A stretch of 64,000 nucleotides of DNA from positions 885,597-949,596 of the forward strand of contig NZ_DS989915.1 of assembly GCF_000155615.1 (NCBI RefSeq), given 5' to 3'. The translations under genes were made by a program, and so were the position numbers. A model generated the notes under the pieces. That model saw nothing but the letters and a program-made list of their open reading frames with translations. It was not told the DNA's origin and did not search any database. Numbering within the stretch: the first letter of the stretch is position 1; every line of letters starts with the position of its first letter. Below, in pieces: positions 1 to 64,000 of this stretch. Source of the DNA: Alcanivorax sp. DG881. Lineage in GTDB: Bacteria; Pseudomonadota; Gammaproteobacteria; Pseudomonadales; Alcanivoracaceae.

Positions 1-299
1 AAGCTCAAGCCCGGCAGTCTGCCACGGCGTCGCCCGAACAGCACGAACACAAGGAGCAAGTGATGAAATTTTCGCCATACGGCGCCCCGCAATCGCCAAC
101 CCGACCAGATAGTCACAAATTAGGGCTAAAAAAGTCATCCCGCTTCCCTATACTTGCGGGCCTACGAGTTTCGTTGTTTATGTAAGCAAACACTCACATG
201 AATGCCATATAAACAACGCGCCCACCCCGAATTTCGGGGCCTGGGGCACACCAAAGCGGTCATTTAAACCGCGTACTTTGGGACTGGAGAGCAGAAGCT
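1..299. other. Upstream region of fadB, no assigned gene
   Basis: No complete gene is recognisable. A reading frame running in from the window edge ends at 61-63 and could be the tail of an upstream gene, but it is too short to identify. The stretch holds a 10-bp inverted repeat (CGTTGTTTAT at 172-181, its complement at 209-218) and a CCCCGA/TCGGGG hairpin at about 223-239 without a T run. A TATACT hexamer near 149-154 could be a -10 box. Confidence 0.4.
172..218. promoter_or_regulatory. Inverted repeat upstream of fadB
   Basis: Two perfect 10-bp arms (CGTTGTTTAT and ATAAACAACG) are separated by 27 bp, about 80 bp before the fadB start. The position fits a regulatory site or 5'-UTR hairpin of the fadBA transcript. 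It is not a clear match to the PsrA or FadR operators as I know them. Confidence 0.3.
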
Positions 300-2447
300 A
301 TGATCTATCAAGGCAACGCCGTAAGCGTACAACTGCTTGACGACGGCATCGCCGAACTGAAGTTTGACCTTCAGGGCGAGTCCGTTAACAAGTTCAATCA
401 GGAAACCGTGGAAGACCTCGGTAAGGCTGTGGAAGCTGTTAAAGGTAACAGCGACATCAAAGGCCTGATCGTGACTTCCGGCAAAGGGGTTTTCATTGTT
501 GGCGCCGACATCACCGAATTCACAGACATGTTCAAGCTGCCGGAAGATGAAATCGCCGGCTGGTGTCTGAAATCCAACGAAGTCTTCAACGCTTTTGAAG
601 ATCTCGACATTCCCAAAGTGGCAGCCGTTAACGGCATCGCCCTGGGTGGCGGCCTGGAAATGTGCCTGGCTGCAGATTTCCGCGTGCTGAGCGAAAAAGC
701 CCAGGTAGGTCTGCCGGAAGTGAAGCTGGGCCTGTACCCGGGCTTCGGCGGCACCGTGCGTCTGCCCCGCCTGATCGGTGTGGACAACGCTGTTGAGTGG
801 ATCGCCGCTGCTGGCCAGCACAAGGCCGACAAAGCGCTGAAAGACGGCGTGGCTGACGCGGTCGTCGCTCACGACGAACTGCAAAACGCCGCCATCGATC
901 TGGTCAAGCAGTGCCTGGCCGGCAAGATCGACTTCCGCGCCAAGCGCGCCGAGAAACTCGAGCCGCTGAAACTGCCGCCCATGGAAAACATGATGGCCTT
1001 CCAGACCTGCACCGCCATGGTGATGGGTCAGGCTGGCAAGAACTACCCGGCACCGGTAGCGGCCGTGAACACCATGCAAAAGCACGGTGGCATGAACCGC
1101 GACAAAGCACTGGAAGTGGAAGCCAAAGGCTTCGCCAAAGTGGCCAAGTCCTCCCAGGCGACCTGCCTGGTCGGCCTGTTCCTGGCGGACCAGCAAGTGA
1201 AAAAGGTCAACGGCAAAACCGCCAAGGCCTCCAAAGAGATCAACCAGGCTGCGGTACTGGGCGCAGGCATCATGGGCGGCGGTATCGCCTTCCAGTCTGC
1301 CTCCAAAGGCACCCCGATCATCATGAAGGACATCGCCGACAAGGCGCTGGACCTGGGCATGAGCGAAGCCAGCAAACTGCTGACCAAGCGCGTTGATCGC
1401 AAGAAAATGAAGCCGGCCAAAATGGCCGAAGTGCTGTCCTCCATCCGCCCGACCCTGAACTACGGCGACTTCGCCAACGTGAACGTGGTTGTTGAAGCGG
1501 TTGTCGAGAACCAGAAGGTCAAGCAGTCCGTACTGGCGGAAGTGGAAGGCGAAGTGACCGAGGGCACCGTGCTGGCCTCCAACACCTCCACCATTTCCAT
1601 CACCAAACTGGCTGACGCCCTGAAGCGTCCGGAAGACTTCGCCGGCATGCACTTCTTCAACCCGGTACACATGATGCCGCTGGTGGAAGTGATCCGTGGT
1701 GAAAAGACCTCCGATGAAACCGTTGGCACCCTGGTGGCCTACGCCCAGAAAATGGGCAAAACCCCCATCGTGGTTAACGACTGCCCCGGCTTCCTGGTGA
1801 ACCGTGTACTGTTCCCCTACTTCGGCGGCTTCGGCATGCTGATGCGCGACGGTGCCGATTTCCAGGCTGTCGACAAAGTGATGCAGAAGTTCGGCTGGCC
1901 CATGGGCCCGGCATACCTGATGGACGTAGTTGGCATCGACACCGGTGTTCACGCGGCCCAGGTCATGGCTGAAGGCTTCCCCGAGCGCATGCAGTACGAC
2001 TTCAAAGATGTGTCTACCGTCATGTTCGAAAACGAGCGTTACGGCCAGAAGAACGGCATCGGCTTCTACAAGTACGAGCTGGACAAGAAAGGCAAAACCA
2101 AGAAGGTTGTCGACGAGTCCACCTACGAACTGATCAAGCCGCACGTTGCGGACACCCAGGAATTCGATGCGGACGAAATCATTGCCCGCATGATGATCCC
2201 CATGTGCACCGAAACCGTTCGCTGCCTGGAAGACAACATCGTAGGTTCCGCTGCCGAGGCCGACATGGCCATGATCTACGGCATCGGCTTCCCTCCCTTC
2301 CGTGGCGGTCCGCTGCGTTACATCGACAGTGTTGGCGTTAAAGAATTCGTCGCGCTGTGTGACAAGTACGCGCACCTGGGTGGCATCTACGAAGCACCAC
2401 AGATGCTCAAAGACATGGCCGCCAAGGGCGAGTCTTTCTTCGCCTAA
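300..2447 (+). CDS. fadB: Fatty acid oxidation complex subunit alpha FadB
   Basis: Multifunctional beta-oxidation enzyme of 715 aa, close to the usual 715-730. The N-terminal third is an enoyl-CoA hydratase/isomerase (crotonase) domain with the oxyanion-loop signature [16 protein letters not shown] near residues 104-119 and GLYPGFGG near 144-151. A 3-hydroxyacyl-CoA dehydrogenase follows, with the NAD-binding motif [12 protein letters not shown] near 319-330 and the catalytic segment [15 protein letters not shown] near 447-461. It acts in the cytoplasm as a heterotetramer with FadA. The ATG at 300 follows a GGAG-type ribosome site. fadA starts 24 bp after its stop, so the two are one operon. 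Expected to serve growth on fatty acids and alkanes. Confidence 0.98.
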
Positions 2448-3647
<1,200 letters not shown>

Positions 3648-3740
3648 TAAACGCCTGATGCCCAAAGCCTGACGCCGGATGCAATTCGGCGCTCAGGCCC
3701 GGCAACGCATTTCCGGCCCGCCTCACAAGGGCAGGACTGG

Positions 3741-3779
3741 AAACAAAAAACCCCGGCTTACCCGCCGGGGTTTTTCTTT
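3741..3779 (+). terminator. Intrinsic terminator after fadA
   Basis: A CCCCGGC/GCCGGGG-type stem (about 3751-3770) is followed by a T-rich run and preceded by an A-rich run, so it may work in both directions between fadA and the convergent toxin gene. Its 3' half (3755-3779) recurs exactly at 4600-4624. Confidence 0.85.
3755..3779 (+). repeat. 25-bp direct repeat, left copy
   Basis: Identical over 25 bp to 4600-4624. The two copies bracket the toxin-antitoxin pair. This copy is part of the intact fadA terminator. Confidence 0.85.
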
Positions 3780-3786
3780 GTTGGGC

Positions 3787-4071
3787 CTACAAATTTTCAT
3801 CAATGTCTTGGCGCCCAAGCACCCGCATGATTTCGACCACACTGCCATTGACTCGATAGTAAATACTATCCACTCCACAGACACTACGACGATAACCTTC
3901 CTGAATATACTCAACCGAAGGGTAGAGACGAGGTGCTTGTGCGATACGCTCAAAACGCTGAATCAGAGCCTCAAAATACCGAACCGCCTGCTCTTCACCA
4001 AATATCTCAACACCGCGCCAGTAAATTCGAGCCACATCCCTTTTGGCCGCATTACTGAGTTTATACGTCAT
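3787..4071 (-). CDS. RelE/ParE-family toxin
   Basis: Small basic protein of 94 aa with the RelE/ParE pattern: N-terminal LSNAAKRDVARIYWRG, the central helix AVRYFEALIQRFERIA, and the C-terminal strands YRRSVCGVDSIYYRV and VEIMRVLGRQD. Family members are mRNA interferases (RelE) or gyrase poisons (ParE); length and the C-terminal R-V-L-x-x-x-x-D pattern favour ParE, but the target cannot be read from sequence. Its start overlaps the end of the antitoxin gene by 11 bp, typical translational coupling. It sits between direct repeats, suggesting insertion downstream of fadA. Confidence 0.85.
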   Translation of the reverse strand: MTYKLSNAAKRDVARIYWRGVEIFGEEQAVRYFEALIQRFERIAQAPRLYPSVEYIQEGYRRSVCGVDSIYYRVNGSVVEIMRVLGRQDIDENL

Positions 4072-4327
4072 CCCTTCCCAATCCGTCCTGGATCTCTTTC
4101 AGCAGCTCATCTGAACTCTGCCTCGTAAAACCAGCCTGTTCCGCTTCGCGCAATTTGGCGCGAATTACCTGCACCTCACGAGCACCTTCCTGCTCGCGCA
4201 ACTGGCGTTCGCGAATCAGCTCACGCACCACTTCACTCTCATTACCGTAGTGTCCGGTCTCGATCTGGATCTTGATCCAGCTATCCTGCTGCTCTGTCAC
4301 AGTAATGCTCTTCTTCACCATTGCCAT
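4061..4327 (-). CDS. ParD-like antitoxin (ribbon-helix-helix)
   Basis: 88-aa antitoxin with an N-terminal ribbon-helix-helix DNA-binding segment (KKSITVTEQQDSWIKIQI, then NESEVVRELIRERQ) and a charged, probably flexible C-terminus expected to wrap the toxin. I chose the ATG at 4327 because a GTGAGG ribosome site lies a few bases upstream; an ATG at 4321 is possible and the longer frame to 4339 lacks a site. A perfect palindrome at 4350-4370 just upstream is the likely autoregulatory operator. Confidence 0.85.
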   Translation of the reverse strand: MAMVKKSITVTEQQDSWIKIQIETGHYGNESEVVRELIRERQLREQEGAREVQVIRAKLREAEQAGFTRQSSDELLKEIQDGLGRDDV

Positions 4328-4349
4328 ACGAAACCTCACGCAGACGAAC

Positions 4350-4370
4350 TTATACTACCAGGTAGTATAA
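4350..4370. promoter_or_regulatory. Palindromic operator of the toxin-antitoxin pair
   Basis: A perfect inverted repeat of two 10-bp arms (TTATACTACC and its complement) around one central A, 23 bp upstream of the antitoxin start. Ribbon-helix-helix antitoxins usually repress their own promoter at such sites. The palindrome also contains TATACT and TATAAA stretches usable as promoter elements. Confidence 0.7.
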
Positions 4371-4851
4371 AATCCGCACGCGGGAAGGAAAATGCCGCTC
4401 GTCTGCCTACCAATCCCAGGGTAGTACGGCGTGTCGCCCGGTGCGGCTTGTTGATAGCCCGCTCAGGTCACCGTCGCCATACTGATCCAGTGCTCCAGAA
4501 TACTGAGCCTACGGGTAGCCAGACATCAGCCAGCCACCACCTGATCCGTAGGAGACTTGCCAAGTTGTGGATGTCTTGTTGTTCGTTTGTTGTTCGGTAG
4601 GCTTACCCGCCGGGGTTTTTCTTTTTTTAACACCAGACTGACCTGTTCTGCATAACCGGGCCTTTCTGCCCCTCGTCTCCCCCACCGTGCCTTCGGTACA
4701 GTAACGGTTCTGTCACCAGAACAGGCTGAAGCGCCGCCGACAACAGAGCATCATTCAAGTCGCGTACTCACCGCCGCGTGAGCGCTGCTTTCTCCACCAC
4801 AGAGGGCAAGACGGCAACGCGTGATCAGCCTGCATCAAGGAGGAAGCCTTC
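4371..4851. other. Gene-poor spacer with duplicated terminator half
   Basis: No convincing gene. It contains the right copy of the 25-bp direct repeat (4600-4624) with an extended T run, and then the leader of the next gene. A fragment near 4418-4428 (CCAGGGTAGTA) resembles one arm of the toxin-antitoxin operator. Confidence 0.4.
4600..4624 (+). repeat. 25-bp direct repeat, right copy
   Basis: Exact copy of 3755-3779 lacking the upstream CCCC arm, so it no longer folds into the same terminator stem. It is followed by further T residues. Confidence 0.85.
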
Positions 4852-5577
4852 ATGCTTGACTGGATTGCACAGCATCAAAAAATCCTTTCTGTCGTCGCCA
4901 GTTTCAGCTCACTGGTTATCTGGATCGTTTACGCGCAACTCCTCTATCTGGGTTTCCGCCGGCAACGCAGCCCGCGCCTGATCATTAATCGTGGGCGCAA
5001 CAAGGACATCAATGCGCTCTGCCTGATCAGCAACATGAGCGCCGAATCCGTTTTCGTGCAATACATCATCGCCGAACTCCATACCTCCCAGGGCACCATC
5101 ACCATGGATGTGACGGATTTCGAGCAGGAGTACAACAAGGGCGACGAAAACCCGGAAAGACACAATCCCACTTCAGGCGCAGTGAATGTGTCGGAGAACA
5201 CACGCCAGGGCCCGATTAAACCGGGCGGCTTCTCCCATATCGGCACGTTCAAGGAATTGGTTGAGCGCATCGCCCGCTGTGAGGGCATCAAGATGGACGG
5301 GCACATGCCCCAGGGAGATCTGGAGTTCACCCACCTGACCCTGCGGCTGATCGGTATCTATGGCCCCGAGAACAAACCCATCGGCGCCGAGCGGGGCTTC
5401 GATCTGGCTTACAACGCCAGTGAATTCTCTCTCAGCCCCGCCTCCTGGGACACCAAACAGCTGACCTCCATGAGACAGCGCCACAAGCTCAAGAAGATTG
5501 TGGAACAGCTCAACGCCTCGAACATTACGTCGTCATCGCCTTTTCAGGATGCGGTAAAGGAAGCGCAGACGAGCTAG
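4852..5577 (+). CDS. Hypothetical membrane-anchored protein
   Basis: Unrecognised 241-aa protein. One hydrophobic segment at about residues 11-35 (after MLDWIAQHQK) probably anchors it in the inner membrane; the rest is soluble, with a beta-rich stretch (residues ~40-90) and a more helical C-terminus. No catalytic motif stands out. The ATG follows an AAGGAGG-like ribosome site (4839-4846). It stands alone between the toxin-antitoxin region and the convergent ion channel gene. Confidence 0.75.
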   Translation: MLDWIAQHQKILSVVASFSSLVIWIVYAQLLYLGFRRQRSPRLIINRGRNKDINALCLISNMSAESVFVQYIIAELHTSQGTITMDVTDFEQEYNKGDENPERHNPTSGAVNVSENTRQGPIKPGGFSHIGTFKELVERIARCEGIKMDGHMPQGDLEFTHLTLRLIGIYGPENKPIGAERGFDLAYNASEFSLSPASWDTKQLTSMRQRHKLKKIVEQLNASNITSSSPFQDAVKEAQTS

Positions 5578-5687
5578 CAGGCCAAGCTTACTCAATGAGG
5601 CAACGGGGCGGGAGATTCGGCCAGGCAGCGATACGGTGCAGACCTGCCTGACCATCAGTGGCGGCCCTGGCGCCGCCACAGGCGGAC

Positions 5688-6539
5688 TTATGAATCGGCC
5701 TTGTTCTGCTGGGCCGCTTCCAGTGCCACGATTTTTGCGTGCATGGTGCGCATCAGGTCCAGCATTTCCTGGCGCTCATCGTGGGCAACCAGATTGTTGG
5801 CTTCCCGCTCGGCGCGCTGCTCGCTTTCGTGTACTTCCTGAGTCGCGCTCACAATGATGGCAATAAACAGGTTCAGCACCATAAAACTGGAAATCAAAAT
5901 GAAGGGCACAAAGAAGATCCAGGCCATGGGGTACACCTCCATCACAGGCCGGGCGATCCCCATGGACCAGCTTTCCAGGGTCATGATCTGGAACAGGCTA
6001 TAGATGCTGGCGCCCAGAGTGCCAAACCACTGTGGAAACGCCTCACCGAACAGCTCGGTGCCCATCACCGCAAAAATGTAGAACATCATCAGCAACAGCG
6101 CCGCCGTCCAGCCGATGCCGGGCAACGCCTGCATCAGGGATTCCACCAACATACGCAGCCGCTTCACCGATGACAGCAGGCGCAGCACCCGCAGAATGCG
6201 CAAACTCCGCAAGATGGCCAAAGGCCCGGAGGCTGGCGCCAGGGAAATGGCGACGATCAGGAAATCAAACACATTCCAGCCGGAGCGGAAAAAACGCGGG
6301 CCAAAAGCCACCAGCTTGAGCGCGATCTCCGCCGTAAACGCCACCAGAATCAACTGATTCACCAGGCTGAGCCACTGCCCTGCCCGCTCCTGGGCCACCG
6401 CGGAGGTTTCCACCCCGAGGATAATGGCATTCAGGAGAATCAGCGCGGTAATGCTGTTCGCGAATAACGAGGACTCAAGCCAAACGGTCAGACGCTGGCG
6501 CCAGCCATAAGAGGGAACGGAAGAAGACGAGGCCTGCAT
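5688..6539 (-). CDS. Voltage-gated sodium channel (NaChBac/NavAb type)
   Basis: Inner-membrane ion transporter subunit of 283 aa, expected to work as a homotetramer. Six membrane segments are visible. S4 carries regularly spaced arginines (R111, R114, R117, R120 in ILRSLRILRVLRLL). The selectivity filter TLESWSM at residues 187-193 is identical to that of the structurally studied NavAb channel, and supports Na+ selectivity. After S6 (FMVLNLFIAIIV) the C-terminus from about residue 235 is charged and heptad-like, as in the coiled-coil assembly domain of this family. Single gene with its own upstream region; in alkaliphilic and marine bacteria such channels are linked to motility and pH homeostasis. 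Confidence 0.93.
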   Translation of the reverse strand: MQASSSSVPSYGWRQRLTVWLESSLFANSITALILLNAIILGVETSAVAQERAGQWLSLVNQLILVAFTAEIALKLVAFGPRFFRSGWNVFDFLIVAISLAPASGPLAILRSLRILRVLRLLSSVKRLRMLVESLMQALPGIGWTAALLLMMFYIFAVMGTELFGEAFPQWFGTLGASIYSLFQIMTLESWSMGIARPVMEVYPMAWIFFVPFILISSFMVLNLFIAIIVSATQEVHESEQRAEREANNLVAHDERQEMLDLMRTMHAKIVALEAAQQNKADS

Positions 6540-6688
6540 GAAACATCACCCAACGAGATAAAAGCCGCGAGTATACCTGATCTGTCCATGGGTATTGATA
6601 GCGTACGGTCGGGCAAGCAGGTCAATTGGTCGCTGCTCTAGCACCCTTTGCGAGCGGGTTAACGCACGGGACAAGGCCCGGGCATCAC

Positions 6689-7342
6689 TCAGGGACGAGC
6701 AGGGAAAACCACCACCTCATCGCCCTCCTGCCATACCGGCAGCTTGATCATGGTTTGCAGAAAGAGTGGGTTTTCCAACCAGCCCTGTAACCACCGCTGC
6801 AGATTCGGGTAAGGCAGCTGGCCAAATACATCGCGATCGACATGGGCGAATTGGCGGACAAACGGCATCACACCAATATCCGCGATGGTCGGGGCATCCC
6901 CAAGCAAGTAAGCGCTGCTCTCCAGCAACGACTCCAGAACCTGAAGAAAGGCCTCTCCCCGTTGCCGATACTCGGTCTGAGTCATCTCGACATGGCGGTC
7001 GGCGTATTTATAACGATCCAGCCAATACTTGAACTCATTATCGTTTTGCTCAATCAACGCATTCGCCTGATCCAGGACCGTTGCGTCTAAAAGCCCCTGT
7101 GGATCCTGCTGCTCCAGCGCCCACACCATGATATCCCGGCTTTCTTCAATCACAGCACCATCGGCCAGCAGCAAAACGGGCACGGTGCCTTTAGGGCTTA
7201 TCGCCAGCATTTGCGCAGGCTTGTTCTTCAAGGTCACTTCCCGCAGCTCAACCTGCAAACCCGAAAACCAAACGCCCAGGCGGGCACGCATGGCATAGGG
7301 ACAGCGCCGAAAGGAATACAGACAATCAAGTGAGGCCGTCAT
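6689..7342 (-). CDS. Glutathione S-transferase family protein
   Basis: 217-aa protein with an N-terminal thioredoxin-like GST domain and a helical C-terminal domain. RCPYAMRAR at residues 13-21 supplies the catalytic Cys/Ser position of omega- or beta-like GSTs, and SPKGTVPVLLL followed by VIEESRDI is the glutathione-binding part with the cis-proline. The C-terminal helical domain contains PTIADIGVMPFVRQF, an N-capping-box-like segment. Substrate is unknown; such proteins often act as glutathione-dependent reductases or lyases. Monocistronic by position. Confidence 0.88.
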   Translation of the reverse strand: MTASLDCLYSFRRCPYAMRARLGVWFSGLQVELREVTLKNKPAQMLAISPKGTVPVLLLADGAVIEESRDIMVWALEQQDPQGLLDATVLDQANALIEQNDNEFKYWLDRYKYADRHVEMTQTEYRQRGEAFLQVLESLLESSAYLLGDAPTIADIGVMPFVRQFAHVDRDVFGQLPYPNLQRWLQGWLENPLFLQTMIKLPVWQEGDEVVVFPARP

Positions 7343-7617
7343 AGCGATAGTTCACAACTGGATCAGGGGTGTATTTATGCAACAGGGAACCGGTATGTCT
7401 GCTCACCACCAAAATGGTTGTCGATAAACTCAACTCATAAGGTGCGTAGAGGGAAAGGATACTATTGAACCGATGCCCCGTCCCGGGACACTCTACTCAT
7501 CGCCATTGGGGGGTGTCCTTTTCTTTTTAACTTCACAGATCAACCACTACACGTGATCAGTATTTGGGAAATGGGAGACCTGACCCTCGCGTTTCGCTTT
7601 TTCTTCACAGGCCAAAA
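7343..7617. other. Intergenic region with a motif copy
   Basis: No gene seen. A possible hairpin (GGACAC near 7484, GTGTCC near 7514, followed by TTTTCTTTTT) may terminate transcription on the plus strand. At 7576-7587 lies an inverted copy of the GGGTCAGGTCT motif found near several genes of this region. Confidence 0.4.
7576..7587 (-). repeat. Bracketing motif copy A (inverted)
   Basis: Reads AGGGTCAGGTCT on the minus strand, matching 11 of 12 bases of the core in copies B and D. It lies 31 bp beyond the stop codon of the 7618-8064 gene. Confidence 0.5.
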
Positions 7618-8064
7618 TCAGGGAGAGAACCGGAGGGTGTACTCTCCTTTCCAGCCGCCAGGCCCAATACCCGGAAACTTCATGGCAGAGGCAATCATGA
7701 GAAAGCGTCTTTCAAGGTCAGAGTGATCCAGGTCCGACTGCATGATGTCCACCGAAGATACCGTCCCATCACCGCTCACCTCAAGCCTCAGCGTTACATT
7801 TCCTGCCAGGAAAGGCTCGTCTCTCAATGCTCTTCGGTATTGGCTATCAAATTTGGGGGTATAACGGCAAAACGTGTGGTTAATCAGTGATAAAGTCGAT
7901 TTGTCTACAACTCCCGCTTCACAAGACCCATCCCCCAAACTGCTCTTATATTTGTCAGCAACCAGCGGGCGAGACTCAGCTACAGAAAAATTCCCATTAT
8001 CTTCGGAGGCGATCACAGCCTCAAAAAGCAATGACATGCTCAACATTAGAAAGAAAGATTTCAT
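7618..8064 (-). CDS. Exported TonB C-terminal-like protein
   Basis: 148-aa protein starting at the ATG at 8064; the open frame extends to 8109 but that stretch encodes no signal peptide. Residues 1-18 (MKSFFLMLSMSLLFEAVI) look like a Sec signal peptide. The C-terminal ~65 residues (GNVTLRLEVSGDGTVSSVDI ... FLMIASAMKFPG) match the pattern of the TonB/AgmX-PglI C-terminal domain, normally a periplasmic partner-binding fold. No transmembrane anchor or proline-rich spacer is present, so it is not a working TonB. Motif copies lie on both sides (A and B), suggesting it is an acquired gene. Confidence 0.7.
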   Translation of the reverse strand: MKSFFLMLSMSLLFEAVIASEDNGNFSVAESRPLVADKYKSSLGDGSCEAGVVDKSTLSLINHTFCRYTPKFDSQYRRALRDEPFLAGNVTLRLEVSGDGTVSSVDIMQSDLDHSDLERRFLMIASAMKFPGIGPGGWKGEYTLRFSP

Positions 8065-8110
8065 GAATTTCTCGAGTTTAAGCTCAGAGGCATTGGGCAT
8101 TTGAGGCATT

Positions 8111-8146
8111 GGGGTCAGGTCTTGTAGCGTGCGTTAAAACACTATG
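8111..8146 (+). repeat. Bracketing motif copy B
   Basis: Begins GGGGTCAGGTCTTG, then a variable part with GTGCG and a short GTGC/GCAC hairpin. It lies 46 bp upstream of the start of the minus-strand gene ending at 8064 and also marks the left side of the IS110/IS3 block. Close relatives are at 12379 and 13408. Confidence 0.65.
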
Positions 8147-8352
8147 CACGATGAAAGACCTCGTATCTTGAAGATGCCGAGATAAAACAGGATGGTAACC
8201 CTGATGAATCGGCCGGGCCGACTGAGACTGGCAAGACTTTAGGCAATTAGCCTGTGGGTCAGATAAGTCCGTCGGTCCGTTGTCTCTTTCATCTATTTCG
8301 AAGGGTAACTTAGGCCGGGCAGCATGCCCAGAGCCTGGATACGAGGAAGATC
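8147..8352 (+). ncRNA. IS110 5' noncoding end, candidate bridge RNA
   Basis: Noncoding stretch of about 200 bp directly before the first codons of the IS110-family transposase gene. IS110-group elements encode a structured bridge RNA in the noncoding end upstream of the recombinase; location and length fit. Short self-complementary pieces are visible (GGCCGGGC near 8210, GCCGGGC near 8313 with GCATGCCC). I cannot assign loops that recognise donor or target, so this rests mainly on position. Confidence 0.35.
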
Positions 8353-8360
8353 ATGATGAA

Positions 8361-8364
8361 TGAG
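8361..8364 (+). repeat. IS3 target-site duplication, left
   Basis: TGAG directly before the left end of the IS3 element; the same four bases follow the right end at 9559-9562. A 4-bp duplication is usual for the IS407 subgroup. Confidence 0.85.
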
Positions 8365-8378
8365 TGTCCACTCCCCCT

Positions 8379-9224
8379 TTAGTGAGGCAGTCCTAAACTA
8401 GAGTTTTCTACTTTCTGGCGATACACCGCTGGCGGTATGTCACCCAAGCTTTCATGCGGACGCTCGTCGTTGTAATCCAGCATCCACAGCCAGGCCATTT
8501 CCCGAACCTGGCCCAGACTCTCGAACAGATAGGCGTCCAGGAACTCATAACGGAACGACCCGTTAAATCGCTCGACGAAGCCGTTCTGTTGCGGTTTGCC
8601 AGGCTGGATGTAGGCGACCTCAATGCCTTTCTCTTCACACCAGTCATAGAACTCCGCTGCGATCAGCTCTGGCCCGTTATCCACCCTGATCTGGTTTGGC
8701 AGCCCACGCTCTTGCTCAAGGCGCTCCAGCGTCCGCACTACACGTCCTGCCGGGAGGCTGGCATCCACTTCGATGGCGAGACACTCGCGAGTGCCCTCAT
8801 CGATGATATTCAGCGTACGGAAGCGCTTGCCGCAATAAAGCGTGTCGTGCATAAAATCCAATGCCCACTGCTTGTTCGGATACATGCTGACCTCCAGCGG
8901 TTTGGCGATACGCTTGGGCAATACTCGCTTCGTGCGCCTGCGCAAATTCAGGCCCATCTGGCAATATACGCGGTAGACACGCTTGTGGTTGAAAGGCAGG
9001 CCTTTGTTCCTAATGCGCTTGTAGCACTTCCAGAAGCCTGCCCTCGGTGACTTCTTGAGTTGCTCGTTCAGCGCATCAATGACAGCAGCATCCGCTACAC
9101 GCCAGTCCCGGGGCTTGCGGTAGTAGCTCGCCCGCCCCAGACCGACCAGCTTACAGGCGTGAGTGATCGATAATCCAAATTCGACCAGAGTCGTTGCCGA
9201 CTCGCGTCTCTCCGCTGTCACCAA
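8379..9224 (-). CDS. IS3-family transposase OrfB (rve integrase domain)
   Basis: 281-aa catalytic part of the IS3 transposase. An N-terminal HTH_21-like segment (HACKLVGLGRASYYRKPR) precedes the DDE integrase core: first Asp in NKQWALDFMHDTL, second in NQIRVDNGPELIA, Glu in QQNGFVERFNGSFR. It is probably made as an OrfAB fusion by -1 frameshifting on the A7G stretch at 9228-9234, where the two frames overlap (9218-9224); a GTG start could also give free OrfB. All catalytic residues are present. Confidence 0.93.
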   Translation of the reverse strand: MVTAERRESATTLVEFGLSITHACKLVGLGRASYYRKPRDWRVADAAVIDALNEQLKKSPRAGFWKCYKRIRNKGLPFNHKRVYRVYCQMGLNLRRRTKRVLPKRIAKPLEVSMYPNKQWALDFMHDTLYCGKRFRTLNIIDEGTRECLAIEVDASLPAGRVVRTLERLEQERGLPNQIRVDNGPELIAAEFYDWCEEKGIEVAYIQPGKPQQNGFVERFNGSFRYEFLDAYLFESLGQVREMAWLWMLDYNDERPHESLGDIPPAVYRQKVENSSLGLPH

Positions 9225-9487
9225 CCCTTTTTTTCGAATAGATCCTTCAGGGCAGCATTTTCCAGGCTCAGATCAGCAAACATCTGCTTGAGTTTGGCAT
9301 TCTCGTCCTGAAGCTCCTTGAGCTTCTTCACATCCGACGCTTCCATGCCACCGTACTTGCTCTTCCAGTTGTAATAGGTGGCATTGCTGATGCCATGCTT
9401 TCGGCAGATCTCCTCGACTTTCATGCCCGCATCGACCTCTTTGAGGATTGATACGATCTGAGTTTCAGTAAACCGTGATTTCTTCAT
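9218..9487 (-). CDS. IS3-family transposase OrfA (HTH)
   Basis: 89-aa DNA-binding part of the transposase: helix-turn-helix RFTETQIVSILKEVDAGMK ... ICRKHGISNATYYNWKSKY and a C-terminal leucine-zipper-like helix (LKELQDENAKLKQMFADLSL). The ATG at 9487 has an AGGAGA ribosome site. The last codons run through A AAA AAG, the expected -1 slippery site into OrfB. Confidence 0.93.
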   Translation of the reverse strand: MKKSRFTETQIVSILKEVDAGMKVEEICRKHGISNATYYNWKSKYGGMEASDVKKLKELQDENAKLKQMFADLSLENAALKDLFEKKGW

Positions 9488-9558
9488 AGTCGTCTCCTGA
9501 GATGTGATATTCCCAGAAAACTCTAATCAGGTCTGTCTCAGTTTAGGGGGAGTGGACA

Positions 9559-9562
9559 TGAG
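9559..9562 (+). repeat. IS3 target-site duplication, right
   Basis: TGAG matching 8361-8364. Removing the IS3 element and one copy restores the IS110 reading frame through this point. Confidence 0.85.
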
Positions 9563-10551
9563 CATGCCGTTGGTATCGACGTGTCCAAGAAGAAACTCGA
9601 TATCTGCGTTGTCTCTGCCAACAAGACCAAAACCAAAGTTCTTAAGAACACGCCAGCAGGTCATGGTGAATTGGAGAGATGGTTAAGACAGCGCGACCTG
9701 CCAAAAACAACGCCTGTTGTTCTTGAGGCTACAGGCCCTTACAGCGAAAGAGTCGCGACAATGCTCGCTGATGCTGGCTGGGCAATAAGTGTCGTAAACC
9801 CAGTTCGCATAACGGGTTTCGCCCAAAGTGAATTAAGCCGAAACAAGACAGACAAAGCGGATGCCAAACTCATTGCCCGTTTTGCACAGAAAGCAGAACT
9901 TCAACTCTGGCAACCCCCGAGCCTGGCTGTGCGAGAACTACGCGCCTTGGTTGACCGACTACAAGCTTTGATAGATATGCGTCAGCAGGAGCTGAACAGG
10001 CTTGAGGCCATTGATCAGGGATCGGTAATCAGCGTTGGGGATATGGTTAGAGAGCATATTGATTGGCTGAATAGCGAAATCAAGAATGTACAATCTGAGA
10101 TTGATGACCATATTGATGGCAACCCCGAGCTGAAACATGACGCCGAGCTGATGGAGAGCATTCCTGGTATCGGTAAGCGAGCTTCCGCCCAGTTCTTGGC
10201 TTATATCGGAGATGTCAGACGCTTTAAAAGCGCAAAGGCCCTAGCCGCGTTTATCGGTGTCACACCTCGACAGAAACAGTCAGGCACTTCCCTGAATGGC
10301 CGGAGCAGCTTATCTAGGGCCGGACACACCGCTGCCAGAAAGGCGCTGTTCATGCCTGGCATGGTTGCCAAGCATCACAACCCCGTCATCATCGCCATGG
10401 CCCAACGCCTAGAACAACGTGGGCTGACCCCGAAAGCCATCGTAGGCGCGAGCATGCGAAAACTGGTGCACCTGATTTATGGTGTGTTGAAATCAGGCCA
10501 GCCCTTTAAGGCAGAAATACCAATGGCGGGGATTGAAGTTCAAGAGGGTAT

Positions 10552-10560
10552 CTGACCCCA
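10552..10560 (-). repeat. Bracketing motif copy C (inverted, partial)
   Basis: CTGACCCCA, the inverse of TGGGGTCAG in copy B. It lies between the end of the IS110 transposase gene and the 3' end of the deaminase gene (13 bp beyond its stop). It may be part of the IS110 right end rather than a true motif copy. Confidence 0.4.
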
Positions 10561-10572
10561 GCTTCACAAAAG

Positions 10573-12339
10573 CTAACTCTGACTTGCAAGATAAGCAAGC
10601 TCATCTTTATAAGCCATAAGTGGCTCATATAGCCTTTGATAGCCCGTACCAACAGCACCTTTAAATTGAGTAAGCGTTGGCCTGTGCTCCCCGTTAGCCA
10701 TGACGTGATCCCGTGAAATTCCAGGATAAGGGTCAATAAAAACGATTTCCTCTATTCCAAGCTGTAACGCTTTTTTAGAACAAAGCTCACAAGGACTCGC
10801 TGTAGAGAACAGTTTCCCCCCTCTAACAGAGGCCCCACCATACTTTGTTATCTGCAAAAAGGCATTTTCTTCAGCATGAAGGGACCTAGTGTGTACTTGA
10901 TTTTTATCCCCTCTCAAATCATTTTCTGTATCCTTAAAACAATATGAGAGAGGCCTTCCAGTCAAATCGGTAATATCATCCAAAAGAATTTTATTCTTTT
11001 TCTCAAGCTGCCCCCTGAAATCAACGTTGTTTCTCTCATAATCACTATACGCAACATGATCGAATTCCGTTAGAGCACCTTTCACGCTTCTCAATGCACA
11101 TGGAACTTGACTTGCAGGAACATCATTCCAACCAACAGCTCTTATTGAATAGTCATCACCAGTTACAACCGCGCCAACTTGTCTAGAGATACATCCCGAA
11201 TTCATTTTTGCAGTAAAAGCTATTTGCATCACCCTTTCGATTGATGTAGGAGAAACCAAGCCTGGGTGAAGCATAAGAGAGAAATACCATAGGAGCTGTG
11301 ATTTAAGAACATTTGTATTTGAAATCTCCCCCCTTGGGTTAAAAATATGAATATCTGAAAACTGAAGGCATTTTCTTACATCTGTAACAGTAATTTTCTC
11401 AGCCCAGTCATCTGGGCTATACAGCTCACTTCTCCTAAAAGCCTTACCCGACTCCGTCTCATCAAGCAAAGAAAGCTGATCCGGGTCAAATTTGTGAACC
11501 TGATGAAGATACCTTGTTCTTGCGTCATCTGGAGCATTAATAGAAATCAGGTAGAATGCAGAATATCTATCCTTAAAAAACCGTGCCTCGTAGGGATTTC
11601 TGATAGCATCAATAACCACATAACATGGATCTCTGAGCTCTCTCAAGCACTTAATTACTCGATTAATTGTAATAGGCAACGTAAATATTGCATGCTTATT
11701 AAATGGTTGAGCCTTGTAATCTAGGTCGATATCACCCACTCGCCTCAATGAGTTGCCTGCACTCTGATACGCCGCAACGTAAAGCCCCTCGTCAATTTTT
11801 GTCAACGCCGCCTTTAGATCTCTCGTAAACCTTCTAACATTAACCAAAAGTCGCAAGAACGATTTATCAGTAAACCCAGACACATCAACATCACCATCAT
11901 GATCCAGAAGCATCGATATATCTTTAGCATACTTATTAACCAAGTCATTCCTTAACTCAACAACACTGCTTACAGCACTGGAGATCTCGCTCTTATTAAT
12001 TTTCTCTTTATTTCTATGCTTAAATATGAAATCAACAACTTTATCTTTATCCTTTCTCATAAAATATGCGGATATAAGATCTGAAATTTTTATCGATATG
12101 AATCCGCTCCAGTTTTCCTCAGCGTAGTTCCTTAGTATCTCATACCTTCTACGATTCAAACCCTTATAGAAATCAACTCCGCTCTGTACAACATCAGTAA
12201 GATTAGGAAAAAACTGATCAGAACGCCTTTTTTCTAGTATTGAGGCAGCAGTAGTGCAACCCGACCCTGTACGCCCGGTCAGACCAACCACAATAAATTT
12301 TTTTCTTTCAAGAAATATCTCATCTAGTGTACTAGCCAT
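10573..12339 (-). CDS. Anti-phage dCTP/dCMP deaminase, AvcD-like
   Basis: 588-aa two-domain protein from the ATG at 12339. The N-terminus carries a P-loop, GRTGSGCT at about residues 22-29, in an NMP-kinase-like domain. The C-terminus is a zinc-dependent deoxycytidylate deaminase with HAEEN at about 488 and PCELC at about 516-520, preceded by ISRQVGAVV. This order is that of the AvcD/dCTP deaminase defence proteins, which drain dCTP during phage infection. The frame stays open to 12417, but that extension merely translates motif copy D, so I reject it. The region is AT-rich compared with neighbours. In Vibrio the enzyme is held off by an upstream RNA (AvcI); here only about 120 bp separate it from the next gene. 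Confidence 0.85.
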   Translation of the reverse strand: MASTLDEIFLERKKFIVVGLTGRTGSGCTTAASILEKRRSDQFFPNLTDVVQSGVDFYKGLNRRRYEILRNYAEENWSGFISIKISDLISAYFMRKDKDKVVDFIFKHRNKEKINKSEISSAVSSVVELRNDLVNKYAKDISMLLDHDGDVDVSGFTDKSFLRLLVNVRRFTRDLKAALTKIDEGLYVAAYQSAGNSLRRVGDIDLDYKAQPFNKHAIFTLPITINRVIKCLRELRDPCYVVIDAIRNPYEARFFKDRYSAFYLISINAPDDARTRYLHQVHKFDPDQLSLLDETESGKAFRRSELYSPDDWAEKITVTDVRKCLQFSDIHIFNPRGEISNTNVLKSQLLWYFSLMLHPGLVSPTSIERVMQIAFTAKMNSGCISRQVGAVVTGDDYSIRAVGWNDVPASQVPCALRSVKGALTEFDHVAYSDYERNNVDFRGQLEKKNKILLDDITDLTGRPLSYCFKDTENDLRGDKNQVHTRSLHAEENAFLQITKYGGASVRGGKLFSTASPCELCSKKALQLGIEEIVFIDPYPGISRDHVMANGEHRPTLTQFKGAVGTGYQRLYEPLMAYKDELAYLASQS

Positions 12340-12378
12340 TATTCTCACTTTTTCCAAATCATATAATTCTTGGGAACC

Positions 12379-12428
12379 GGGGTCAGGTCTTGCATTGTGC
12401 GCTAAGACAAGATTCAAACACTTAGCAC
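12379..12428 (+). repeat. Bracketing motif copy D with hairpin
   Basis: GGGGTCAGGTCTTG at 12379-12392, then GTGCGCTAAG at about 12397-12406 facing CTTAGCAC at about 12420-12427 in a stem-loop. It lies 39 bp upstream of the deaminase start and 35 bp beyond the 290-aa gene. Also a possible place for a regulatory RNA or leader of the deaminase. Confidence 0.6.
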
Positions 12429-12462
12429 CATGAAATAGCTTATCCCTGCTTCCCCGAAAAAT

Positions 12463-13335
12463 TCATTCAGCCCTTAACTTCTCCAACCTTTCTTTGAACA
12501 CATCCCGATATGGCTCTGGATATGGCTTCGTACTCATAAAACCCTTGTCACAAAGATCCAGCCATCGTGATAGGGCCGAAGCATATGAATATCCATCACG
12601 ATGATTTAAACCTTGCAGGTAAAGATCTGGCAGATACACCATGTCTTCCGCATCCCACCATTCACCTTTTACCTTCCAAGCACCTTCACCACACCAAGAC
12701 AAAAGCGTTTCTCCACCTTGTATCTCATCAAGAGAATCGCCATCTACATAGACGCCTTTTGTGTAAATCCCCTGCTTTGCCAAAATTGCCAAGCAGGCAG
12801 TCAAATCTGCTCTCGCCTTCCAGTAACAGAATGACCAATCATTACAAAGATAAAACCGGCTTATCTCATTATCACCAACAGCCCCTACCTTTTCCTGAAT
12901 AACCAAAAGAGCCTCATCTGGGTATTCACATTTTCTAGGCACCAAAAGAAACGCATAGAGAAATATATCTTTCCGGTCCCCCAAAAGGCTCAAAACAAAA
13001 TCTTTAAACACTGCTGGCCGCTTATAAAAGTTGTATGTTGGGTAAATCTTCCCTGAGGCACCATCCACCCAAGATCTATTTGCGTTAAACAATTCACATG
13101 CATCATCTAATGCTGATTCTGTCAGCTTCAGTGTTAACTGGTCCAAGCTCTGCATGTCCGAAATTGACAAATCATGACCAAAGAAACGTGGAATCTGATT
13201 TTTGTGTACACCATGACTCTCAAACAGATTAAGAAATCGCTCGGCGATTAGCTCTTCCTCTTCTGGCTGTTTCTTCCACCAACGAGAAACCCTGTCCCAG
13301 ATTGAAAGACCAGCTTCAATTTCTCCAAGTACCAT
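12463..13335 (-). CDS. Unrecognised protein next to the AvcD-like gene
   Basis: 290-aa protein of unknown family. Residues ~28-105 are helical, with IPRFFGHDLSISDM ... ACELFNANRSWVDG, reminiscent of an XRE-type helix-turn-helix in which a domain ends W-L/V-x-G; this is inference. The C-terminal two thirds have several Trp, Tyr and Cys residues (SRFYLCNDWSFCYWKARADL) with no motif I can name. ATG at 13335 follows an AAAGAG site. Same strand as the deaminase and 123 bp from its start, similarly AT-rich, with motif copies on both sides. It could be a partner or regulator of the deaminase, or merely a co-acquired gene. Confidence 0.7.
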   Translation of the reverse strand: MVLGEIEAGLSIWDRVSRWWKKQPEEEELIAERFLNLFESHGVHKNQIPRFFGHDLSISDMQSLDQLTLKLTESALDDACELFNANRSWVDGASGKIYPTYNFYKRPAVFKDFVLSLLGDRKDIFLYAFLLVPRKCEYPDEALLVIQEKVGAVGDNEISRFYLCNDWSFCYWKARADLTACLAILAKQGIYTKGVYVDGDSLDEIQGGETLLSWCGEGAWKVKGEWWDAEDMVYLPDLYLQGLNHRDGYSYASALSRWLDLCDKGFMSTKPYPEPYRDVFKERLEKLRAE

Positions 13336-13407
13336 CTCTTTTCCTTGGTCTCATGCGACTGTTCACCTTTTTATTTCACGCGATGCGCAGGTCACGTGAG
13401 GAACATT

Positions 13408-13440
13408 AGGGTCAGGTCTTGCCCCGTGCGCCTTAGACTC
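13408..13440 (+). repeat. Bracketing motif copy E
   Basis: AGGGTCAGGTCTTG at 13408-13421 followed by a variable part including GTGCGCC. It lies 72 bp upstream of the 290-aa gene and abuts the ancestral 3' end of the DUF2726 gene. Confidence 0.6.
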
Positions 13441-14211
13441 AACACTTCACCGCACCCCGACACTTCGGAAATGCACTACACCCCCAAAACTGCTGCCCTG
13501 CATTCTTCCCTGAGCGAGCTTTGCGCAGCACCATCACTCACCACACTGATGACAAGCACGCGCAACGGGTTGAGCAGCGACGTCCACACCAGAGGGAGCC
13601 TCTATCGGCTTAACTACTTGTCGCTCGATCTGCTTGTTTGCCCCTTCCTGCTCATTGGCCGTTACTTCAACGCTCTGCCCTTCAATCTGCTCGGATTTCT
13701 CTTGGGACGAATCGTACTGCACAGGAAAAAGCACAGCCTCAACCTGCTGACGAATATCTGCCACCCCATATCCCCTGGCCGCCCTGATTCTCAGCAGCGG
13801 CAACCCAGCCGATTCACAGGCTCGCTCCAGAAAGGCATCCCGCTTCTGCCGTTTGGCCGAACCATGGCTGGCATCATCCAGCTCAATGGCCAGTTTTACG
13901 GCGCAGTCGTGTGGGTCGCAGAGGAGGAAATCGACGTGTTTGGCGGAAATCTTGTTGAAGGCTTGTTGCCAGTTGGATCGGTTGAGGCCTTTCTGGGGAG
14001 CAAGCACGTCCGCCACGCGGACTTTGGAGAAGATGAGGGCCTTGTCGCCCACGGCTTGAGTGAGCACGCCGTAGAAAGAGCGTTCGGCTTTGGAAAGCAG
14101 ATAGGGTTTGCGGCGATAGCCGAAGGTAGACGCTCCGCCGCCGGCCCGTTTCTGTTGGGCCAGGATCAGGATGACGCCAATGGCGATAGCCAGTAGAACG
14201 CCTAATTCCAC
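13439..14211 (-). pseudogene. DUF2726 protein gene, frameshifted before zinc finger
   Basis: The intact frame 13534-14211 gives 225 aa: a membrane anchor at residues ~3-18 (LGVLLAIAIGVILILA), then a DUF2726 nuclease-like fold (LSKAERSFYGVLTQAV ... VDFLLCDPHDCAVKLAIELDD ... PLLRIRAARGY) and a stop right after CHQCGE. In the -1 frame the sequence continues MVLRKARSGKNAGQQFWGCS and FPKCRG to a stop at 13439, which is the rest of a topoisomerase-type C4 zinc finger. One missing base at about 13535 therefore removes the second half of the finger. Either a real lesion or a sequencing error; the truncated protein may still be made. Confidence 0.8.
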
Positions 14212-14447
14212 AGGCTTATCTCCCGTTTGGCGGTAAACGGGCGCAGTAGTGCTGAATATGGTGATAACCGGACTGGCATCCCTTCCCCTGAGTCACATTA
14301 CAGGCCGTGCCACCCTGGCCAGCCGTTGTTATTGGTATCTTTCTATTTGTGATCCAGTTCCGAATGTACACAATCTTCGAGCGCAAATAAATGAATAAGC
14401 TTCAGAGGCTTTGTTTCTGTGTTGGGGATCAACGGTAAAAGTAATGA
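14212..14447. other. Intergenic region
   Basis: No gene with convincing composition. It should hold the promoter of the DUF2726 gene. It ends at a REP-like hairpin at 14448. Confidence 0.3.
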
Positions 14448-14472
14448 TTCGCCCCTCTAGTGGGGCTCCTAC
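14448..14472. repeat. REP-like hairpin, copy 1
   Basis: A 25-bp palindromic unit with a GCCCC/GGGGC stem, ending GCTCCTAC, just past the 3' end of the methyltransferase gene. It pairs with the copy at 15426; the stems differ by a compensating C-G swap. Similar to REP units ending GTAGGAGC in pseudomonads. Confidence 0.65.
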
Positions 14473-14477
14473 GCCTC

Positions 14478-15326
14478 CTATGCTCGTGCCTTGATCTGCC
14501 AGCAGGCGGCGTTGAATTTCACGGTATCGCCGAACACACAGGGCTCGAAGGCTTCTCTGACCACGGTAATGAGACGGGCTTGTGTCTTTTCGTCCAGGTC
14601 GGGGAAAACGCGGCCGAGCGGGCCCAGGCGGGTGAAGTAGCCGACCAGCTCGCTCTCGGGGAAGGTGCATTCGAAATCCAGTGGTTCGATGCTGATGTGA
14701 TGCCAGTGCGCAGCTTCAAGAAGGCTTTCCACACGTTTGGCGTCTGCGAATGCGAACTGCCCGGGGGCGTCCGGGGCTTGTTGTGGCAGCGTGACGATGG
14801 ATTTGGCCGCCCGGGCGGCAGCGGTCATGAAGGGGGTTTCTTGCGGGGAGCGCCAGGCCACGAACAGCCCGGGGGCGTCTGTGGTAGCGGCACGCCTCAG
14901 GTTCTGGAAGGCCTTGATAGGATCGTCGAAGAACATGATGCCGAAGCGCGAGACCAGCATGTCGTACCGGCTTTCACCAAAATCATGGGTCTCTGCATCG
15001 GCACAGATAAACTCTACGCCCGCCTTTTCTGCGCCGTTCTTTTCCGTACCCTGCCGTGCCGCCTCGATCATGACCTCGGAAATATCGACGCCTGTTGCCT
15101 GCCCCTCACCCCGGGTATAACGGCTGATCGCGCGAGTTGTGCCGCCGGTACCGCAGCCGATATCGAGAACGCGCTGCGGCGACTGGCATTCCACCGCCTC
15201 AGCCAGCAAGCCCTCGATGGGTTTGAACAGGTGATCAATCAGCCGCTGGGATTCCACCCAATTGCGCCCACCCACGCTTTTCCACAGCGTTGACGGGTTG
15301 TCGGGTGTCTCTGTTGAACGGTTCAT
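14478..15326 (-). CDS. Class I SAM-dependent methyltransferase
   Basis: 282-aa protein with motif I VLDIGCGTGG at about residues 53-62, TGVDISEVMIEAAR (motif II region), and FICADAETHDFG before SRFGIMFFDD (post-motif I/IV). This is the Methyltransf_11/25 type; the substrate cannot be read. I use the ATG at 15326, which has GGAGAG five bases upstream; a GTG at 15332 is possible. A SoxR-like promoter lies upstream (15366-15396) and REP-like hairpins stand on both sides. Confidence 0.88.
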   Translation of the reverse strand: MNRSTETPDNPSTLWKSVGGRNWVESQRLIDHLFKPIEGLLAEAVECQSPQRVLDIGCGTGGTTRAISRYTRGEGQATGVDISEVMIEAARQGTEKNGAEKAGVEFICADAETHDFGESRYDMLVSRFGIMFFDDPIKAFQNLRRAATTDAPGLFVAWRSPQETPFMTAAARAAKSIVTLPQQAPDAPGQFAFADAKRVESLLEAAHWHHISIEPLDFECTFPESELVGYFTRLGPLGRVFPDLDEKTQARLITVVREAFEPCVFGDTVKFNAACWQIKARA

Positions 15327-15365
15327 GCTCACTCTCCGGGAGGCGCTGTCTTGATATTACCGGTT

Positions 15366-15396
15366 AGCTTGCCACTTCAAGTCGGCTTGAGGTCAA
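15366..15396 (-). promoter_or_regulatory. SoxR/MerR-type promoter of the methyltransferase gene
   Basis: On the minus strand a TTGACC -35 (15391-15396) is followed after 19 bp by a weak -10 (CAAGCT, 15366-15371). The long spacer holds the palindrome CCTCAAGCCGACTTGAAG, 14 of 18 matches to the SoxR box as I know it. The long spacer is typical of MerR-family-activated promoters. A second such promoter lies at 50808. Confidence 0.55.
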
Positions 15397-15425
15397 GCAA
15401 CGTTTTTTTGGGGAGGAGTAAAAAG

Positions 15426-15450
15426 TTCGCGCCTCAAGTGGCGCTCCTAC
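15426..15450. repeat. REP-like hairpin, copy 2
   Basis: 25-bp unit with a GCGCC/GGCGC stem ending GCTCCTAC, matching 14448-14472 at 22 of 25 positions. The two changes within the stem compensate each other. Confidence 0.65.
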
Positions 15451-15572
15451 AAAAGGGAGCCAGCATCGTCTGCGGCAAGTTGGCATGGTTCCCGCAGTAA
15501 CGTGCCTGGTGGCCAGCGAAAGTGCTGGCCGAACCCTTTGTGGTCCCGGACCAGAGCAAGAGGTAAGCCCCC

Positions 15573-15992
15573 ATGGATTCTGTATCCATCAAAGACCTGA
15601 TGAGCACGCGTTTTGCGACGATTCACCCGGAGATGCCGGTGGTGGAAGCCTCCAGCAACCTGATCAAACTGGACATGCTGGGCAGCCCGGTCACCGATGA
15701 CGCCGGTACGCTGGTGGGCTGGATCAGTGAGCGCGAATGCCTGCAGGCGGCGCTGCAGGTGGTGTATCACAACCAGCGCGTGGCCACGGTTAAAGACTTG
15801 ATGCAAAGCGAGGTGCTCACGGTATCGCTCACCGATGACGTGCTTAGCCTGGCCCAGCAAATGCTGGCCGCCAAGCCCAAGATCTACCCGGTGGTGGATG
15901 CGGCCAACAAGGTGGTCGGCGTTATCAGCCGCCGCCACATCCTCAATATGCTGGACCAGAAGCTGGCCGAGCTGTGCCAAAAGGCGGGCTAG
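15573..15992 (+). CDS. CBS domain pair protein
   Basis: 139-aa protein made almost entirely of two CBS domains (about residues 5-60 and 66-130). The second ends VVDAANKVVGVISRRHIL, a typical adenosyl-binding segment; the first has PVTDDAGTLVGWISERECL. Stand-alone CBS pairs sense AMP, ATP or related ligands and regulate a partner that cannot be named here. AGAGGTAAG acts as ribosome site. Monocistronic. Confidence 0.9.
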   Translation: MDSVSIKDLMSTRFATIHPEMPVVEASSNLIKLDMLGSPVTDDAGTLVGWISERECLQAALQVVYHNQRVATVKDLMQSEVLTVSLTDDVLSLAQQMLAAKPKIYPVVDAANKVVGVISRRHILNMLDQKLAELCQKAG

Positions 15993-16321
15993 CCTGCCAC
16001 CTGGCGCAGCTCAACAGCCTGATTTGCGCACTTTTGGTGCCCAACATGCTCGCACCGGTGTGCCGCTGTGGTGCACAAGATGCGCCGCCCTGACCGTAAT
16101 GCGGCTCACTGAAGAGAAGCAGCGCTGTACCAGCGTCTTCACCATGCGAGCATGTTTTCCCACCAATCCCGAAGTCTGAGAGGGTTGAGGGAAGCGATGT
16201 TTACATCGCGAAGGCTTCACTGAACGGATGTTTTTGCCAGGCGTCCGGCAACGTGTGAGGGGTTCGCAATACGGCAAGCAAACGGCGGGAAGAGCATTGT
16301 TCCCTCTAATCCACGAAGAAC
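15993..16321. other. Intergenic region between convergent genes
   Basis: About 330 bp without a supported gene. Open frames exist on the minus strand (16011-16277) but have Arg/Cys/Ser-rich composition typical of chance frames. Confidence 0.35.
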
Positions 16322-16354
16322 AAAAAAAGCGAGCCTCTGGTGGAGGCTCGCTTT
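16322..16354 (-). terminator. Intrinsic terminator of the M48/AIM24 operon
   Basis: Perfect 9-bp stem GCGAGCCTC/GAGGCTCGC (16329-16337 and 16343-16351) followed on the minus strand by seven T residues. It lies 33 bp beyond the last gene of the operon. Confidence 0.92.
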
Positions 16355-16386
16355 ATCAGAATGCCGATTCCGGTCCGTAGCGGCGA

Positions 16387-17394
16387 TCAGCCTTTCTTGG
16401 GAGCTGGCCGGTAGGGGTGCAACCAGCTGAGGAAAGCATCTACCCCGCGGGTTTGAATCCACACCTTGCCTTCACCGCTAAAGCGGCAAACAAAGCCTTC
16501 ACCCGAGAAGAACAGGGATTTGTAGCCACCCACCTTGGACACCTTGTAGTCCAGGCCATCGGTGAACGCCACGATGTTGCCGGTATCGACCACGTAGTCG
16601 CCTTTCACATCAATTTCGATCATGGCCCCGTAGGTGTTGAACCACAGGTCGCCCTGGCCTTTGGCGCGGATCAGAAACAGGCTTTCGCCGGAGAAGAAGC
16701 CCTTGGTGAGCCCCTGCCACTTACTTTCCACTTCCACTTCTGGCCCAGCGGCCACGAAGGCGGAGTTCTGCAGGTAAATGGTGTCATCGTTCAGAAAAAC
16801 ATGGCCCATGTCGCCGGGGGCGGCGGGCGCAATGCCAATTTCACCCGGGCCACCGGCTGCGGTGAACTCGTTGATGAAAATGGATTCGCCAGTCATCAGC
16901 CGGCCCAGGCCACCGCGCATGCGGGTTTTCATTTCCAGGTGCGTATCCATGGTGGCCATGGCGGACGCTTCTACCTTGATCTTCTGGTTGGCTGGCACAG
17001 TAACGGTAAGGAAACTGAAGTCCGGGCGCCCTTCAATTCTGAAGGCATAGCCCGGATGATCTTTGTCACTTTCGATGACGGCACTGCCGTCATTGCTGGG
17101 CGCAACGTCCCCGGCGGCATTGTTATCGGCGACAGGTGCAGGCGCAGGCTCTGCAACGGTTTCACTGGCCGCCTGTTCAAGCGTCACACCAATATTCAGC
17201 TTCTGCAGCGCGGTGCGGAATTTCTCTGCCACGTCCGGTGTTACATTCTTGCGAATAACCACTGGCGCACTGCGCAGCACTTTTGAGGCCTTTTCTTCTT
17301 CGGTTTTGAACAACGCGGCAAAGCCGGTAATGGCCTGCTGCAACGCAGTTTCATCGAAATCATGGTGAATGCGAATATCCACTGTCTCGCTCAT
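16387..17394 (-). CDS. AIM24/TIGR00266 protein with N-terminal extension
   Basis: 335-aa protein, the longest of three tandem paralogues. Residues ~1-75 form an extra domain (VLRSAPVVIRKNVTPDVAEK ... LQKLNIGVTLEQ) resembling the ribosomal L7/L12 C-terminal fold used as a stand-alone module; a Pro/Ala-rich linker follows to about residue 115. The C-terminal ~220 residues are the AIM24 beta-sandwich (VEASAMATMDTHLEMKTRMR ... GESIFINEFTA ... VDTGNIVAF). Family function is unsettled; yeast Aim24 is mitochondrial. Last gene of the operon, 10 bp after its neighbour, with a GGAGG site. Confidence 0.9.
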   Translation of the reverse strand: MSETVDIRIHHDFDETALQQAITGFAALFKTEEEKASKVLRSAPVVIRKNVTPDVAEKFRTALQKLNIGVTLEQAASETVAEPAPAPVADNNAAGDVAPSNDGSAVIESDKDHPGYAFRIEGRPDFSFLTVTVPANQKIKVEASAMATMDTHLEMKTRMRGGLGRLMTGESIFINEFTAAGGPGEIGIAPAAPGDMGHVFLNDDTIYLQNSAFVAAGPEVEVESKWQGLTKGFFSGESLFLIRAKGQGDLWFNTYGAMIEIDVKGDYVVDTGNIVAFTDGLDYKVSKVGGYKSLFFSGEGFVCRFSGEGKVWIQTRGVDAFLSWLHPYRPAPKKG

Positions 17395-17404
17395 GTCATG
17401 CCTC

Positions 17405-18088
17405 CTATGCGCGACGCTGTTTCAGGCCTGGCGACATGGCCCAGCCAAAACTGTCAGGGTTATGGGACTGGCACCACACCGTTCCCTTGCCCTTGAATTT
17501 ACACACCAAACCTTCCCCGCCGAGGAAGGACTGCAGCCAGCTGCTGCCGGCCTTGGTAATAGTGAAATCCAGCGTTTCATTGAAGGCCACGATATGGCCG
17601 GTATCGACGATGTATTCGCCATCCACTTCTACCGGGTAAATGGCGCCGAACGAATTCACTACCAGTTTCCCGCTGCCTTTCAGGTTCAGCCAGAAAATGC
17701 TTTCCCCGGATAACAGTGACTTGAACCCCTGCCAACCCAGGTCAATCTCGACGCCGGATTCACAGCAGAGAAAGGAGCCGCCCTGCACAATCAGGCTTTC
17801 GTTATCCAGCACATATTCCATCATGTCACCGGACAACGAGGTGCCCATGATTACTTCGCCCTGGCCACTGGGTACGGAGAAGTGGTTCAGGAACAGGGAC
17901 TCACCGGCCACCATGCGTTTAACCGCTTTCAACAAACCGCCTTTGCCCCGCTTGTGGGTGGTGGTCTCAATGGCCATGTTGCCACTCATGGCAATCATGG
18001 CGCCGGCTTCGGCGGTGCAACTTTCGCCTTCTGCCAGGCTGATTCTGGCCGCCGCGTTACCGGGGCGGTGCAACAATTCAATATCCAT
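17405..18088 (-). CDS. AIM24/TIGR00266 family protein, second copy
   Basis: 227-aa protein starting at the ATG at 18088 (MDIELLHRPGNAAARISL); the open frame reaches 18139 but GGGGGA directly precedes the 18088 ATG. Single AIM24 domain: CTAEAGAMIAMSGNM, GESLFLNHFS, YIVDTGHIVAFNETLDF and a C-terminal GLVCKFKGKGTVWCQ strand pair. Third gene of the operon, 13 bp after the previous stop. Copies on both sides share the order of motifs but diverge strongly, so the triplication is old. Confidence 0.9.
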   Translation of the reverse strand: MDIELLHRPGNAAARISLAEGESCTAEAGAMIAMSGNMAIETTTHKRGKGGLLKAVKRMVAGESLFLNHFSVPSGQGEVIMGTSLSGDMMEYVLDNESLIVQGGSFLCCESGVEIDLGWQGFKSLLSGESIFWLNLKGSGKLVVNSFGAIYPVEVDGEYIVDTGHIVAFNETLDFTITKAGSSWLQSFLGGEGLVCKFKGKGTVWCQSHNPDSFGWAMSPGLKQRRA

Positions 18089-18101
18089 TATTTTCCCCCG
18101 A

Positions 18102-18764
18102 TTAGCGCAGCTTGGGATTAACCCAGCTGGAGATTCCACTGATTGAGCGAGTCTGAATCACCACGCGCCCTTTTCCCTGTACCCGTGTCACCAGGCCCTC
18201 GCCACTGAAAAAGCTGGAAAACAGGCCTGCCGCAAGCTGCAGCTTGAGTTTGATGGTCGGGTCGTAGGCCACCAGGTGGCTGGTATCAACGATAAATTCA
18301 CCATCCACTTCCCGATCCAGAAGCGCACCGTAGGCGCCATACCAAACCTTGCCGGTGCCTTTCACTTCCAGCCGGAACAAGCCTTCACGGGCAATCCAGG
18401 AAATGAAGCCGGCCCAGCGCAATCCCAATGAAACGGTTTCCTCGCACGCCAGGAACGCTCCGGGTTGCAGGAACAGGCTGCCGTCTTTCAGTTCATGGCA
18501 ACGGATTTCACCAGGCGTAGGCTGCACCACTGTCAGCCTCGCCGGGCTATCGGAGTGATTACTAAAGCGGCTGACAAACAAGGTTTCGCCACCGAGAAAC
18601 TTGCGCAGCAGGCCACGCAACAGGCCGCCGTTAAAAATCGCTTTCAGATCCAGCCGGGCATCCATGCTCGACATGGCATCAGACTCGGTAATCACACTTT
18701 CACCGGGCTCCAGATCCATATCAATATAGGAAAACGCCGCGCCCCCCTTGATTTCAGCTTTCAT
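18102..18764 (-). CDS. AIM24/TIGR00266 family protein, first copy
   Basis: 220-aa protein comprising one AIM24 domain (PGESVITESDAMSSMDARLD ... GGETLFVSRFSN ... FIVDTSHLVAYDP ... FFSGEGLVTRVQGKGRVVIQ). Its ATG overlaps the stop of the M48 protease gene by 4 bp (ATGA), so the two are translationally coupled. The repeated SGEGLV motif near the C-terminus is shared with the other two copies. Confidence 0.9.
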   Translation of the reverse strand: MKAEIKGGAAFSYIDMDLEPGESVITESDAMSSMDARLDLKAIFNGGLLRGLLRKFLGGETLFVSRFSNHSDSPARLTVVQPTPGEIRCHELKDGSLFLQPGAFLACEETVSLGLRWAGFISWIAREGLFRLEVKGTGKVWYGAYGALLDREVDGEFIVDTSHLVAYDPTIKLKLQLAAGLFSSFFSGEGLVTRVQGKGRVVIQTRSISGISSWVNPKLR

Positions 18765-19990
18765 TCTTTTTCCCCCAGTTCGCGTTCCGTGTTTTCATTC
18801 AGGTCATCCTTTTCCCTGTTGTCGTTGTCATTCCGCGGCATGGCTGCCACGGCTTCCCGGACCTGCCGCTGCAGGGCCAGAAACTCTGCATCCAGATTGC
18901 GGTATTGACCATCAGAGCCGGCAATCATGGATTCCATATTTTCAATTCTGGCTGCGGTTGCCGGGTGGCTGCTGAGCAAAGGCATGATATTTTCCATCAC
19001 GGCCTTGCTCTCTTCGTCTTCCAGCTTCTCCAGCCGCGCTTTTTCTTCTTCCATGATTTTTTCGAAAAACGACACCAGCCCATTGGGGTCGATGTCTGCC
19101 TTTTCCAGCAAATCAAAGCCGTGCTCATCCGCATCGGATTCAAAATCCCGGGAGTAACTCTGCGAAAGTAGCATGGGCGTGGCCGCCGCTATCATGGCCA
19201 TCATGCCGTTGACGTCACCGAGCAATGCCTGCGCCGTGAGCGCCACCCCGGCACGGGCCATAATCTGCCTGACCCCGTGCTGCTCAGTCACATGGGATAT
19301 TTCATGGGCCAGCACACCCAGCACTTCACTGGCGTTGTCTGCCCGCAACAGCAAGCCGGAGTTCAACACGATGTAGCCGCCCGGCAAGGCGAAGGCATTC
19401 AGCTCCGCATCATTGGCGATATAAACGTGGAAGTCGTAGCGGTCGTTGTCGGCGCTTTTCATTAAAGGCGCGATCAGGGCATCCAGTGATTCCCGGGCCG
19501 CGTCTGTCTCAATCATCGATTGGCCGATCTGGTATTGGGCCAGGGCACTTTCGCCCAGCGACTGCTCCCACTCGGCGGGCAGGGTGGGAGCGATCCAGCC
19601 GGTGATAACATCCATATACAGGACAAACAGCAACGGCACGGCCACCACCAGGCTGGCGACCGTCCCCAGCACGCTCCAGTTGAAAATGCGCAGACGACGA
19701 GCGCCAGCGACCTGCCGCGACAGGCCCTTATGCTGCTGGAAATGCGGGTTCTTCAATACGGAACGGTCGGAGGTGTAAAGCTGCCAATCGGGGTAATCCG
19801 GGTGCTCGAAAAACACCAGACGATCACTGGCGCCACCGAGACGCGCCTTGACGCCACCAAGCGGTAGCGCGACAGCGCCTGCGTCATTGCGGAACCGCAC
19901 GGCGCTGGCATCAATGGTGATGCGGCCTGACGCCTTCCCCTTGGCGAAAGACTCATGGAATGCATGGCCATCGACCTGTTGTGTTGTCAC
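18761..19990 (-). CDS. M48-family zinc metalloprotease with membrane anchor
   Basis: 409-aa protein from the GTG at 19990, which follows GGGAGGAG; the in-frame ATG at 20050 lacks a site. The N-terminal ~85 residues form a soluble beta-rich domain (FHESFAKGKASGRITIDASA), then a transmembrane segment (VLGTVASLVVAVPLLFVLYM), then an M48 catalytic domain outside the membrane. Zinc motif HEISH at about 229-233 and a third ligand in SRDFESDADEHGFDLL. Similar to BepA/LoiP-like quality-control proteases but with a different N-terminus. First gene of an operon with three AIM24 paralogues. Confidence 0.9.
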   Translation of the reverse strand: MTTQQVDGHAFHESFAKGKASGRITIDASAVRFRNDAGAVALPLGGVKARLGGASDRLVFFEHPDYPDWQLYTSDRSVLKNPHFQQHKGLSRQVAGARRLRIFNWSVLGTVASLVVAVPLLFVLYMDVITGWIAPTLPAEWEQSLGESALAQYQIGQSMIETDAARESLDALIAPLMKSADNDRYDFHVYIANDAELNAFALPGGYIVLNSGLLLRADNASEVLGVLAHEISHVTEQHGVRQIMARAGVALTAQALLGDVNGMMAMIAAATPMLLSQSYSRDFESDADEHGFDLLEKADIDPNGLVSFFEKIMEEEKARLEKLEDEESKAVMENIMPLLSSHPATAARIENMESMIAGSDGQYRNLDAEFLALQRQVREAVAAMPRNDNDNREKDDLNENTERELGEKE

Positions 19991-20160
19991 GAACTCCTCC
20001 CTGATAGCGCACGAAAGCGCTATTGCCAGTGGCTTCCTGCTTGACGCCACGGCTCCCCGAAAAGGCTCTATTTATAGAGAAAACAGGGAGTCAGGTAAAC
20101 CTTTGTCATCATTAACCTGCTAGGAAATTGGCATGAACAGAAGCGACACCGCTGACTGGA

Positions 20161-21123
20161 TTATTTCGTGCCCGGTGAAGCACTCTTCGAGTCAAACCAT
20201 TCAGACGCATCGGCGCCCCGCTCGAGTCCATTACACAACCCGCCCGGCACCTCCATCACCCAATCCCGAATCGCCCTAATCACCGGGTCATCCCGGCGAT
20301 TTTCCGGGTACACCAGATAGAACGGTTTGCCTTCCAGTTCCGGGCCGAAGGGCTGAACCAGTCGCCCTTCTTCCAGTTCATCGGCAATCAGTGTGCGGCT
20401 CATCAGGGCCACGCCCTGCCCGCCGATGGCGGCGGAGATGGCGTGGGTTTCGTCGGAAAACACCAGCCCGGCACTGACATCCAGCCCCGCCACCTGGGCC
20501 CGTTTTTGCCAACCGGCCCAGTCCATGGGAGCCGCCAGGGCGCCGTGTGGACGAAAGTGAATCAGGGGGTGGTCGGTTAAGTCCGCCATGTTGTCCAGTT
20601 TCAGATAAGGGCTGCAGGCCGGAATAAAGGTGTTATCGAACAGCTTCTCCGCCACCAGCCCCGGCCAGTGGCCATCGCCATAACGGATGGCCAGGTCGGC
20701 GGTGACCCCGTCCAGGGCAACCGGTTCATGGGAGGCGTGGATGCGCAGGTCTATTTCCGGGTGCGCATCACGCAGCATGCAGACCCACGACAACAGCCAG
20801 CGCACGGCCACCGCTGGCGTGGTGGACAGCGTTGCTGCCAGGCGGGTCGGCGCCGCTTTCACGCGGTCCACCGCGTCACCAATGCTGTCGAAGGCCGCCT
20901 CCAGTGACACAAACAGCTCGCGGCCCTGTGGTGTCAGCAACAACTGCCGGGGCTTGCGTACAAACAGTGCCACACCCAGCGATTCCTCAAGGCCCCGAAT
21001 ATGGTGGCTGATGGCCGTGGCCGTAACAGACAACTCACTGGCGGCCTGCTTGGCACTTTCATGGCGGGCGGCGGCTTCAAAAGCGCGCAAGGCAGAAAGG
21101 GACGGTAACCGGCGAGGGCTCAT
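20161..21123 (-). CDS. LysR-family transcriptional regulator (GcvA-like)
   Basis: 320-aa regulator with an N-terminal winged HTH (LPSLSALRAFEAAARHESAK ... SVTATAISHHIRGLEESLG) and a periplasmic-binding-like effector domain from about residue 90. Divergent from the azoreductase gene. Two 13-bp palindromes lie in the shared 122-bp region, one 4 bp from this start, so it probably represses itself and controls azoR. Confidence 0.92.
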   Translation of the reverse strand: MSPRRLPSLSALRAFEAAARHESAKQAASELSVTATAISHHIRGLEESLGVALFVRKPRQLLLTPQGRELFVSLEAAFDSIGDAVDRVKAAPTRLAATLSTTPAVAVRWLLSWVCMLRDAHPEIDLRIHASHEPVALDGVTADLAIRYGDGHWPGLVAEKLFDNTFIPACSPYLKLDNMADLTDHPLIHFRPHGALAAPMDWAGWQKRAQVAGLDVSAGLVFSDETHAISAAIGGQGVALMSRTLIADELEEGRLVQPFGPELEGKPFYLVYPENRRDDPVIRAIRDWVMEVPGGLCNGLERGADASEWFDSKSASPGTK

Positions 21124-21126
21124 GAC

Positions 21127-21139
21127 TGAATTAAACTCA
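21127..21139. promoter_or_regulatory. LysR operator candidate 1
   Basis: TGAATTAAACTCA, an imperfect palindrome around T-N11-A spacing, 4 bp before the lysR start. It matches the second site at 21215 in 11 of 13 positions. Confidence 0.55.
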
Positions 21140-21214
21140 TCTATTAATGAAAATAATGATCGTTTGTGGCGCCTTATTAGCCGGCACTAGGCTTGTCTTG
21201 TGCTTAACGATGAA

Positions 21215-21227
21215 TGAGTTCAACTCA
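21215..21227. promoter_or_regulatory. LysR operator candidate 2
   Basis: TGAGTTCAACTCA, a perfect 13-bp palindrome (T-N11-A) 18 bp before the azoreductase start. It overlaps the leader, suggesting repression of azoR in the absence of inducer. Confidence 0.6.
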
Positions 21228-21245
21228 CAAAACAAGGAGCCCACC

Positions 21246-21953
21246 ATGACACACCTTCTGCAACTGGATGCCAGCGCCCGCCCCGGCCTTGCCGGTCAAG
21301 ACGCCCACGGCTCCATCAGCCGCCGCCTGACACAACGCTTCATCAGCCGCTGGCAAGCGGCCTCTGCGAACACCGCCGTCACCCAGCGGGATCTGGGCGC
21401 TCCCCCTCCAGCCATTATCGATCAACCCTGGATCGAAGCGGCCTTTACACCAGCCGCCAATCAGCAGCCCTGGATGGCAGGCGTGCTGGCCGAAAGCGAT
21501 CGGTTAATTGAGGAGCTGATTGCGGCAGATGTGCTGGTCATTGGCGCGCCGCTTTATAACTTTGGCATGCCCGCTGCACTGAAGGCATGGGTCGACCAGA
21601 TCGTGCGCATGGGCCGCACGGTGGAGTATGACGAAACCCGGCCGGAGGATCCGTTCACCCCGCTGCTGGCTGATCGCCCTCGCCACGCGGTCATCCTGTC
21701 GTCACGGGGCGGCGCGGGCTTCAATCCCGGCGGCGATCTGGCCCACCTGAATCATCTGGAACCAGGCCTCACTACCGTGCTGCAGTTTATCGGCATTACC
21801 CGCATTCACTACATTGCGGTTGAGCATCAGGAAGAAGGCGGGGAACGGCTGGCCGCGTCTATTCGTCAGGCCGAGCATGAGGTGGATGCTTTGGTGGAGC
21901 AATTGCAGAGCGCTACCAGCGAAACGCCGCAAGCGGATTACGCGCTGGGCTAG
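21246..21953 (+). CDS. azoR: FMN-dependent NADH-azoreductase
   Basis: 235-aa flavodoxin-fold quinone/azo reductase. N-terminal LQLDASARPGLAG ... GSISRRL is the FMN phosphate-binding segment, APLYNFGMPAALKAWVDQI the FMN isoalloxazine loop, and SSRGGAGF the second flavin contact. I use the ATG at 21246 preceded by AAGGAG rather than 21147. Divergent from a LysR regulator, an arrangement common for quinone-inducible azoR genes. Acts in the cytoplasm as a homodimer. Confidence 0.92.
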   Translation: MTHLLQLDASARPGLAGQDAHGSISRRLTQRFISRWQAASANTAVTQRDLGAPPPAIIDQPWIEAAFTPAANQQPWMAGVLAESDRLIEELIAADVLVIGAPLYNFGMPAALKAWVDQIVRMGRTVEYDETRPEDPFTPLLADRPRHAVILSSRGGAGFNPGGDLAHLNHLEPGLTTVLQFIGITRIHYIAVEHQEEGGERLAASIRQAEHEVDALVEQLQSATSETPQADYALG

Positions 21954-22217
21954 GGCCTGGTAACACTACCGAGATAACGCCTGCTGGATGCATTTTTTCG
22001 TCCAGTGGTGTCAGCCGGTGTGCCGTGTAGTCATTCTACATAAACAACGGATGGCGCTGCTGGGCGGAAAAAGGGACCAGCCCTTCGGGTTGAGCCCCAA
22101 AAGCCGTCACTCGTCGTTATTCGTCACTCATTTGGAGTCACCAAACATCACTCCTCATGCCTAAATTGACGGCTTCTGGGGCTCAACAGGCATCATCTCG
22201 GTAGTGTTAACAGGCCC
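21953..22217. mobile_element. 265-bp MITE-like element with nested inverted repeats
   Basis: Outer arms of 31 bp (21953-21983 and 22187-22217, 28 matches, beginning GGGCCTG-TAACACTACCGAG) enclose an inner pair (22089-22109 and 22167-22187, 20 of 21 matches, GTTGAGCCCC-A-AAGCCGTCA). No coding potential. Size, terminal repeats and placement right at the azoR stop codon fit a non-autonomous miniature transposable element; a stable RNA fold is the alternative. Confidence 0.65.
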
Positions 22218-22236
22218 ACCGCCAACATCGCAGGGG

Positions 22237-22311
22237 GCAAGTACTGACATGATGCCAGTACTTGCATGACGAACGCCCGCGCCAGGGATGGCAGGCCATT
22301 CGTCATGCAAG
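22237..22311. other. Two overlapping alternative hairpins
   Basis: GCAAGTACTG/CAGTACTTGC (22237-22246 with 22256-22265) and CTTGCATGACGAA with its complement (22261-22273 with 22299-22311) share bases 22261-22265 and exclude each other. They lie 18 bp beyond the SDR gene; neither is followed by a clear T run. Confidence 0.5.
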
Positions 22312-22328
22312 CTGATCCGTGACATTAC

Positions 22329-23384
22329 TTAACGCCGCCGCACCAGACCATCTTCCAGCACCTGCTCGAAGTGGTCTTTGAGGGTCTCGCTGGCTGCACG
22401 GTAGTTCACACCCAGCGCTTTGCTGCGGCTGTTATCGAAGCGCAGTGGATACCCCACGTTACGGCTGATGAACTTGCGAGTCACCGGGCCCATGAACGGG
22501 CCGACCGCCCATACCACCGGCTTGGGCACTTTCATCATCGGGAAGGGATACTTGCGGCCAAATTGCTTGCGCAGCATCGCAGCGATGTCGAGCATGGTGA
22601 CCGACTCGCTAACCAGGATATAGCGGCCTTCTGCTTGCTGGCTAAACGCACCCAGCAGATGCGCCTGAGCCACTTCACGCACATCCACCATGCCGTATTC
22701 CAGGTCCGGCACACCGGTGCGCAGCTTGCCGCGCCCCATGTCCAGCAGGGTACCGATACTGGCGGAGTTACTGGCGTTGGTGAGTGACGGGCCATACACC
22801 ATGCCCGGGTTGATCGTGACCAGATCCCAACGGCTGGCTGCATCGCCGCCCTGGGCATCGTGGATTTTCCAGGCTTCGCGCTCCGCAGCCACCTTGGAAT
22901 ATTGATACGGGTTGTGATTGACACTGCTGGTGCTGTTCCAGTCCGCTTCGGTGAAGGCGCTCTTGCCCTTCATGTCGGTGGCATCACCGTACACGGAGGC
23001 CACGCTGCTGGTGAGCACCACACGCTTGAGGGTGTCGCAGCGATTAGCGGCATTGAGCACATTGCGGGTGCCTTCCACGGCCGGACGTACCAGCGCTTCA
23101 TGGGCATCGGTAAAGCCATCCAGCACGAACGGCGAGGCGGTGTGCATGAGGATATCGCAACCCTGCATGGGCGCATCAAAACTGTCCACATCCAGCAAAT
23201 CTGCCTTGAACAGCTTCAGGGTGCCGGGCGCAGATTCGGCAAGGCGCTTCAGGTGATCCACGCTTTTGGCCTTGTCGGGGTTGCGCACGGTGGCGTGCAC
23301 AGTGTGGCCGGCTTCCAGCAGATCCTTGACGATCCAGCCAGCAATATAGCCGGACGCGCCGGTGACCATGACAGTGTGAGACAT
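22329..23384 (-). CDS. NAD(P)-dependent SDR reductase, dihydroflavonol-reductase-like
   Basis: 351-aa extended short-chain dehydrogenase. Nucleotide-binding loop TGASGYIAG at residues 8-16 (last Gly of TGxxGxxG replaced by Ala, usual for this subfamily), HATVRNPDK for cofactor choice (Arg suggests NADPH), HTASPF, and catalytic YQYSK with upstream TSSVASVYG. Substrate unknown; relatives reduce aldehydes and ketones. Monocistronic, with a structured 3' region. Confidence 0.9.
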   Translation of the reverse strand: MSHTVMVTGASGYIAGWIVKDLLEAGHTVHATVRNPDKAKSVDHLKRLAESAPGTLKLFKADLLDVDSFDAPMQGCDILMHTASPFVLDGFTDAHEALVRPAVEGTRNVLNAANRCDTLKRVVLTSSVASVYGDATDMKGKSAFTEADWNSTSSVNHNPYQYSKVAAEREAWKIHDAQGGDAASRWDLVTINPGMVYGPSLTNASNSASIGTLLDMGRGKLRTGVPDLEYGMVDVREVAQAHLLGAFSQQAEGRYILVSESVTMLDIAAMLRKQFGRKYPFPMMKVPKPVVWAVGPFMGPVTRKFISRNVGYPLRFDNSRSKALGVNYRAASETLKDHFEQVLEDGLVRRR

Positions 23385-23588
23385 TGATCGCTCCTCATTT
23401 TGGCGAGGGGCTACGCTAGCACGGAATTTCGGCGTTGTGGGTGGCAGTTCACACCACGGGTGTTGTCAGTAAAGGCAGGCGGGGTCATCGATCATGCAGC
23501 TTTCTGCATGGAACGAAAGGAGGTCGGGCTTCCCGTGCGTTGAACGACTGACCGGGAACCCGACTTGGCAGGGTTTAGCTAACGCGCA

Positions 23589-25439
23589 TTACTGGTTCAG
23601 TAACCATTCGCCACTGTCCAGAACCCGATTGTTAATCCGAATTTCAGCAATGTCACCGGCAAACAAGTTACCCGCGACACCCTGCCAACTATTGATCCCG
23701 ATGGACCAGGGTTGGCCCGGCTCGACAATCAGCCCTTTCTGTTCATCAACGCCGGTGCGCATAACCAGCGAACCATCCACATACATCTGCACTTTCTCGC
23801 CATCGTTAACCAAGGCGATGTGGTACCAGTATTCGTTCATGACTTCCCAGGACCAGTTGTCGCTACCCTTGCCATTTTGCGATGTACTCACCCACTGGAA
23901 CTCTTTCAGCGATGAAACATTCAGGCCCAGAGAGGCGTCACTGCCACCGCATGCGATTTCGTGATAGCTGCACACTTGTGAAATCTGCGGGCGGTGGTTA
24001 AGAATGCCCGACCAGCTATTGTCTTCAGAAACCCAGCCTTCCGGGAGCTTCACAATTGCCTCGATGGTATAGGTCGGCAAGTAACCCGACTTGCCCGATG
24101 CACTGTTCTCAAAGGTCAGCCCAGGTGCATTCGATTCAAGATAGTAGCCCCCGATATCGTTGTTACCTGAAAAACGCGCTGCACCGTTCGCATACCCAAA
24201 GGGCGGAGCTTGTGCAGCCACTTCAAAGAAATCAGCCACCGGCCCTTGTGGATCGTTGTGCGCCATGAGCACCAGGTTGTTGTTATTGCCTGAAGCATCC
24301 AGGAACTGTACCTCGCCACTGGTGGTGGTGACCTGATGGTCCCGGTCCAGGATCCAGTAAGCCTGGGTGCCGTCGATGTTGCCCGGTTCACTGGCGACAT
24401 GGTGCTCGTTGAACTGACTGAAACGGCTGTCGAAGTCCATGGGAACACTGAACTCCCAGCGCGCAAGCTCATCCTGAGGCTGGCGCTGATCTTCCGGTAT
24501 CGCGGCCACCCAGGGCGAGAAAGAACGGAAATCGAGCTTGCCGTTGGCTTCATCGAACCCCACCAGTTGCATCATGCCATTGCCGCCCCAGTACCCTGAT
24601 TGATAATCCACAACCAGCATGACCACATCACGGCCATAGTTGTTTTTCCCAACCATCATGGCTTCACCGTGGTGATGGCCATTGAAGGTCAGGAAGATCT
24701 GGTCATTGCTGCGGATCAGGTTTTCCCAAAGCCTGGCACCATGATCAGTGAAGATGGCGGTTTCTCCGTCACCCGCAATATTCAGCAACTGGTGAGTGGT
24801 GAGAATGACCGGTAGCTCGGGGTGTTCATCCAGAATGGATTGCGCCCAGACCAGAGTCTGATCGGACGAGCGCCAGTCCAGGGCCAGAACCATAAATTGG
24901 CGCTCACCGGCAGAAAAAATATGGTAGCTACTGAAACCCGTGCTGTCGGTACCCTGGAAAGTCGTATAGTTACCCGCCTGCAAACTTGCCGGGAAGTGGG
25001 TCAGGTAGGGCTCGTCGGGCAATGCTCGTTCGTCATCCCACTGCCCGCTATTGAGCACATCATGGTTACCTGGCAACACGCTGTAAGGGGTTTCAGCATT
25101 GGCTTCCAGCACTTGTAGTGCCTGGCGGGCAAACACCCACTCCTGCGGGTCTCTCGCCCTGTCTACCACATCCCCAAGATGCAGGGTGAATTCAATATCC
25201 TGTTGTTGGTAGTTATCTGCAATCCATTGCGTTTGTGCCATAAAACGCTCTGGGGAATAGCGGGAGTATTTCTGGGTGTCGGGAATCACCGCTACGGAAT
25301 AACTGTGAGCATTATTCTCGTCGGGCTTATCCGTCAGCTCACCTGAGCTACTTCCGCTACCACCACAAGCGGACAGAAACGTGGCCATCAAAGCAACCAG
25401 GCCAGCATTCCGCCATCGCGATCCGGGCAACAAACTCAT
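23589..25439 (-). CDS. Calcineurin-like phosphoesterase lipoprotein with LamG domain
   Basis: 616-aa protein from the ATG at 25439 (a GTG lies at 25442). Signal peptide with lipobox LSAC, Cys25, then a Gly/Ser linker: an outer-membrane or surface lipoprotein. Residues ~48-300 carry all metallophosphoesterase motifs: VIPDTQKYS, LHLGDVVDR, LPGNHDVL, LTTHQLL and NGHHHGE. The C-terminal ~200 residues look like a LamG/concanavalin-type beta-sandwich (YTIEAIVKLPEGW ... YHIALVNDGEKVQMYVDGSL). Probably hydrolyses phosphoesters outside the cytoplasm, with a carbohydrate- or surface-binding module. Confidence 0.9.
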   Translation of the reverse strand: MSLLPGSRWRNAGLVALMATFLSACGGSGSSSGELTDKPDENNAHSYSVAVIPDTQKYSRYSPERFMAQTQWIADNYQQQDIEFTLHLGDVVDRARDPQEWVFARQALQVLEANAETPYSVLPGNHDVLNSGQWDDERALPDEPYLTHFPASLQAGNYTTFQGTDSTGFSSYHIFSAGERQFMVLALDWRSSDQTLVWAQSILDEHPELPVILTTHQLLNIAGDGETAIFTDHGARLWENLIRSNDQIFLTFNGHHHGEAMMVGKNNYGRDVVMLVVDYQSGYWGGNGMMQLVGFDEANGKLDFRSFSPWVAAIPEDQRQPQDELARWEFSVPMDFDSRFSQFNEHHVASEPGNIDGTQAYWILDRDHQVTTTSGEVQFLDASGNNNNLVLMAHNDPQGPVADFFEVAAQAPPFGYANGAARFSGNNDIGGYYLESNAPGLTFENSASGKSGYLPTYTIEAIVKLPEGWVSEDNSWSGILNHRPQISQVCSYHEIACGGSDASLGLNVSSLKEFQWVSTSQNGKGSDNWSWEVMNEYWYHIALVNDGEKVQMYVDGSLVMRTGVDEQKGLIVEPGQPWSIGINSWQGVAGNLFAGDIAEIRINNRVLDSGEWLLNQ

Positions 25440-25785
25440 CACATACCTCTAATGAATAACAATTAATGGAGCGGCAAACCTAAGTGCTACAGGTGACACT
25501 TCCATGAATTCAATTCAGAACGGGAGTGCAGCAACTAAAAAAGCGGCAACCGGATCACAATCACGACAGGGTTAACGACATGACTGCCGGAAATCGGCCC
25601 AGCGGCAACAACTTCATTTCCGTAATAGCGAGGGGCCAAGAGAGAGGGCAAAGGAAAGATTCGAGAGTGACGTCGTCAGCCGCCAGCGATCGGCGAATGA
25701 CGTTTTCTGGTCAGAGGTGGAGCGGCTAATGACGGGATCAGGAGGCGCCCTCCGAGAGGGCGCCGACAATCACTGGCGAGATGGA
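25440..25785. other. Intergenic region with GC-rich hairpin
   Basis: No gene seen. A strong hairpin GGCGCCCTC/GAGGGCGCC (25744-25752, 25756-25764) lies 22 bp beyond the stop of the membrane protein gene; without a T run it is a weak terminator candidate. Confidence 0.5.
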
Positions 25786-26202
25786 TTACCCGCGCGATCG
25801 GTTGAACTGCATCCAGACGGCCAGCCCCAGACCCCAGGCGGCATTGACGATCAGACCGCCCACCACCTTGGTGGCATTCACGTCCAGGCCTTTCATGGGG
25901 AACACCAGCAGCATGGCCACCAGAGTCGGACCGATGGCACCGATGACGATGGCGCTGAGCCAGAATTTCATGCTCTGCCAACGGCGGATAATCCACCACA
26001 CCGGCAAGCCCCACACACCACCCCAGAAGGCCAGGGAAATCACTTGTGGTACACCCAGTGGCGGCACCGGGGTCATGTTCCATGGAAAGGCAGGAATAAG
26101 GCCGCCCAGCCAGAACAGGGCCAGCACGCCCTGATGGAACAGCAGAGTGGCGACAAAACCACCGGTGAAGGCCTGCAGCCATTGTTGTTTTGGGTTAGCC
26201 AT
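25786..26202 (-). CDS. Hypothetical four-helix membrane protein
   Basis: 138-aa protein starting at the ATG at 26202 (MANPKQQWLQAF), preceded by GGAGATTCC; the frame is open to 26295 but the extra part lacks a site. Four hydrophobic segments (GGFVATLLFHQGVLALFWL, ISLAFWGGVWGLPVWWI, FWLSAIVIGAIGPTLVAMLL, VVGGLIVNAAWGLGLAVWM) indicate an inner-membrane protein. I do not recognise a function. Confidence 0.8.
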   Translation of the reverse strand: MANPKQQWLQAFTGGFVATLLFHQGVLALFWLGGLIPAFPWNMTPVPPLGVPQVISLAFWGGVWGLPVWWIIRRWQSMKFWLSAIVIGAIGPTLVAMLLVFPMKGLDVNATKVVGGLIVNAAWGLGLAVWMQFNRSRG

Positions 26203-26335
26203 GGAATCTCCGTCGGGTTGTGCTATCGGGTCACTAGCATATCCCACAACAGAGAAACGTGAGAGCCAAATCGCGGAGCTCGTCCTGGCTTTCATGAACG
26301 GGCCAAAGAATCAAACAGAGGCGGCATTGCGGATA

Positions 26336-26360
26336 ATAAAAACCCCGGCCAAGGCCGGGG
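26336..26360 (-). terminator. Intrinsic terminator
   Basis: Perfect stem CCCCGGCC-TT-GGCCGGGG followed by TTTTTATT on the minus strand. No annotated long gene feeds it; the only reading frame just upstream is the 25-codon frame at 26372-26449. Confidence 0.85.
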
Positions 26361-26371
26361 CAAACGAGGAA

Positions 26372-26449
26372 TCAGCAGCAGTATTCGATTTCATTGTGTT
26401 CAGGTTCAGGCAAGGTGCAAATGCATCCTTTATCCCCTTTGGTGAACAC
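26372..26449 (-). CDS. Possible very small Cys-rich peptide
   Basis: A 25-codon frame starting with GTG encodes a peptide with GCIC near the middle and ending EYCC, stopping 12 bp before the terminator stem; an earlier GTG at 26461 would give 29 aa. The four Cys residues and the otherwise unexplained terminator make it worth listing, but there is only a weak AGGG ribosome site. May also be the end of a small RNA. Confidence 0.25.
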   Translation of the reverse strand: MFTKGDKGCICTLPEPEHNEIEYCC

Positions 26450-26702
26450 TTGCCCTGCCACGGTAAGAATCCATACGGGGCACTTTCTTCAGCAATTCTT
26501 CGTAGCAGATGATCAAATTATCACCACATATTTAACCGACGTCTGTAAGCCTTCTCTTACTTTCCCATAGGAACTTAACCATTCCGCCCTGTTTTCGGCC
26601 CCGACAGGCGCGCACACAGGCGTGCCACCGGTGAAAGCTCGCACCGCTCATAAAGAAAGGCTGGACAGCATGGCAGCAGTAGTTTTACGCTAAAGCCGAA
26701 TG

Positions 26703-26716
26703 TGAACACATGTTCA
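26703..26716. promoter_or_regulatory. Palindrome upstream of the desaturase operon
   Basis: TGAACA-CA-TGTTCA, followed at 26726-26757 by CGTAAAC/GTTTACG arms. The first resembles the DesT operator of the Pseudomonas desCB operon in part (GTGAAC-C-TGTT), which fits the downstream genes. No DesT-like gene is adjacent. Confidence 0.4.
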
Positions 26717-26970
26717 TTAACACAGCGTAAACATTGTTCTTCTGCACAGGGTTTACGTACAGATTCGGTTAAGGCCATTGGCCTGCAGACTTGGCAGAGG
26801 AGGATACTCAAACGTTCCGGCATGCAGTTTTTACCGGTAACGAAATGAACAGGAACGGACGGTGACAGCAGCCCTCAGCGGCACTGTTCACGCCATGCCC
26901 CCGCTTGCAACAGCACCTGCATGCCGGGTTAGCGACAACCTCGAATAATGACAACGAAAGAGGAACCGTT

Positions 26971-28089
26971 ATGCGTCAACCCACCCAGCCAGAGCCAGGT
27001 GCATCATCATCCATCTGGTCTCGACTGAGTACCATCACCGATTATTTTGCCTGGCCACTGCGCACCTCCCATTACCTGGAGCTGGTGAATCCGCTGTGGA
27101 CCACCCACAAGCTGCAGGCCCGAGTAGTCAAAGTGTGGGATGAAACCAAAGACGCGCGCACGCTCACCCTGCGACCCGGCCTGAACTGGCGCGGGCACCG
27201 GGCGGGGCAGCATGTGCGAGTGGGGATCCCTGCCAATGGCAAGCATTACACCCGTACCTACACCATTTCCTCGCCCCCCGAGCGCGAAGACGACTGCTTC
27301 ACGATCACGGTGAAGGCCATCGACAAGGGCACTATCTCCCACCACATCGTGCGCAATATCAAGGTAGGCGATTACCTGCCCATCGGCCTGCCGCAGGGGG
27401 ATTTCTATCTGCCCGATGCGCAGCCGATTCAGCCGCTGTTTATTACCGCAGGCAGCGGCATCACCCCCGCGTTCAGCATGATCAACAGCCTGATTGCCCA
27501 GGGGCGCCTGCCGGATACGCACCATGTCCACTATGCCCCCCACGAGTTTGATGTGGTGCTGGGCAAGGAACTGAAGGCGATGGATCGCTACAACGATCGC
27601 TATAACCTGCATCTGATTTACAGTCGTGAAGGCGAAGACCCGAGCCGTAACCGTTTTTCCGCGGCACAGCTGGATGCGCTCTGCCCGGACTGGAAAGACC
27701 GGGACGTGTACGCCTGCGGCCCCCCTTCCCTGCTGGAAGCGATCGAGCAATGCATGGCCGAGGCGGGCTGTAGCCGCCGGCTGCATGTGGAGCGATTCCG
27801 CGCGCCCTTTACGGAGGTGCCCGCCGATGCGGTGGGTGGCCGTGTGCGCTTTGCCCAGAGCGATGTGGACACCGAAGGCGACAGCGACACCCCGCTGCTG
27901 AAAGTGGCCGAGGCGGCCGGCATGAACCCGCCCCACGGTTGCCGCATGGGGATCTGCCATACCTGTAACACCACCCTGGTTTCCGGGTGTGTGCGTGACC
28001 TGCGCACCGGCGAGGTACTGAACGAAGCAGGCAGCATTGTACAAACCTGCATCTGCGCCGCCGCCGGCGACTGCGAACTGGATTTGTGA
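26971..28089 (+). CDS. Ferredoxin reductase for acyl desaturase (DesC-like)
   Basis: 372-aa flavoprotein of the ferredoxin-NADP reductase type fused to a C-terminal plant-type 2Fe-2S ferredoxin. FAD contact RTYTISSPP, NAD(P)-binding ITAGSGITPAFSM, YACGPPSL, and cluster ligands in CRMGICHTC plus a final Cys in QTCIC. I use the ATG at 26971 with an AGAGGA site. It passes electrons from NAD(P)H to the desaturase 11 bp downstream, as DesC does for DesB in Pseudomonas. Confidence 0.93.
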   Translation: MRQPTQPEPGASSSIWSRLSTITDYFAWPLRTSHYLELVNPLWTTHKLQARVVKVWDETKDARTLTLRPGLNWRGHRAGQHVRVGIPANGKHYTRTYTISSPPEREDDCFTITVKAIDKGTISHHIVRNIKVGDYLPIGLPQGDFYLPDAQPIQPLFITAGSGITPAFSMINSLIAQGRLPDTHHVHYAPHEFDVVLGKELKAMDRYNDRYNLHLIYSREGEDPSRNRFSAAQLDALCPDWKDRDVYACGPPSLLEAIEQCMAEAGCSRRLHVERFRAPFTEVPADAVGGRVRFAQSDVDTEGDSDTPLLKVAEAAGMNPPHGCRMGICHTCNTTLVSGCVRDLRTGEVLNEAGSIVQTCICAAAGDCELDL

Positions 28090-28099
28090 GGGAAGAATA

Positions 28100-29299
28100 A
28101 TGAAAACCCATCAATACCCGGTCGACCTGACCGATGAACAGATCGAAGAATTCGGTAACGAGCTGGAAGCCATTCGCAACGAGGTGTTTGATTCCCGGGG
28201 CGACCGTGACCGCGCCTATATCCTCAAGGTGATCAAGACCCAGCGCACCATGGCGGTAAGCTCCCGCTTTGTGATTTACCTGTCGCTGTTTTTCATTCCC
28301 GCCTGGGGACACGCGCTGGCCACCTGGCCGGTGGCACTCACCCTCATGGGCCTGGGCGTGTTCGCGCTCGGCATCGCCAAGATCCTGGAAAACATGGAGA
28401 TTGCCCACAACGTGCTGCACGCCCAGTGGGACTGGATGAAGGACCCGGAAATCCAGTCCAACACCTGGGAATGGGACACCATGAGCCCCTCGGACCGCTG
28501 GATGCATTCGCACAATGTGGTGCACCACACCTGGACCAATGTGCTGGAAAAAGATCTGGATGTGGGCTACGGCATCATGCGGGTAACACCCATGCAGAAA
28601 TGGAAGCCGGCATTTTTGTTGCAGCCGATCTATTTCATTCTGCTGATGCTGTTGTTCGAGGAAGGCGTGGCTGTCCATGAGCAGGCCATTGATGACCACC
28701 TGAAAGGCAAGAACAAGCTGAAGGACTTTACACCCCTGTTAAAGCGTATCGGCTACAAGATCTGGCGACAGGTGGCCAAGGATTATATTGCCTGGCCGCT
28801 GGCGGCGGCACTGGTGGCGATCCCGATTTCCTTCTACGTGCCCTTCTCGCCCTTGCTGGTGTTTGGCATGGTGGCCGGCGCCAATGCGGTGGCCAACCTG
28901 ATCCGCAACATCTGGGCGTTCACCATTATTTTCTGCGGGCACTTCCCCGCCGGGGCCCACAACTTCACCCTGGAGCAGGTGGAAGGAGAAACCCGTGGTC
29001 GCTGGTATCTGCGGCAAATGCTGGGCTCTTGCAACATCGAGGGCAGCAAGCTGTTCCATATCCTCTCCGGCAACCTGTCGCACCAGATTGAGCACCACCT
29101 GTTCCCGGACATGTGCAGTAACCGCTACAAGGAAGTGGCACCACGGGTGCGGGCACTGGCCGACCGCTACGGTATTCCATACAACAGCGCCTCCCTGTTC
29201 CGCCAGTTTGGCACTACCTGGCTGAACAACCTGCGTCTGGCTTTTCCCGGCGGCGGCGAACCCTACGAAGGGAGCCAAAGCCAGGCCTCGCATTCCTGA
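28100..29299 (+). CDS. Membrane fatty acid (acyl-CoA) desaturase, DesB-like
   Basis: 399-aa integral membrane di-iron desaturase. Three histidine boxes: HNVLHAQWD, HSHNVVHHTW and HQIEHHLFPD, plus a further His region HFPAGAHNF. Four or more hydrophobic segments (FVIYLSLFFIPAWGHAL, LTLMGLGVFALGIAKIL, LLQPIYFILLMLLF, PLLVFGMVAGANAVANLI). Start at 28100 with a GAGGGAAG site; the longer frame from 28037 overlaps the reductase. Introduces a cis double bond into saturated acyl chains for membrane fluidity. Confidence 0.94.
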   Translation: MKTHQYPVDLTDEQIEEFGNELEAIRNEVFDSRGDRDRAYILKVIKTQRTMAVSSRFVIYLSLFFIPAWGHALATWPVALTLMGLGVFALGIAKILENMEIAHNVLHAQWDWMKDPEIQSNTWEWDTMSPSDRWMHSHNVVHHTWTNVLEKDLDVGYGIMRVTPMQKWKPAFLLQPIYFILLMLLFEEGVAVHEQAIDDHLKGKNKLKDFTPLLKRIGYKIWRQVAKDYIAWPLAAALVAIPISFYVPFSPLLVFGMVAGANAVANLIRNIWAFTIIFCGHFPAGAHNFTLEQVEGETRGRWYLRQMLGSCNIEGSKLFHILSGNLSHQIEHHLFPDMCSNRYKEVAPRVRALADRYGIPYNSASLFRQFGTTWLNNLRLAFPGGGEPYEGSQSQASHS

Positions 29300-29310
29300 A
29301 CATAGGCCAG

Positions 29311-29356
29311 CCCGGCCCGGTGCATACAACAGGCTGCACCGGGCCTGTTCTTTTCC
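29311..29356 (+). terminator. Terminator of the desaturase operon
   Basis: 10-bp stem GCCCGGTGCA/TGCACCGGGC (29315-29324, 29335-29344) followed by a T/C-rich tail. Confidence 0.75.
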
Positions 29357-29391
29357 GGTATGCTCCTCCATGACGCAGCCGGATACCTTCC

Positions 29392-29988
29392 ATGACAACG
29401 ACACAACCGCCCCTCAACGACATCGCCCACATGTTCAGCCGGGCCTTTTTCCACGACCCCCTGTTTGTCTACTTCTTCCCGAACCCGTCGCAACGTGAAG
29501 CGCGGGCGTACTACACTTTCCGTTTTCTGGTTGCCCATGCCAGCCAAAACGGTCAGGTACACACCGCCCAGCAACCGCAGGATGGCGCTGCTGTCTGGCT
29601 GCCATCGTCAGCCCTGCGGCACAGCGTGGCCGATATGCTGCGCTTCGGCGCGGTGCGCGCCATGCTCAAGCAAGGCCCCGGCGCGATAAAACGCCAGATG
29701 CAGGCAGGCGAGGCCATGCAGGCGGTACACCATCGTGCCCTCAGCGCGCCTCATGCGTATCTGTTGCTGCTCGGCATTGATCCGTCGCAGCAGGGTCGCG
29801 GATTGTCGACGCCGCTGCTACAACCGTCACTGGATCGACTGGATGAGCAAGGCCTGCCCTGCTACCTGGATACCCATAACCCGAACAATGTGTCCTTGTA
29901 TCAACGGTTCGGTTTTGAGGTCGTGCATGAAGACGAGATCCCCGGGACCTCGGTACGACACTGGGCCATGCTGCGGCAGAGCAAATAG
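29392..29988 (+). CDS. GNAT-family N-acetyltransferase
   Basis: 198-aa acetyltransferase. The acetyl-CoA-binding motif A appears as LLLLGIDPSQQGRGLSTPLL and motif B as YLDTHNPNNVSLYQRFGFEVV. The N-terminal half is the divergent, substrate-side part. Substrate unknown. It has its own ATG 36 bp beyond the desaturase terminator. Confidence 0.9.
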   Translation: MTTTQPPLNDIAHMFSRAFFHDPLFVYFFPNPSQREARAYYTFRFLVAHASQNGQVHTAQQPQDGAAVWLPSSALRHSVADMLRFGAVRAMLKQGPGAIKRQMQAGEAMQAVHHRALSAPHAYLLLLGIDPSQQGRGLSTPLLQPSLDRLDEQGLPCYLDTHNPNNVSLYQRFGFEVVHEDEIPGTSVRHWAMLRQSK

Positions 29989-30086
29989 CCTGTTAAGGCC
30001 GCTCACAGCAGAGCCCCCAGCCAGCACAACCCCAAAAAGCTTCTTCGCGGATTAGAGTGAATAACACGCTTCTCGCCATCAGCCTG

Positions 30087-30187
30087 GTTTATCGCGAATA
30101 CCCGGCACTTTGCCAAACGCTCGACGCCGAATGCCTGACGTAAACCTCCATCACCTGAGAGGCTGTCGTTATTCCGGCATCTCTTTT
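30087..30187 (+). repeat. Dispersed structured repeat, copy 1
   Basis: About 75 percent identical by eye to 47400-47499. Both copies keep TTATCGCGAA, TTGCCAAACGC, ATGCCTGACG-AAA and CCGGCA-CTCTTTT in the same order, with a small hairpin between. Spacing of -AAAC and GACG-AAA recalls c-di-GMP-I (GEMM) riboswitches, but no plus-strand gene follows. Confidence 0.55.
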
Positions 30188-30390
30188 CAGAGGTATTTCA
30201 AGGAATTGTCAGGGCCATCATTGATGGCAATAATCGGGTAATGCACTTTGCACAGAGAGTATGGTGGCCAACAAGGTTTTCAGGTTTTGAACGCAAGCGT
30301 CCTTCGTCGGGTATCCGGCGTTCAGCGGCTGCCAAGTCGGGATAACAAGACAAGTTCTGAAACCGGATGATCACTCAATTCCGCGGTGAA

Positions 30391-30426
30391 CCAAAAAAAA
30401 GCCCTCACCGGGTTACCAGTGAGGGC
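30391..30426 (-). terminator. Terminator of the lipoprotein gene
   Basis: Stem GCCCTCAC/GTGAGGGC (30401-30408, 30419-30426) followed by eight T residues on the minus strand. Confidence 0.9.
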
Positions 30427-30492
30427 CTTCTCCTTCGGAACGCTATTACGTGTTTGTCTGCCCCAAGGCGCCGCGTTCCAATAAGGAAAAAG

Positions 30493-31668
30493 TCAGGGGT
30501 ATACGCAGGTGTCTGCTCCCCAGTTCTCCGGGAAAATCCGGGATAGCAGTTCATGCAAGGTGGGATCACTGGCTTTCAGCTCAGCACGGGTGTTGATTGC
30601 GTTATGGATTCCGTCGGATGGGATCGCTTCCAGATTCAGGTTGAACCAGTTCTGCACCCCTTCCGCCCAATATTCCTGGGCATTCTCAGTCGCATAGGTG
30701 TTGTCATAAGTACCCGCGAGCATGGCGGCATCATACGCCGCATTCAGTTCTGCCTCGAAACCCGGCTCCGCAAAATTCAGCCCCATGAGGTGAATGGAAT
30801 GGGCAAATTCATGGACGAAGATGCTTTCACCATTATAGCGATCATCCCCCAGCCCCAGACACAGAAGATTTTCTTCCGCACCACTGGAAACCGGCCGCCC
30901 CGGAACCGCCCCGAATCCCCGTGAGCGATCATCCCATAACTGCCCACCGGGTAGCGGGTTCGTGGTGTCCAGGTTGGCGTATTCCGGCAGATCAGTGATC
31001 CCTTCATCCTTCGAAACGATCGCAATGCGGGTGCCTTGGTTGACCATCTCTTCAAGCAGGTCCTGACGCATTTTCAGCATATAACGGGCCTGTGACCAGG
31101 CGCGTTGCAAGGCCGCATCCGGCAGCAGGGCGCCGCCAAGCACCGGAATGCCATCAGCATCGCAGTATTTTGTGTAATAGGCATCCACCCCCAATGCTGC
31201 CGGCGGAGCGGTAATCGTGCAGCCATAATTGGCTGTAGCCGAAGCAGTAAATGTCCAGGTCGTGGTGGCCAGAGCGTCACCGCTGGCACTGAGAATATCC
31301 GGACTCAAGGTGACCGTGTAATCGGTACCATTGACCAGATCCGCATCCGGGGTGAAAACAATCACCCTGTTGTCCTCACTATACGAAAAGCTGCCGGGCA
31401 CCGGGTTAACGCCAGCGGTAACCGAAAAGCTCAGTGCATCCACCGTGGCTGGATCCACCGGAGCATCCAGACGTACCGAAAGGGGAAAGTCCGCCTGCAA
31501 GGTTGCCCCGTCGGAGGGGCTTGTAGCGCTGGTGTTGAACGCCGCCGGCGGGGTCGTTCCACCACCATTACCTCCCGCTGAACCGCCCCCGCCGCTACTG
31601 CCTCCGCCACCACCACAGGCAGCCAACACCAGCACCGACATGGCAAGTAATCCCGTTCTGCTTTTCAT
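30493..31668 (-). CDS. Lipoprotein with Ig-like domain and HExxHxxH metallopeptidase domain
   Basis: 391-aa secreted lipoprotein: lipobox LAAC with Cys18, then a long Gly/Ser linker. Residues ~45-145 form an SbsA/Big_5-type Ig-like domain (TSPSDGATLQADFPLSVRLD ... VIVFTPDADLVNGTDYTVTL). The C-terminal half has HEFAHSIHLMG, a zinc motif, with a downstream candidate ligand in ENAQEYWAEGVQNWF, as in proteins related to the anthrax lethal factor protease domain. It is probably a surface or periplasmic peptidase. Own promoter and strong terminator. Confidence 0.85.
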   Translation of the reverse strand: MKSRTGLLAMSVLVLAACGGGGGSSGGGGSAGGNGGGTTPPAAFNTSATSPSDGATLQADFPLSVRLDAPVDPATVDALSFSVTAGVNPVPGSFSYSEDNRVIVFTPDADLVNGTDYTVTLSPDILSASGDALATTTWTFTASATANYGCTITAPPAALGVDAYYTKYCDADGIPVLGGALLPDAALQRAWSQARYMLKMRQDLLEEMVNQGTRIAIVSKDEGITDLPEYANLDTTNPLPGGQLWDDRSRGFGAVPGRPVSSGAEENLLCLGLGDDRYNGESIFVHEFAHSIHLMGLNFAEPGFEAELNAAYDAAMLAGTYDNTYATENAQEYWAEGVQNWFNLNLEAIPSDGIHNAINTRAELKASDPTLHELLSRIFPENWGADTCVYP

Positions 31669-31848
31669 TACCCTCTCCCTCTATCTGACAACATGGCGAT
31701 CGCGTTGCTTAGAGCAAGCTCCGCTGTTCGGTTTCCCCTGTGGCACCATGGTGGGGGGATCGGGTTTACACATCTTCCCTCGTTAGTATGAATCTCGTTT
31801 TTTCCTGCTGTGCTTTAATGTATAGAGGCATGATTTACCGGAGTCGCT

Positions 31849-32511
31849 ATGCGTGTTCTTGTCGTTGATGATCACCAACTTTTCCTGGATGGCATTCGTC
31901 ATATTCTGGAAAAGCTGGATAAGGAAATACAGATCACCGAAGCCAACAGCGTGGAAAAAGCCATTCAGGCACTGGAGCATCCGCAAGAACTGGATCTGGC
32001 CTTAATCGATCTGTGTATGCCTGGCATGGATGGCATAGCACTGCTGCAAAGCCTGCGGGAGCGGAAACTACGCCTGCCGGTGGTCGTGGTATCCGGTGAA
32101 GACAATGCCGCCAAGATACGTTCGGCGCTGGAACTGGGGGCGCTGGGCTTTATTCCGAAAAGTTACGGCAGCCAGCAGATGCTGGATGCCTTAAACGGTG
32201 TGCTGGAGGGGGATATCTATTTGCCCGATCACATTGAACAACAGATCAACCGACTCAGCACTCGCCGCCCTCCGCTGGAGGCAGAAGCCAACCTGGCACT
32301 GAAAACCAGTGGCATTACCCGCCGGCAGTACGATGTGCTGCAGTTGATGGCACAGGGTTATTCCAATAAACAAATCGCCAGCACCCTGTTTCTCACCGAG
32401 CACACCGTGAAATCCCATGTCAGCGCCCTGTTCGTGATACTCGGTGCCAGTAACAGCACCAGCTGCGTACAAAATGCCGTTACCCGGGACATTCTCGCCA
32501 AGTCAGTGTAG
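31849..32511 (+). CDS. LuxR/FixJ-type response regulator
   Basis: 220-aa regulator. Receiver domain: acidic pair at residues 7-8, phospho-acceptor Asp54 in ALIDLCMPGMDG, Ser/Thr in VVVSGED, Lys in GFIPKSYG. C-terminal LuxR HTH: ITRRQYDVLQLMAQGYSNKQ followed by STLFLTEHTVKSHVSALF. It ends 4 bp before the end of the convergent hybrid kinase gene, its likely partner, and the ABC/acyl-CoA ligase operon beyond is a plausible target. Confidence 0.93.
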   Translation: MRVLVVDDHQLFLDGIRHILEKLDKEIQITEANSVEKAIQALEHPQELDLALIDLCMPGMDGIALLQSLRERKLRLPVVVVSGEDNAAKIRSALELGALGFIPKSYGSQQMLDALNGVLEGDIYLPDHIEQQINRLSTRRPPLEAEANLALKTSGITRRQYDVLQLMAQGYSNKQIASTLFLTEHTVKSHVSALFVILGASNSTSCVQNAVTRDILAKSV

Positions 32512-32515
32512 GGCT

Positions 32516-34291
32516 TTACTTTCCTTTCTCCGGCAAGGCGTTGTGGATCATCATGCGCAGCTGAGCCGGTCGTAACGGTTTTTGCAAAACCTCATAGTCA
32601 CTGGCCGCCGCCATGGTTAGCACCTCCGCATCGGTATCGCCGGTAATCAGCACCCCCGCCAATGGATAACCGCATTGCTCACGGAGCTGATTGATCGCCG
32701 TAATACCGGAATTACCGTGACGAAGACGCAAATCAGACAGCACCAGTTCAGCCTTGAAATCGTCTTTTGATAACGCTTCCAGGGCCTCGCCCAAATCCGC
32801 CGCCACTCGCACATCGCACTGCCATTTGCCCAACAGGGTTTCCATGGCATCCAGGATCTCCACATCATCATCAATCACCAGAATACGGCGACCGGACAAA
32901 TCCCAGCTGTGCATCAGAGGGACGCCCACGCGTTCCTGTGCGGCGAGGCTGGCGCTACCCCGGGGAATGGATAAGCTGAATACACTGCCCCGGCCCGGCA
33001 CCGAACGCAGGGTCAACGGGTGCTCTAGCAGGTCACTGATCCGGCGAACCAGCGCCAACCCCAGTCCCAGCCCCTGATTACGATCACGTCCGGCATTATC
33101 GAGTTGATGAAACTCCTGGAAAATCATGTCCTGGTCATGCACATCGATCCCCCCGCCGGTATCCCATACCTGAACCAGTAACTTGCCTGAGCGGTTGCGC
33201 AGGCTAAGCAATACACCCCCGGCTTGCGTATAACGCACAGCATTACTGATCAGGTTGCGCAGAATGCGCGCTAACAACACTCGATCCGTCATTACCGTTT
33301 GCGGATGAGCGTGCACAACCAGCTTCAATGCCTTCTCTTGCGCCGCAGGCTGGAACTCAGCGGCAAGTTCGATAAGCAGAGCGCCAATATCAAAATGAGA
33401 GATATCCGGCTCCACCACTCGAGCATCCAGCCGGGACACATCCAGCAGCGCATCGAACAGCTTACGCAGTGCATCCACTGAAAGCAGAACCCGGGGAAAG
33501 ATACGCGCCCTTTCCTGATCGCTCTTCGCTTCATGGAGCACATCAACGAATAACGACAACGCGTGCAGTGGTTGACGCAAATCATGGCTGGCAGCGGCAA
33601 GAAAACGGGACTTGGCCTGGGTCGCTTGCTCCGCCTCTTCTGTTTTTCTTGCCAGCGCCGCAGACAGGTCATCACTTTCGAAGCGCAATCGAATCTGTTC
33701 TCGAAAAGAGCGGTTAAGCATGCGCGCAAACCGGGCACCGGCCAGAAAGACCCAGACCATCATCAGCGCCAACACCCAATAAAACGGTTCATTCTGGCCA
33801 ATAAACACCAGAGTCAACGCCAGAAAAATCGGCCCGGCATAAACGTGATACAGGGGCAGGCTGTAATGCGCCGGAATAATATTGCCAATGCTCAACACCA
33901 GCGCAATCGTCACCAGAAAAATCTGCAGGGCGGGCGTATCCACCTGATAGAACCCATATATGGCGACGCCCCAGACCGTGCCCAGATAAAAGCGGCTGAT
34001 GAGCAATATTCTTTGCCAATCGCGCAAGCGGGCATCGTCACAGCCCTCGTTACGAAAGCGTTGTCCGGTGTATTCATGAAAAAGGATGCCCGCCAGCATC
34101 ATCGTCACCCATAACACCAGCCAGAATAGAGGCACCGCGTTGTAGTGCACTATCGCCACCGGCAACACCACCGCCAGCCTGGACCAGGTCAAACGGCGTG
34201 AGAGGCCGAGCAACTGACGTAGCGCTTCGGCAGTGATACGGGTTTCCAGCCGCGCGTTTTTCTGCAGCGGGTCCGATTCAGGTGTATTCAT
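32516..34291 (-). CDS. Hybrid sensor histidine kinase with receiver domain
   Basis: 591-aa inner-membrane kinase. About six hydrophobic segments within residues 35-190 form a membrane sensor; a coiled helix follows; HisKA with His236 in AAASHDLRQPLHAL; HATPase with NLISNAVRYTQAGG, VWDTGGGI and GLGLGLALVRRI; C-terminal receiver ILVIDDDVEIL ... LVLSDLRLRHG ... VLQKPLRPA. Single-step or phosphorelay signalling to the convergent LuxR-type regulator is likely. The signal is unknown; membrane-embedded sensing with few periplasmic loops suits a lipophilic ligand (inference). Confidence 0.93.
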   Translation of the reverse strand: MNTPESDPLQKNARLETRITAEALRQLLGLSRRLTWSRLAVVLPVAIVHYNAVPLFWLVLWVTMMLAGILFHEYTGQRFRNEGCDDARLRDWQRILLISRFYLGTVWGVAIYGFYQVDTPALQIFLVTIALVLSIGNIIPAHYSLPLYHVYAGPIFLALTLVFIGQNEPFYWVLALMMVWVFLAGARFARMLNRSFREQIRLRFESDDLSAALARKTEEAEQATQAKSRFLAAASHDLRQPLHALSLFVDVLHEAKSDQERARIFPRVLLSVDALRKLFDALLDVSRLDARVVEPDISHFDIGALLIELAAEFQPAAQEKALKLVVHAHPQTVMTDRVLLARILRNLISNAVRYTQAGGVLLSLRNRSGKLLVQVWDTGGGIDVHDQDMIFQEFHQLDNAGRDRNQGLGLGLALVRRISDLLEHPLTLRSVPGRGSVFSLSIPRGSASLAAQERVGVPLMHSWDLSGRRILVIDDDVEILDAMETLLGKWQCDVRVAADLGEALEALSKDDFKAELVLSDLRLRHGNSGITAINQLREQCGYPLAGVLITGDTDAEVLTMAAASDYEVLQKPLRPAQLRMMIHNALPEKGK

Positions 34292-34514
34292 GCTTGTCCC
34301 TTTTAACGGCTTACTGAAAAGCCTGCCAATCAGGGGCTAATCTACCGTGGTCGTTGAGATGATGCGAATAACAGCATGAATCAAAGGCAAGAGCCTGCCA
34401 GCATGGAACCGGTCAGCGAGGACGACGAAGGGAATGAATAAAGGGAGGGAGACCTGAATACAGAGCCACCGCCCCCTTTTAGGGAACGGTGGCCTTGGCG
34501 ACTCAGGAGCAGGG

Positions 34515-35711
34515 TTATTCCATTTCGGCAACAGGCCGCCAGATACCATCCTGAACCTGAGACAGAATAATCCCGCTACCCGCGCGGTGATTAGTCTCGC
34601 TCATCTCCGTCTCCACGCCGGTTACCTTGTCACTGAATTTCAGTGATTCCAGCGCATCCAGGAAAGATTCCGTGGTCAGGTCCGGGCCGGCTTCGCGCAG
34701 GGCGTTGATGATGAGCATGGCACCAACACGACCGAGTACGGCGCCACCACTGGGCAGTTCACCATATTGCTCCTTGTAGGCTTTGCCCCACTCCTCAGCT
34801 TCCGGCACATGGGTCATGCGGCTGACGATGTCCTCCCAGGAAGCAACACCGTACAACCCTTCGGTAACACCACCCGGTGCCGCCGCAACGGCAGAGTGGA
34901 AGCCCGCCTGGGATACGATGAACTTGGCATCATCCCAACCCATCTGTTTGGCTGTCGCGACGACGGTGATAATGGGGCGCACAGGCAGGGCTACCGCCAC
35001 CAGTTCGCAGTTGGCATCGCGCAGGCGCGCCAGCGTACCGCTGAAATCACTTTCATCCGGGCGATGAGATGAGCTCTCAGCCAGAGTCAGTGCATCGTTG
35101 GCGTCTGCTGCATCGTTAACCGCCTGATTCACCTCTTCACCGAAGTCAGAGGGAATATACATCACACAAATTTTCTCAATGCCCTCGTCTTCCACCAACC
35201 GGTTCACGCCCTGCAATACGCCCTCGTAGTAGCTGGGGCCGAGCACGTAGCGGTAGCGGAAGTCCCCTTCTTCTTCCATCTGCCGGGAAAGCGATAACGG
35301 CAGGACGCTGGGAACCTTGTTGCGATCCATGATCGGAAACGCCGCCAGGTTATGGGGCGTCCCCAGACTCATCAGCATGGCAAAGACTTCATCGCGGCTA
35401 ACCAGCTTGTTCACCGCTTGCGTTGCCTTGGGAACCTGATAGGCATGGTCTTCGACGATATAACGAATCTTGCGGCCATGAATGCCGCCCTGTTCGTTCA
35501 CTTCTTCGAACATGTCGTTGGCCACTTGCACGGCCGGTGAAGAAAACGCTGCGAATACCCCGGACAGGTCGTGCATGCCGCCAATTCTGATTTCAGTGTC
35601 GGTCACGCCACGCACCGATTCGGCTGCGGCTTTGTCGTCTTCCTTGTTATTGTTGTCACTGCAGCCCACCAGGGCCATGGCGGTTACAGCCGCCAGACAG
35701 AGCTTCTTCAT
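34515..35711 (-). CDS. ABC transporter substrate-binding lipoprotein (LivK-like)
   Basis: 398-aa type I periplasmic-binding protein from the ATG at 35711, after an AGGAGAG site. Signal peptide with lipobox LVGC (Cys17), then an acidic linker and the Peripla_BP_6 fold (IRIGGMHDLSGVFAAFSSP ... VNEQGGIHGRKIRYIVEDHA). Last gene of a six-gene operon (livH-livM-livG-livF-ligase-binding protein). The nearby acyl-CoA ligase suggests an organic or aromatic acid rather than an amino acid as ligand (inference). Confidence 0.92.
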   Translation of the reverse strand: MKKLCLAAVTAMALVGCSDNNNKEDDKAAAESVRGVTDTEIRIGGMHDLSGVFAAFSSPAVQVANDMFEEVNEQGGIHGRKIRYIVEDHAYQVPKATQAVNKLVSRDEVFAMLMSLGTPHNLAAFPIMDRNKVPSVLPLSLSRQMEEEGDFRYRYVLGPSYYEGVLQGVNRLVEDEGIEKICVMYIPSDFGEEVNQAVNDAADANDALTLAESSSHRPDESDFSGTLARLRDANCELVAVALPVRPIITVVATAKQMGWDDAKFIVSQAGFHSAVAAAPGGVTEGLYGVASWEDIVSRMTHVPEAEEWGKAYKEQYGELPSGGAVLGRVGAMLIINALREAGPDLTTESFLDALESLKFSDKVTGVETEMSETNHRAGSGIILSQVQDGIWRPVAEME

Positions 35712-35733
35712 GATGCACTCTCCTCTCGTACCA

Positions 35734-37548
35734 TCAGTACATGGAATCAATCAGGTGCTTGTGTTTTTTCTCCACGAAGGAACGCTTCAGCTTCATGGTT
35801 GCGGTCAGCTCCTCATCCTCAGCGGTGAGCAGCACATCGATCAGGCGGAAATACTTGATCTGTTCCACCTGGGCGAATTGTTTATTCACGTCCTGAATAA
35901 CACTGTCGATGAGGTCCAGCACTTCTTTGGCTCGACACAGTGACGCAAAATTGGAAAACGGTACCTGGCGATCCTGGGCGTATTTCTCCACGTTCTCCTG
36001 ATCAATCATGATCAGGCAAGTGAGATACTTGCGCTTGTCGCCAATCACCACGGCATCAGAAATATAGGGCGAGAACTTCATCCGGCTTTCAATTTCTGCC
36101 GGCGTAATGTTCTTGCCCCCTGCGGTGATAATGATGTCCTTGAGGCGACCGGTAATGGTGAGCATGCCGTCTTCCAGGCGCCCCACATCGCCGGTATGCA
36201 GCCAGCCATCGCGGATGTCTTCGGCGGTTTTTTCGGGTTTCCGCCAGTAACCGGCAAAGACGTGATCACCACGCACCAGCACTTCACCGTTGTCGGCAAT
36301 GCGCACCTCGGTTCCGGGGAGCGCTTCACCCACAGTGCCCACCTTCTCGCGTTTGGCACTGTTCAGCGAGGCCACACCGGTGGTCTCGGTCATGCCGTAG
36401 CCTTCGAACAAAGGCACCCCCAGTGACTGGAACCAGCGGATCTGTTCCGGGGCGATGGGCGCCGCGCCGGTGGTGCCACGACGCAGGCGGTTCATGCCGA
36501 TCAGGTCACGAACATTGCGCAGCACCAGCAGGTTCCAGAACTGGTATTGCAGGGCCGACAGCGGATTGCGCTTGCCATCGCAATGCCAGGCTTCGCCGGC
36601 AGCCACCGCACGATCGAAACACCAGCGACCGAACCCGGTGGCTTCGTCACGCAGGGTCATCATGGAACTGTAGACCTTTTCCCACAGGCGCGGCACCGCC
36701 GCAAAGGTATGGGGAGACACTTCACGCAGGTTTTCAAAGACGGTTTCCGGGCTTTCTGCAAAATTCACCGTGCAGCCCTTGTAGATGGGCAGCTCCACGG
36801 ACACCAGCCGTTCCAGAATATGGCACAGGGGCAGGAAACACAGCTGATCATCGTCTTCATGGGCATCGAGTACCTGCTCGCCGGCGGCCAGCTGGAACAA
36901 CACATTGCGATGACTGATCATGGCCCCCTTGGGCGCCCCGGTGGTACCGGAAGTGTAGATCAGCATGCGGATGTCATCGGGTTGGCTCTGGGCAATGCAG
37001 GTGCTGAACTGCTCTTCTGCATCCGGGATCTGTTCACCCAGTGCGTAAAGTTCATCCAGGAACATGACCATGGGATCGTCAAAATCCCGCAACCCTTTGC
37101 GGTCATAAACAATGACTTTTTTCAGGGTCGGCACCTGATCACGCACGGTCAGGTACTTGTCCAGCTGTTCATCGTTCTCCACAAACAGGAAGGCCGATTC
37201 ACTGTCGTTGATCAGGTAGGCCAGCTGCTCGGGGCTGTCGGTGGTGTAGACGCCGTTACTGATACCACCCGCACCGGCAATACCCAGATCGCAGTACAGC
37301 CATTCCTTGTTGTCTTCGCTGAGAATGGATACTGGCTGACCACGCTCCAGCCCCAGGGACAAGAGCGCAACGCCAATGGCGCGGGCCTTTTCGTAATAAT
37401 CCAGCCAACTATGGCTTTGCCAGATGCCCAGATCCTTTTCACGGTGAGCAATATTACTGCCCCGCTCCAGGCATTGCTTTCGCCAGAGTTTGACCACGGT
37501 ATCGCAACCGTGGAGCTGAGTGGGTGTGGTGTTATTTTTAGTCATCAT
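35734..37548 (-). CDS. AMP-dependent long-chain acyl-CoA synthetase family ligase
   Basis: 604-aa adenylate-forming enzyme: P-loop-like motif LIYTSGTTGAPKGAMISHRN, FEGYGMTETTGV (A5), LHTGDVGRLEDG (A7), ITAGGKNITPAEIESRMK (A8/A10 region). Family members activate fatty acids to acyl-CoA. Its start overlaps the livF stop (TGATGATG), and the binding protein gene follows after 22 bp, so uptake and CoA activation are encoded together. Chain length of the substrate cannot be told from sequence. Confidence 0.94.
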   Translation of the reverse strand: MMTKNNTTPTQLHGCDTVVKLWRKQCLERGSNIAHREKDLGIWQSHSWLDYYEKARAIGVALLSLGLERGQPVSILSEDNKEWLYCDLGIAGAGGISNGVYTTDSPEQLAYLINDSESAFLFVENDEQLDKYLTVRDQVPTLKKVIVYDRKGLRDFDDPMVMFLDELYALGEQIPDAEEQFSTCIAQSQPDDIRMLIYTSGTTGAPKGAMISHRNVLFQLAAGEQVLDAHEDDDQLCFLPLCHILERLVSVELPIYKGCTVNFAESPETVFENLREVSPHTFAAVPRLWEKVYSSMMTLRDEATGFGRWCFDRAVAAGEAWHCDGKRNPLSALQYQFWNLLVLRNVRDLIGMNRLRRGTTGAAPIAPEQIRWFQSLGVPLFEGYGMTETTGVASLNSAKREKVGTVGEALPGTEVRIADNGEVLVRGDHVFAGYWRKPEKTAEDIRDGWLHTGDVGRLEDGMLTITGRLKDIIITAGGKNITPAEIESRMKFSPYISDAVVIGDKRKYLTCLIMIDQENVEKYAQDRQVPFSNFASLCRAKEVLDLIDSVIQDVNKQFAQVEQIKYFRLIDVLLTAEDEELTATMKLKRSFVEKKHKHLIDSMY

Positions 37549-38348
37549 CAGCGCCAGGTCTTCTTTCGTTTCCAGCGTTTTTCCGGTCGGTCATCCCCCG
37601 CCGACTGGCCCAGATAAAATTCGCGAATATCATCGCTGGCGAGTAGATCGTCGGCACTGCCATCCATGACAATGCGCCCGGTTTCCAGTACGTAGCCGTG
37701 GTCTGCCGTATTCAGTGCCACCTGGGCATTCTGCTCTACCAGCAATAACGTTACGCCCTGCTCTTTGTTGAGCCGGCGGATAATCTCGAAGATTTCCTGC
37801 ACCAGCAGTGGCGACAGGCCCAGCGAAGGCTCATCCAGCAGCATCAATGAAGGGCGCGACATCAGCCCACGGCCAATGGCCAGCATTTGCTGCTGGCCGC
37901 CGGACAAGGTGCCTGCCGCCTGACTACGGCGCTCCTTGAGGATAGGAAAATAGTCATAAACCATTTCGATATCCTGGCGGACTGCGGCCTTGTCACGGCG
38001 AATATAGGCGCCCATGACCAGGTTTTCTTCCACGCTCAGGAACGGGAAAACCTCTCGCCCTTCTGGCACATGGGCAATGCCTTTGCGTACCAGTTTGTCC
38101 GGTTCGCTGCCGTCGATGGTCTCGCCAGCCAGGGTGACGCTGCCTTTGCGCGGTGCCAACGCACCGGAAATGGTCTTCATCAGGGTAGTCTTGCCGGCAC
38201 CGTTGGCACCCAGAATGGTGACCACCGAGCCTTCATGGACATCGATGGATACCCCGCGTAGGGCCATCACCGGGCCATAAAACGCTTCCAGGTTCTTCAC
38301 CTGCAACAGGGGCTGGGCGCTCAGGGTTTTCTCTGCCGCGTCACTCAT
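37548..38348 (-). CDS. ABC transporter ATP-binding protein LivF-like
   Basis: 266-aa ATPase: Walker A GANGAGKTT, signature LSGGQQQMLAIGRGL, Walker B LMLLDEPSLGLSP, H-loop LLVEQN. The short LivF-type family with C-terminal REFYLG followed by a basic tail. ATG overlaps the livG stop by 4 bp. Confidence 0.94.
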   Translation of the reverse strand: MSDAAEKTLSAQPLLQVKNLEAFYGPVMALRGVSIDVHEGSVVTILGANGAGKTTLMKTISGALAPRKGSVTLAGETIDGSEPDKLVRKGIAHVPEGREVFPFLSVEENLVMGAYIRRDKAAVRQDIEMVYDYFPILKERRSQAAGTLSGGQQQMLAIGRGLMSRPSLMLLDEPSLGLSPLLVQEIFEIIRRLNKEQGVTLLLVEQNAQVALNTADHGYVLETGRIVMDGSADDLLASDDIREFYLGQSAGDDRPEKRWKRKKTWR

Positions 38349-39115
38349 GATGTGGCCTCCGTACCCAGATAAGCTTCAATCACTTTCGGATTCGCCTGCA
38401 CTTCGGCAGCGGTCCCCATGGCTAGCGGGTGGCCTTCTGCCACCGCCAGCACCCGGTCGGAGACACGCGACACCAGGCTCATATCGTGCTCCACCATCAG
38501 TACGGTAAGCCCCAGATCTTTCTGCATGTCCTCGATCCACCAGGCCATGTTCTGGGTTTCTTCCACACTAAGGCCGGAAGCCGGTTCATCCAGCAGAATC
38601 AGCTTCGGTTCACTGGCCAGTGCACGGGCGATTTCCACCACCTTGCGCACGCCGTAAGGCAAGCCTGCGATTAATTTGTCCCGGTACGGCGCCAGATCCA
38701 GAAAGTCGATGACCTCTTCCACCAACAGACGCTGTTCACGCTCACTGCGTCGCACCTTGGGCAAAAACAACAATTCCTCGAACCAGCGGGTTTGTCGGCG
38801 GCAGTGCCGGCCGATCAACAGGTTCTGCAAGACCGAGGAGTGATCGAACAACTCGATATTCTGGAAGGTGCGGGCGATCCCCAGCCCGGCCACGTCGTGG
38901 GCAGGCAAGCCAGTGATATCCTGGCCATCGAAGATGATCTGCCCCGCACTCGGTTCATAAAGACGGCTAATCAGATTGAAGATGGTGGATTTTCCGGCCC
39001 CATTGGGCCCCACCAGAGTAAAGACTTCGCCGGCCTTCACCTCGAAGCTCACCCCGTCCACCGCTTTAACACCCCCGAAGGAGATGGAAAGATCCTTGAC
39101 CTGTAACAGACTCAT
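38345..39115 (-). CDS. ABC transporter ATP-binding protein LivG-like
   Basis: 256-aa ATPase: Walker A GPNGAGKSTIF, LivG-type GIARTFQNIELF, signature region LPYGVRKVVEIARAL, Walker B LILLDEPASGLS, LMVEHDM. C-terminal VIEAYLG is typical of LivG. Coupled to both neighbours by 4-bp overlaps. Confidence 0.94.
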   Translation of the reverse strand: MSLLQVKDLSISFGGVKAVDGVSFEVKAGEVFTLVGPNGAGKSTIFNLISRLYEPSAGQIIFDGQDITGLPAHDVAGLGIARTFQNIELFDHSSVLQNLLIGRHCRRQTRWFEELLFLPKVRRSEREQRLLVEEVIDFLDLAPYRDKLIAGLPYGVRKVVEIARALASEPKLILLDEPASGLSVEETQNMAWWIEDMQKDLGLTVLMVEHDMSLVSRVSDRVLAVAEGHPLAMGTAAEVQANPKVIEAYLGTEATS

Positions 39116-40209
39116 CGTTGGCGCTCCGTTTTCAGGTAAGTTCGGGTGCGTCGGAACATGCCTTTGCGATACAAGGGAAACAGTTGCAGCCAGGTACGCA
39201 CCTTGAACCAGACGCCATAGAGTCCGCGGGGTTCGTAAATCACCATGAGCAGAATCAACAGCGCGAACAGGGCCGTATCGAGGCCGGGGTAGGCGGCGAT
39301 CTGTATACCGGCGGTGTTATCCAGGTAATCACTGGCAATGGCGATAACCTGTGGCAACAGCACCACCACGATGGCACCGAAGAAAGCCCCGTGTACTGAA
39401 CCCAGCCCGCCAATCACCACCTGCAACAGCAGCGTGATGGAAATCAGCACCAGGAAGCTTTCATAGTTCACCGCCTGGGCCAGATGAGCGTAGAGCGCAC
39501 CCGCCAGCCCGGTAATGGCACAGGACAAGCTGAACGCCAGCGTTTTCGCGCGGGCCACATTGACGCCAAGTGCGCGGGCAGAGACCTCGCTGTCACGTAC
39601 CGCCAGAAAGGATCGGCCCGAGGCGCTACGCAGCAGGTTCAGGTAGCCCAGCGTCACCAGCACCAGCACTCCCAGACAGAGATAATAAAAAGCCTCTGGC
39701 GTGGCGTAGCGATCGATCTCCATGCCAAACAGGCTGATTGGCGGAGCAAACACCCCGGCGACCCCGCCGGTCACCGGCTCGGCCATGATCGACACATCTT
39801 CCACGATGATGCTCAACGCCAGGGTGGCGATGCCCAGATAGATGCCGCTCATGCGCAGTATCGGCCGGGCAATGACGGCGCCTGCCACCCCGGAGGTCAC
39901 CGCACTGGCCAGCAGCGCAGGCAGGAAATGCCAGCCTCGCTGCATCAGCGCCAGATTGGTAAAGGCACCGATCGCCATAAACGCGGCATGGCCAAGGCTC
40001 ACCTGCCCGGTGTGGCCACTGATCAGCATCAGCCCCAACCCGGCCAGCGACCAGACCAGAACGGCGGTGAGCTCCCCCAGGTAGTAATTGCCGAGCACCC
40101 AGGGCGCCGCCAGCAACAACGCTGCCAGTATCGCGTACTGGGCCATGTGCCAGCGGCCTTCAAACAGATTGATATCGTCGTCGTAACGGCTTTTAAAACG
40201 GTTGCTCAT
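39112..40209 (-). CDS. ABC transporter permease LivM-like
   Basis: 365-aa inner-membrane permease with about ten hydrophobic segments and the conserved GLGLMLISGHTGQVSLGHAA near residue 60 and GGLGSVHGAFFGA near 275. A hydrophilic N-terminus of ~20 residues precedes the first segment. Forms the translocation pore with LivH. It starts 3 bp after the livH stop. Confidence 0.93.
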   Translation of the reverse strand: MSNRFKSRYDDDINLFEGRWHMAQYAILAALLLAAPWVLGNYYLGELTAVLVWSLAGLGLMLISGHTGQVSLGHAAFMAIGAFTNLALMQRGWHFLPALLASAVTSGVAGAVIARPILRMSGIYLGIATLALSIIVEDVSIMAEPVTGGVAGVFAPPISLFGMEIDRYATPEAFYYLCLGVLVLVTLGYLNLLRSASGRSFLAVRDSEVSARALGVNVARAKTLAFSLSCAITGLAGALYAHLAQAVNYESFLVLISITLLLQVVIGGLGSVHGAFFGAIVVVLLPQVIAIASDYLDNTAGIQIAAYPGLDTALFALLILLMVIYEPRGLYGVWFKVRTWLQLFPLYRKGMFRRTRTYLKTERQR

Positions 40210-40212
40210 GGC

Positions 40213-41091
40213 CTACACCTTCTTCTGGCTGATCTGTGCAAACAGGCCACCGGGGCGCAGGATCAGCACCAGCAGCATCAGCACATAAGGAGCAATCTGA
40301 CCGACGCCAGAAGGCAAGTAACGGCCCGCGAACGGTTCCACGATGCCTACCAGCAACCCGCCCAGTAACGCACCGGGCAATGACCCCAGGCCACCGATTA
40401 CCGCAGCGGCAAACGCCTTGATGCCAAACAGCAGCCCCACCGACGGCTCAACCGCCCCCTTGGCGGCGAACATGACCCCGGCAATGGCGGCCACCACCCC
40501 GGACAGCGCCCAGACGATGGCGTTGATCCGCTTCACCGGAATGCCCATGTAGTAAGCAGCCATCTGGTTCTGGCTGCTGGCCTGCATGGCCACACCAAGG
40601 CGGGTGCGGGCAAAGAAGAAATAGAGAATGGACGTGAGGGCCACGGTGGTGGTGATAATCAACGCATCCACCACCGGAATAATCAGTTCACCGAATTCCC
40701 ACACCTTGCCGACAAAGGGCGTTTGCAGGGAGGCGGGATCATGCCCCCAGATCACACCGGCGGCGAAACGCAGCAGAAAACCCAGAGCGATGGTGAGAAT
40801 CACCATGGCGAACTGCGGCTGACCAAAAATGGCGCGCAATACCAGGCGATCCAACAGGTAACCAAAGATCCCTAGAATCAGGGCGGCCAGAGTAATGCCT
40901 ATCAGGAATGGCAGGTCGGCATACTCGGCATTGATGAAGGTAATGCCCAGAAAGGCCCCCAGCATCATCATGTCACCCTGCGCAAAGTTGACCGCTTCTG
41001 ACGCTTTGTAGATCAGCACAAAGCCCAGTGCCAGCAACCCGTAGATGCAGCCGTTAGCGACCCCGCTGACCAGCAGCTGGAGTATATCCAT
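40213..41091 (-). CDS. ABC transporter permease LivH-like
   Basis: 292-aa inner-membrane permease; NGCIYGLLALGFVLIYKASE at the N-terminus and GGLGSLPGALLGGLLVGIVE at the C-terminus are family signatures. First gene of the operon; the ATG at 41091 follows GAGAGAGG. A TTTACAT/ATGTAAA inverted repeat lies about 70 bp upstream. Confidence 0.94.
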   Translation of the reverse strand: MDILQLLVSGVANGCIYGLLALGFVLIYKASEAVNFAQGDMMMLGAFLGITFINAEYADLPFLIGITLAALILGIFGYLLDRLVLRAIFGQPQFAMVILTIALGFLLRFAAGVIWGHDPASLQTPFVGKVWEFGELIIPVVDALIITTTVALTSILYFFFARTRLGVAMQASSQNQMAAYYMGIPVKRINAIVWALSGVVAAIAGVMFAAKGAVEPSVGLLFGIKAFAAAVIGGLGSLPGALLGGLLVGIVEPFAGRYLPSGVGQIAPYVLMLLVLILRPGGLFAQISQKKV

Positions 41092-41442
41092 GGTCCCTCT
41101 CTCCCGGGGGGTTTATTGTTCTGGTGTATTTTTATTCAGCTCTTTCGAGACTATCTGAAGCTTTACATTCTCTCCAGTATGTAAAATGTAACAAGGTTGG
41201 ACAAAGAGCCAAAAACGTCACGGATCAGGCCGGAAAAGCGTTTTTGGACCGACGAACGCCAACGTGAAGAGAAAAAACAGGACGGAACAGGGTGAAAAAG
41301 AGAGAGGGGAAGAGAGCAACAGGCCCGCCGGCCAGGCGTTAACAGCAGAAGCGTTACCGAGGGTAACCCGTAAAGGGTTCTGCACTTTTACCTTCCAGCA
41401 CATACCCTGCTGTGCCGTATTCGGTGTCTTGCGATGAGACCG
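41092..41442. other. Intergenic region with gene remnant
   Basis: Holds the livH promoter region and, on the minus strand at about 41354-41500, an open frame ending GTAGYVLEGKSAEPFTGYPR that looks like the tail of a lost gene; see the merC-like gene. Confidence 0.4.
41162..41185. promoter_or_regulatory. Inverted repeat upstream of livH
   Basis: TTTACAT and ATGTAAA separated by 10 bp (two helical turns between centres of the arms), with a further ATGTAA at 41186-41191. Plausible binding site for the LuxR-type regulator encoded at 31849, or another dimeric factor. Confidence 0.45.
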
Positions 41443-41688
41443 TCAAGGTGCCTTCCAGCCACATGGCATCCACCGCCAGATCCAGCGATGTCGGCGGTAC
41501 CCCATGCCGATAGCAAGCAGGCTGACCGGCACGATGATGGCGAGCATAACCAGATGAAAGACTTCCTCGACACGGCCAAAAACGGATAACAGGCCGATGG
41601 CAAAGAGCCCCGCCAGGCTGGCGACACAGTGAATCATGCAGAGACTGGACAGGCCGATGGCCATCGCGTCCAGGCGAAAACGTTGCAT
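41443..41688 (-). CDS. Truncated MerC-domain membrane protein
   Basis: 81-aa protein from the ATG at 41688 (GGGAGA site). The first ~67 residues match the first part of a MerC domain (LDAMAIGLSSLCMIHCVASL, VVFHLVMLAI-like second helix), with the conserved Cys pair region C-M-I-H-C. Then the frame runs into a short W/P-rich tail and stops, where full MerC proteins have two more membrane helices. In another frame the sequence continues as the remnant at 41354-41500. Last gene of the zinc operon, 29 bp after zur. Probably a decayed zinc-responsive transporter-like gene. Confidence 0.65.
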   Translation of the reverse strand: MQRFRLDAMAIGLSSLCMIHCVASLAGLFAIGLLSVFGRVEEVFHLVMLAIIVPVSLLAIGMGYRRHRWIWRWMPCGWKAP

Positions 41689-41716
41689 TGCCGTCTCCCG
41701 AAAAACGATTGTTTGT

Positions 41717-42181
41717 TTACGACGCCGCGCAATCCACGCAACGACCATGCACTTCCAGCAGGGGTTCGCGCTGAATGACAAAACCCACTTCGTCCAGGGT
41801 CTGCTGTAATGCGTCCACCGCTGACCCCGCCATGGGAGTTTCCTGAACGCCGCCGCACTGATCACACAAAAGGAACACCGTTCCCCTGTGCCCATGCTGG
41901 CAAGTGATGTGATCACAGGCCAGATACTGGTTGGTGGAGCTAAGCCGATGGGCCAGGCCTTGCTGAACCAGAAAATCCAGCGCTCGATACATAGTAGGCG
42001 GCTGCGCATTGCTCTGGTAACGAGCCTTGAACTGATCCAGCAGCTGATAGGCCGTTTGCGGACCACCCTGCTCCAGCATCAACGACATGACCTGCTTGCG
42101 CTGGGGCGTCATCCGCACGCCCTGCTTGAGGCATTGCTGTTCAGCGCTGTTAAGAATCTGCTCGGTACGACTCACTGCCAT
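41717..42181 (-). CDS. zur: Fur-family zinc regulator Zur
   Basis: 154-aa Fur-family repressor: winged HTH (MTPQRKQVMSLMLEQGGPQT ... PTMYRALDFLVQQGLAHRL), then the metal-binding half with HRGTVFLLCDQCGGVQE and a C-terminal HGRCVDC, i.e. the two CxxC pairs of the structural zinc site. FLLCDQCG and the operon context identify Zur rather than Fur. Fourth gene of the dksA2 operon, so it is expected to be repressed by its own product with zinc. Confidence 0.9.
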   Translation of the reverse strand: MAVSRTEQILNSAEQQCLKQGVRMTPQRKQVMSLMLEQGGPQTAYQLLDQFKARYQSNAQPPTMYRALDFLVQQGLAHRLSSTNQYLACDHITCQHGHRGTVFLLCDQCGGVQETPMAGSAVDALQQTLDEVGFVIQREPLLEVHGRCVDCAAS

Positions 42182-42190
42182 GTTTTCAGC

Positions 42191-42811
42191 CTAGATATCC
42201 AGAGTGACCAACAAGCGTTGCTGGCCGGGAGACATGGGCGGGGACCGATGGACCACGCCCGCTCCCGGATTATCCCGCCATGTCTCTCCTTTGAACAGGG
42301 CCACCTGCCCAGCCTCCAGCTGCTCCACGTGTTGTTGCTGGTAAAGCGCACTCTGATCACAGCCGGGCACTAAAAGCTGGTCCGACACCCGTGGGGAGGG
42401 CAACCACTGGCTGCCCGCCCCGCCATAGGTGCACAGCATGCGAACCGGGATCCGGTCCACGTGGAAGCGTGGGCACATCGGTTTGCGCAACGCGGTCACT
42501 CGCAGACCGACTCCGTCAACCCCGAACAGACAGGCAACCATATCGGCTAACAAGAACAGGTCCTCTCTCAAGGGAGCATAGGTTTCGTGCGGCAGGGACC
42601 GCAGCAGGGTCGCTTCCAGCTGAGCGATGTCCAACCAGCTTTTCACTGCCAGCCGTTGCTCGCAGGCCAGGGCCACCACATCCTGCCCCACCGGGCTGGG
42701 CCGATTCCACACGGCCACTTGCACATCATCCTCGAAGATATCCGCGAGTACCGTCACCTCCGGTGCGCCTTGCCAGCCTGGAGGCGTGACGGTGACCGTT
42801 TGAGCTTGCAT
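42191..42811 (-). CDS. DUF1826 protein of the Zur regulon
   Basis: 206-aa protein of the DUF1826 family, starting at the ATG at 42811 that overlaps the GTPase stop in TGATG; the longer frame to 42991 lies inside that gene. Conserved stretches: ALRKPMCPRFHVDRIPVRML, CTYGGAGSQWL, GQVALFKGETW and GVVHRSPP, with several His/Cys/Asp candidates for metal binding. The same order (dksA2, COG0523 GTPase, DUF1826) occurs in Pseudomonas zinc-starvation loci. Biochemical role unknown. Confidence 0.88.
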   Translation of the reverse strand: MQAQTVTVTPPGWQGAPEVTVLADIFEDDVQVAVWNRPSPVGQDVVALACEQRLAVKSWLDIAQLEATLLRSLPHETYAPLREDLFLLADMVACLFGVDGVGLRVTALRKPMCPRFHVDRIPVRMLCTYGGAGSQWLPSPRVSDQLLVPGCDQSALYQQQHVEQLEAGQVALFKGETWRDNPGAGVVHRSPPMSPGQQRLLVTLDI

Positions 42812-44034
42812 CACCCTGCCACCTCCCATTGCGGGAAGGGATCGTCCAGCTGCTCCCACAGCGCCTTGCCCTGAAGCATTTCCGCTTCCGTCAACAAGCA
42901 GGCATCCAGTGCCTTGCGGGTTTCGTCTGGCTGCAGGTTGTGGCCGATAAACACCAGTTCCTGGCGCATGTCGCCGAAAGGTTCCTGCCACTTCTCCATG
43001 ATCAGCGCGCGGTATTCTTCGTCACTGGGCCAGTGTTGCTCCGGCACGGTTTTCCAGAACATGCCGGCCGGGCCATGGTGAACAATGTCACCGGCCTGGC
43101 TCCAGCTACCCGCAAAGTGTGGCCGGCTGGCCAGCCAGAAAAAGCCCTTGGAGCGCAGCAAGGTTCCCAACGGCCAGGGCTGCTGCAGGAAGTCCCAGAA
43201 TCGCTGCGGATGGAACGGCCGACGCGCTTCATAGGTGAAACTGCTAATCCCGTATTCCTCGGTTTCAGGCAAATGCTCGCCACGCATTTCCTTTAACCAC
43301 CCCGGCGCCTGCTGGGCTTTTTCAAAGTCAAACCGTCCTGTATTGAGCACCGCTTCCAGCGGCACCATGCCGTGGCGAATGGGCAAAATCCGGGCATCCG
43401 GGTTCAACAACCGCAAGGTTGCCTGCAACACCTCCAGTTCCTTTTCTGTGACCAAATCCGTCTTGCTGATCAACAGCACGTCACAGAATTCCACTTGCTC
43501 CACCAACAGGTCCACCACATTACGATGATCTTCATCACCAAGGTTTTCCTGCTCCTGCTGAAGCGTGCGGGCACTACGATAATCCCGCAGGAAGTTAACC
43601 GCATCGACCACCGTAACCATGGTGTCCAACCGGGCCACGGAGGACAGCCCTTCCCCGTTTTCATCTTCAAACGTAAAGGTTTCTGCCACGGGCAAGGGTT
43701 CTGAAATTCCGGTGGACTCAATCACCAGATAGTCGAAAGAGCCTTCCCTAGCCAGGCGGTTCACTTCCACTAACAGGTCCTCTCGCAATGTGCAGCAGAT
43801 GCAGCCATTGCTCATTTCCACCAGTTTCTCTTCCGAGCGGTTCAGTGACACGTTCTGGTTAACCAGTGCCGCATCAATGTTAATTTCGCTCATGTCGTTG
43901 ACGATGACGGCAACGCGCAGGCCACTTCGATTGTTGAGAATATGATTGAGGACAGTGGTTTTTCCCGCGCCGAGAAACCCTGACAACACGGTAACGGGAA
44001 GCTGGCGAATGGGGCTGGGTTGCTGGCTTGTCAT
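42811..44034 (-). CDS. COG0523 zinc-metallochaperone GTPase (ZigA-like)
   Basis: 407-aa G3E GTPase from the ATG at 44034, 5 bp after dksA2. Walker [10 protein letters not shown], the metal-binding CICCTLR (CxCC), Walker B and switch [10 protein letters not shown], guanine-specific SKTD, and a C-terminal CobW domain. ZigA/YeiR-type proteins deliver zinc to client enzymes under zinc limitation. The middle gene of the Zur-controlled operon. Confidence 0.92.
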
Positions 44035-44038
44035 GTCT

Positions 44039-44461
44039 CTATCCAATTCGTTGATGGGCATAATGTCGTTCATTCTGCTCAAGGCGAGCCTTCACCTCGG
44101 CGCAGTATTCCGTAGTAGGACGGGCCAGCAGCCGCGGCAGACCAATGGGTTCACCACTGATTTTGCAGTAACCGTAATCCCCGTTTTCCAGCCGCCTCAG
44201 GGCGCCACGAACTTTCCCCAGCAAGGCTTCTTGGCGCGCCATAAAGCGTAGCTGATGGCGGCAGGTCTCCTCCTCTACAGCGGCGTCCAATGGGTCAGCC
44301 TGGGCCGGTGTCTGCAGATTATTTCTGGCACTGCCGATGTGCTGTTCGCAATCGTGAGCCAGGGCAGCAAGACGTTTGCGGAAAAACTGCCGCTGGCTGG
44401 CGTTCATGTATTGCGACGCCTTCATAGTCAGCAGCGCCTTCTCACTGATGGTGCGAGGCAT
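44039..44461 (-). CDS. dksA2: DksA2, zinc-independent DksA paralogue
   Basis: 140-aa RNA polymerase-binding protein. N-terminal coiled-coil ([15 protein letters not shown] to about residue 95) and a C-terminal globular part [20 protein letters not shown] ... [16 protein letters not shown]. Of the four zinc-finger cysteines of DksA only two remain (C-x-x-S and C-x-x-V), as in DksA2 paralogues that replace zinc-loaded DksA during zinc starvation. First gene after the Zur box. Confidence 0.92.
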
Positions 44462-44476
44462 GATGCTCTCCTTTTT

Positions 44477-44498
44477 ATGTAATGTTATAACATTACAT
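44477..44498. promoter_or_regulatory. Zur box between divergent genes
   Basis: A perfect 22-bp palindrome with half-site ATGTAATGTTA, 16 bp upstream of dksA2 and 32 bp upstream of the small gene at 44530. It contains the TGTTATA-TAACA heart of gammaproteobacterial Zur boxes, so both directions are probably zinc-repressed. Confidence 0.88.
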
Positions 44499-44529
44499 AC
44501 CCGATCAACAACCTTCTCGGAGAAGAACC

Positions 44530-44769
44530 ATGAGCTTTCCCCTGCCTGACTCCTATACCGAGTGGCGACATTGCATTACCGAAATATGCGGGATCCCGCT
44601 TGGTGAGAGCTTTATCCGCGAAAGACTGGCCGCCCTGGACGACGACAACAACCACATGACCCGCAAGTTCATCGAGCTTTACGGCAGGAAACACTGGAAA
44701 CAGACAAAAGACTGGTTTACCCGGGCACTGAATGACCAAGGAGAAAAGAATGATTCGCAGAAACCCTAA
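44530..44769 (+). CDS. Small conserved protein under the Zur box
   Basis: 79-aa protein with ATG preceded by GGAGAAGAA. All-helical composition with PDSYTEWRHCITEICGIPLG, FIRERLAAL and HMTRKFIELYGRKHWKQTKDWF. It resembles small conserved hypothetical proteins of proteobacteria but I cannot name a function. It shares the Zur palindrome with dksA2 and overlaps the carbonic anhydrase remnant by 20 bp, so the two were probably one zinc-repressed unit. Confidence 0.8.
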   Translation: MSFPLPDSYTEWRHCITEICGIPLGESFIRERLAALDDDNNHMTRKFIELYGRKHWKQTKDWFTRALNDQGEKNDSQKP

Positions 44770-45004
44770 TGATGACCTGCCGGCCATTCATTCGGACGCC
44801 TTCGTCGACTCTACCGCCATCATTTGCGGCAACCATCATTGGCGGACAGATTGTCATGGCCGAGGAGGAAGCCATCCGAGTACCCAGCGGAAAACCGATC
44901 GACTTTCTATCACGCACCCAGCCTGCGGAACCGGATGGTGTTTGACGCAAAAGGGGCACTCACAGAGATTCAGCCCACCAGAAACTCATCAAAATGGCGA
45001 ATAA
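44750..45004 (+). pseudogene. 5' remnant of a gamma-carbonic anhydrase gene
   Basis: The ATG at 44750 with AAGGAG opens a frame whose first 26 residues (MIRRNPNDDLPAIHSDAFVD then STAIICG) match the start of gamma-class carbonic anhydrases of the left-handed beta-helix type found in Pseudomonas zinc loci. After 44827 the frame loses all similarity and ends at 45004 inside the 3' end of the HAD gene; full members have about 180 residues. The break falls at a short near-direct repeat (CCATCATT-GCGG twice). Non-functional. Confidence 0.7.
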
Positions 45005-45557
45005 CCCGGTCGGCAAGATGGCCATGGGCATTGAGGCCATCCGTGTCGAGATAAACACCGACCATGCCCGCATTGCGGGCTGCCAGCAGGTCATATTTAA
45101 AATCCCCCACGTAGGCAATGCTTGCAGGGGCCATACCCCATTCCCGGGCAATCGCGAGCAAGCCATCCGGAGCGGGTTTTGGCGGGGCATCTTCCCGTGC
45201 CAGCACTCGCTGCACAGGAATATTCAGCCGGGTGACTGTGAGCTCGGCAATGACTCGGGCATTACGGGTAAGAATAGCCGTGGGAATCCCCATCACCGAC
45301 AGCCTTTCAAGGCAGGATTGTGCGCCCGGTATCCAAGTGGCCCGCTCCGCCCCGGCACGCTCATATTCCAGTACCACGGCGTGGGCCGCTGCCTGTTCAT
45401 TGGCTGGCAAGGTGTCGATAAATTCCAGCACCCCCACATCCGGTGGGCAATTCAGGTGCGCACGGATGGCCGCAAAATCCAGGCGGGAATCCACCAGGGT
45501 GCCATCCAGGTCGAAAATGATGCCGTCGAAGCCCGGCAGGTTATCGGTCGTTGGCAT
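44970..45557 (-). CDS. HAD-superfamily phosphatase
   Basis: 195-aa haloacid dehalogenase-like hydrolase from the ATG at 45557 (a GTG lies at 45563). Motif I DGIIFDLDGTLVDSR, motif II AILTRN, motif III Lys in PPKPAPDGLL, motif IV YVGDFKYDLLAARNAG. Of the phosphoglycolate phosphatase/Gph type; substrate is a small phosphorylated metabolite. Its 3' end overlaps the carbonic anhydrase remnant. Confidence 0.9.
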   Translation of the reverse strand: MPTTDNLPGFDGIIFDLDGTLVDSRLDFAAIRAHLNCPPDVGVLEFIDTLPANEQAAAHAVVLEYERAGAERATWIPGAQSCLERLSVMGIPTAILTRNARVIAELTVTRLNIPVQRVLAREDAPPKPAPDGLLAIAREWGMAPASIAYVGDFKYDLLAARNAGMVGVYLDTDGLNAHGHLADRVIRHFDEFLVG

Positions 45558-45600
45558 GCTCACCCCGTCACCCCAACCGCCAGCAGCAACAACGAAGCGA

Positions 45601-46599
45601 TTAACGGCACGGCCAGTCCTCCGTCAGCGACTCACCGCCTGTGGCCATCGCGGTGAGTTGCATGTCACTGTCGAAGATAAACCGCAGGCCCTTCTCACCG
45701 GGATCTTGCCAGTACACCGCCTTTACCGGCAATGAGCCGGGGCCTGCTTCCAGGGTTTCGTCCAGCTCCCCCTGATACATTTCATATAAAGCCGGTGATT
45801 CGCCCAGCGCCACACCGGTATCAGTGCGAATGTTTGACGGGGGGTTAACGTCCAGCCGGGCAATGCGACTGTTTCTGAACTGAGCAGACAGCCCGGCTGG
45901 CCACAGATCGCTGCGCACACGGCCACAGGCACTTTGTCCCGATACAATATCCAACGGCACCTTGGTGGTCGCCTGCACACTGGAGAGGGTGTCGCCGATA
46001 CAAACGTCGCCATAGCAGCCCGGAGACAACCGATGCAGCGGATCTTCACTGTCCAGCGTCAGAGTCACCGTCAGCGCCACGGCCTCGGAATCTGCCCCGC
46101 GTTCGGGGTCGCCAATTCGGGCGCGGTAGTGGCTGGCCAGGTCCGGCGCCACATCTGAACCCGCTGCCGGATAGGAAAAGCCCCCGCGAAAGGTGACGCA
46201 GAGCGTATTGGCATCAGCATGCTGCTCCGCCAACAACGCCCGGGACGCAGGGGTTGTACCGACACACAGTACCGGCTCCACCGACCGCCCCCAGGTATCC
46301 GGATAGCCTCGGTCGTCACAATAATCATGGGAAAAATCGAGCATGCAGCGGTGAGGAACGCTTTTGTGGGTAAACACGGCAAGATCAATCGTATTCCCTG
46401 CCTGCATCAACAGGGCTTCACTCACGTCTTCCCCCATGTGAACAAAATGGTCCATCTCCCAGCCGACATCCGTGCGCAAATCCAGACGCAAATCGGCAGG
46501 TGGAGTGGAGGCAATCAACGGATTCGCTGACACCATCATCCCCAGCCCCACCAGTAATCCCCACTGGCACCGTCGCGCCTGTTGCGTCCATCGCTTCAT
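45601..46599 (-). CDS. Exported protein of unknown function
   Basis: 332-aa protein from the ATG at 46599, directly after GGGGGAAAG. Signal peptide within residues 1-30 (hydrophobic GLLVGLGMMVSANPLIAS). The mature part is rich in paired cysteines (HRCMLDFSHDYCDDRGY, SPGCYGDVCIGDTL, SACGRV, final WPC), suggesting disulfides in the periplasm or outside. CYGDVCIGDTLSSVQ and GLRFIFDSDMQLTAMATGG recall small periplasmic sensor-like repeats, but I do not recognise a family. Confidence 0.75.
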   Translation of the reverse strand: MKRWTQQARRCQWGLLVGLGMMVSANPLIASTPPADLRLDLRTDVGWEMDHFVHMGEDVSEALLMQAGNTIDLAVFTHKSVPHRCMLDFSHDYCDDRGYPDTWGRSVEPVLCVGTTPASRALLAEQHADANTLCVTFRGGFSYPAAGSDVAPDLASHYRARIGDPERGADSEAVALTVTLTLDSEDPLHRLSPGCYGDVCIGDTLSSVQATTKVPLDIVSGQSACGRVRSDLWPAGLSAQFRNSRIARLDVNPPSNIRTDTGVALGESPALYEMYQGELDETLEAGPGSLPVKAVYWQDPGEKGLRFIFDSDMQLTAMATGGESLTEDWPCR

Positions 46600-46788
46600 G
46601 CTTTCCCCCGCTGCTCCGAATACCGGAAGCCCGCTCCCTGTCGTTGCCTCAAGGAAAGCAAATTCAGCCAGGCGACGCCAGCCCCTCCTGTCAGCCACAG
46701 GCCGGGGTAACGCAATGTGACCTCCCCCATACACACCGGCTCTATTCTGGGTAATACTGAAGGCACTTTTTTTCAGGGAGTGATGCTT

Positions 46789-47301
46789 ATGAAACGCCTA
46801 ACAAAAGTACTGGCTGGCGCTGCCATTCTCAGTGTGGCCCCGCTGGCCAACGCGGGCTTCTATGTTGGCGCAGGGATTTATAATTCCGGCACCGACGAAA
46901 AAATCGACAATGTCGAGTTTGATGATGACGACACCTCCGGCGGCCTGTTTCTGGGCTGGCGTCCCATCGAACTGGTGGGCGCGGAAGTGGGTTATTACGA
47001 CTTCGGTGAACTGGAAGCGGACAACGGCACCAAGATTGAAGGTGGCGCAGTCACCTTTGCCGGCCTGCTCAGCTTTGAACTCGGCCCCGTGGGCCTCTAC
47101 GGCAAAGGCGGTGTGGCCAACACCGACTTCGACGTAAAGCACCCGTCCTTCAAGGATGATGAGTCCTCCACCGATGCCTTTGGCGGTGTGGGCGCCACCA
47201 TTGATTTGATGGACAAGCTGTATGTGTATGGCGAGTTCATGCACTTCGACAACGATGCCGGCATCGACATGTTCGGCGCCGGGCTGCGCTTTCAATTCTG
47301 A
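46789..47301 (+). CDS. Outer membrane beta-barrel protein (porin-like)
   Basis: 170-aa protein from the ATG at 46789 (AGGGAG site). Signal peptide ends at ANA after residue ~22. The mature part alternates hydrophobic and polar residues in about eight strands (GFYVGAGIYNS, LVGAEVGYYDFG, GAVTFAGLLSFELG, LYVYGEFMHFDN) and ends AGLRFQF, a typical C-terminal Phe for barrel assembly. OmpA-like/OmpW-size eight-stranded barrel of unknown role. Confidence 0.88.
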   Translation: MKRLTKVLAGAAILSVAPLANAGFYVGAGIYNSGTDEKIDNVEFDDDDTSGGLFLGWRPIELVGAEVGYYDFGELEADNGTKIEGGAVTFAGLLSFELGPVGLYGKGGVANTDFDVKHPSFKDDESSTDAFGGVGATIDLMDKLYVYGEFMHFDNDAGIDMFGAGLRFQF

Positions 47302-47317
47302 TTCGAGCCCTGGTAAC

Positions 47318-47361
47318 AACAAACAAGCCACACGAATAACCGTGTGGCTTGTTTGTTTTCC
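47318..47361 (+). terminator. Strong terminator after the beta-barrel gene
   Basis: A perfect 17-bp stem (47318-47334 with 47341-47357) and 6-nt loop, with T-rich right arm end. AT-rich outer pairs on both sides could let it work in both directions. Confidence 0.85.
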
Positions 47362-47604
47362 GTGGATGAAAGTGAAAACACGTTCAAGCCGTTTGATTGG
47401 CTTATCGCGAAGACATCGCACCTTGCCAAACGCCCAACGCCGGATGCCTGACGCAAAAAACACAGCCTGAAAGGCTGCGGCTATCCCGGCAGCTCTTTTG
47501 AAGAGTGCGCAGGGGAAATCCTGTAATCCGTTTACGAAAAGAGCATGGATGTCTGCTTTTCAATATTTGGATGCCAACGTCAACCGTCCAGCGGAACCGA
47601 CGCG
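47362..47604. other. Intergenic region with dispersed repeat
   Basis: No gene. Contains repeat copy 2 (47400-47499); weak similarity to the sequence after copy 1 continues toward 47580 (ATGG, TTTTCA--TTT, GCAA/CCAACGTC). Confidence 0.45.
47400..47499 (+). repeat. Dispersed structured repeat, copy 2
   Basis: Homologue of 30087-30187. Contains TTGCCAAACGC, GCCTGACGCAAAA and a CAGCC-TGAA-AGGCTG hairpin, then CCCGGCAGCTCTTTT. Lies, as copy 1 does, at the 3' side of convergent genes. Confidence 0.55.
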
Positions 47605-48624
47605 TTAACGGGCCTGAATTCTATCCAGCGCCTCAACCCGGTCTAATTCCTGGTCACTGAACATTTGCTGCTGCAAGCGCGCCAGTGCAGTCTCCTGATC
47701 CAGGTGCGATAACCCACTGTCGATAATCGCCTGCCGCTGCTCACGGTAGCTCTGATAACGTGCCCCCCATTGCGCACGCTGCTGATCCAGCGCTTCCAGA
47801 CGCGCGGCGCCATCCGCGCCAAACTGCTGCTCCCGTAACCGGCGAATGTCTGCCTCACTGGCCCCCTGCTCTCGCAACGCCTGGGTACGCGCCGCCAGCT
47901 GCGCCGGGCCGCGGGTTTCCGCCAGCATGCTCTGCATGGCAGCCGGCAACGATTGCGTCAACCCCTGGAGCTGTTGTTGTCGCTGGCTATCGCTGAGAGA
48001 AGGGTTATCGAGGATATCCTGACGGTCAGCCATATAACGGTCGTAAGCGATATCCATGCCGTAGAATGCCTCCGCCGCTTGCTGGCCCAGGTAAGCGACT
48101 TGCAGATCGTGACGCTGTTTGACCGCAGTGCGGATGCTGGCAGGCGAACCATCATGGGGAGGCAATGCCGCCATCGCCTGCCCCAGTGCCATGTATTGCT
48201 GGAAAAACTGCCAAGCCTCGTTCGCGGCCTCGGCCGGAAGAGACGCCTGCAGATAACTTGCCAGGCGCGCCTGACAATCTTCCAGAGGCTCTTCCCCTTG
48301 GGCGGACAGGAAATAATCGAACACCCGACGCAGGTCCGGCGTTACTACTAACTCACCGTCCGCTGTGGTTTGCAGCTGGCCATCGACCTCGGTGCCGCGC
48401 AGCGATGCCGGCATGGCAGCCAGTGTTTCCGCGTGGCTCAAAGCAGCCTGAAAGCTGTCGGCAGCAGGCGCTGCACCCGGGGTATTCGAGCCGGGAAACA
48501 AGGCAACGTTCTGCACGCCGCTACTGCTACCCGGGACCGTGGTAACCGGCGACCAGAATAACCCGGCAAACGCCACGGCCAATACAACCACAAGCAGGAC
48601 AAGCGCCCACTGAATACGTGACAT
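47605..48624 (-). CDS. lifO: Lipase-specific foldase (LifO/LipB)
   Basis: 339-aa steric chaperone anchored in the inner membrane by an N-terminal segment (WALVLLVVVLAVAFAGLFW), followed by a Pro/Ser/Gly-rich linker and a long helical periplasmic domain with the foldase motif RRVFDYFLSAQGE and upstream RGTEVDG. It folds the family I lipase before type II secretion. It is not next to the lipase in the same direction, as usual, but lies behind the TetR gene on the opposite strand, 49 bp after it, so it is probably co-transcribed with the regulator. AAGGAGAA site. Confidence 0.92.
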   Translation of the reverse strand: MSRIQWALVLLVVVLAVAFAGLFWSPVTTVPGSSSGVQNVALFPGSNTPGAAPAADSFQAALSHAETLAAMPASLRGTEVDGQLQTTADGELVVTPDLRRVFDYFLSAQGEEPLEDCQARLASYLQASLPAEAANEAWQFFQQYMALGQAMAALPPHDGSPASIRTAVKQRHDLQVAYLGQQAAEAFYGMDIAYDRYMADRQDILDNPSLSDSQRQQQLQGLTQSLPAAMQSMLAETRGPAQLAARTQALREQGASEADIRRLREQQFGADGAARLEALDQQRAQWGARYQSYREQRQAIIDSGLSHLDQETALARLQQQMFSDQELDRVEALDRIQAR

Positions 48625-48673
48625 GATGTTCTCCTTTTTATTTCATGCCGTGACAACGTCACTGATGGACAGC

Positions 48674-49345
48674 TTAGCCCTCCAGCGCCATAAGCCGACT
48701 AAAGAACGGAGAGGCCAGCATGGCCTCCCAATCTTCCCGCTGCCCAAGCATGCTCACACACAGACGGGCCATAACGGTGATATAGCGGGGCATGTCCGTG
48801 TGTTCTGCTTCCGCACAGAACTGATACCCCAGATGCTCGATGCCCTGCACCAGGGTTTTCAGCGCCAGACTATCCGGTGGCGTACGACCATGGGCCTTCA
48901 TGGCTTCGTGGAGAATCATGACAATGCGCTCGTTATGCGCATCGCGGTAACGCGATACCGGCGAAGACACATCATGCAACTCCCGAAAACGGGCAATCAT
49001 CAATGGCCCCAATGAGCGCCCCCAGTTCAAATAGCCACTCAAGGCCATCGGCAGATAGTCATAAAAGGCTTTCTGGGGCTGGGCAAACACTTTCACAAAC
49101 AAGCCTTCCACTTCTGCATTGCAGCTTTGCACAATCTCATCAATCACCTCGGGCGCAGAGGCGAAATACTTATAGAAGGTCGGCCGGGAAATGCCCGCTT
49201 CCTTGAGTATTCGTTGCACGGTGGTGCCATGCATGCCCTGTTCGCCATAGACCGTGCGCCCCGCCGCCAAAATCCGCGCACGTGTTGCCTCAGCCTTGCT
49301 GTTGCCCGCTACGCCCCCCCGACGCTGCGCCGCTCCCTCACTCAT
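48674..49345 (-). CDS. TetR-family regulator at the lipase locus
   Basis: 223-aa repressor-type protein from the ATG at 49345. HTH in the N-terminus (ARILAAGRTVYGEQGMHGTT, ILKEAGISRPTFYKYF); the C-terminal ligand domain is helical. Two TAACA-TGTTA palindromes lie in the divergent region, one 16 bp upstream of this gene and one upstream of the lipase, so it probably controls itself with lifO and the lipase. The ligand may be a fatty acid or acyl-CoA (inference). Confidence 0.9.
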   Translation of the reverse strand: MSEGAAQRRGGVAGNSKAEATRARILAAGRTVYGEQGMHGTTVQRILKEAGISRPTFYKYFASAPEVIDEIVQSCNAEVEGLFVKVFAQPQKAFYDYLPMALSGYLNWGRSLGPLMIARFRELHDVSSPVSRYRDAHNERIVMILHEAMKAHGRTPPDSLALKTLVQGIEHLGYQFCAEAEHTDMPRYITVMARLCVSMLGQREDWEAMLASPFFSRLMALEG

Positions 49346-49361
49346 CACCAATCGCCTTTAT

Positions 49362-49375
49362 TAACACCAGTGTTA
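49362..49375. promoter_or_regulatory. TetR operator candidate 1
   Basis: TAACACCAGTGTTA, perfect 6-bp arms, 16 bp upstream of the tetR start. Confidence 0.6.
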
Positions 49376-49499
49376 CTTTACAGACATTTCGCCACATAAC
49401 CATAAGCTCACTACAAACCGCTGTTTTCAATGAAAATAACCGGAAAAAATACCGTACACAGTTAACACCGGGAAAACATTTCCTTATAACATATTAATA

Positions 49500-49515
49500 T
49501 TAACAGCTGTGTTAA
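49500..49515. promoter_or_regulatory. TetR operator candidate 2
   Basis: TTAACAGCTGTGTTAA, the same arms with a 4-bp centre, 107 bp before the lipase start. A lone half site (GTTAACAC) lies at 49461-49468. Confidence 0.6.
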
Positions 49516-49621
49516 CTTTTGATTTCATCTGCCTTAAGGTGTTCACACTCCCTGACCAGGGAACGCTCGGCGCAGAAACGGCAGTACCGCCGATAACAAT
49601 AACGAGCCAGGTAAAAATACA

Positions 49622-50590
49622 ATGACAATTCCCTTCAAGGCGCTCACCAGAGCGTTGAGCCTTATGCTGTTCCTGTTAAGCCTGTCAATGAGCATGCCTG
49701 CCCAGGCAGGCTGGTTTGACTGGCTATTCAAGGATACCTACACCGAAACCCGTTATCCCATTGTTCTCAGTCATGGTTTATTCGGTTTCGACGATATCGT
49801 CGGCTACAACTACTGGTACCGGATCCCGGAAGAACTGCGTCGTAGCGGTGCCGAAGTCTATGTGACCCAGGTTGCCGCCGCCAACAGCACCGAAGTACGC
49901 GGCGAACAGCTGGCCCGACAGGTCGAGGATATTCTCGCCGCCACTGGCGCGCAGAAAGTGAACCTGATCGGGCACAGCCATGGCGGCCCAACGGTACGCT
50001 ATGTGGCCTCCGTTTACCCACAGTATGTCGCCTCTGCCACCTCTGTAGCCGGACCGCACACCGGTGCACGCATGGCCGATGTCCTGTTGGGCGTACAGGA
50101 AAACCTGCCGCTCACCGCGGAACTTCTGGGTGACATCGTCAACGCGGCGGTCGGCTTTCTCGACCTGATTTCCGGCGGCGGATACGACCAGGATTCCCTG
50201 GCGGCGTTGTATTCCCTATCCACAAAGGGCAGCAGCGAATTCAACAGCCACTACCCGGAAGGGCTTCCCCAACAGGCCTGCGGCGAAGCGCCGGAACAAG
50301 GCAGCAACGGCGTCAGCTACTACTCCTGGTCCGGCGCCAAACCGCTGACCAACGTGCTGGACATCAGCGACGCCGGCATGGGTCTGCTTGCCCTGCTCTA
50401 TCTGGGCGAAAAAAATGACGGCCTGGTTTCCAGCTGCTCCAGCCACCTGGGCCTGGTGATCCGTGACGATTACCGCATGAACCATCTTGATGAAGTCAAT
50501 CAGGTGGCCGGTCTGGTCAGCCCCTTTGAGACCAACCCGGCCAGTGTCTTTCGTCAGCACGCCAACCGTTTGAAAAACCGGGGGCTGTAA
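49622..50590 (+). CDS. lipA: Secreted triacylglycerol lipase (family I)
   Basis: 322-aa alpha/beta hydrolase with a signal peptide ending AQA at residue ~29. Oxyanion region PIVLSHGLFGFD, nucleophile elbow GHSHGG with Ser119, catalytic Asp in EKNDGLVSSCSSH and His in RMNHLDEVNQ; the two Cys (QACGE and SSCSS) match the conserved disulfide of Pseudomonas family I.1/I.2 lipases. Folding by LifO and secretion by a type II system are expected. Own promoter region shared with tetR; terminator at 50621. Confidence 0.93.
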   Translation: MTIPFKALTRALSLMLFLLSLSMSMPAQAGWFDWLFKDTYTETRYPIVLSHGLFGFDDIVGYNYWYRIPEELRRSGAEVYVTQVAAANSTEVRGEQLARQVEDILAATGAQKVNLIGHSHGGPTVRYVASVYPQYVASATSVAGPHTGARMADVLLGVQENLPLTAELLGDIVNAAVGFLDLISGGGYDQDSLAALYSLSTKGSSEFNSHYPEGLPQQACGEAPEQGSNGVSYYSWSGAKPLTNVLDISDAGMGLLALLYLGEKNDGLVSSCSSHLGLVIRDDYRMNHLDEVNQVAGLVSPFETNPASVFRQHANRLKNRGL

Positions 50591-50620
50591 TTCCCCACAC
50601 ACGCTAATTGGGAGAGCTCG

Positions 50621-50644
50621 GGGCGCCATCTGGCGCCCTTTTTT
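50621..50644 (+). terminator. Terminator of the lipase gene
   Basis: Perfect 8-bp stem GGGCGCCA-TC-TGGCGCCC followed by six T residues. Confidence 0.93.
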
Positions 50645-50916
50645 ATGCCGCTTTACGCTATGGGCCAGACCTCATTTACGTGAAAATTATCGCTGTACCC
50701 ACTCAACAGGCGGTCGATATTTTCTTTTTCAGATTGATGAAACCCATTTCTCACTTGCAGGTCATATACTCGCCTCCGCACGCCTCACCCATGAACACTG
50801 CCAGCGCTTGACCTCAAGTCAGGTTGAGGCTTTAGGCTACCGTTTCGTTTCGCGCCTCACCGTGTCGAAAAACCGGCAGTAGGAACGACCAGATAGAGCC
50901 CCTGTTACGAGGAAAG
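50645..50916. other. Promoter region of the DHA2 exporter
   Basis: No gene. The right part carries the SoxR-like promoter at 50808-50838; the left part is featureless by eye. Confidence 0.5.
50808..50838 (+). promoter_or_regulatory. SoxR-like promoter of the MFS exporter
   Basis: TTGACC (50808-50813) and TAGGCT (50833-50838) are exactly 19 bp apart, the over-long spacing of MerR-family-activated promoters. The spacer holds CCTCAAGTCAGGTTGAGG, 15 of 18 matches to the SoxR box. In pseudomonads SoxR activates drug exporters in response to redox-cycling compounds. Confidence 0.7.
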
Positions 50917-52494
50917 ATGATGTCTACCGTTTACCAACCCGCCACCCGCCGCGAGTGGCTGGGGCTTGCTGTTTTGATGCTGCCCACCGTACTGCTGGCA
51001 CTGGATATGACAGTGCTGCATCTGGCCGCCCCTCATCTCAGTGCTGACTTGCAACCCACCAGCGCGGAGCTGCTGTGGATACTGGATATCTACGGCTTCA
51101 TGATCGCCGGGTTTCTGGTGACCATGGGCACGCTGGGCGACCGGATTGGCCGGCGGCGCCTGCTGCTGACCGGTGCCACCGCCTTTGGTATTGCCTCTGC
51201 CATGGCAGCCTTTGCGACCAGCGCAGAAATGCTGATTGCCACCCGCGCCCTGCTCGGCATTGCCGGGGCCACGCTGATGCCCTCCACCCTGTCGCTGCTG
51301 CGCAACATGTTCCAGGTCGAGCGCGAGCGCACTCTGGCCATCACCGTCTGGATGACCGGCTTTATCGTCGGCAGCGCCATCGGCCCGTTGGTCGGCGGTG
51401 CATTGCTGGAGTTTTTCTGGTGGGGTTCGGTGTTCCTGCTCGGTGTGCCAGTGATGGTGTTGCTGCTGATCTGTGGCCCCCTGCTGTTGCCGGAATTCCG
51501 GGATGAAGAGGCCGGCGCCCAGGACTGGACCAGCGCCCTGTTATCCGTGGCCATGGTGCTGGCCGTGATTTACGGCCTCAAGGACATGGCGCGCAACGGC
51601 ATTACCGCAATGCCGCTGATCAGCATAGCCGCGGGATTACTCGTCGGGGTGATTTTCGTCCGCCGTCAGCGGCGCCTGACAGACCCCATGTTTGATCTGG
51701 CGTTGTTTGCCAATCGCACCTTCAGCACCTCTGTTGCCGCCATGCTGCTAACCATTCTGGCGCTATCCGGTGCCTGGTTGATGGTCTTTCAGTACCTGCA
51801 AGGGGTGCTGGATCTGTCACCGCTGGAGTCCGGGCTGGTGATGCTGCCGCCTGCCGTGCTGCAAACTGCCGCCTCATTACTGGTACCAAGGCTGGCGGGC
51901 CGACTGCCCCACTGGAAGCTGGTCAGTGCAGGGCTGGTGATGGCATCGATCGGCCTGCTGTTAATGCTACCGGTACAGAACCCGTCGCATATTCCCCTAC
52001 TGATTGCAGGCATGACCATCATGGGCATTGGCGTCATGCCAATGATGATTCTCGGCACCGACATGGTGGTCAGTGCCGCTCCTGCCCGTAAGGCCGGAGC
52101 GGCCTCCGCTACATCGGAAACCGCTACCGAACTGGGCATGGCGCTGGGTATCGCCGTGATTGGCAGTATTGGCGCAGCGCTGTACCGCAGCCATATGCTG
52201 ACAGCCATGCCCAAGGGGTTAAGCGACACGCTCGCCCTGGCGGCAGGCGACACCCTGGGCGGCGCGATCGGTGCCGCCGCCCAGCTACCTGACGACATCG
52301 CGCAACCACTCATGGCCGCAGCCAAAACCGGCTTTAATCTGGCACTGCATGCCAATGCGGCCATTGGCGCTGTGATACTGGCGCTGACAGCGGTGGGGGT
52401 CGTGGTCATGCTACGGCGCACACCGAATGATGAGAACGACAGCGCCCAAGAGATGACACCAGCCGCGTTGGCTATTTCACCCGATCAAGAATAA
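50917..52494 (+). CDS. MFS drug exporter, DHA2 (EmrB/QacA-like)
   Basis: 525-aa inner-membrane antiporter with about 14 hydrophobic segments. Family signatures: LDMTVLHLAAPHLSADLQPT (motif D1-like), GTLGDRIGRRRLLLTG (motif A), and GIAGATLMPSTLSLLRNMF with FIVGSAIGPLVGG (motif C). Probably exports amphiphilic or redox-active compounds. The ATG has an AGGAAAG site. Its 3' end overlaps the convergent hypothetical gene by 23 bp. Confidence 0.92.
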   Translation: MMSTVYQPATRREWLGLAVLMLPTVLLALDMTVLHLAAPHLSADLQPTSAELLWILDIYGFMIAGFLVTMGTLGDRIGRRRLLLTGATAFGIASAMAAFATSAEMLIATRALLGIAGATLMPSTLSLLRNMFQVERERTLAITVWMTGFIVGSAIGPLVGGALLEFFWWGSVFLLGVPVMVLLLICGPLLLPEFRDEEAGAQDWTSALLSVAMVLAVIYGLKDMARNGITAMPLISIAAGLLVGVIFVRRQRRLTDPMFDLALFANRTFSTSVAAMLLTILALSGAWLMVFQYLQGVLDLSPLESGLVMLPPAVLQTAASLLVPRLAGRLPHWKLVSAGLVMASIGLLLMLPVQNPSHIPLLIAGMTIMGIGVMPMMILGTDMVVSAAPARKAGAASATSETATELGMALGIAVIGSIGAALYRSHMLTAMPKGLSDTLALAAGDTLGGAIGAAAQLPDDIAQPLMAAAKTGFNLALHANAAIGAVILALTAVGVVVMLRRTPNDENDSAQEMTPAALAISPDQE

Positions 52495-52879
52495 TACGGG
52501 TTTCGCCGTCATCCGACGCCTGGCCGAATGCCGCCACCAAGGTGGGGCCTTCTGCCAGGCGTACCCGCTGGCGCACTCGGTGGCGCCCTTGTGAGCCGGG
52601 TCGGTAGGCAATATCCAGCACAAATCCCTCGTCACCCCGGCGCTCGATATCAATGCGATAATTGTCACCAACTTCCTGCCAGCGCCGTCGCTCCGCGTCT
52701 GCCCCCACGCTGCCATATAGGCGTATAACCCAATCCCGGCCACCATCCCGTGCCACCTCCGTCACCCGTAGACCATTGTCAGGCACGCCCACCCGATCCA
52801 GCAGAAACACATGAAAGGCACTGGCGATTGCCACCATACACACCACCGCACTGAGCCAGAGCCGCCACCCCATTCGCAT
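52472..52879 (-). CDS. Hypothetical anchored protein
   Basis: 135-aa protein using the ATG at 52879 (a GTG at 52897 is possible). One N-terminal hydrophobic helix (LWLSAVVCMVAIASAFHVFL) then a soluble beta-rich part (VIRLYGSVGADAERRRWQEV ... RIILDRVK). Unrecognised. Convergent with and overlapping the exporter gene. Confidence 0.6.
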   Translation of the reverse strand: MRMGWRLWLSAVVCMVAIASAFHVFLLDRVGVPDNGLRVTEVARDGGRDWVIRLYGSVGADAERRRWQEVGDNYRIDIERRGDEGFVLDIAYRPGSQGRHRVRQRVRLAEGPTLVAAFGQASDDGETRIILDRVK

Positions 52880-53016
52880 CGCTGTTTCAACCCTCACCGT
52901 TACTGCCTGACTGTCGCTGACGCACCGTTTATCCCGTCATTGTTTCAATTACGTATCTGACTGTCACAGTGTAATTGTAATTCAGCAGCAACAGGCGTTT
53001 AGTAGAAGGCAGGACC

Positions 53017-53886
53017 ATGGATAAAGGTGATATAACAATGAAAATGCACATCATGCCCGTCCGTCGCAACCTGAAATTTCACGTGCCGGACGACACCGTT
53101 CTGAACTGGCACGACAAGGGCCCGGGCATTTCCCAGTTCTTCAATACCCTCTCGCTGTTTTTCCCGGAAGGGGAGCGTTTCTTCATCAACAGCGTGCGCA
53201 AATACCGCGATCAGATCGATGACCCGGAACTACAGGAAGCCGTGCGCAATTTTATCGGCCAGGAAGCCATGCACGGCCGCGAGCACGAGGACTACAACCA
53301 GAAGATGGTCGCCGCCGGTTTACCGGTGGATAAACAGGAGGCCATCGTTACCCGGTTGCTAAGCCTGATTTCCCGTTTCCTGCCCAATGCCATGCAGCTT
53401 TCCGCCACCGTGGCACTGGAACATCTCACCGCCATTCTGGCCGATGTTCTGCTGCGTGAACCGGAGCTGATTGATGGCTCGGACCCGCAATACCAGAAGC
53501 TCTGGCATTGGCACGCACTGGAGGAAACGGAACACAAGGCGGTGGCCTTTGATGTCTTTATCACCGCCTTCGGCAGAGGCTTCAAATCCTGGCTACTACG
53601 CGCCAGCGGGCTGGTGTTGGCCACGGTGATTTTCTTCTCGCTGTTTTATCCGTTCTATGTGATCAACATGTACAAGACCGGCAAGCTGTTCAGCCTGAAA
53701 GACTGGTGGACGTCATTCAAATTTCAGTGGCTCAAACCCGGCGGGTTACGACGGGTGATTATTCCCTGGCTGGACTGGTTCAAACCCGGCTTCCACCCCT
53801 GGGATCACGACAACCGCGAGTTTCTGGCAGAAATGGACGGCCTGATCGGCGATGTGGATGGCTACGACAAGGGCACAGCCGCATGA
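53017..53886 (+). CDS. Predicted metal-dependent hydrolase (PF10118 type)
   Basis: 289-aa protein with a ferritin-like helical pattern of metal ligands: FFPEGERFF, FIGQEAMHGREH, VALEHLT and ALEETEHKAVAFD supply Glu and His pairs. A hydrophobic stretch (LVLATVIFFSLFYPFYVINM) near residue 205 probably contacts the membrane. Relatives are annotated predicted metal-dependent hydrolases and are common in Alcanivorax and Pseudomonas; the substrate is unknown. Start at 53017 (AGGAC) or 53038 (AAAGGTG) are both possible. Confidence 0.85.
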   Translation: MDKGDITMKMHIMPVRRNLKFHVPDDTVLNWHDKGPGISQFFNTLSLFFPEGERFFINSVRKYRDQIDDPELQEAVRNFIGQEAMHGREHEDYNQKMVAAGLPVDKQEAIVTRLLSLISRFLPNAMQLSATVALEHLTAILADVLLREPELIDGSDPQYQKLWHWHALEETEHKAVAFDVFITAFGRGFKSWLLRASGLVLATVIFFSLFYPFYVINMYKTGKLFSLKDWWTSFKFQWLKPGGLRRVIIPWLDWFKPGFHPWDHDNREFLAEMDGLIGDVDGYDKGTAA

Positions 53887-53921
53887 CCGCCTGACGGATA
53901 ACGTTCACTCAAGCACGCGAC

Positions 53922-53966
53922 GAACCACAAAAAAAGCCCCGCAGTTGCGGGGCTTTTTGTGGTTCG
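53922..53966. terminator. Bidirectional terminator
   Basis: Long perfect palindrome with core AGCCCCGC-AGTT-GCGGGGCT flanked by A- and T-runs and CCAC/GTGG, between the convergent hydrolase gene and cysH. Confidence 0.92.
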
Positions 53967-53984
53967 TCATCGTGATGGGCATCA

Positions 53985-54695
53985 CTACATGTGAATGCCG
54001 CACTCGGTTTTCTTGTTGCCTTTCCAGCGCCCTTCACGGCCTTCACCCTTGAAGGTGCAGTGGCTGCAGCCAATAGAGTCGAACCCTTGCTCCACCAGCG
54101 GGTGAAACGGCAAGTCGTGCTCCTTGATATAGGCGTCACGCTGTTCCTTGGTGACATCAATCATCGGGTTGAACTTGATCATGCCCCGACGCTCTTCGAA
54201 CACTTCCAGGCCGGCACGGTGTTCGGTCTGCCACCCCATCAGGCTGGAAATCCACAGATCGTAGTCTTCCTTGGCTTCTTCCAGCGGGTTGACCTTGTTC
54301 ACCTGGCAGCACAGGTCCGGATCGGTTTCCCACATACGGTTTTCCTGGGACACCTGATGATGATCCGGGTCCGGGGTCACATCGACTACCTGCAGACCGA
54401 ATTTCTCGACCAGATAATCCCGGTACTTCAGGGTATCCGCAAAGTGGTAGCCCGTATCGATAAAATGCACCGGCTGCTCAGGGCGGATGGTCGAGATAAT
54501 GTGCAGGAAATACGCAGAAGTCGCCGCAAAAGACGAGGTCACCATGATGCGATCCGGCGGAAAATCCTCGTAGACACGACGAATGCGCTCCGCAAAGCTC
54601 AGCGGGCGATAGACACGGTTCAGCTCCTCCAGCGTCTCTTTGGACAGGCCGGCGGTATTGTCACCAAAACGTGTAATCAGCTGTGCACTACCCAT
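53985..54695 (-). CDS. cysH: Assimilatory APS/PAPS reductase CysH
   Basis: 236-aa reductase of assimilatory sulfate reduction, making sulfite from adenylyl sulfate with thioredoxin. TSSFAATSAYFLHIISTIRP and FIDTGYHF form the nucleotide-binding part. It has the 4Fe-4S cysteines of the APS-reducing type: Cys129-Cys130 and Cys210-x-x-Cys213 (GCSHC), plus the catalytic Cys232 in KKTECGIHM. So APS rather than PAPS is the likely substrate. Monocistronic. Confidence 0.93.
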   Translation of the reverse strand: MGSAQLITRFGDNTAGLSKETLEELNRVYRPLSFAERIRRVYEDFPPDRIMVTSSFAATSAYFLHIISTIRPEQPVHFIDTGYHFADTLKYRDYLVEKFGLQVVDVTPDPDHHQVSQENRMWETDPDLCCQVNKVNPLEEAKEDYDLWISSLMGWQTEHRAGLEVFEERRGMIKFNPMIDVTKEQRDAYIKEHDLPFHPLVEQGFDSIGCSHCTFKGEGREGRWKGNKKTECGIHM

Positions 54696-54852
54696 GATCT
54701 ACAGCACCTCAAACGGGAATGTCGAGGTGCCATGATAGGAATTCGAGGAAGAATATAAAGGAATATATAGTGATACTTTTATAACGAAACGGGATATGGG
54801 CGACATGGCACGACGCCAGGTCGCTGCCATCGCCCCACCCCGTGGTACGCTA

Positions 54853-55380
54853 TCAGAACGAGTAATTCACGCCCAAACCAATCAGCTCCTGCTTGCCAAA
54901 ATCGTTGTCGACCAGGCGCAAATACTCGACATTCAGCGTGGAGTGCTGGCCCACGCCCAGGTCGAAGCCGCCCCCATAGGAGCTGCCGTCATCACGTTGG
55001 GTGGTGCCGTTGATATCATTCTCCACATACCCGTAGCCGCCAATCAGATACGGTTGAACCGGCCCTTCCAGAGGCGGGGTCAAGCGCGCATAGGCGCCGT
55101 AGAAAAAGTCGTTCTCCACATCAATATTGCGATAGGAATCATCGCTCAGCCCGGCCCCCAGGCGCAGTTCCGCACTGACCAGCTCGTGCAATACCATCCC
55201 GCCGCGCAACGTCAGCGCAGTGAGTTCCGCGTCGCTGACCGCACCACGGTCAATTTTCATCAGGTTGACCTGGGCACCCGCGTACATCTCTGCCTGCACC
55301 GCCACGGCGCCCACCAGCAAACCGACCGATACTGCGCCACGCGCAATGTTGCGGGCAGACAAAGGGAATGAACTCAGCAT
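54853..55380 (-). CDS. Outer membrane beta-barrel protein
   Basis: 175-aa protein from the ATG at 55380 with a GAGGAGAG site. Signal peptide to about residue 31 (VGLLVGAVAVQA). The mature part has alternating strands (MYAGAQVNLMKIDRG, YGAYARLTPPL, PYLIGGYGYVEN, YGGGFDLGVG, GLGVNYSF) with C-terminal Phe, an eight-stranded barrel of the OMP_b-brl type. Role unknown. Confidence 0.87.
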   Translation of the reverse strand: MLSSFPLSARNIARGAVSVGLLVGAVAVQAEMYAGAQVNLMKIDRGAVSDAELTALTLRGGMVLHELVSAELRLGAGLSDDSYRNIDVENDFFYGAYARLTPPLEGPVQPYLIGGYGYVENDINGTTQRDDGSSYGGGFDLGVGQHSTLNVEYLRLVDNDFGKQELIGLGVNYSF

Positions 55381-55675
55381 CCTGCTCTCCTCGTTATGAT
55401 TGTTATAGATCGCTAGCCTCTGATTCGTAGCGTTCCTGTCCCTTATTGAAACGATTAACCGCCTGAATTGAAAGCGTTGTCTGAACTCAGGAACACGCTT
55501 GATCCACACCGCATACGCGAACTGCTTCACTGTGAATCACGATTTAACATTTCAAGCCGAACTTACACGCTGACGGCGGTCGGACTTTCCAGTGCCGCCG
55601 TATTTTGGCTTCGGCCACTTTTCGGTAACACCGTAATCCCCGGCAATTTCGGGGCGATTGACAAGGAGATATAGC

Positions 55676-56089
55676 ATGAGCAAACGGATGATGGCGCTCG
55701 GCGCCCTGATGATTTCCGCGACTTTCACAGGCACGGCCACCGCGCAGCAAGCCGGTGCCCCCGCGTCACAAGCGCCACAGAGCCAGCAGCAACAGATGCA
55801 GCAACAGCAAATGCAGCAGCTGCCCAAGGCGTCTGAGTTCAGTGACAAACAGCTCGATGCGTTTGCCGATGCGCAGAAGGACATGTCCGGCATCCAGCAG
55901 AAATATTCCAAGGAACTGCAGGCCAAAAAAGACAAGCCTGAAGAAGCCATGAAAGTGCAGAAAGAAGCACAGGAAAAAATGGTGGAAGCCGTGAAGGACA
56001 GTGGCCTGGAATTGAGCACCTATAACCAGATTGCCCAACTGGCCCAGTACGATGCGGACTTCCGCACGCGCATTCAGGAAAAAATGTAA
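55676..56089 (+). CDS. DUF4168 exported protein
   Basis: 137-aa protein from the ATG at 55676 (AAGGAGA site). Signal peptide ends near TATA-Q (residue ~24), followed by a Gln-rich linker (~30-48) and a helical DUF4168-type domain (FSDKQLDAFADAQKDMSGIQ ... YNQIAQLAQYDADFRTRIQ). Periplasmic; function unknown. Followed by a strong terminator. Confidence 0.88.
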   Translation: MSKRMMALGALMISATFTGTATAQQAGAPASQAPQSQQQQMQQQQMQQLPKASEFSDKQLDAFADAQKDMSGIQQKYSKELQAKKDKPEEAMKVQKEAQEKMVEAVKDSGLELSTYNQIAQLAQYDADFRTRIQEKM

Positions 56090-56110
56090 TCCTGAGCGCA
56101 GCAAAACGCA

Positions 56111-56142
56111 CAACGCCGGCATTCGCCGGCGTTGTTGTTTCT
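56111..56142 (+). terminator. Terminator of the DUF4168 gene
   Basis: Perfect 10-bp stem CAACGCCGGC/GCCGGCGTTG with a 4-nt loop and TTGTTTCT tail. Confidence 0.9.
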
Positions 56143-56169
56143 ATAAGGTACTGATGCCTCAGGCGGACA

Positions 56170-58122
56170 TCAGAAGTTGGTTACCACACCCAACCAGTAA
56201 CGTCGGCCATCTTCCACATAGCCGTATTCTTCATAGAAGATTTCCTTGTCGGCCAGGTTATAAATGCCTGTGTTGAGTTTGGTCTGCGGTGTCAGCTGGA
56301 AACCAATCCCCGCATCCACCAGCGTATTGGATGGCGCAATGATGGCGCTGTTTGACGGCCCCGTGGTCGGCTGGCTTTCCTCACCGCGGTAACGCACTGT
56401 CGCCCAGGGTGAAACGGTATCTGTCGCTTGCCAGTCCACGTTCAGGCTGGCCAGATGTTCCGGCAGCTGATTCAGTGGCTCGCCTTTATATTCCCCGGAT
56501 TTCTGTTCGGAATCGGTATAGGTATAGCTCAGGTTGATGGACACCACCCGCGCCAACGTGGTGGACAGCGCCGCTTCCACCCCCTGGGTTTCTGCTTCAT
56601 CCACATTGACCCGATAAGTGGGATCGGAACCGAACTGGTTCGGACCGTCCGGGCAGATGCTGATGGGGCAGGTAATACGGGTAATCTTGTCCTTGAAGTC
56701 GTTATGGAACACGGTCACGTTGGCCATCAGCGACCGGCCAGCGTTGAAGTACAGGCCCAGCTCCTGGTTAACAGAGGTTTCCGGTTCCAGGTCCGGGTTA
56801 CCGTAGATGTTCCCGCCACGGCTGACCTGCCCCCAATCCGGCGTAATTTCCCGCAACGAGGGAGACCGGAAGCCAGTGGAGACACCGCCCTTCAGTGTCC
56901 AACGCGGGCTGAAGCCCCACACACCATAAAGACGCGGGCTCACATTGGTGCCGTAATCCCTGTCATCATCCATCCGTGCGCCTGCGGTCACCGAAAAGGT
57001 ATCGGTCAACATCCACTCGTCTTCTGCGAACAGGGCATACTTGGACGTGTCGACCTTGGTGCGGTCCGAGATCCGGTTGGTGGTCTTGTCCTGCAGTTCT
57101 TCTTCAATAAAATCCGCCCCCACCGTTACCATATGGTTGCCCATCGGCATCACCAGCGCCGTCTTGGCATTGGTGTTGGTAATGGTGATTTCACGGCCTT
57201 CATTTTCTGCTTCTTCGCGCTGGATGTAGGTATCCGAGGTGCCAATGGCCCAACGACCGGTGTGCGTCAGCGCGAAGGATTCACGGTTATGGTCACTGAA
57301 ATTGTCGGTACAGCCACCACGACAACCGGTGGACGCAGCGCTACGCCCCATCAGCCCCTGGCGACTGTCCTGGGTACGGGTCGCCTCCACGGAAAAGTCG
57401 TGCTCATCCGAAGGGGTCAGGCTTAATTTGGCGGTCAGATTGCGCAGGTCTTTCTGTTCATAGCCATCCACAAACAGGTCTTCCTGGCGGTTATAAAAGC
57501 CGCCATACACCTGCAGGCCGAGCAGGTCTTCTTTCAACGGGCCACTCAGGCTGAAGTTCCCCTGCTGGCTGTCGCCGGAGCGCGAATCATCCTGGATGAT
57601 GGCGTCCAGCTGCACAGAACCGCCCCACTCTTTCTCAACCTTGCGGGTAATGATATTGACCACACCGCCCATGGCATCGGAGCCATACAGGGTGGACATG
57701 GGGCCACGGACCACTTCGATACGCTCAATGCTCTGCAGCGGCGGCAGCCAGCTCTGCTCGAACCCGGCGCTGCCGTTGGGTCGGCTTTCCCGGGTGGACA
57801 CCGGCTTGCCATCGACCATGATCAGGGTATACGAGGACGGCATGCCGCGAATCACGATATCGGTACCGCGATCACCGGAACCACCACCGGTGACAATCAC
57901 GCCAGGGACATCACGCAAGGCGTCCGTGGTGTCCTGGTAGAAGCGCTCTTCGATCTGCTCCCGGTTGATCACACTGATCGACGCCGGCGCATCTTCCACC
58001 TGCTGAACATACCCCCCTGCCGTCACGGACACTTGCCCCAGCTCGTGCACCTCATCCTCTGCCCAGGCGGCGCCACTGGCAGCCGCCAGTGCCAACGCCA
58101 AAGTCCCCAAACGCATTCCCAT
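56170..58122 (-). CDS. TonB-dependent siderophore receptor (FepA/PfeA-like)
   Basis: 650-aa outer-membrane receptor. Signal peptide to ~22, TonB box region ELGQVSVTAG, plug domain (APASISVINREQIEERF ... IVIRGMPSSYTLIMVDGKPV ... VRGPMSTLYGSDAMGGVVNI) and a 22-strand barrel ending WLGVVTNF. Extracellular loops have Cys pairs (CRGGC; CPISIC). Of the FepA/PfeA catecholate type by length and adjacent two-component system; a colicin-receptor-like CirA type is possible. A Fur-box-like site lies upstream. Confidence 0.9.
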   Translation of the reverse strand: MGMRLGTLALALAAASGAAWAEDEVHELGQVSVTAGGYVQQVEDAPASISVINREQIEERFYQDTTDALRDVPGVIVTGGGSGDRGTDIVIRGMPSSYTLIMVDGKPVSTRESRPNGSAGFEQSWLPPLQSIERIEVVRGPMSTLYGSDAMGGVVNIITRKVEKEWGGSVQLDAIIQDDSRSGDSQQGNFSLSGPLKEDLLGLQVYGGFYNRQEDLFVDGYEQKDLRNLTAKLSLTPSDEHDFSVEATRTQDSRQGLMGRSAASTGCRGGCTDNFSDHNRESFALTHTGRWAIGTSDTYIQREEAENEGREITITNTNAKTALVMPMGNHMVTVGADFIEEELQDKTTNRISDRTKVDTSKYALFAEDEWMLTDTFSVTAGARMDDDRDYGTNVSPRLYGVWGFSPRWTLKGGVSTGFRSPSLREITPDWGQVSRGGNIYGNPDLEPETSVNQELGLYFNAGRSLMANVTVFHNDFKDKITRITCPISICPDGPNQFGSDPTYRVNVDEAETQGVEAALSTTLARVVSINLSYTYTDSEQKSGEYKGEPLNQLPEHLASLNVDWQATDTVSPWATVRYRGEESQPTTGPSNSAIIAPSNTLVDAGIGFQLTPQTKLNTGIYNLADKEIFYEEYGYVEDGRRYWLGVVTNF

Positions 58123-58289
58123 GGTCTTTACTCCTCAAAGGTAAGCAACAACATCAAACCGGAGTGCAAACCGCCCCCTTTCACCGCGCGGCCTGACAGG
58201 CAAGCGGCGAAGAATCGATGCAGTTCCCCCGGAAAACAGGCCATACAGGGCCCAGGAAGCAGCAATGAATCCACTTCACGAAACGGAAT

Positions 58290-58308
58290 GATATTGATTC
58301 TTATTTGT
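58290..58308. promoter_or_regulatory. Fur-box-like site between receptor and kinase genes
   Basis: GATATTGATTCTTATTTGT, 12 of 19 matches to the classical Fur box, 167 bp upstream of the receptor gene and just beyond the end of the kinase gene. Confidence 0.55.
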
Positions 58309-58328
58309 AACGAAAGGAGATTTACAAT

Positions 58329-59678
58329 TTATACAAGTGGCGGGGCAGGCAACCGCAGATGCACGCACAGGCCCGGGGTGCCGTTGTGTGCCCACAGCTC
58401 ACCGCCCAGCCGCTCTACCGCACGCCGGGCAATGCTCAACCCCAGCCCGAAGCCGCTACGGTCAGCCCGGGCGGCATCCAGACGCACAAAGGGCGCAAAG
58501 ATTCGGTCGAGCTTGTCGTCCGGCACCCCCGGCCCCTGATCCACTACCTGCAGGTGCCAGGCTCCCTCTTCCCATTGCCCAAGCAATTGCACGGACCCCT
58601 GCTCCGGGGAATGGCGAATGGCATTGCGGACCAGGTTCTCAAACACCTGGGCCAACACATTCAGGTTGCCGTACACCAGAGCGTCGTCCGGCAGCGCACA
58701 GGGGAAACGGCACTTGTCCCAACCACTTTCGAACGCCGCATTTTCAACAATCATCTCCCACAGCGCCGGCAACGACAGGGATTCCAGGCCGGAGGTTCCG
58801 GTGTCGGTGTCCTGCCATCCCAGTGCCAGAGTGTCATCGACCAGAGTGCGCATGTGGTGCAGCTCCTGCTCCACCCGCTGACGCAATTCGTTTTCGCTCA
58901 TCTGGCTTTCCAGCGCCACGGACAAACGGCTCAAGGGGGTGCGCAATTCATGGGACATGTCATTGAGCAGTTGCCGCTGGGTCTCCAGCATCCCGGACAC
59001 CTGTTCCGCCATATGATTGAAACTGCGGGCCAGCTCCCCGAACTCATCCCCACGTGTTGCCAGCGGGCCGGTCACGCGTGCCTGGGTATCATCCTTGAAA
59101 CCCAACACTTGCGCCTGCAGAGCTTTCAAGGGCACACGAGCACGCCAGAACAACAGCCCACCCAGCAGTAACGCAGACAACGTGGGCATTCCCACCAGCA
59201 GCAGATTTTCGACCCAGGGCCAGTAGGTGCCCGGGCGCAAACGGGGAGGTAACTGCATCAGCAGGCTGCCCTGTTCCGGCGCGACGGGAAACGGCACGCC
59301 CAGGTACGGCATCTTCTTGCCGTAGCGAAAACTCATGCGGCTATCCACGCCACGCTGAAAGCGCAACCCGGCCCGTTCCTGCTCGGTCAACGGGACACTG
59401 CTCAGCGACTGGTCTGTGGCACTGATAACAGCGATGTCACCCGCTTCACGCGCCCTCATGTCCGCCAGCCACTGATCTACTCCCGCCTGGCCGCCGGTCA
59501 GCCAGGCCTGCTCCGCCGCCGCGGCATAACCTTGCATAATGGCAATCGCCCGCTCGTTCAACAGCTGGGCATCATCGCGCAGGACACCGGTAATACGCGT
59601 GCCTGCCACCATGGTAGTCACTGCGACAATCACCAGAACCAGCGCCAGGCGCCAAAGAAGGGAATAACGTTTCAACAT
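58329..59678 (-). CDS. Sensor histidine kinase (PfeS-like)
   Basis: 449-aa kinase from the ATG at 59678 in a TGATG overlap with the regulator stop. Two membrane helices (LALVLVIVAVTTMVAG; LLLVGMPTLSALLLGGLLFW) enclose a periplasmic sensor of ~135 residues; then HAMP, HisKA with His243 in DMSHELRTPL and HATPase with ENLVRNAIRHSPEQ, DQGPGVP and GFGLGLSIAR. By position it senses a siderophore or iron-related signal for the receptor gene. Confidence 0.92.
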   Translation of the reverse strand: MLKRYSLLWRLALVLVIVAVTTMVAGTRITGVLRDDAQLLNERAIAIMQGYAAAAEQAWLTGGQAGVDQWLADMRAREAGDIAVISATDQSLSSVPLTEQERAGLRFQRGVDSRMSFRYGKKMPYLGVPFPVAPEQGSLLMQLPPRLRPGTYWPWVENLLLVGMPTLSALLLGGLLFWRARVPLKALQAQVLGFKDDTQARVTGPLATRGDEFGELARSFNHMAEQVSGMLETQRQLLNDMSHELRTPLSRLSVALESQMSENELRQRVEQELHHMRTLVDDTLALGWQDTDTGTSGLESLSLPALWEMIVENAAFESGWDKCRFPCALPDDALVYGNLNVLAQVFENLVRNAIRHSPEQGSVQLLGQWEEGAWHLQVVDQGPGVPDDKLDRIFAPFVRLDAARADRSGFGLGLSIARRAVERLGGELWAHNGTPGLCVHLRLPAPPLV

Positions 59679-60394
59679 CACAGAGCGTCGGTGATCAGGG
59701 TATAGCCCTGCCCCCAGACTGTTCGCACCGCGGATTCCGGGGCGCCAACGTCACGCAATTTGCGGCGTACATGGCTGATGTGCAGATCCAGGCTACGGTC
59801 ATGGCGACCACAGCCCCGGTGCAACACCGCCTGGTAGAGGAAAGGTTTGCTGAGCACCGCATCACGGTGCTCCAGCAACACCTGAAGCAACCGGAATTCG
59901 GTGTTGGTGAGGCCCAGGTCCGTGTGCCGGTAAAACGCCACCATGTCATGCTCGCGCAGCACCAGCTTGCCCACGGATTCCAGCCCTTCGTCTTCCGGAC
60001 GGACACGTTCCAGCGCCACCCGCCGCAACACCGCATCCGCCCGAACCGCCAATTCCGCCATGCTGAACGGCTTCGGGAGATAATCATCCGCCCCATTGAT
60101 CAGGCCCTGAATACGGGCCTGCTCATCCCCCAACGCAGACACCACGATCACTGGCACCGGGCTTTGCTGGCGTAGGGCATTGAGCAGCTCCAGCCCATTA
60201 AGCCCGGGCAACAGGATATCCAGCAGCACCAAATCGTAGTCACCGGAGGCTGCCGCCTCCAGCCCCGCCGGGCCCTCCGCGCACAGGGATACCAGATAGT
60301 GACGCTCGGAAAAGTAGTCACGCAGATGGCCGCTTAGTACCGCATCATCTTCGATGACCAGCAGGCGGGCAGGAATTTGGGCAATGGCATTCAT
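59678..60394 (-). CDS. OmpR-family response regulator (PfeR-like)
   Basis: 238-aa regulator: receiver with phospho-Asp59 (LVLLDILLPGLNG), Lys in DDYLPKPFS, and a winged-helix DNA-binding domain (LTNTEFRLLQVLLEHRDAVL ... RSLDLHISHVRRKL). First gene of the regulator-kinase pair, and likely activator of the TonB-dependent receptor gene downstream. A near-perfect Fur box lies 7 bp upstream. Confidence 0.93.
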   Translation of the reverse strand: MNAIAQIPARLLVIEDDAVLSGHLRDYFSERHYLVSLCAEGPAGLEAAASGDYDLVLLDILLPGLNGLELLNALRQQSPVPVIVVSALGDEQARIQGLINGADDYLPKPFSMAELAVRADAVLRRVALERVRPEDEGLESVGKLVLREHDMVAFYRHTDLGLTNTEFRLLQVLLEHRDAVLSKPFLYQAVLHRGCGRHDRSLDLHISHVRRKLRDVGAPESAVRTVWGQGYTLITDAL

Positions 60395-60400
60395 TCACGA

Positions 60401-60419
60401 ATGATAAGAATTATCATTA
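60401..60419. promoter_or_regulatory. Fur box upstream of the response regulator
   Basis: AATGATAA-GAA-TTATCATT, perfect 8-bp arms, with the ATGATAA half-sites of Fur. It is immediately upstream of the regulator start, so the two-component genes are probably iron-repressed. Confidence 0.75.
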
Positions 60420-60500
60420 AGGCAGGCCAGCTTTTTATTGAATAGAATTCACTCAACCCCGCCTGTCATTACATTCTTTACGAAGATTGCTGTATTTAAA

Positions 60501-60519
60501 CATAACCATTCTCATTAAC
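60501..60519. promoter_or_regulatory. Fur box upstream of the PepSY operon
   Basis: On the minus strand GTTAATGAGAATGGTTATG, 14 of 19 matches to the Fur consensus, 36 bp before the PepSY gene start. Confidence 0.65.
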
Positions 60520-60554
60520 ATCTCCCCCTCTGCTGCGAACGACCGAACGCCACC

Positions 60555-61160
60555 GTGAATAAAAAACGCAAAGCCTTCTGGCTGAAACAACTCCATCAAT
60601 GGCACTGGGTGACCTCTGCGATCTGCCTGATCAGCCTAGTGTTGTTCAGCCTGACCGGGATCACCCTCAACCACGCCAGCCAGATCAGTGCCGACCCGGT
60701 CATCCGCGAGCATCAGGGTGAGCTACCCGCCGAACTGTTATCCGCGCTCGCGGAGCAAAAGAACGGCCAGCTGCCCGCCGCCGTCCAGCAATGGCTGGCG
60801 CAGAAAATGGATTTGCAGCACACCGGCGGAGAGCCGGAATGGGCCGCCGACGAGATCTACCTGCCCATGCCTCGCCCCGGCGGCGATGCCTGGCTGGCCA
60901 TTGATATGAATAACGGCACGGTACTCGCAGAAACCACAGACCGGGGCTGGATCGCCTTTTTCAATGACCTGCACAAAGGCCGCCACACCGGCACCGTGTG
61001 GATCTGGTTTATCGATATTTTTGCCGTGGCCAGCCTGCTTTTCGCGTTCACCGGCCTGGGCCTGATGATGCTTCACGCCAAACGGCGCCCGGCCACCTGG
61101 CCGGTCACCGTGGCCGGGCTGGTGCTGCCCTGGTTGTTGATCGTGTTTTTCATGCACTAA
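60555..61160 (+). CDS. PepSY-associated membrane protein
   Basis: 201-aa inner-membrane protein starting with GTG. The N-terminal helix after WLKQLHQWHWVTSAICL (the conserved LHxWH of PepSY_TM proteins), a periplasmic PepSY-like stretch (~residues 45-135, ending LAETTDRGWIAFFNDLHKGR) and two C-terminal helices. The H-W-H and LHKGRH histidines may bind haem or metal. First gene of an operon with DUF2271 and DUF4198 genes; such trios lie at iron-uptake loci and may reduce ferric siderophores (inference). Confidence 0.88.
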   Translation: MNKKRKAFWLKQLHQWHWVTSAICLISLVLFSLTGITLNHASQISADPVIREHQGELPAELLSALAEQKNGQLPAAVQQWLAQKMDLQHTGGEPEWAADEIYLPMPRPGGDAWLAIDMNNGTVLAETTDRGWIAFFNDLHKGRHTGTVWIWFIDIFAVASLLFAFTGLGLMMLHAKRRPATWPVTVAGLVLPWLLIVFFMH

Positions 61161-61193
61161 ACACCGCCATTTAAGACAAGAAAGGACCTTCCC

Positions 61194-61685
61194 ATGCGCT
61201 TGCGTTACCTCGCTCTGCTCCCCCTGCTAACCAGCCAGGCCCTCGCGGATACCTTTTCGGTGGACGTGGAAGTCCCGCGCAAGCGCGTGGCCGAATACCA
61301 CGCCCCCTATGTGGCCTTCTGGGTGGAAAACGCCGACCGCAGCACCCTGGAACCACTGGGGCTGTGGTACGACGACCAGGAAAAATGGCTCAAGGATATC
61401 CGCCAGTGGTGGCGACGCACCGGTCGCAGCCAGTCCGCCCCCTATGACGGCCTCACCGGCGCCACCCGCTCACCGGGCACGCACACCGTGGATTTCAGCA
61501 AACTGGACGCCCTGCAATCCCTGCCCGCCGGTGAGTACACCCTGGTGGTAGAAGCCGCCCGGGAAGTGGGGGGCCGCGAAGTGGTGAAACTGCCCTTCCG
61601 ATGGCCAGCCGAAAAAACACTGCAGCAACAACAGGTTAAAGGCACCGACGAACTGGGCACCGTGACCCTGACCGTCTCTCAATAA
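61194..61685 (+). CDS. DUF2271 periplasmic protein
   Basis: 163-aa protein with a signal peptide ending ALA (residue ~18). DUF2271 pattern: EYHAPYVAFWVENADRSTLE, LGLWYDDQEKWLKDIRQWWR, PYDGLTGATRSPGTHTVD and YTLVVEAAREVGGREVVKLP. Beta-sandwich of unknown role, always in company of PepSY and DUF4198 genes at iron-regulated loci. AAGAAAGGA site. Confidence 0.9.
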   Translation: MRLRYLALLPLLTSQALADTFSVDVEVPRKRVAEYHAPYVAFWVENADRSTLEPLGLWYDDQEKWLKDIRQWWRRTGRSQSAPYDGLTGATRSPGTHTVDFSKLDALQSLPAGEYTLVVEAAREVGGREVVKLPFRWPAEKTLQQQQVKGTDELGTVTLTVSQ

Positions 61686-61710
61686 CACCGACTACTCAAG
61701 GAGCACCACC

Positions 61711-62523
61711 ATGATCCGAGTCCGTTTCCATCAAGCCGCACTGGCCGCCCTGGTGCTGGCCACCGCCCTGCCCGCCCAGGCCCACAAACTGTGGCTACTG
61801 CCCAGCCATACCACCGTGTCCGAACCCCAGTGGATTACCGTGGACGCCAGCATTTCCAATGAGATCTTCGGTTTCGAGCGGGCCTACCCCGTCGACGGTC
61901 TGCAAGTCACCGGCCCCGACGGCAAGCCCGCCACCGTGGACAACGCCACCAGGATGCACACCCGCAGCGTGTTTGACGTACAGCTGGAACAGGAAGGCAG
62001 CTACCGGATCAGCGTGGCCCAGCCCGGCTATTTCGTGTCCTATAAAGTGGATGGCGAACGCCAGCGCAGCCGGGGCAAAGACGCGGACAAGCTGCTGGCA
62101 GAGCTGCCCAAAGACGCCACTGACGTCAAACTGCTGGAAGTGCTCAACCGTCTGGAAACCTATGCCACCCTGGGCGCGCCCAACAAAACCGGCCTGAAAC
62201 CCACCGGCAAAGGCCTGGAGCTGGAACTGCTGACCCACCCCAATGACCTCTACGCTGGCGAAACCGCCCAGTGGAAACTGCTGCTGGACGGCAAAGCGGC
62301 TGCCGGCATCAAGGTGGAACTGGTTCCCGGCGGCACCCGCTACCGTGACAGTCAGGAAAACTGGTCCGTCACCAGCGATGACAAGGGCATCGTCAACATC
62401 CAGTGGCCCGCCGCTGGCCGTTACTTCCTGGAAGCAGGCACCGGCAACAAGAACGCCAGCAACCCCAAAGCCGCCGAGCGCTACCTGCAGTATCTGGGCA
62501 CCGTTGAAGTGCTGCCCATGTAA
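61711..62523 (+). CDS. DUF4198 periplasmic protein
   Basis: 270-aa protein; signal peptide to AQA (residue ~24), the mature protein starting HKLWLLPSHT, the conserved HxxWxxP of the family. Two Ig-like beta domains follow (residues ~25-115 and ~165-270). Thought of as metal- or cobalt-transport-associated; function not established. Third gene of the operon, 25 bp after DUF2271, with a CAAGGAG site. Confidence 0.9.
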   Translation: MIRVRFHQAALAALVLATALPAQAHKLWLLPSHTTVSEPQWITVDASISNEIFGFERAYPVDGLQVTGPDGKPATVDNATRMHTRSVFDVQLEQEGSYRISVAQPGYFVSYKVDGERQRSRGKDADKLLAELPKDATDVKLLEVLNRLETYATLGAPNKTGLKPTGKGLELELLTHPNDLYAGETAQWKLLLDGKAAAGIKVELVPGGTRYRDSQENWSVTSDDKGIVNIQWPAAGRYFLEAGTGNKNASNPKAAERYLQYLGTVEVLPM

Positions 62524-62764
62524 GCGAGCTCTAACGTGGCCCCGCCCAACCGGGCGAGGCCACCCCAAAGCCGCCAATTTCGTACCGTTCAGCCCTGAGC
62601 CCTGCCCATATTCCCGCGCTTGCACCCTCTGAGCCAGCCGGGCTGCCCGCTTTCATCTCACCTTGGTGATTGGCGAAAAAACGTGCAATTTGCGCATTAG
62701 CTGCGTATACTCCGCGCCCTCGCCGACCCTCGCTCGGCCCCTCCCCCTAATCCATAGGTACTAC
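62524..62764. other. Intergenic region upstream of the helicase gene
   Basis: No gene. Contains a probable promoter near 62690-62715 (TTGCGC ... TATACT) and a leader before the DEAD-box helicase; long leaders are usual for cold-shock helicase mRNAs. Confidence 0.35.
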
Positions 62765-64000
62765 ATGTCAGATTCCCGTTCCGGGTTCGCCTCTTTAGGC
62801 CTGCCCGAGGTTCTGCTCACTGCGATCGCCCGTCAGGGCTTCGAGCAGCCTTCGCCGATTCAGGCGCAAGCCATCCCGCTGTTGCTGGATGGACACGATC
62901 TTCTGGGCCAAGCACAAACCGGCACAGGTAAAACGGCTGCGTTTGCATTGCCCCTTTTGGCCCGTCTGGATCCGGCCCTGCGTGAACCGCAGATGCTGAT
63001 CCTGGCCCCTACCCGCGAGCTGGCTATCCAGGTCGCCACTGCGTGTGAAGAATTTGCCAAAGACATCAAAGGTCTGCAGGTTCTGCCCATTTACGGCGGC
63101 GGTGAATACCGCACCCAGCTGAAAGGCCTGCGCGGCGGCGCCCAGGTTATTGTCGGCACCCCCGGCCGCGTCATGGATCACATGGAACGCGGCTCCATGA
63201 AACTGAACAACCTGAAAGCCCTGGTGCTGGATGAAGCCGATGAAATGCTCCGCATGGGCTTCATCGACGATGTGAAATGGGTACTCGAACGTACTCCCGA
63301 TGACTGTCAGCTGGCGCTGTTCTCCGCCACCATGCCGCCGGTCATTCGCAAGGTTGCCGACCAACACCTCAAGCAACCCAAACTGGTTCGCATCGACAAT
63401 GGCGGCGCCACCACCGGCACCACCATCCGCCAGCGTTACTGGCCGGTGGCCGGGCTGAACAAGCTGGACGCCGTGTGCCGGATTCTGGAAGCCGAAGAAC
63501 ACGATGCCGTGCTGGTTTTCGTGCGCACCAAGCAGGCCACTCTGGAACTGGCTGAGCAGCTGAACCGTCGCGGCCTGCGTGCCGAAGCCCTGAACGGCGA
63601 TATTCCCCAGCAGCAACGGGAAAAAACCGTACAGCGCCTGAAAGACAAGCGTTTTGACCTCCTGATCGCCACCGACGTGGTCGCTCGCGGTCTGGACGTG
63701 CCGCGGATCACCCACGTGGTGAACTACGACATGCCCGGCGACCCGGAAGCCTACGTGCACCGCATTGGCCGTACCGGCCGTGCCGGCCGCCAGGGTGACG
63801 CCATCCTGTTTGTGGCCCGTCGCGAGCAACACGTGCTGCGTCAGATCGAGCGCATTACCCGTCAGAGCATCGAAAAGATGGCGCTGCCGTCCGTGGATGA
63901 CCTGAATGCCAAGCGCATTGCCCGCTTCCAGGAACAGCTGGCTGGCTTCACCTCTGGAGCCAACGTTGACGAAGCCCGTGCGCTGGTCAACCAGCTGCGT
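62765..64000 (+). CDS. deaD: DEAD-box RNA helicase DeaD/CsdA (partial)
   Basis: First 412 residues of an ATP-dependent RNA helicase, open to the window edge. Q motif GFEQPSPIQAQAIP, motif I AQTGTGKT, Ia PTRELAIQ, Ib TPGRVMDH, II DEAD in VLDEADEMLRMGF, III SATMP, IV VFVRTK, V ATDVVARGLDVPR, VI HRIGRTGRAGR. The order and FxxxGL N-terminus match DeaD, which acts in ribosome assembly and mRNA turnover at low temperature; the C-terminal RNA-binding domain lies beyond the window. Confidence 0.93.
   Translation, partial: MSDSRSGFASLGLPEVLLTAIARQGFEQPSPIQAQAIPLLLDGHDLLGQAQTGTGKTAAFALPLLARLDPALREPQMLILAPTRELAIQVATACEEFAKDIKGLQVLPIYGGGEYRTQLKGLRGGAQVIVGTPGRVMDHMERGSMKLNNLKALVLDEADEMLRMGFIDDVKWVLERTPDDCQLALFSATMPPVIRKVADQHLKQPKLVRIDNGGATTGTTIRQRYWPVAGLNKLDAVCRILEAEEHDAVLVFVRTKQATLELAEQLNRRGLRAEALNGDIPQQQREKTVQRLKDKRFDLLIATDVVARGLDVPRITHVVNYDMPGDPEAYVHRIGRTGRAGRQGDAILFVARREQHVLRQIERITRQSIEKMALPSVDDLNAKRIARFQEQLAGFTSGANVDEARALVNQLR

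Follow-up and report, generated by a model that had tools for sequence, protein, structure and literature searches.

A probable long-form anti-phage dCTP deaminase encoded in a variable genomic island of Alcanivorax

What is an AT-rich gene beside two insertion elements doing in an Alcanivorax genome and, if it encodes a nucleotide-depleting defence enzyme, what keeps that enzyme inactive in healthy cells? The gene in question (P0001) occupies positions 10573-12339, on the minus strand, of a 64,000-nucleotide stretch of Alcanivorax sp. DG881, referred to here as the window. Its frame opens with ATG and runs for 588 codons without an internal stop, and its GC content of 39.9%, against 56.6% across the window, agrees with an earlier note on this DNA that had called it AT-rich; the upstream neighbor, P0002, has a GC content of 43.1%. 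The same note had recognized a P-loop domain and a zinc deaminase domain with HAE and PCELC motifs in one 588-aa protein, and this architecture is present. The N-terminal domain (residues 14-357; 11269-12300, minus strand) carries the P-loop GLTGRTGSGCTT at residues 19-30 (12250-12285, minus strand), with Cys28 at the Walker lysine position, and the deaminase domain (residues 363-566; 10642-11253, minus strand) carries HAE at residues 488-490 (10870-10878, minus strand) and PCELC at residues 516-520 (10780-10794, minus strand). In an alignment of 58 chosen sequences (A3; 57 loci plus the window protein, with near-duplicates and truncated, extended or viral-contig members left out), H488, E490, C517, and C520 occur in every row. 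Pfam matches the deaminase part to dCMP_cyt_deam_1 (3.6e-14) and the P-loop only to AAA_18, below threshold (0.0051).

The pairing of a P-loop domain with a zinc deaminase domain bearing HxE and PCxxC motifs is that of the anti-phage dCTP deaminases (Dcd, E. coli AW1.7 type). P0001 scores 401.4 bits on the NCBIfam model of this family, NF041025, across profile positions 1-437 of 437, and clears the curated cut-off of 400 by only 1.4 bits; the margin is thin, yet an ordinary dCMP deaminase is far off, since a control phage dCMP deaminase scores 95 bits. All 58 A3 rows match NF041025 at E ≤ 1e-10, which is an E-value match and not the 400-bit cut-off, and the PADLOC dCTPase model matches P0001 at 1.7e-132. 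An unrooted tree of the deaminase domain was built from 53 rows, comprising 30 of the 58 A3 long forms, 11 short forms (L012 and L015 being left out), and 12 of 21 extracted dCMP deaminases. The 30 long forms, P0001 included, lie on one side of a branch with support of 100/99, and the 11 short forms (AvcD) are separated with support of 99/97. Long forms and AvcD are parted from the 12 sampled dCMP deaminases at 87/96, the weakest figure in the tree because the long dCMP deaminase branches may join falsely and the tree is unrooted. Closer kinship to housekeeping dCMP deaminases, which the note had named as evidence against a defence role, was looked for, and P0001 fell outside all 12. On these comparisons, the anti-phage dCTP deaminase family consists of a short AvcD clade and a long-form clade, with P0001 in the latter. 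The label AvcD-like given to P0001 therefore stands for membership of the anti-phage deoxycytidine deaminase family (NF041025, PADLOC) but not for AvcD in the strict sense, to which the separate long-form clade and an identity of 25% to the AvcD of ETEC, over about two thirds of the protein, are opposed. That P0001 is a new long-form dCTP deaminase, and an ordinary defence gene, is a well-supported reading of its sequence.

Departures from the strict motif strings are found in 10 of 92 surveyed proteins, through a start called late (L047), in the P-loop (L049, L081), in PCELC (L078, L091, L092, L018), in HAEENA (L087, L101), or through an internal stop (L121). The Geminocystis long form among them (L018:3971-5854), which lies outside A3, has PWELC in place of PCELC and so has lost one zinc cysteine; its gene is divergent to one annotated as deoxyguanosinetriphosphate triphosphohydrolase. 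Some long forms are extended at the C terminus to 755-803 aa (L086, L089, L090, L100, L101), and Pfam names the extra part in L101 only (DUF1697).

Several known systems can be set beside P0001. E. coli AW1.7 encodes a long form (WP_045268677.1, in NZ_CP073624.1) that is 53% identical to P0001 over 99% of its length and has the same cysteine-bearing P-loop and zinc motifs. No neighbor of the AW1.7 gene is annotated as a partner; unlike P0001, it adjoins an integrase gene and lies about 1.8 kb from a tRNA-Phe gene, and its upstream DNA is not common to the window. The deaminase of this strain reportedly confers defence and depletes dCTP in the work of Tal et al., published in Nature Microbiology in 2022, and the protein they tested is presumably WP_045268677.1. 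At the DNA level AW1.7 is absent from the 57 genomes that match ETEC avcD, a comparison in which a more distant short form would be missed, and it is included among the 42 of 5,426 complete E. coli genomes that match the long-form gene L107 from a viral contig, 32 of them over at least 80%. AvcID of V. cholerae, V. parahaemolyticus, and ETEC H10407 likewise combines a P-loop and a zinc deaminase in one protein, and ETEC AvcD matches the same NCBI and PADLOC models as P0001; the ETEC system has been tested (PMC10511110). T4-type, bacterial, and human dCMP deaminases resemble the C-terminal domain in fold and zinc motifs but are single-domain proteins outside the clade (12 sampled). The human dCTP deaminase CDADC1 (9hfs, 9hfr) matches the deaminase part in fold (Foldseek 9.5e-4, Z 12.4), with 18% identity over 121 aligned residues; its second domain is not known to be of the P-loop kind.

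A structure model built on the 58 A3 rows (mean pLDDT 90.2, pTM 0.91) gives the two domains distinct affinities. In the predicted model, residues 363-566 resemble the dCMP deaminase 5c2o_A (Z 16.9, rmsd 2.2, 143 aligned) and residues 14-357 an adenylate-kinase-related protein, 3lw7_A (Z 15.4, rmsd 2.0, 169 aligned); the unmatched remainder of the NMP-kinase-like N-terminal domain is a long, mostly helical insertion. C383, C414, and C467 are found in all 58 A3 rows and H483 in 56. T4 dCMP deaminase has a second zinc site, and by analogy these four residues may form one here. The P-loop is near-invariant in A3 (GLTGRTGSGC[TS]T), and D244, R247, and E251 are present in 58 of 58 rows. The Walker A lysine (GxxxxGK[ST]), the mark of an active NMP/dNMP kinase, is missing from P0001; its position is held by Cys in 56 of the 58 rows, by Ser in one, and by a gap in one. 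Lysine is likewise found at this column in none of the 11 short forms, six of which have a lysine one place on. Because the Walker lysine is replaced by Cys, the N-terminal domain would bind rather than phosphorylate a nucleotide, and the simplest reading of the model is that it is probably a nucleotide-binding, kinase-dead sensor, a shared fold in itself showing no function. Weak sequence matches join the N-terminal profile to dephospho-CoA kinase and AdkA-like proteins (E 0.0037-0.0074). Descent of this domain from phage dNMP kinases was considered and set aside, a viral scan around T4 gp1 having returned three near-copies only.

Relatives of P0001 are widespread but thinly scattered. A scan of species genomes returned at least 517 relatives among 592 candidate stretches, and the best 80 of these span seven named phyla (Pseudomonadota 49, Bacillota 14, Bacteroidota 10, Cyanobacteriota 2, Thermodesulfobacteriota 2, Campylobacterota 1, and Chlorobiota 1, with one lacking a phylum name). 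In an even sample of the class, five of 369 genomes match, namely the genome itself and four distant partial matches. Searches of plasmids with tblastn gave 43 records, seven of which cover at least 80% of the query at 37-52% identity (Pantoea, cyanobacteria, Aeromonas, and Lachnospira); 33 others among the matches listed show 25-28% identity over part of the query, and include AvcD of ETEC H10407 p58. None of 45 phage records covers 80% of P0001, and a nearly whole long-form gene is found in 23 of 79 viral-contig loci (L103-L125).

Control of the enzyme is where P0001 and AvcD may part. AvcI RNA binds AvcD, which it inhibits, and disappears once phage shut off host transcription (PMC10511110; PMC12409362), and a review generalizes this to a host dCTP deaminase guarded by a small RNA (PMC12409349). 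P0001 could, on this precedent, belong to an AvcID-type toxin-antitoxin pair, in which RNA made from the upstream gap, or from the end of P0002, inhibits the deaminase until transcription shutoff removes it. Membership of the same broad family (NF041025, PADLOC), the inhibition of AvcD by AvcI, and the review's extension of the guard to "the host dCTP deaminase" all favor such a pair; P0001 nevertheless lies in a different clade from AvcD, and what was found upstream makes this arrangement unlikely. The gap, put at about 120 bp by the earlier note, measures 123 nt (12340-12462, minus strand). No AvcI-like RNA was found in it; an Rfam scan of the window gave no AvcI match at gathering score, and the gap folds as RNA without excess structure (z -0.48, with 56 of 200 shuffles as stable). 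One promoter-like site was found upstream of P0001 against 0.8 expected, which is chance level. The only upstream DNA found in common between P0001 and its A. profundi counterpart is 57 nt of a genus-wide palindrome, and it lies 39-95 nt from the start in P0001 but 169-225 nt from it in A. profundi. By crude ORF calling, 77 long-form loci have a gene upstream, and in 15 of them a gene on the same strand lies no more than 90 nt away.

Across long forms, blastn and alignments reveal upstream similarity in pairs or small groups only, and the shared blocks include what we read from their sequences as an integron-like attC (Vibrio), the end of an integrase gene, and prophage attachment regions. Counting against a stand-alone enzyme, three of the Enterobacterales long forms have some 220 nt of upstream DNA in common (72-96%), a closer likeness than that of their downstream DNA. 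In this group the upstream DNA diverges faster than the gene and slower than the downstream DNA (for L025 and L026, 89.5% identity in the gene, 78.2 and 70.9% upstream, and 44.4% downstream), and six aligned Enterobacterales sequences retain a promoter-like block close to the start. A total of 34 short ATG frames (35-90 codons) were found in 93 long-form upstream stretches, and not one has W as its last residue. In four of 11 short-form loci (L219, L220, L221, L223), by contrast, a frame of 56-61 codons lies up to 320 nt before avcD, at the place expected of AvcI, and its peptide terminates in (I/L)xW; the ETEC short form has a 61-codon upstream frame without this ending. In those four loci, the AvcI transcript may encode a conserved peptide. 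Short-form AvcD control loci, on the other hand, also lack upstream conservation detectable by blastn, and the missing AvcI-like RNA is therefore weak evidence. Taken together, the upstream tests on long forms argue weakly, and with little power, against an AvcI-like RNA. The suggestion that control must differ or be compact gains from them to the extent that no AvcI is evident by Rfam, folding, or upstream comparison, in a test that is equally blank for the short-form controls.

The genomic setting bears on how P0001 came to be there. It lies in an island bordered by fadB/fadA-like genes (1197-3644, plus strand) and a CBS-domain-like gene (15573-15992, plus strand), both named by eye. Between the window and A. 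profundi, DNA identity is 88.6% across the fadBA-like stretch (window 1143-3787) and 83% across the CBS-like gene (15573-15996), against 69% for the deaminase gene (L023 in A. profundi; protein identity 73%), and this difference suggests either exchange or faster evolution of the deaminase gene. Of the genus's 17 genomes, 14 contain a close CBS gene (85-100% identity). Both borders fall within the stretch examined in seven of these 14, at distances of 4,611, 5,791, 6,377, 10,764, 11,525, 11,929, and 15,135 bases; three others have no fadA within about 19 kb, and in four the contig or stretch ended first. The seven intervals hold 49 frames of at least 150 codons, of which 10, from the genomes G008, G014 (apparently A. 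profundi), G015, and G016, were scanned against PADLOC, as were further frames of both the window and G014; the scan did not extend to G001 and G011. The matches comprise a full PD-Lambda-4_A protein in G016 (E 0), and a NERD-UvrD protein in G008 that is 95% identical in G014. G015 has a DNA cytosine methylase (1.5e-108) together with a PD-Lambda-5_A-like protein of weaker score (2.9e-15), and G008 also gives a weak match to ApeA (3.5e-6); four of the 10 frames have no match or only the weak ApeA match. With other defence homologs lying in the interval in three sister species, there is a fair case, on sequence comparison, for regarding the fadBA-CBS interval as an Alcanivorax defence hotspot, a descriptive and not a statistical statement, because PADLOC also includes candidate systems and fadBA-CBS intervals alone were considered. 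The deaminase gene is patchily distributed, occurring in two of the genus's 17 genomes, and its island is variable, which supports the horizontal acquisition proposed in the earlier note.

Other genes of the island are less readily named. P0002 (290 aa; 12463-13335, minus strand), AT-rich like P0001, has no family match in Pfam, NCBIfam, or PADLOC scans, and has two plasmid relatives, both weak, of which one carries the annotation TraE. P0003 (13534-14211, minus strand) is a DUF2726 protein by Pfam. Beside the CBS-like gene, a 284-aa protein (14478-15332) has a match to PADLOC mad2 confined to residues 1-166 (4e-22), and could be an ordinary methyltransferase.

The gene might also be a decayed remnant whose expression was lost once IS elements had inserted downstream and the palindrome upstream. 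An IS110-family transposase ORF (9581-10555, plus strand) has its 5' end interrupted by an IS3-family element (8365-9558, minus strand) that has 30-nt inverted ends, 83% complementary, and TGAG at both ends. Two insertion elements do adjoin P0001, but the description IS-flanked does not hold, as both are on its 3' side and P0002 is on the 5' side. Their presence, and an upstream promoter-like site no better than chance, would suit decay; the intact 588-codon frame, the retained catalytic motifs, and the position of both elements 3' of the gene speak against it, and we consider a decayed gene improbable. That P0001 is a housekeeping dCMP deaminase feeding thymidylate synthesis is very improbable. 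Its deaminase domain is closest in fold to dCMP deaminases, but P0001 stands outside the 12 dCMP deaminase rows with an extra domain of about 360 residues, and the gene is confined to two of 17 genomes, in a variable AT-rich island.

The palindrome in the gap is itself of some interest. A copy of the genus-wide GGGTCAGGTCTTGCAYYGTGC palindrome with a degraded right arm lies at 12375-12445, a GGGGTCAG half-motif marks the 3' boundary of the deaminase gene and the end of the IS110 ORF (10552-10573), and further copies lie upstream of P0006 (8111-8148) and between P0002 and the DUF2726 gene (13404-13430). The form GGGGTCAGGTCTTGCAYYGTGC...GCACGATGCAAGACCTGACCCC recurs at 8111, 12379, and 13408 in the window and in L005, L010, L187, L190, L207, and others; GGGTCAG repeats stand at three gene boundaries in the island. 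Sister versions (GGGTCAGGTCTCCCATTTCCCA) adjoin Y1-transposase genes. Of the five Y1 (RAYT-like) matches in this genome, three adjoin GGGTCAG repeats, and two of those three are neighbors. The 14-base core, with one mismatch allowed, has nine sites in this genome against one for a reversed control, and 16 of the genus's 17 genomes contain a 21-base form, with two mismatches, against none for the control. By sequence, the palindrome looks like a REP/RAYT-type family; the accessible part of a paper on REP sequences (PMC2817692) mentions neither Alcanivorax nor GGGTC at the start of a word, and nothing on the GGGTCAG repeat was found in the literature among the matches listed. Its use as a cassette boundary was not upheld, and is kept as a lead, since only one of three window copies folded as DNA beats shuffles (8105-8170, z -2.83; 12375-12445, z 0.09; 13400-13475, z -0.57) and the copy at the deaminase is degraded.

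A partner gene was also sought, and none was detected among 135 neighbor proteins of 83 long-form loci, as called by a crude ORF caller. The largest group of homologs among them has seven members, all others having two. This single NrdB-like cluster comes from Pseudomonas only, and a ribonucleotide-reductase partner was rejected on that basis. In seven of 14 Pseudomonas loci among the best 80 (L030, L060, L063, L065, L069, L073, L099), the deaminase lies at the 3' end of the nrdB-like gene, which is probably an insertion hotspot rather than a partner. Other Pfam families turn up less often among the 135 neighbors, with TIR_2 (4), Mrr_cat (3), and Methylase_S (3) in the first 25 of 127 families.

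P0001 is thus likely to be a stand-alone anti-phage deoxycytidine-nucleotide deaminase of the long-form clade, exchanged through an Alcanivorax defence hotspot. The protein would be made yet idle in healthy cells, its NMP-kinase-like domain, with Cys for the Walker lysine, acting as a nucleotide-binding sensor and not as a kinase. When a phage halts host transcription or alters nucleotide pools, the deaminase would switch on and convert dCTP or dCMP to dUTP or dUMP, and the depletion of deoxycytidine nucleotides would starve phage DNA synthesis. A bolder possibility, which we consider less likely than not, is that the long form is an antitoxin-free sensor-effector whose kinase-dead domain, with its near-invariant Cys, reads the nucleotide state of the infected cell and gates the deaminase directly, without the RNA that guards AvcD.

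How the enzyme is kept inactive without a detected antitoxin RNA is the main interest of the long form. For Alcanivorax, the fadBA-CBS interval is a practical place for finding defence genes. For the family, one name, anti-phage dCTP deaminase, covers two deep clades between which control may differ; RNA control by AvcI is documented for the short clade, and the long clade would allow direct nucleotide sensing by a P-loop without lysine to be tested cleanly.
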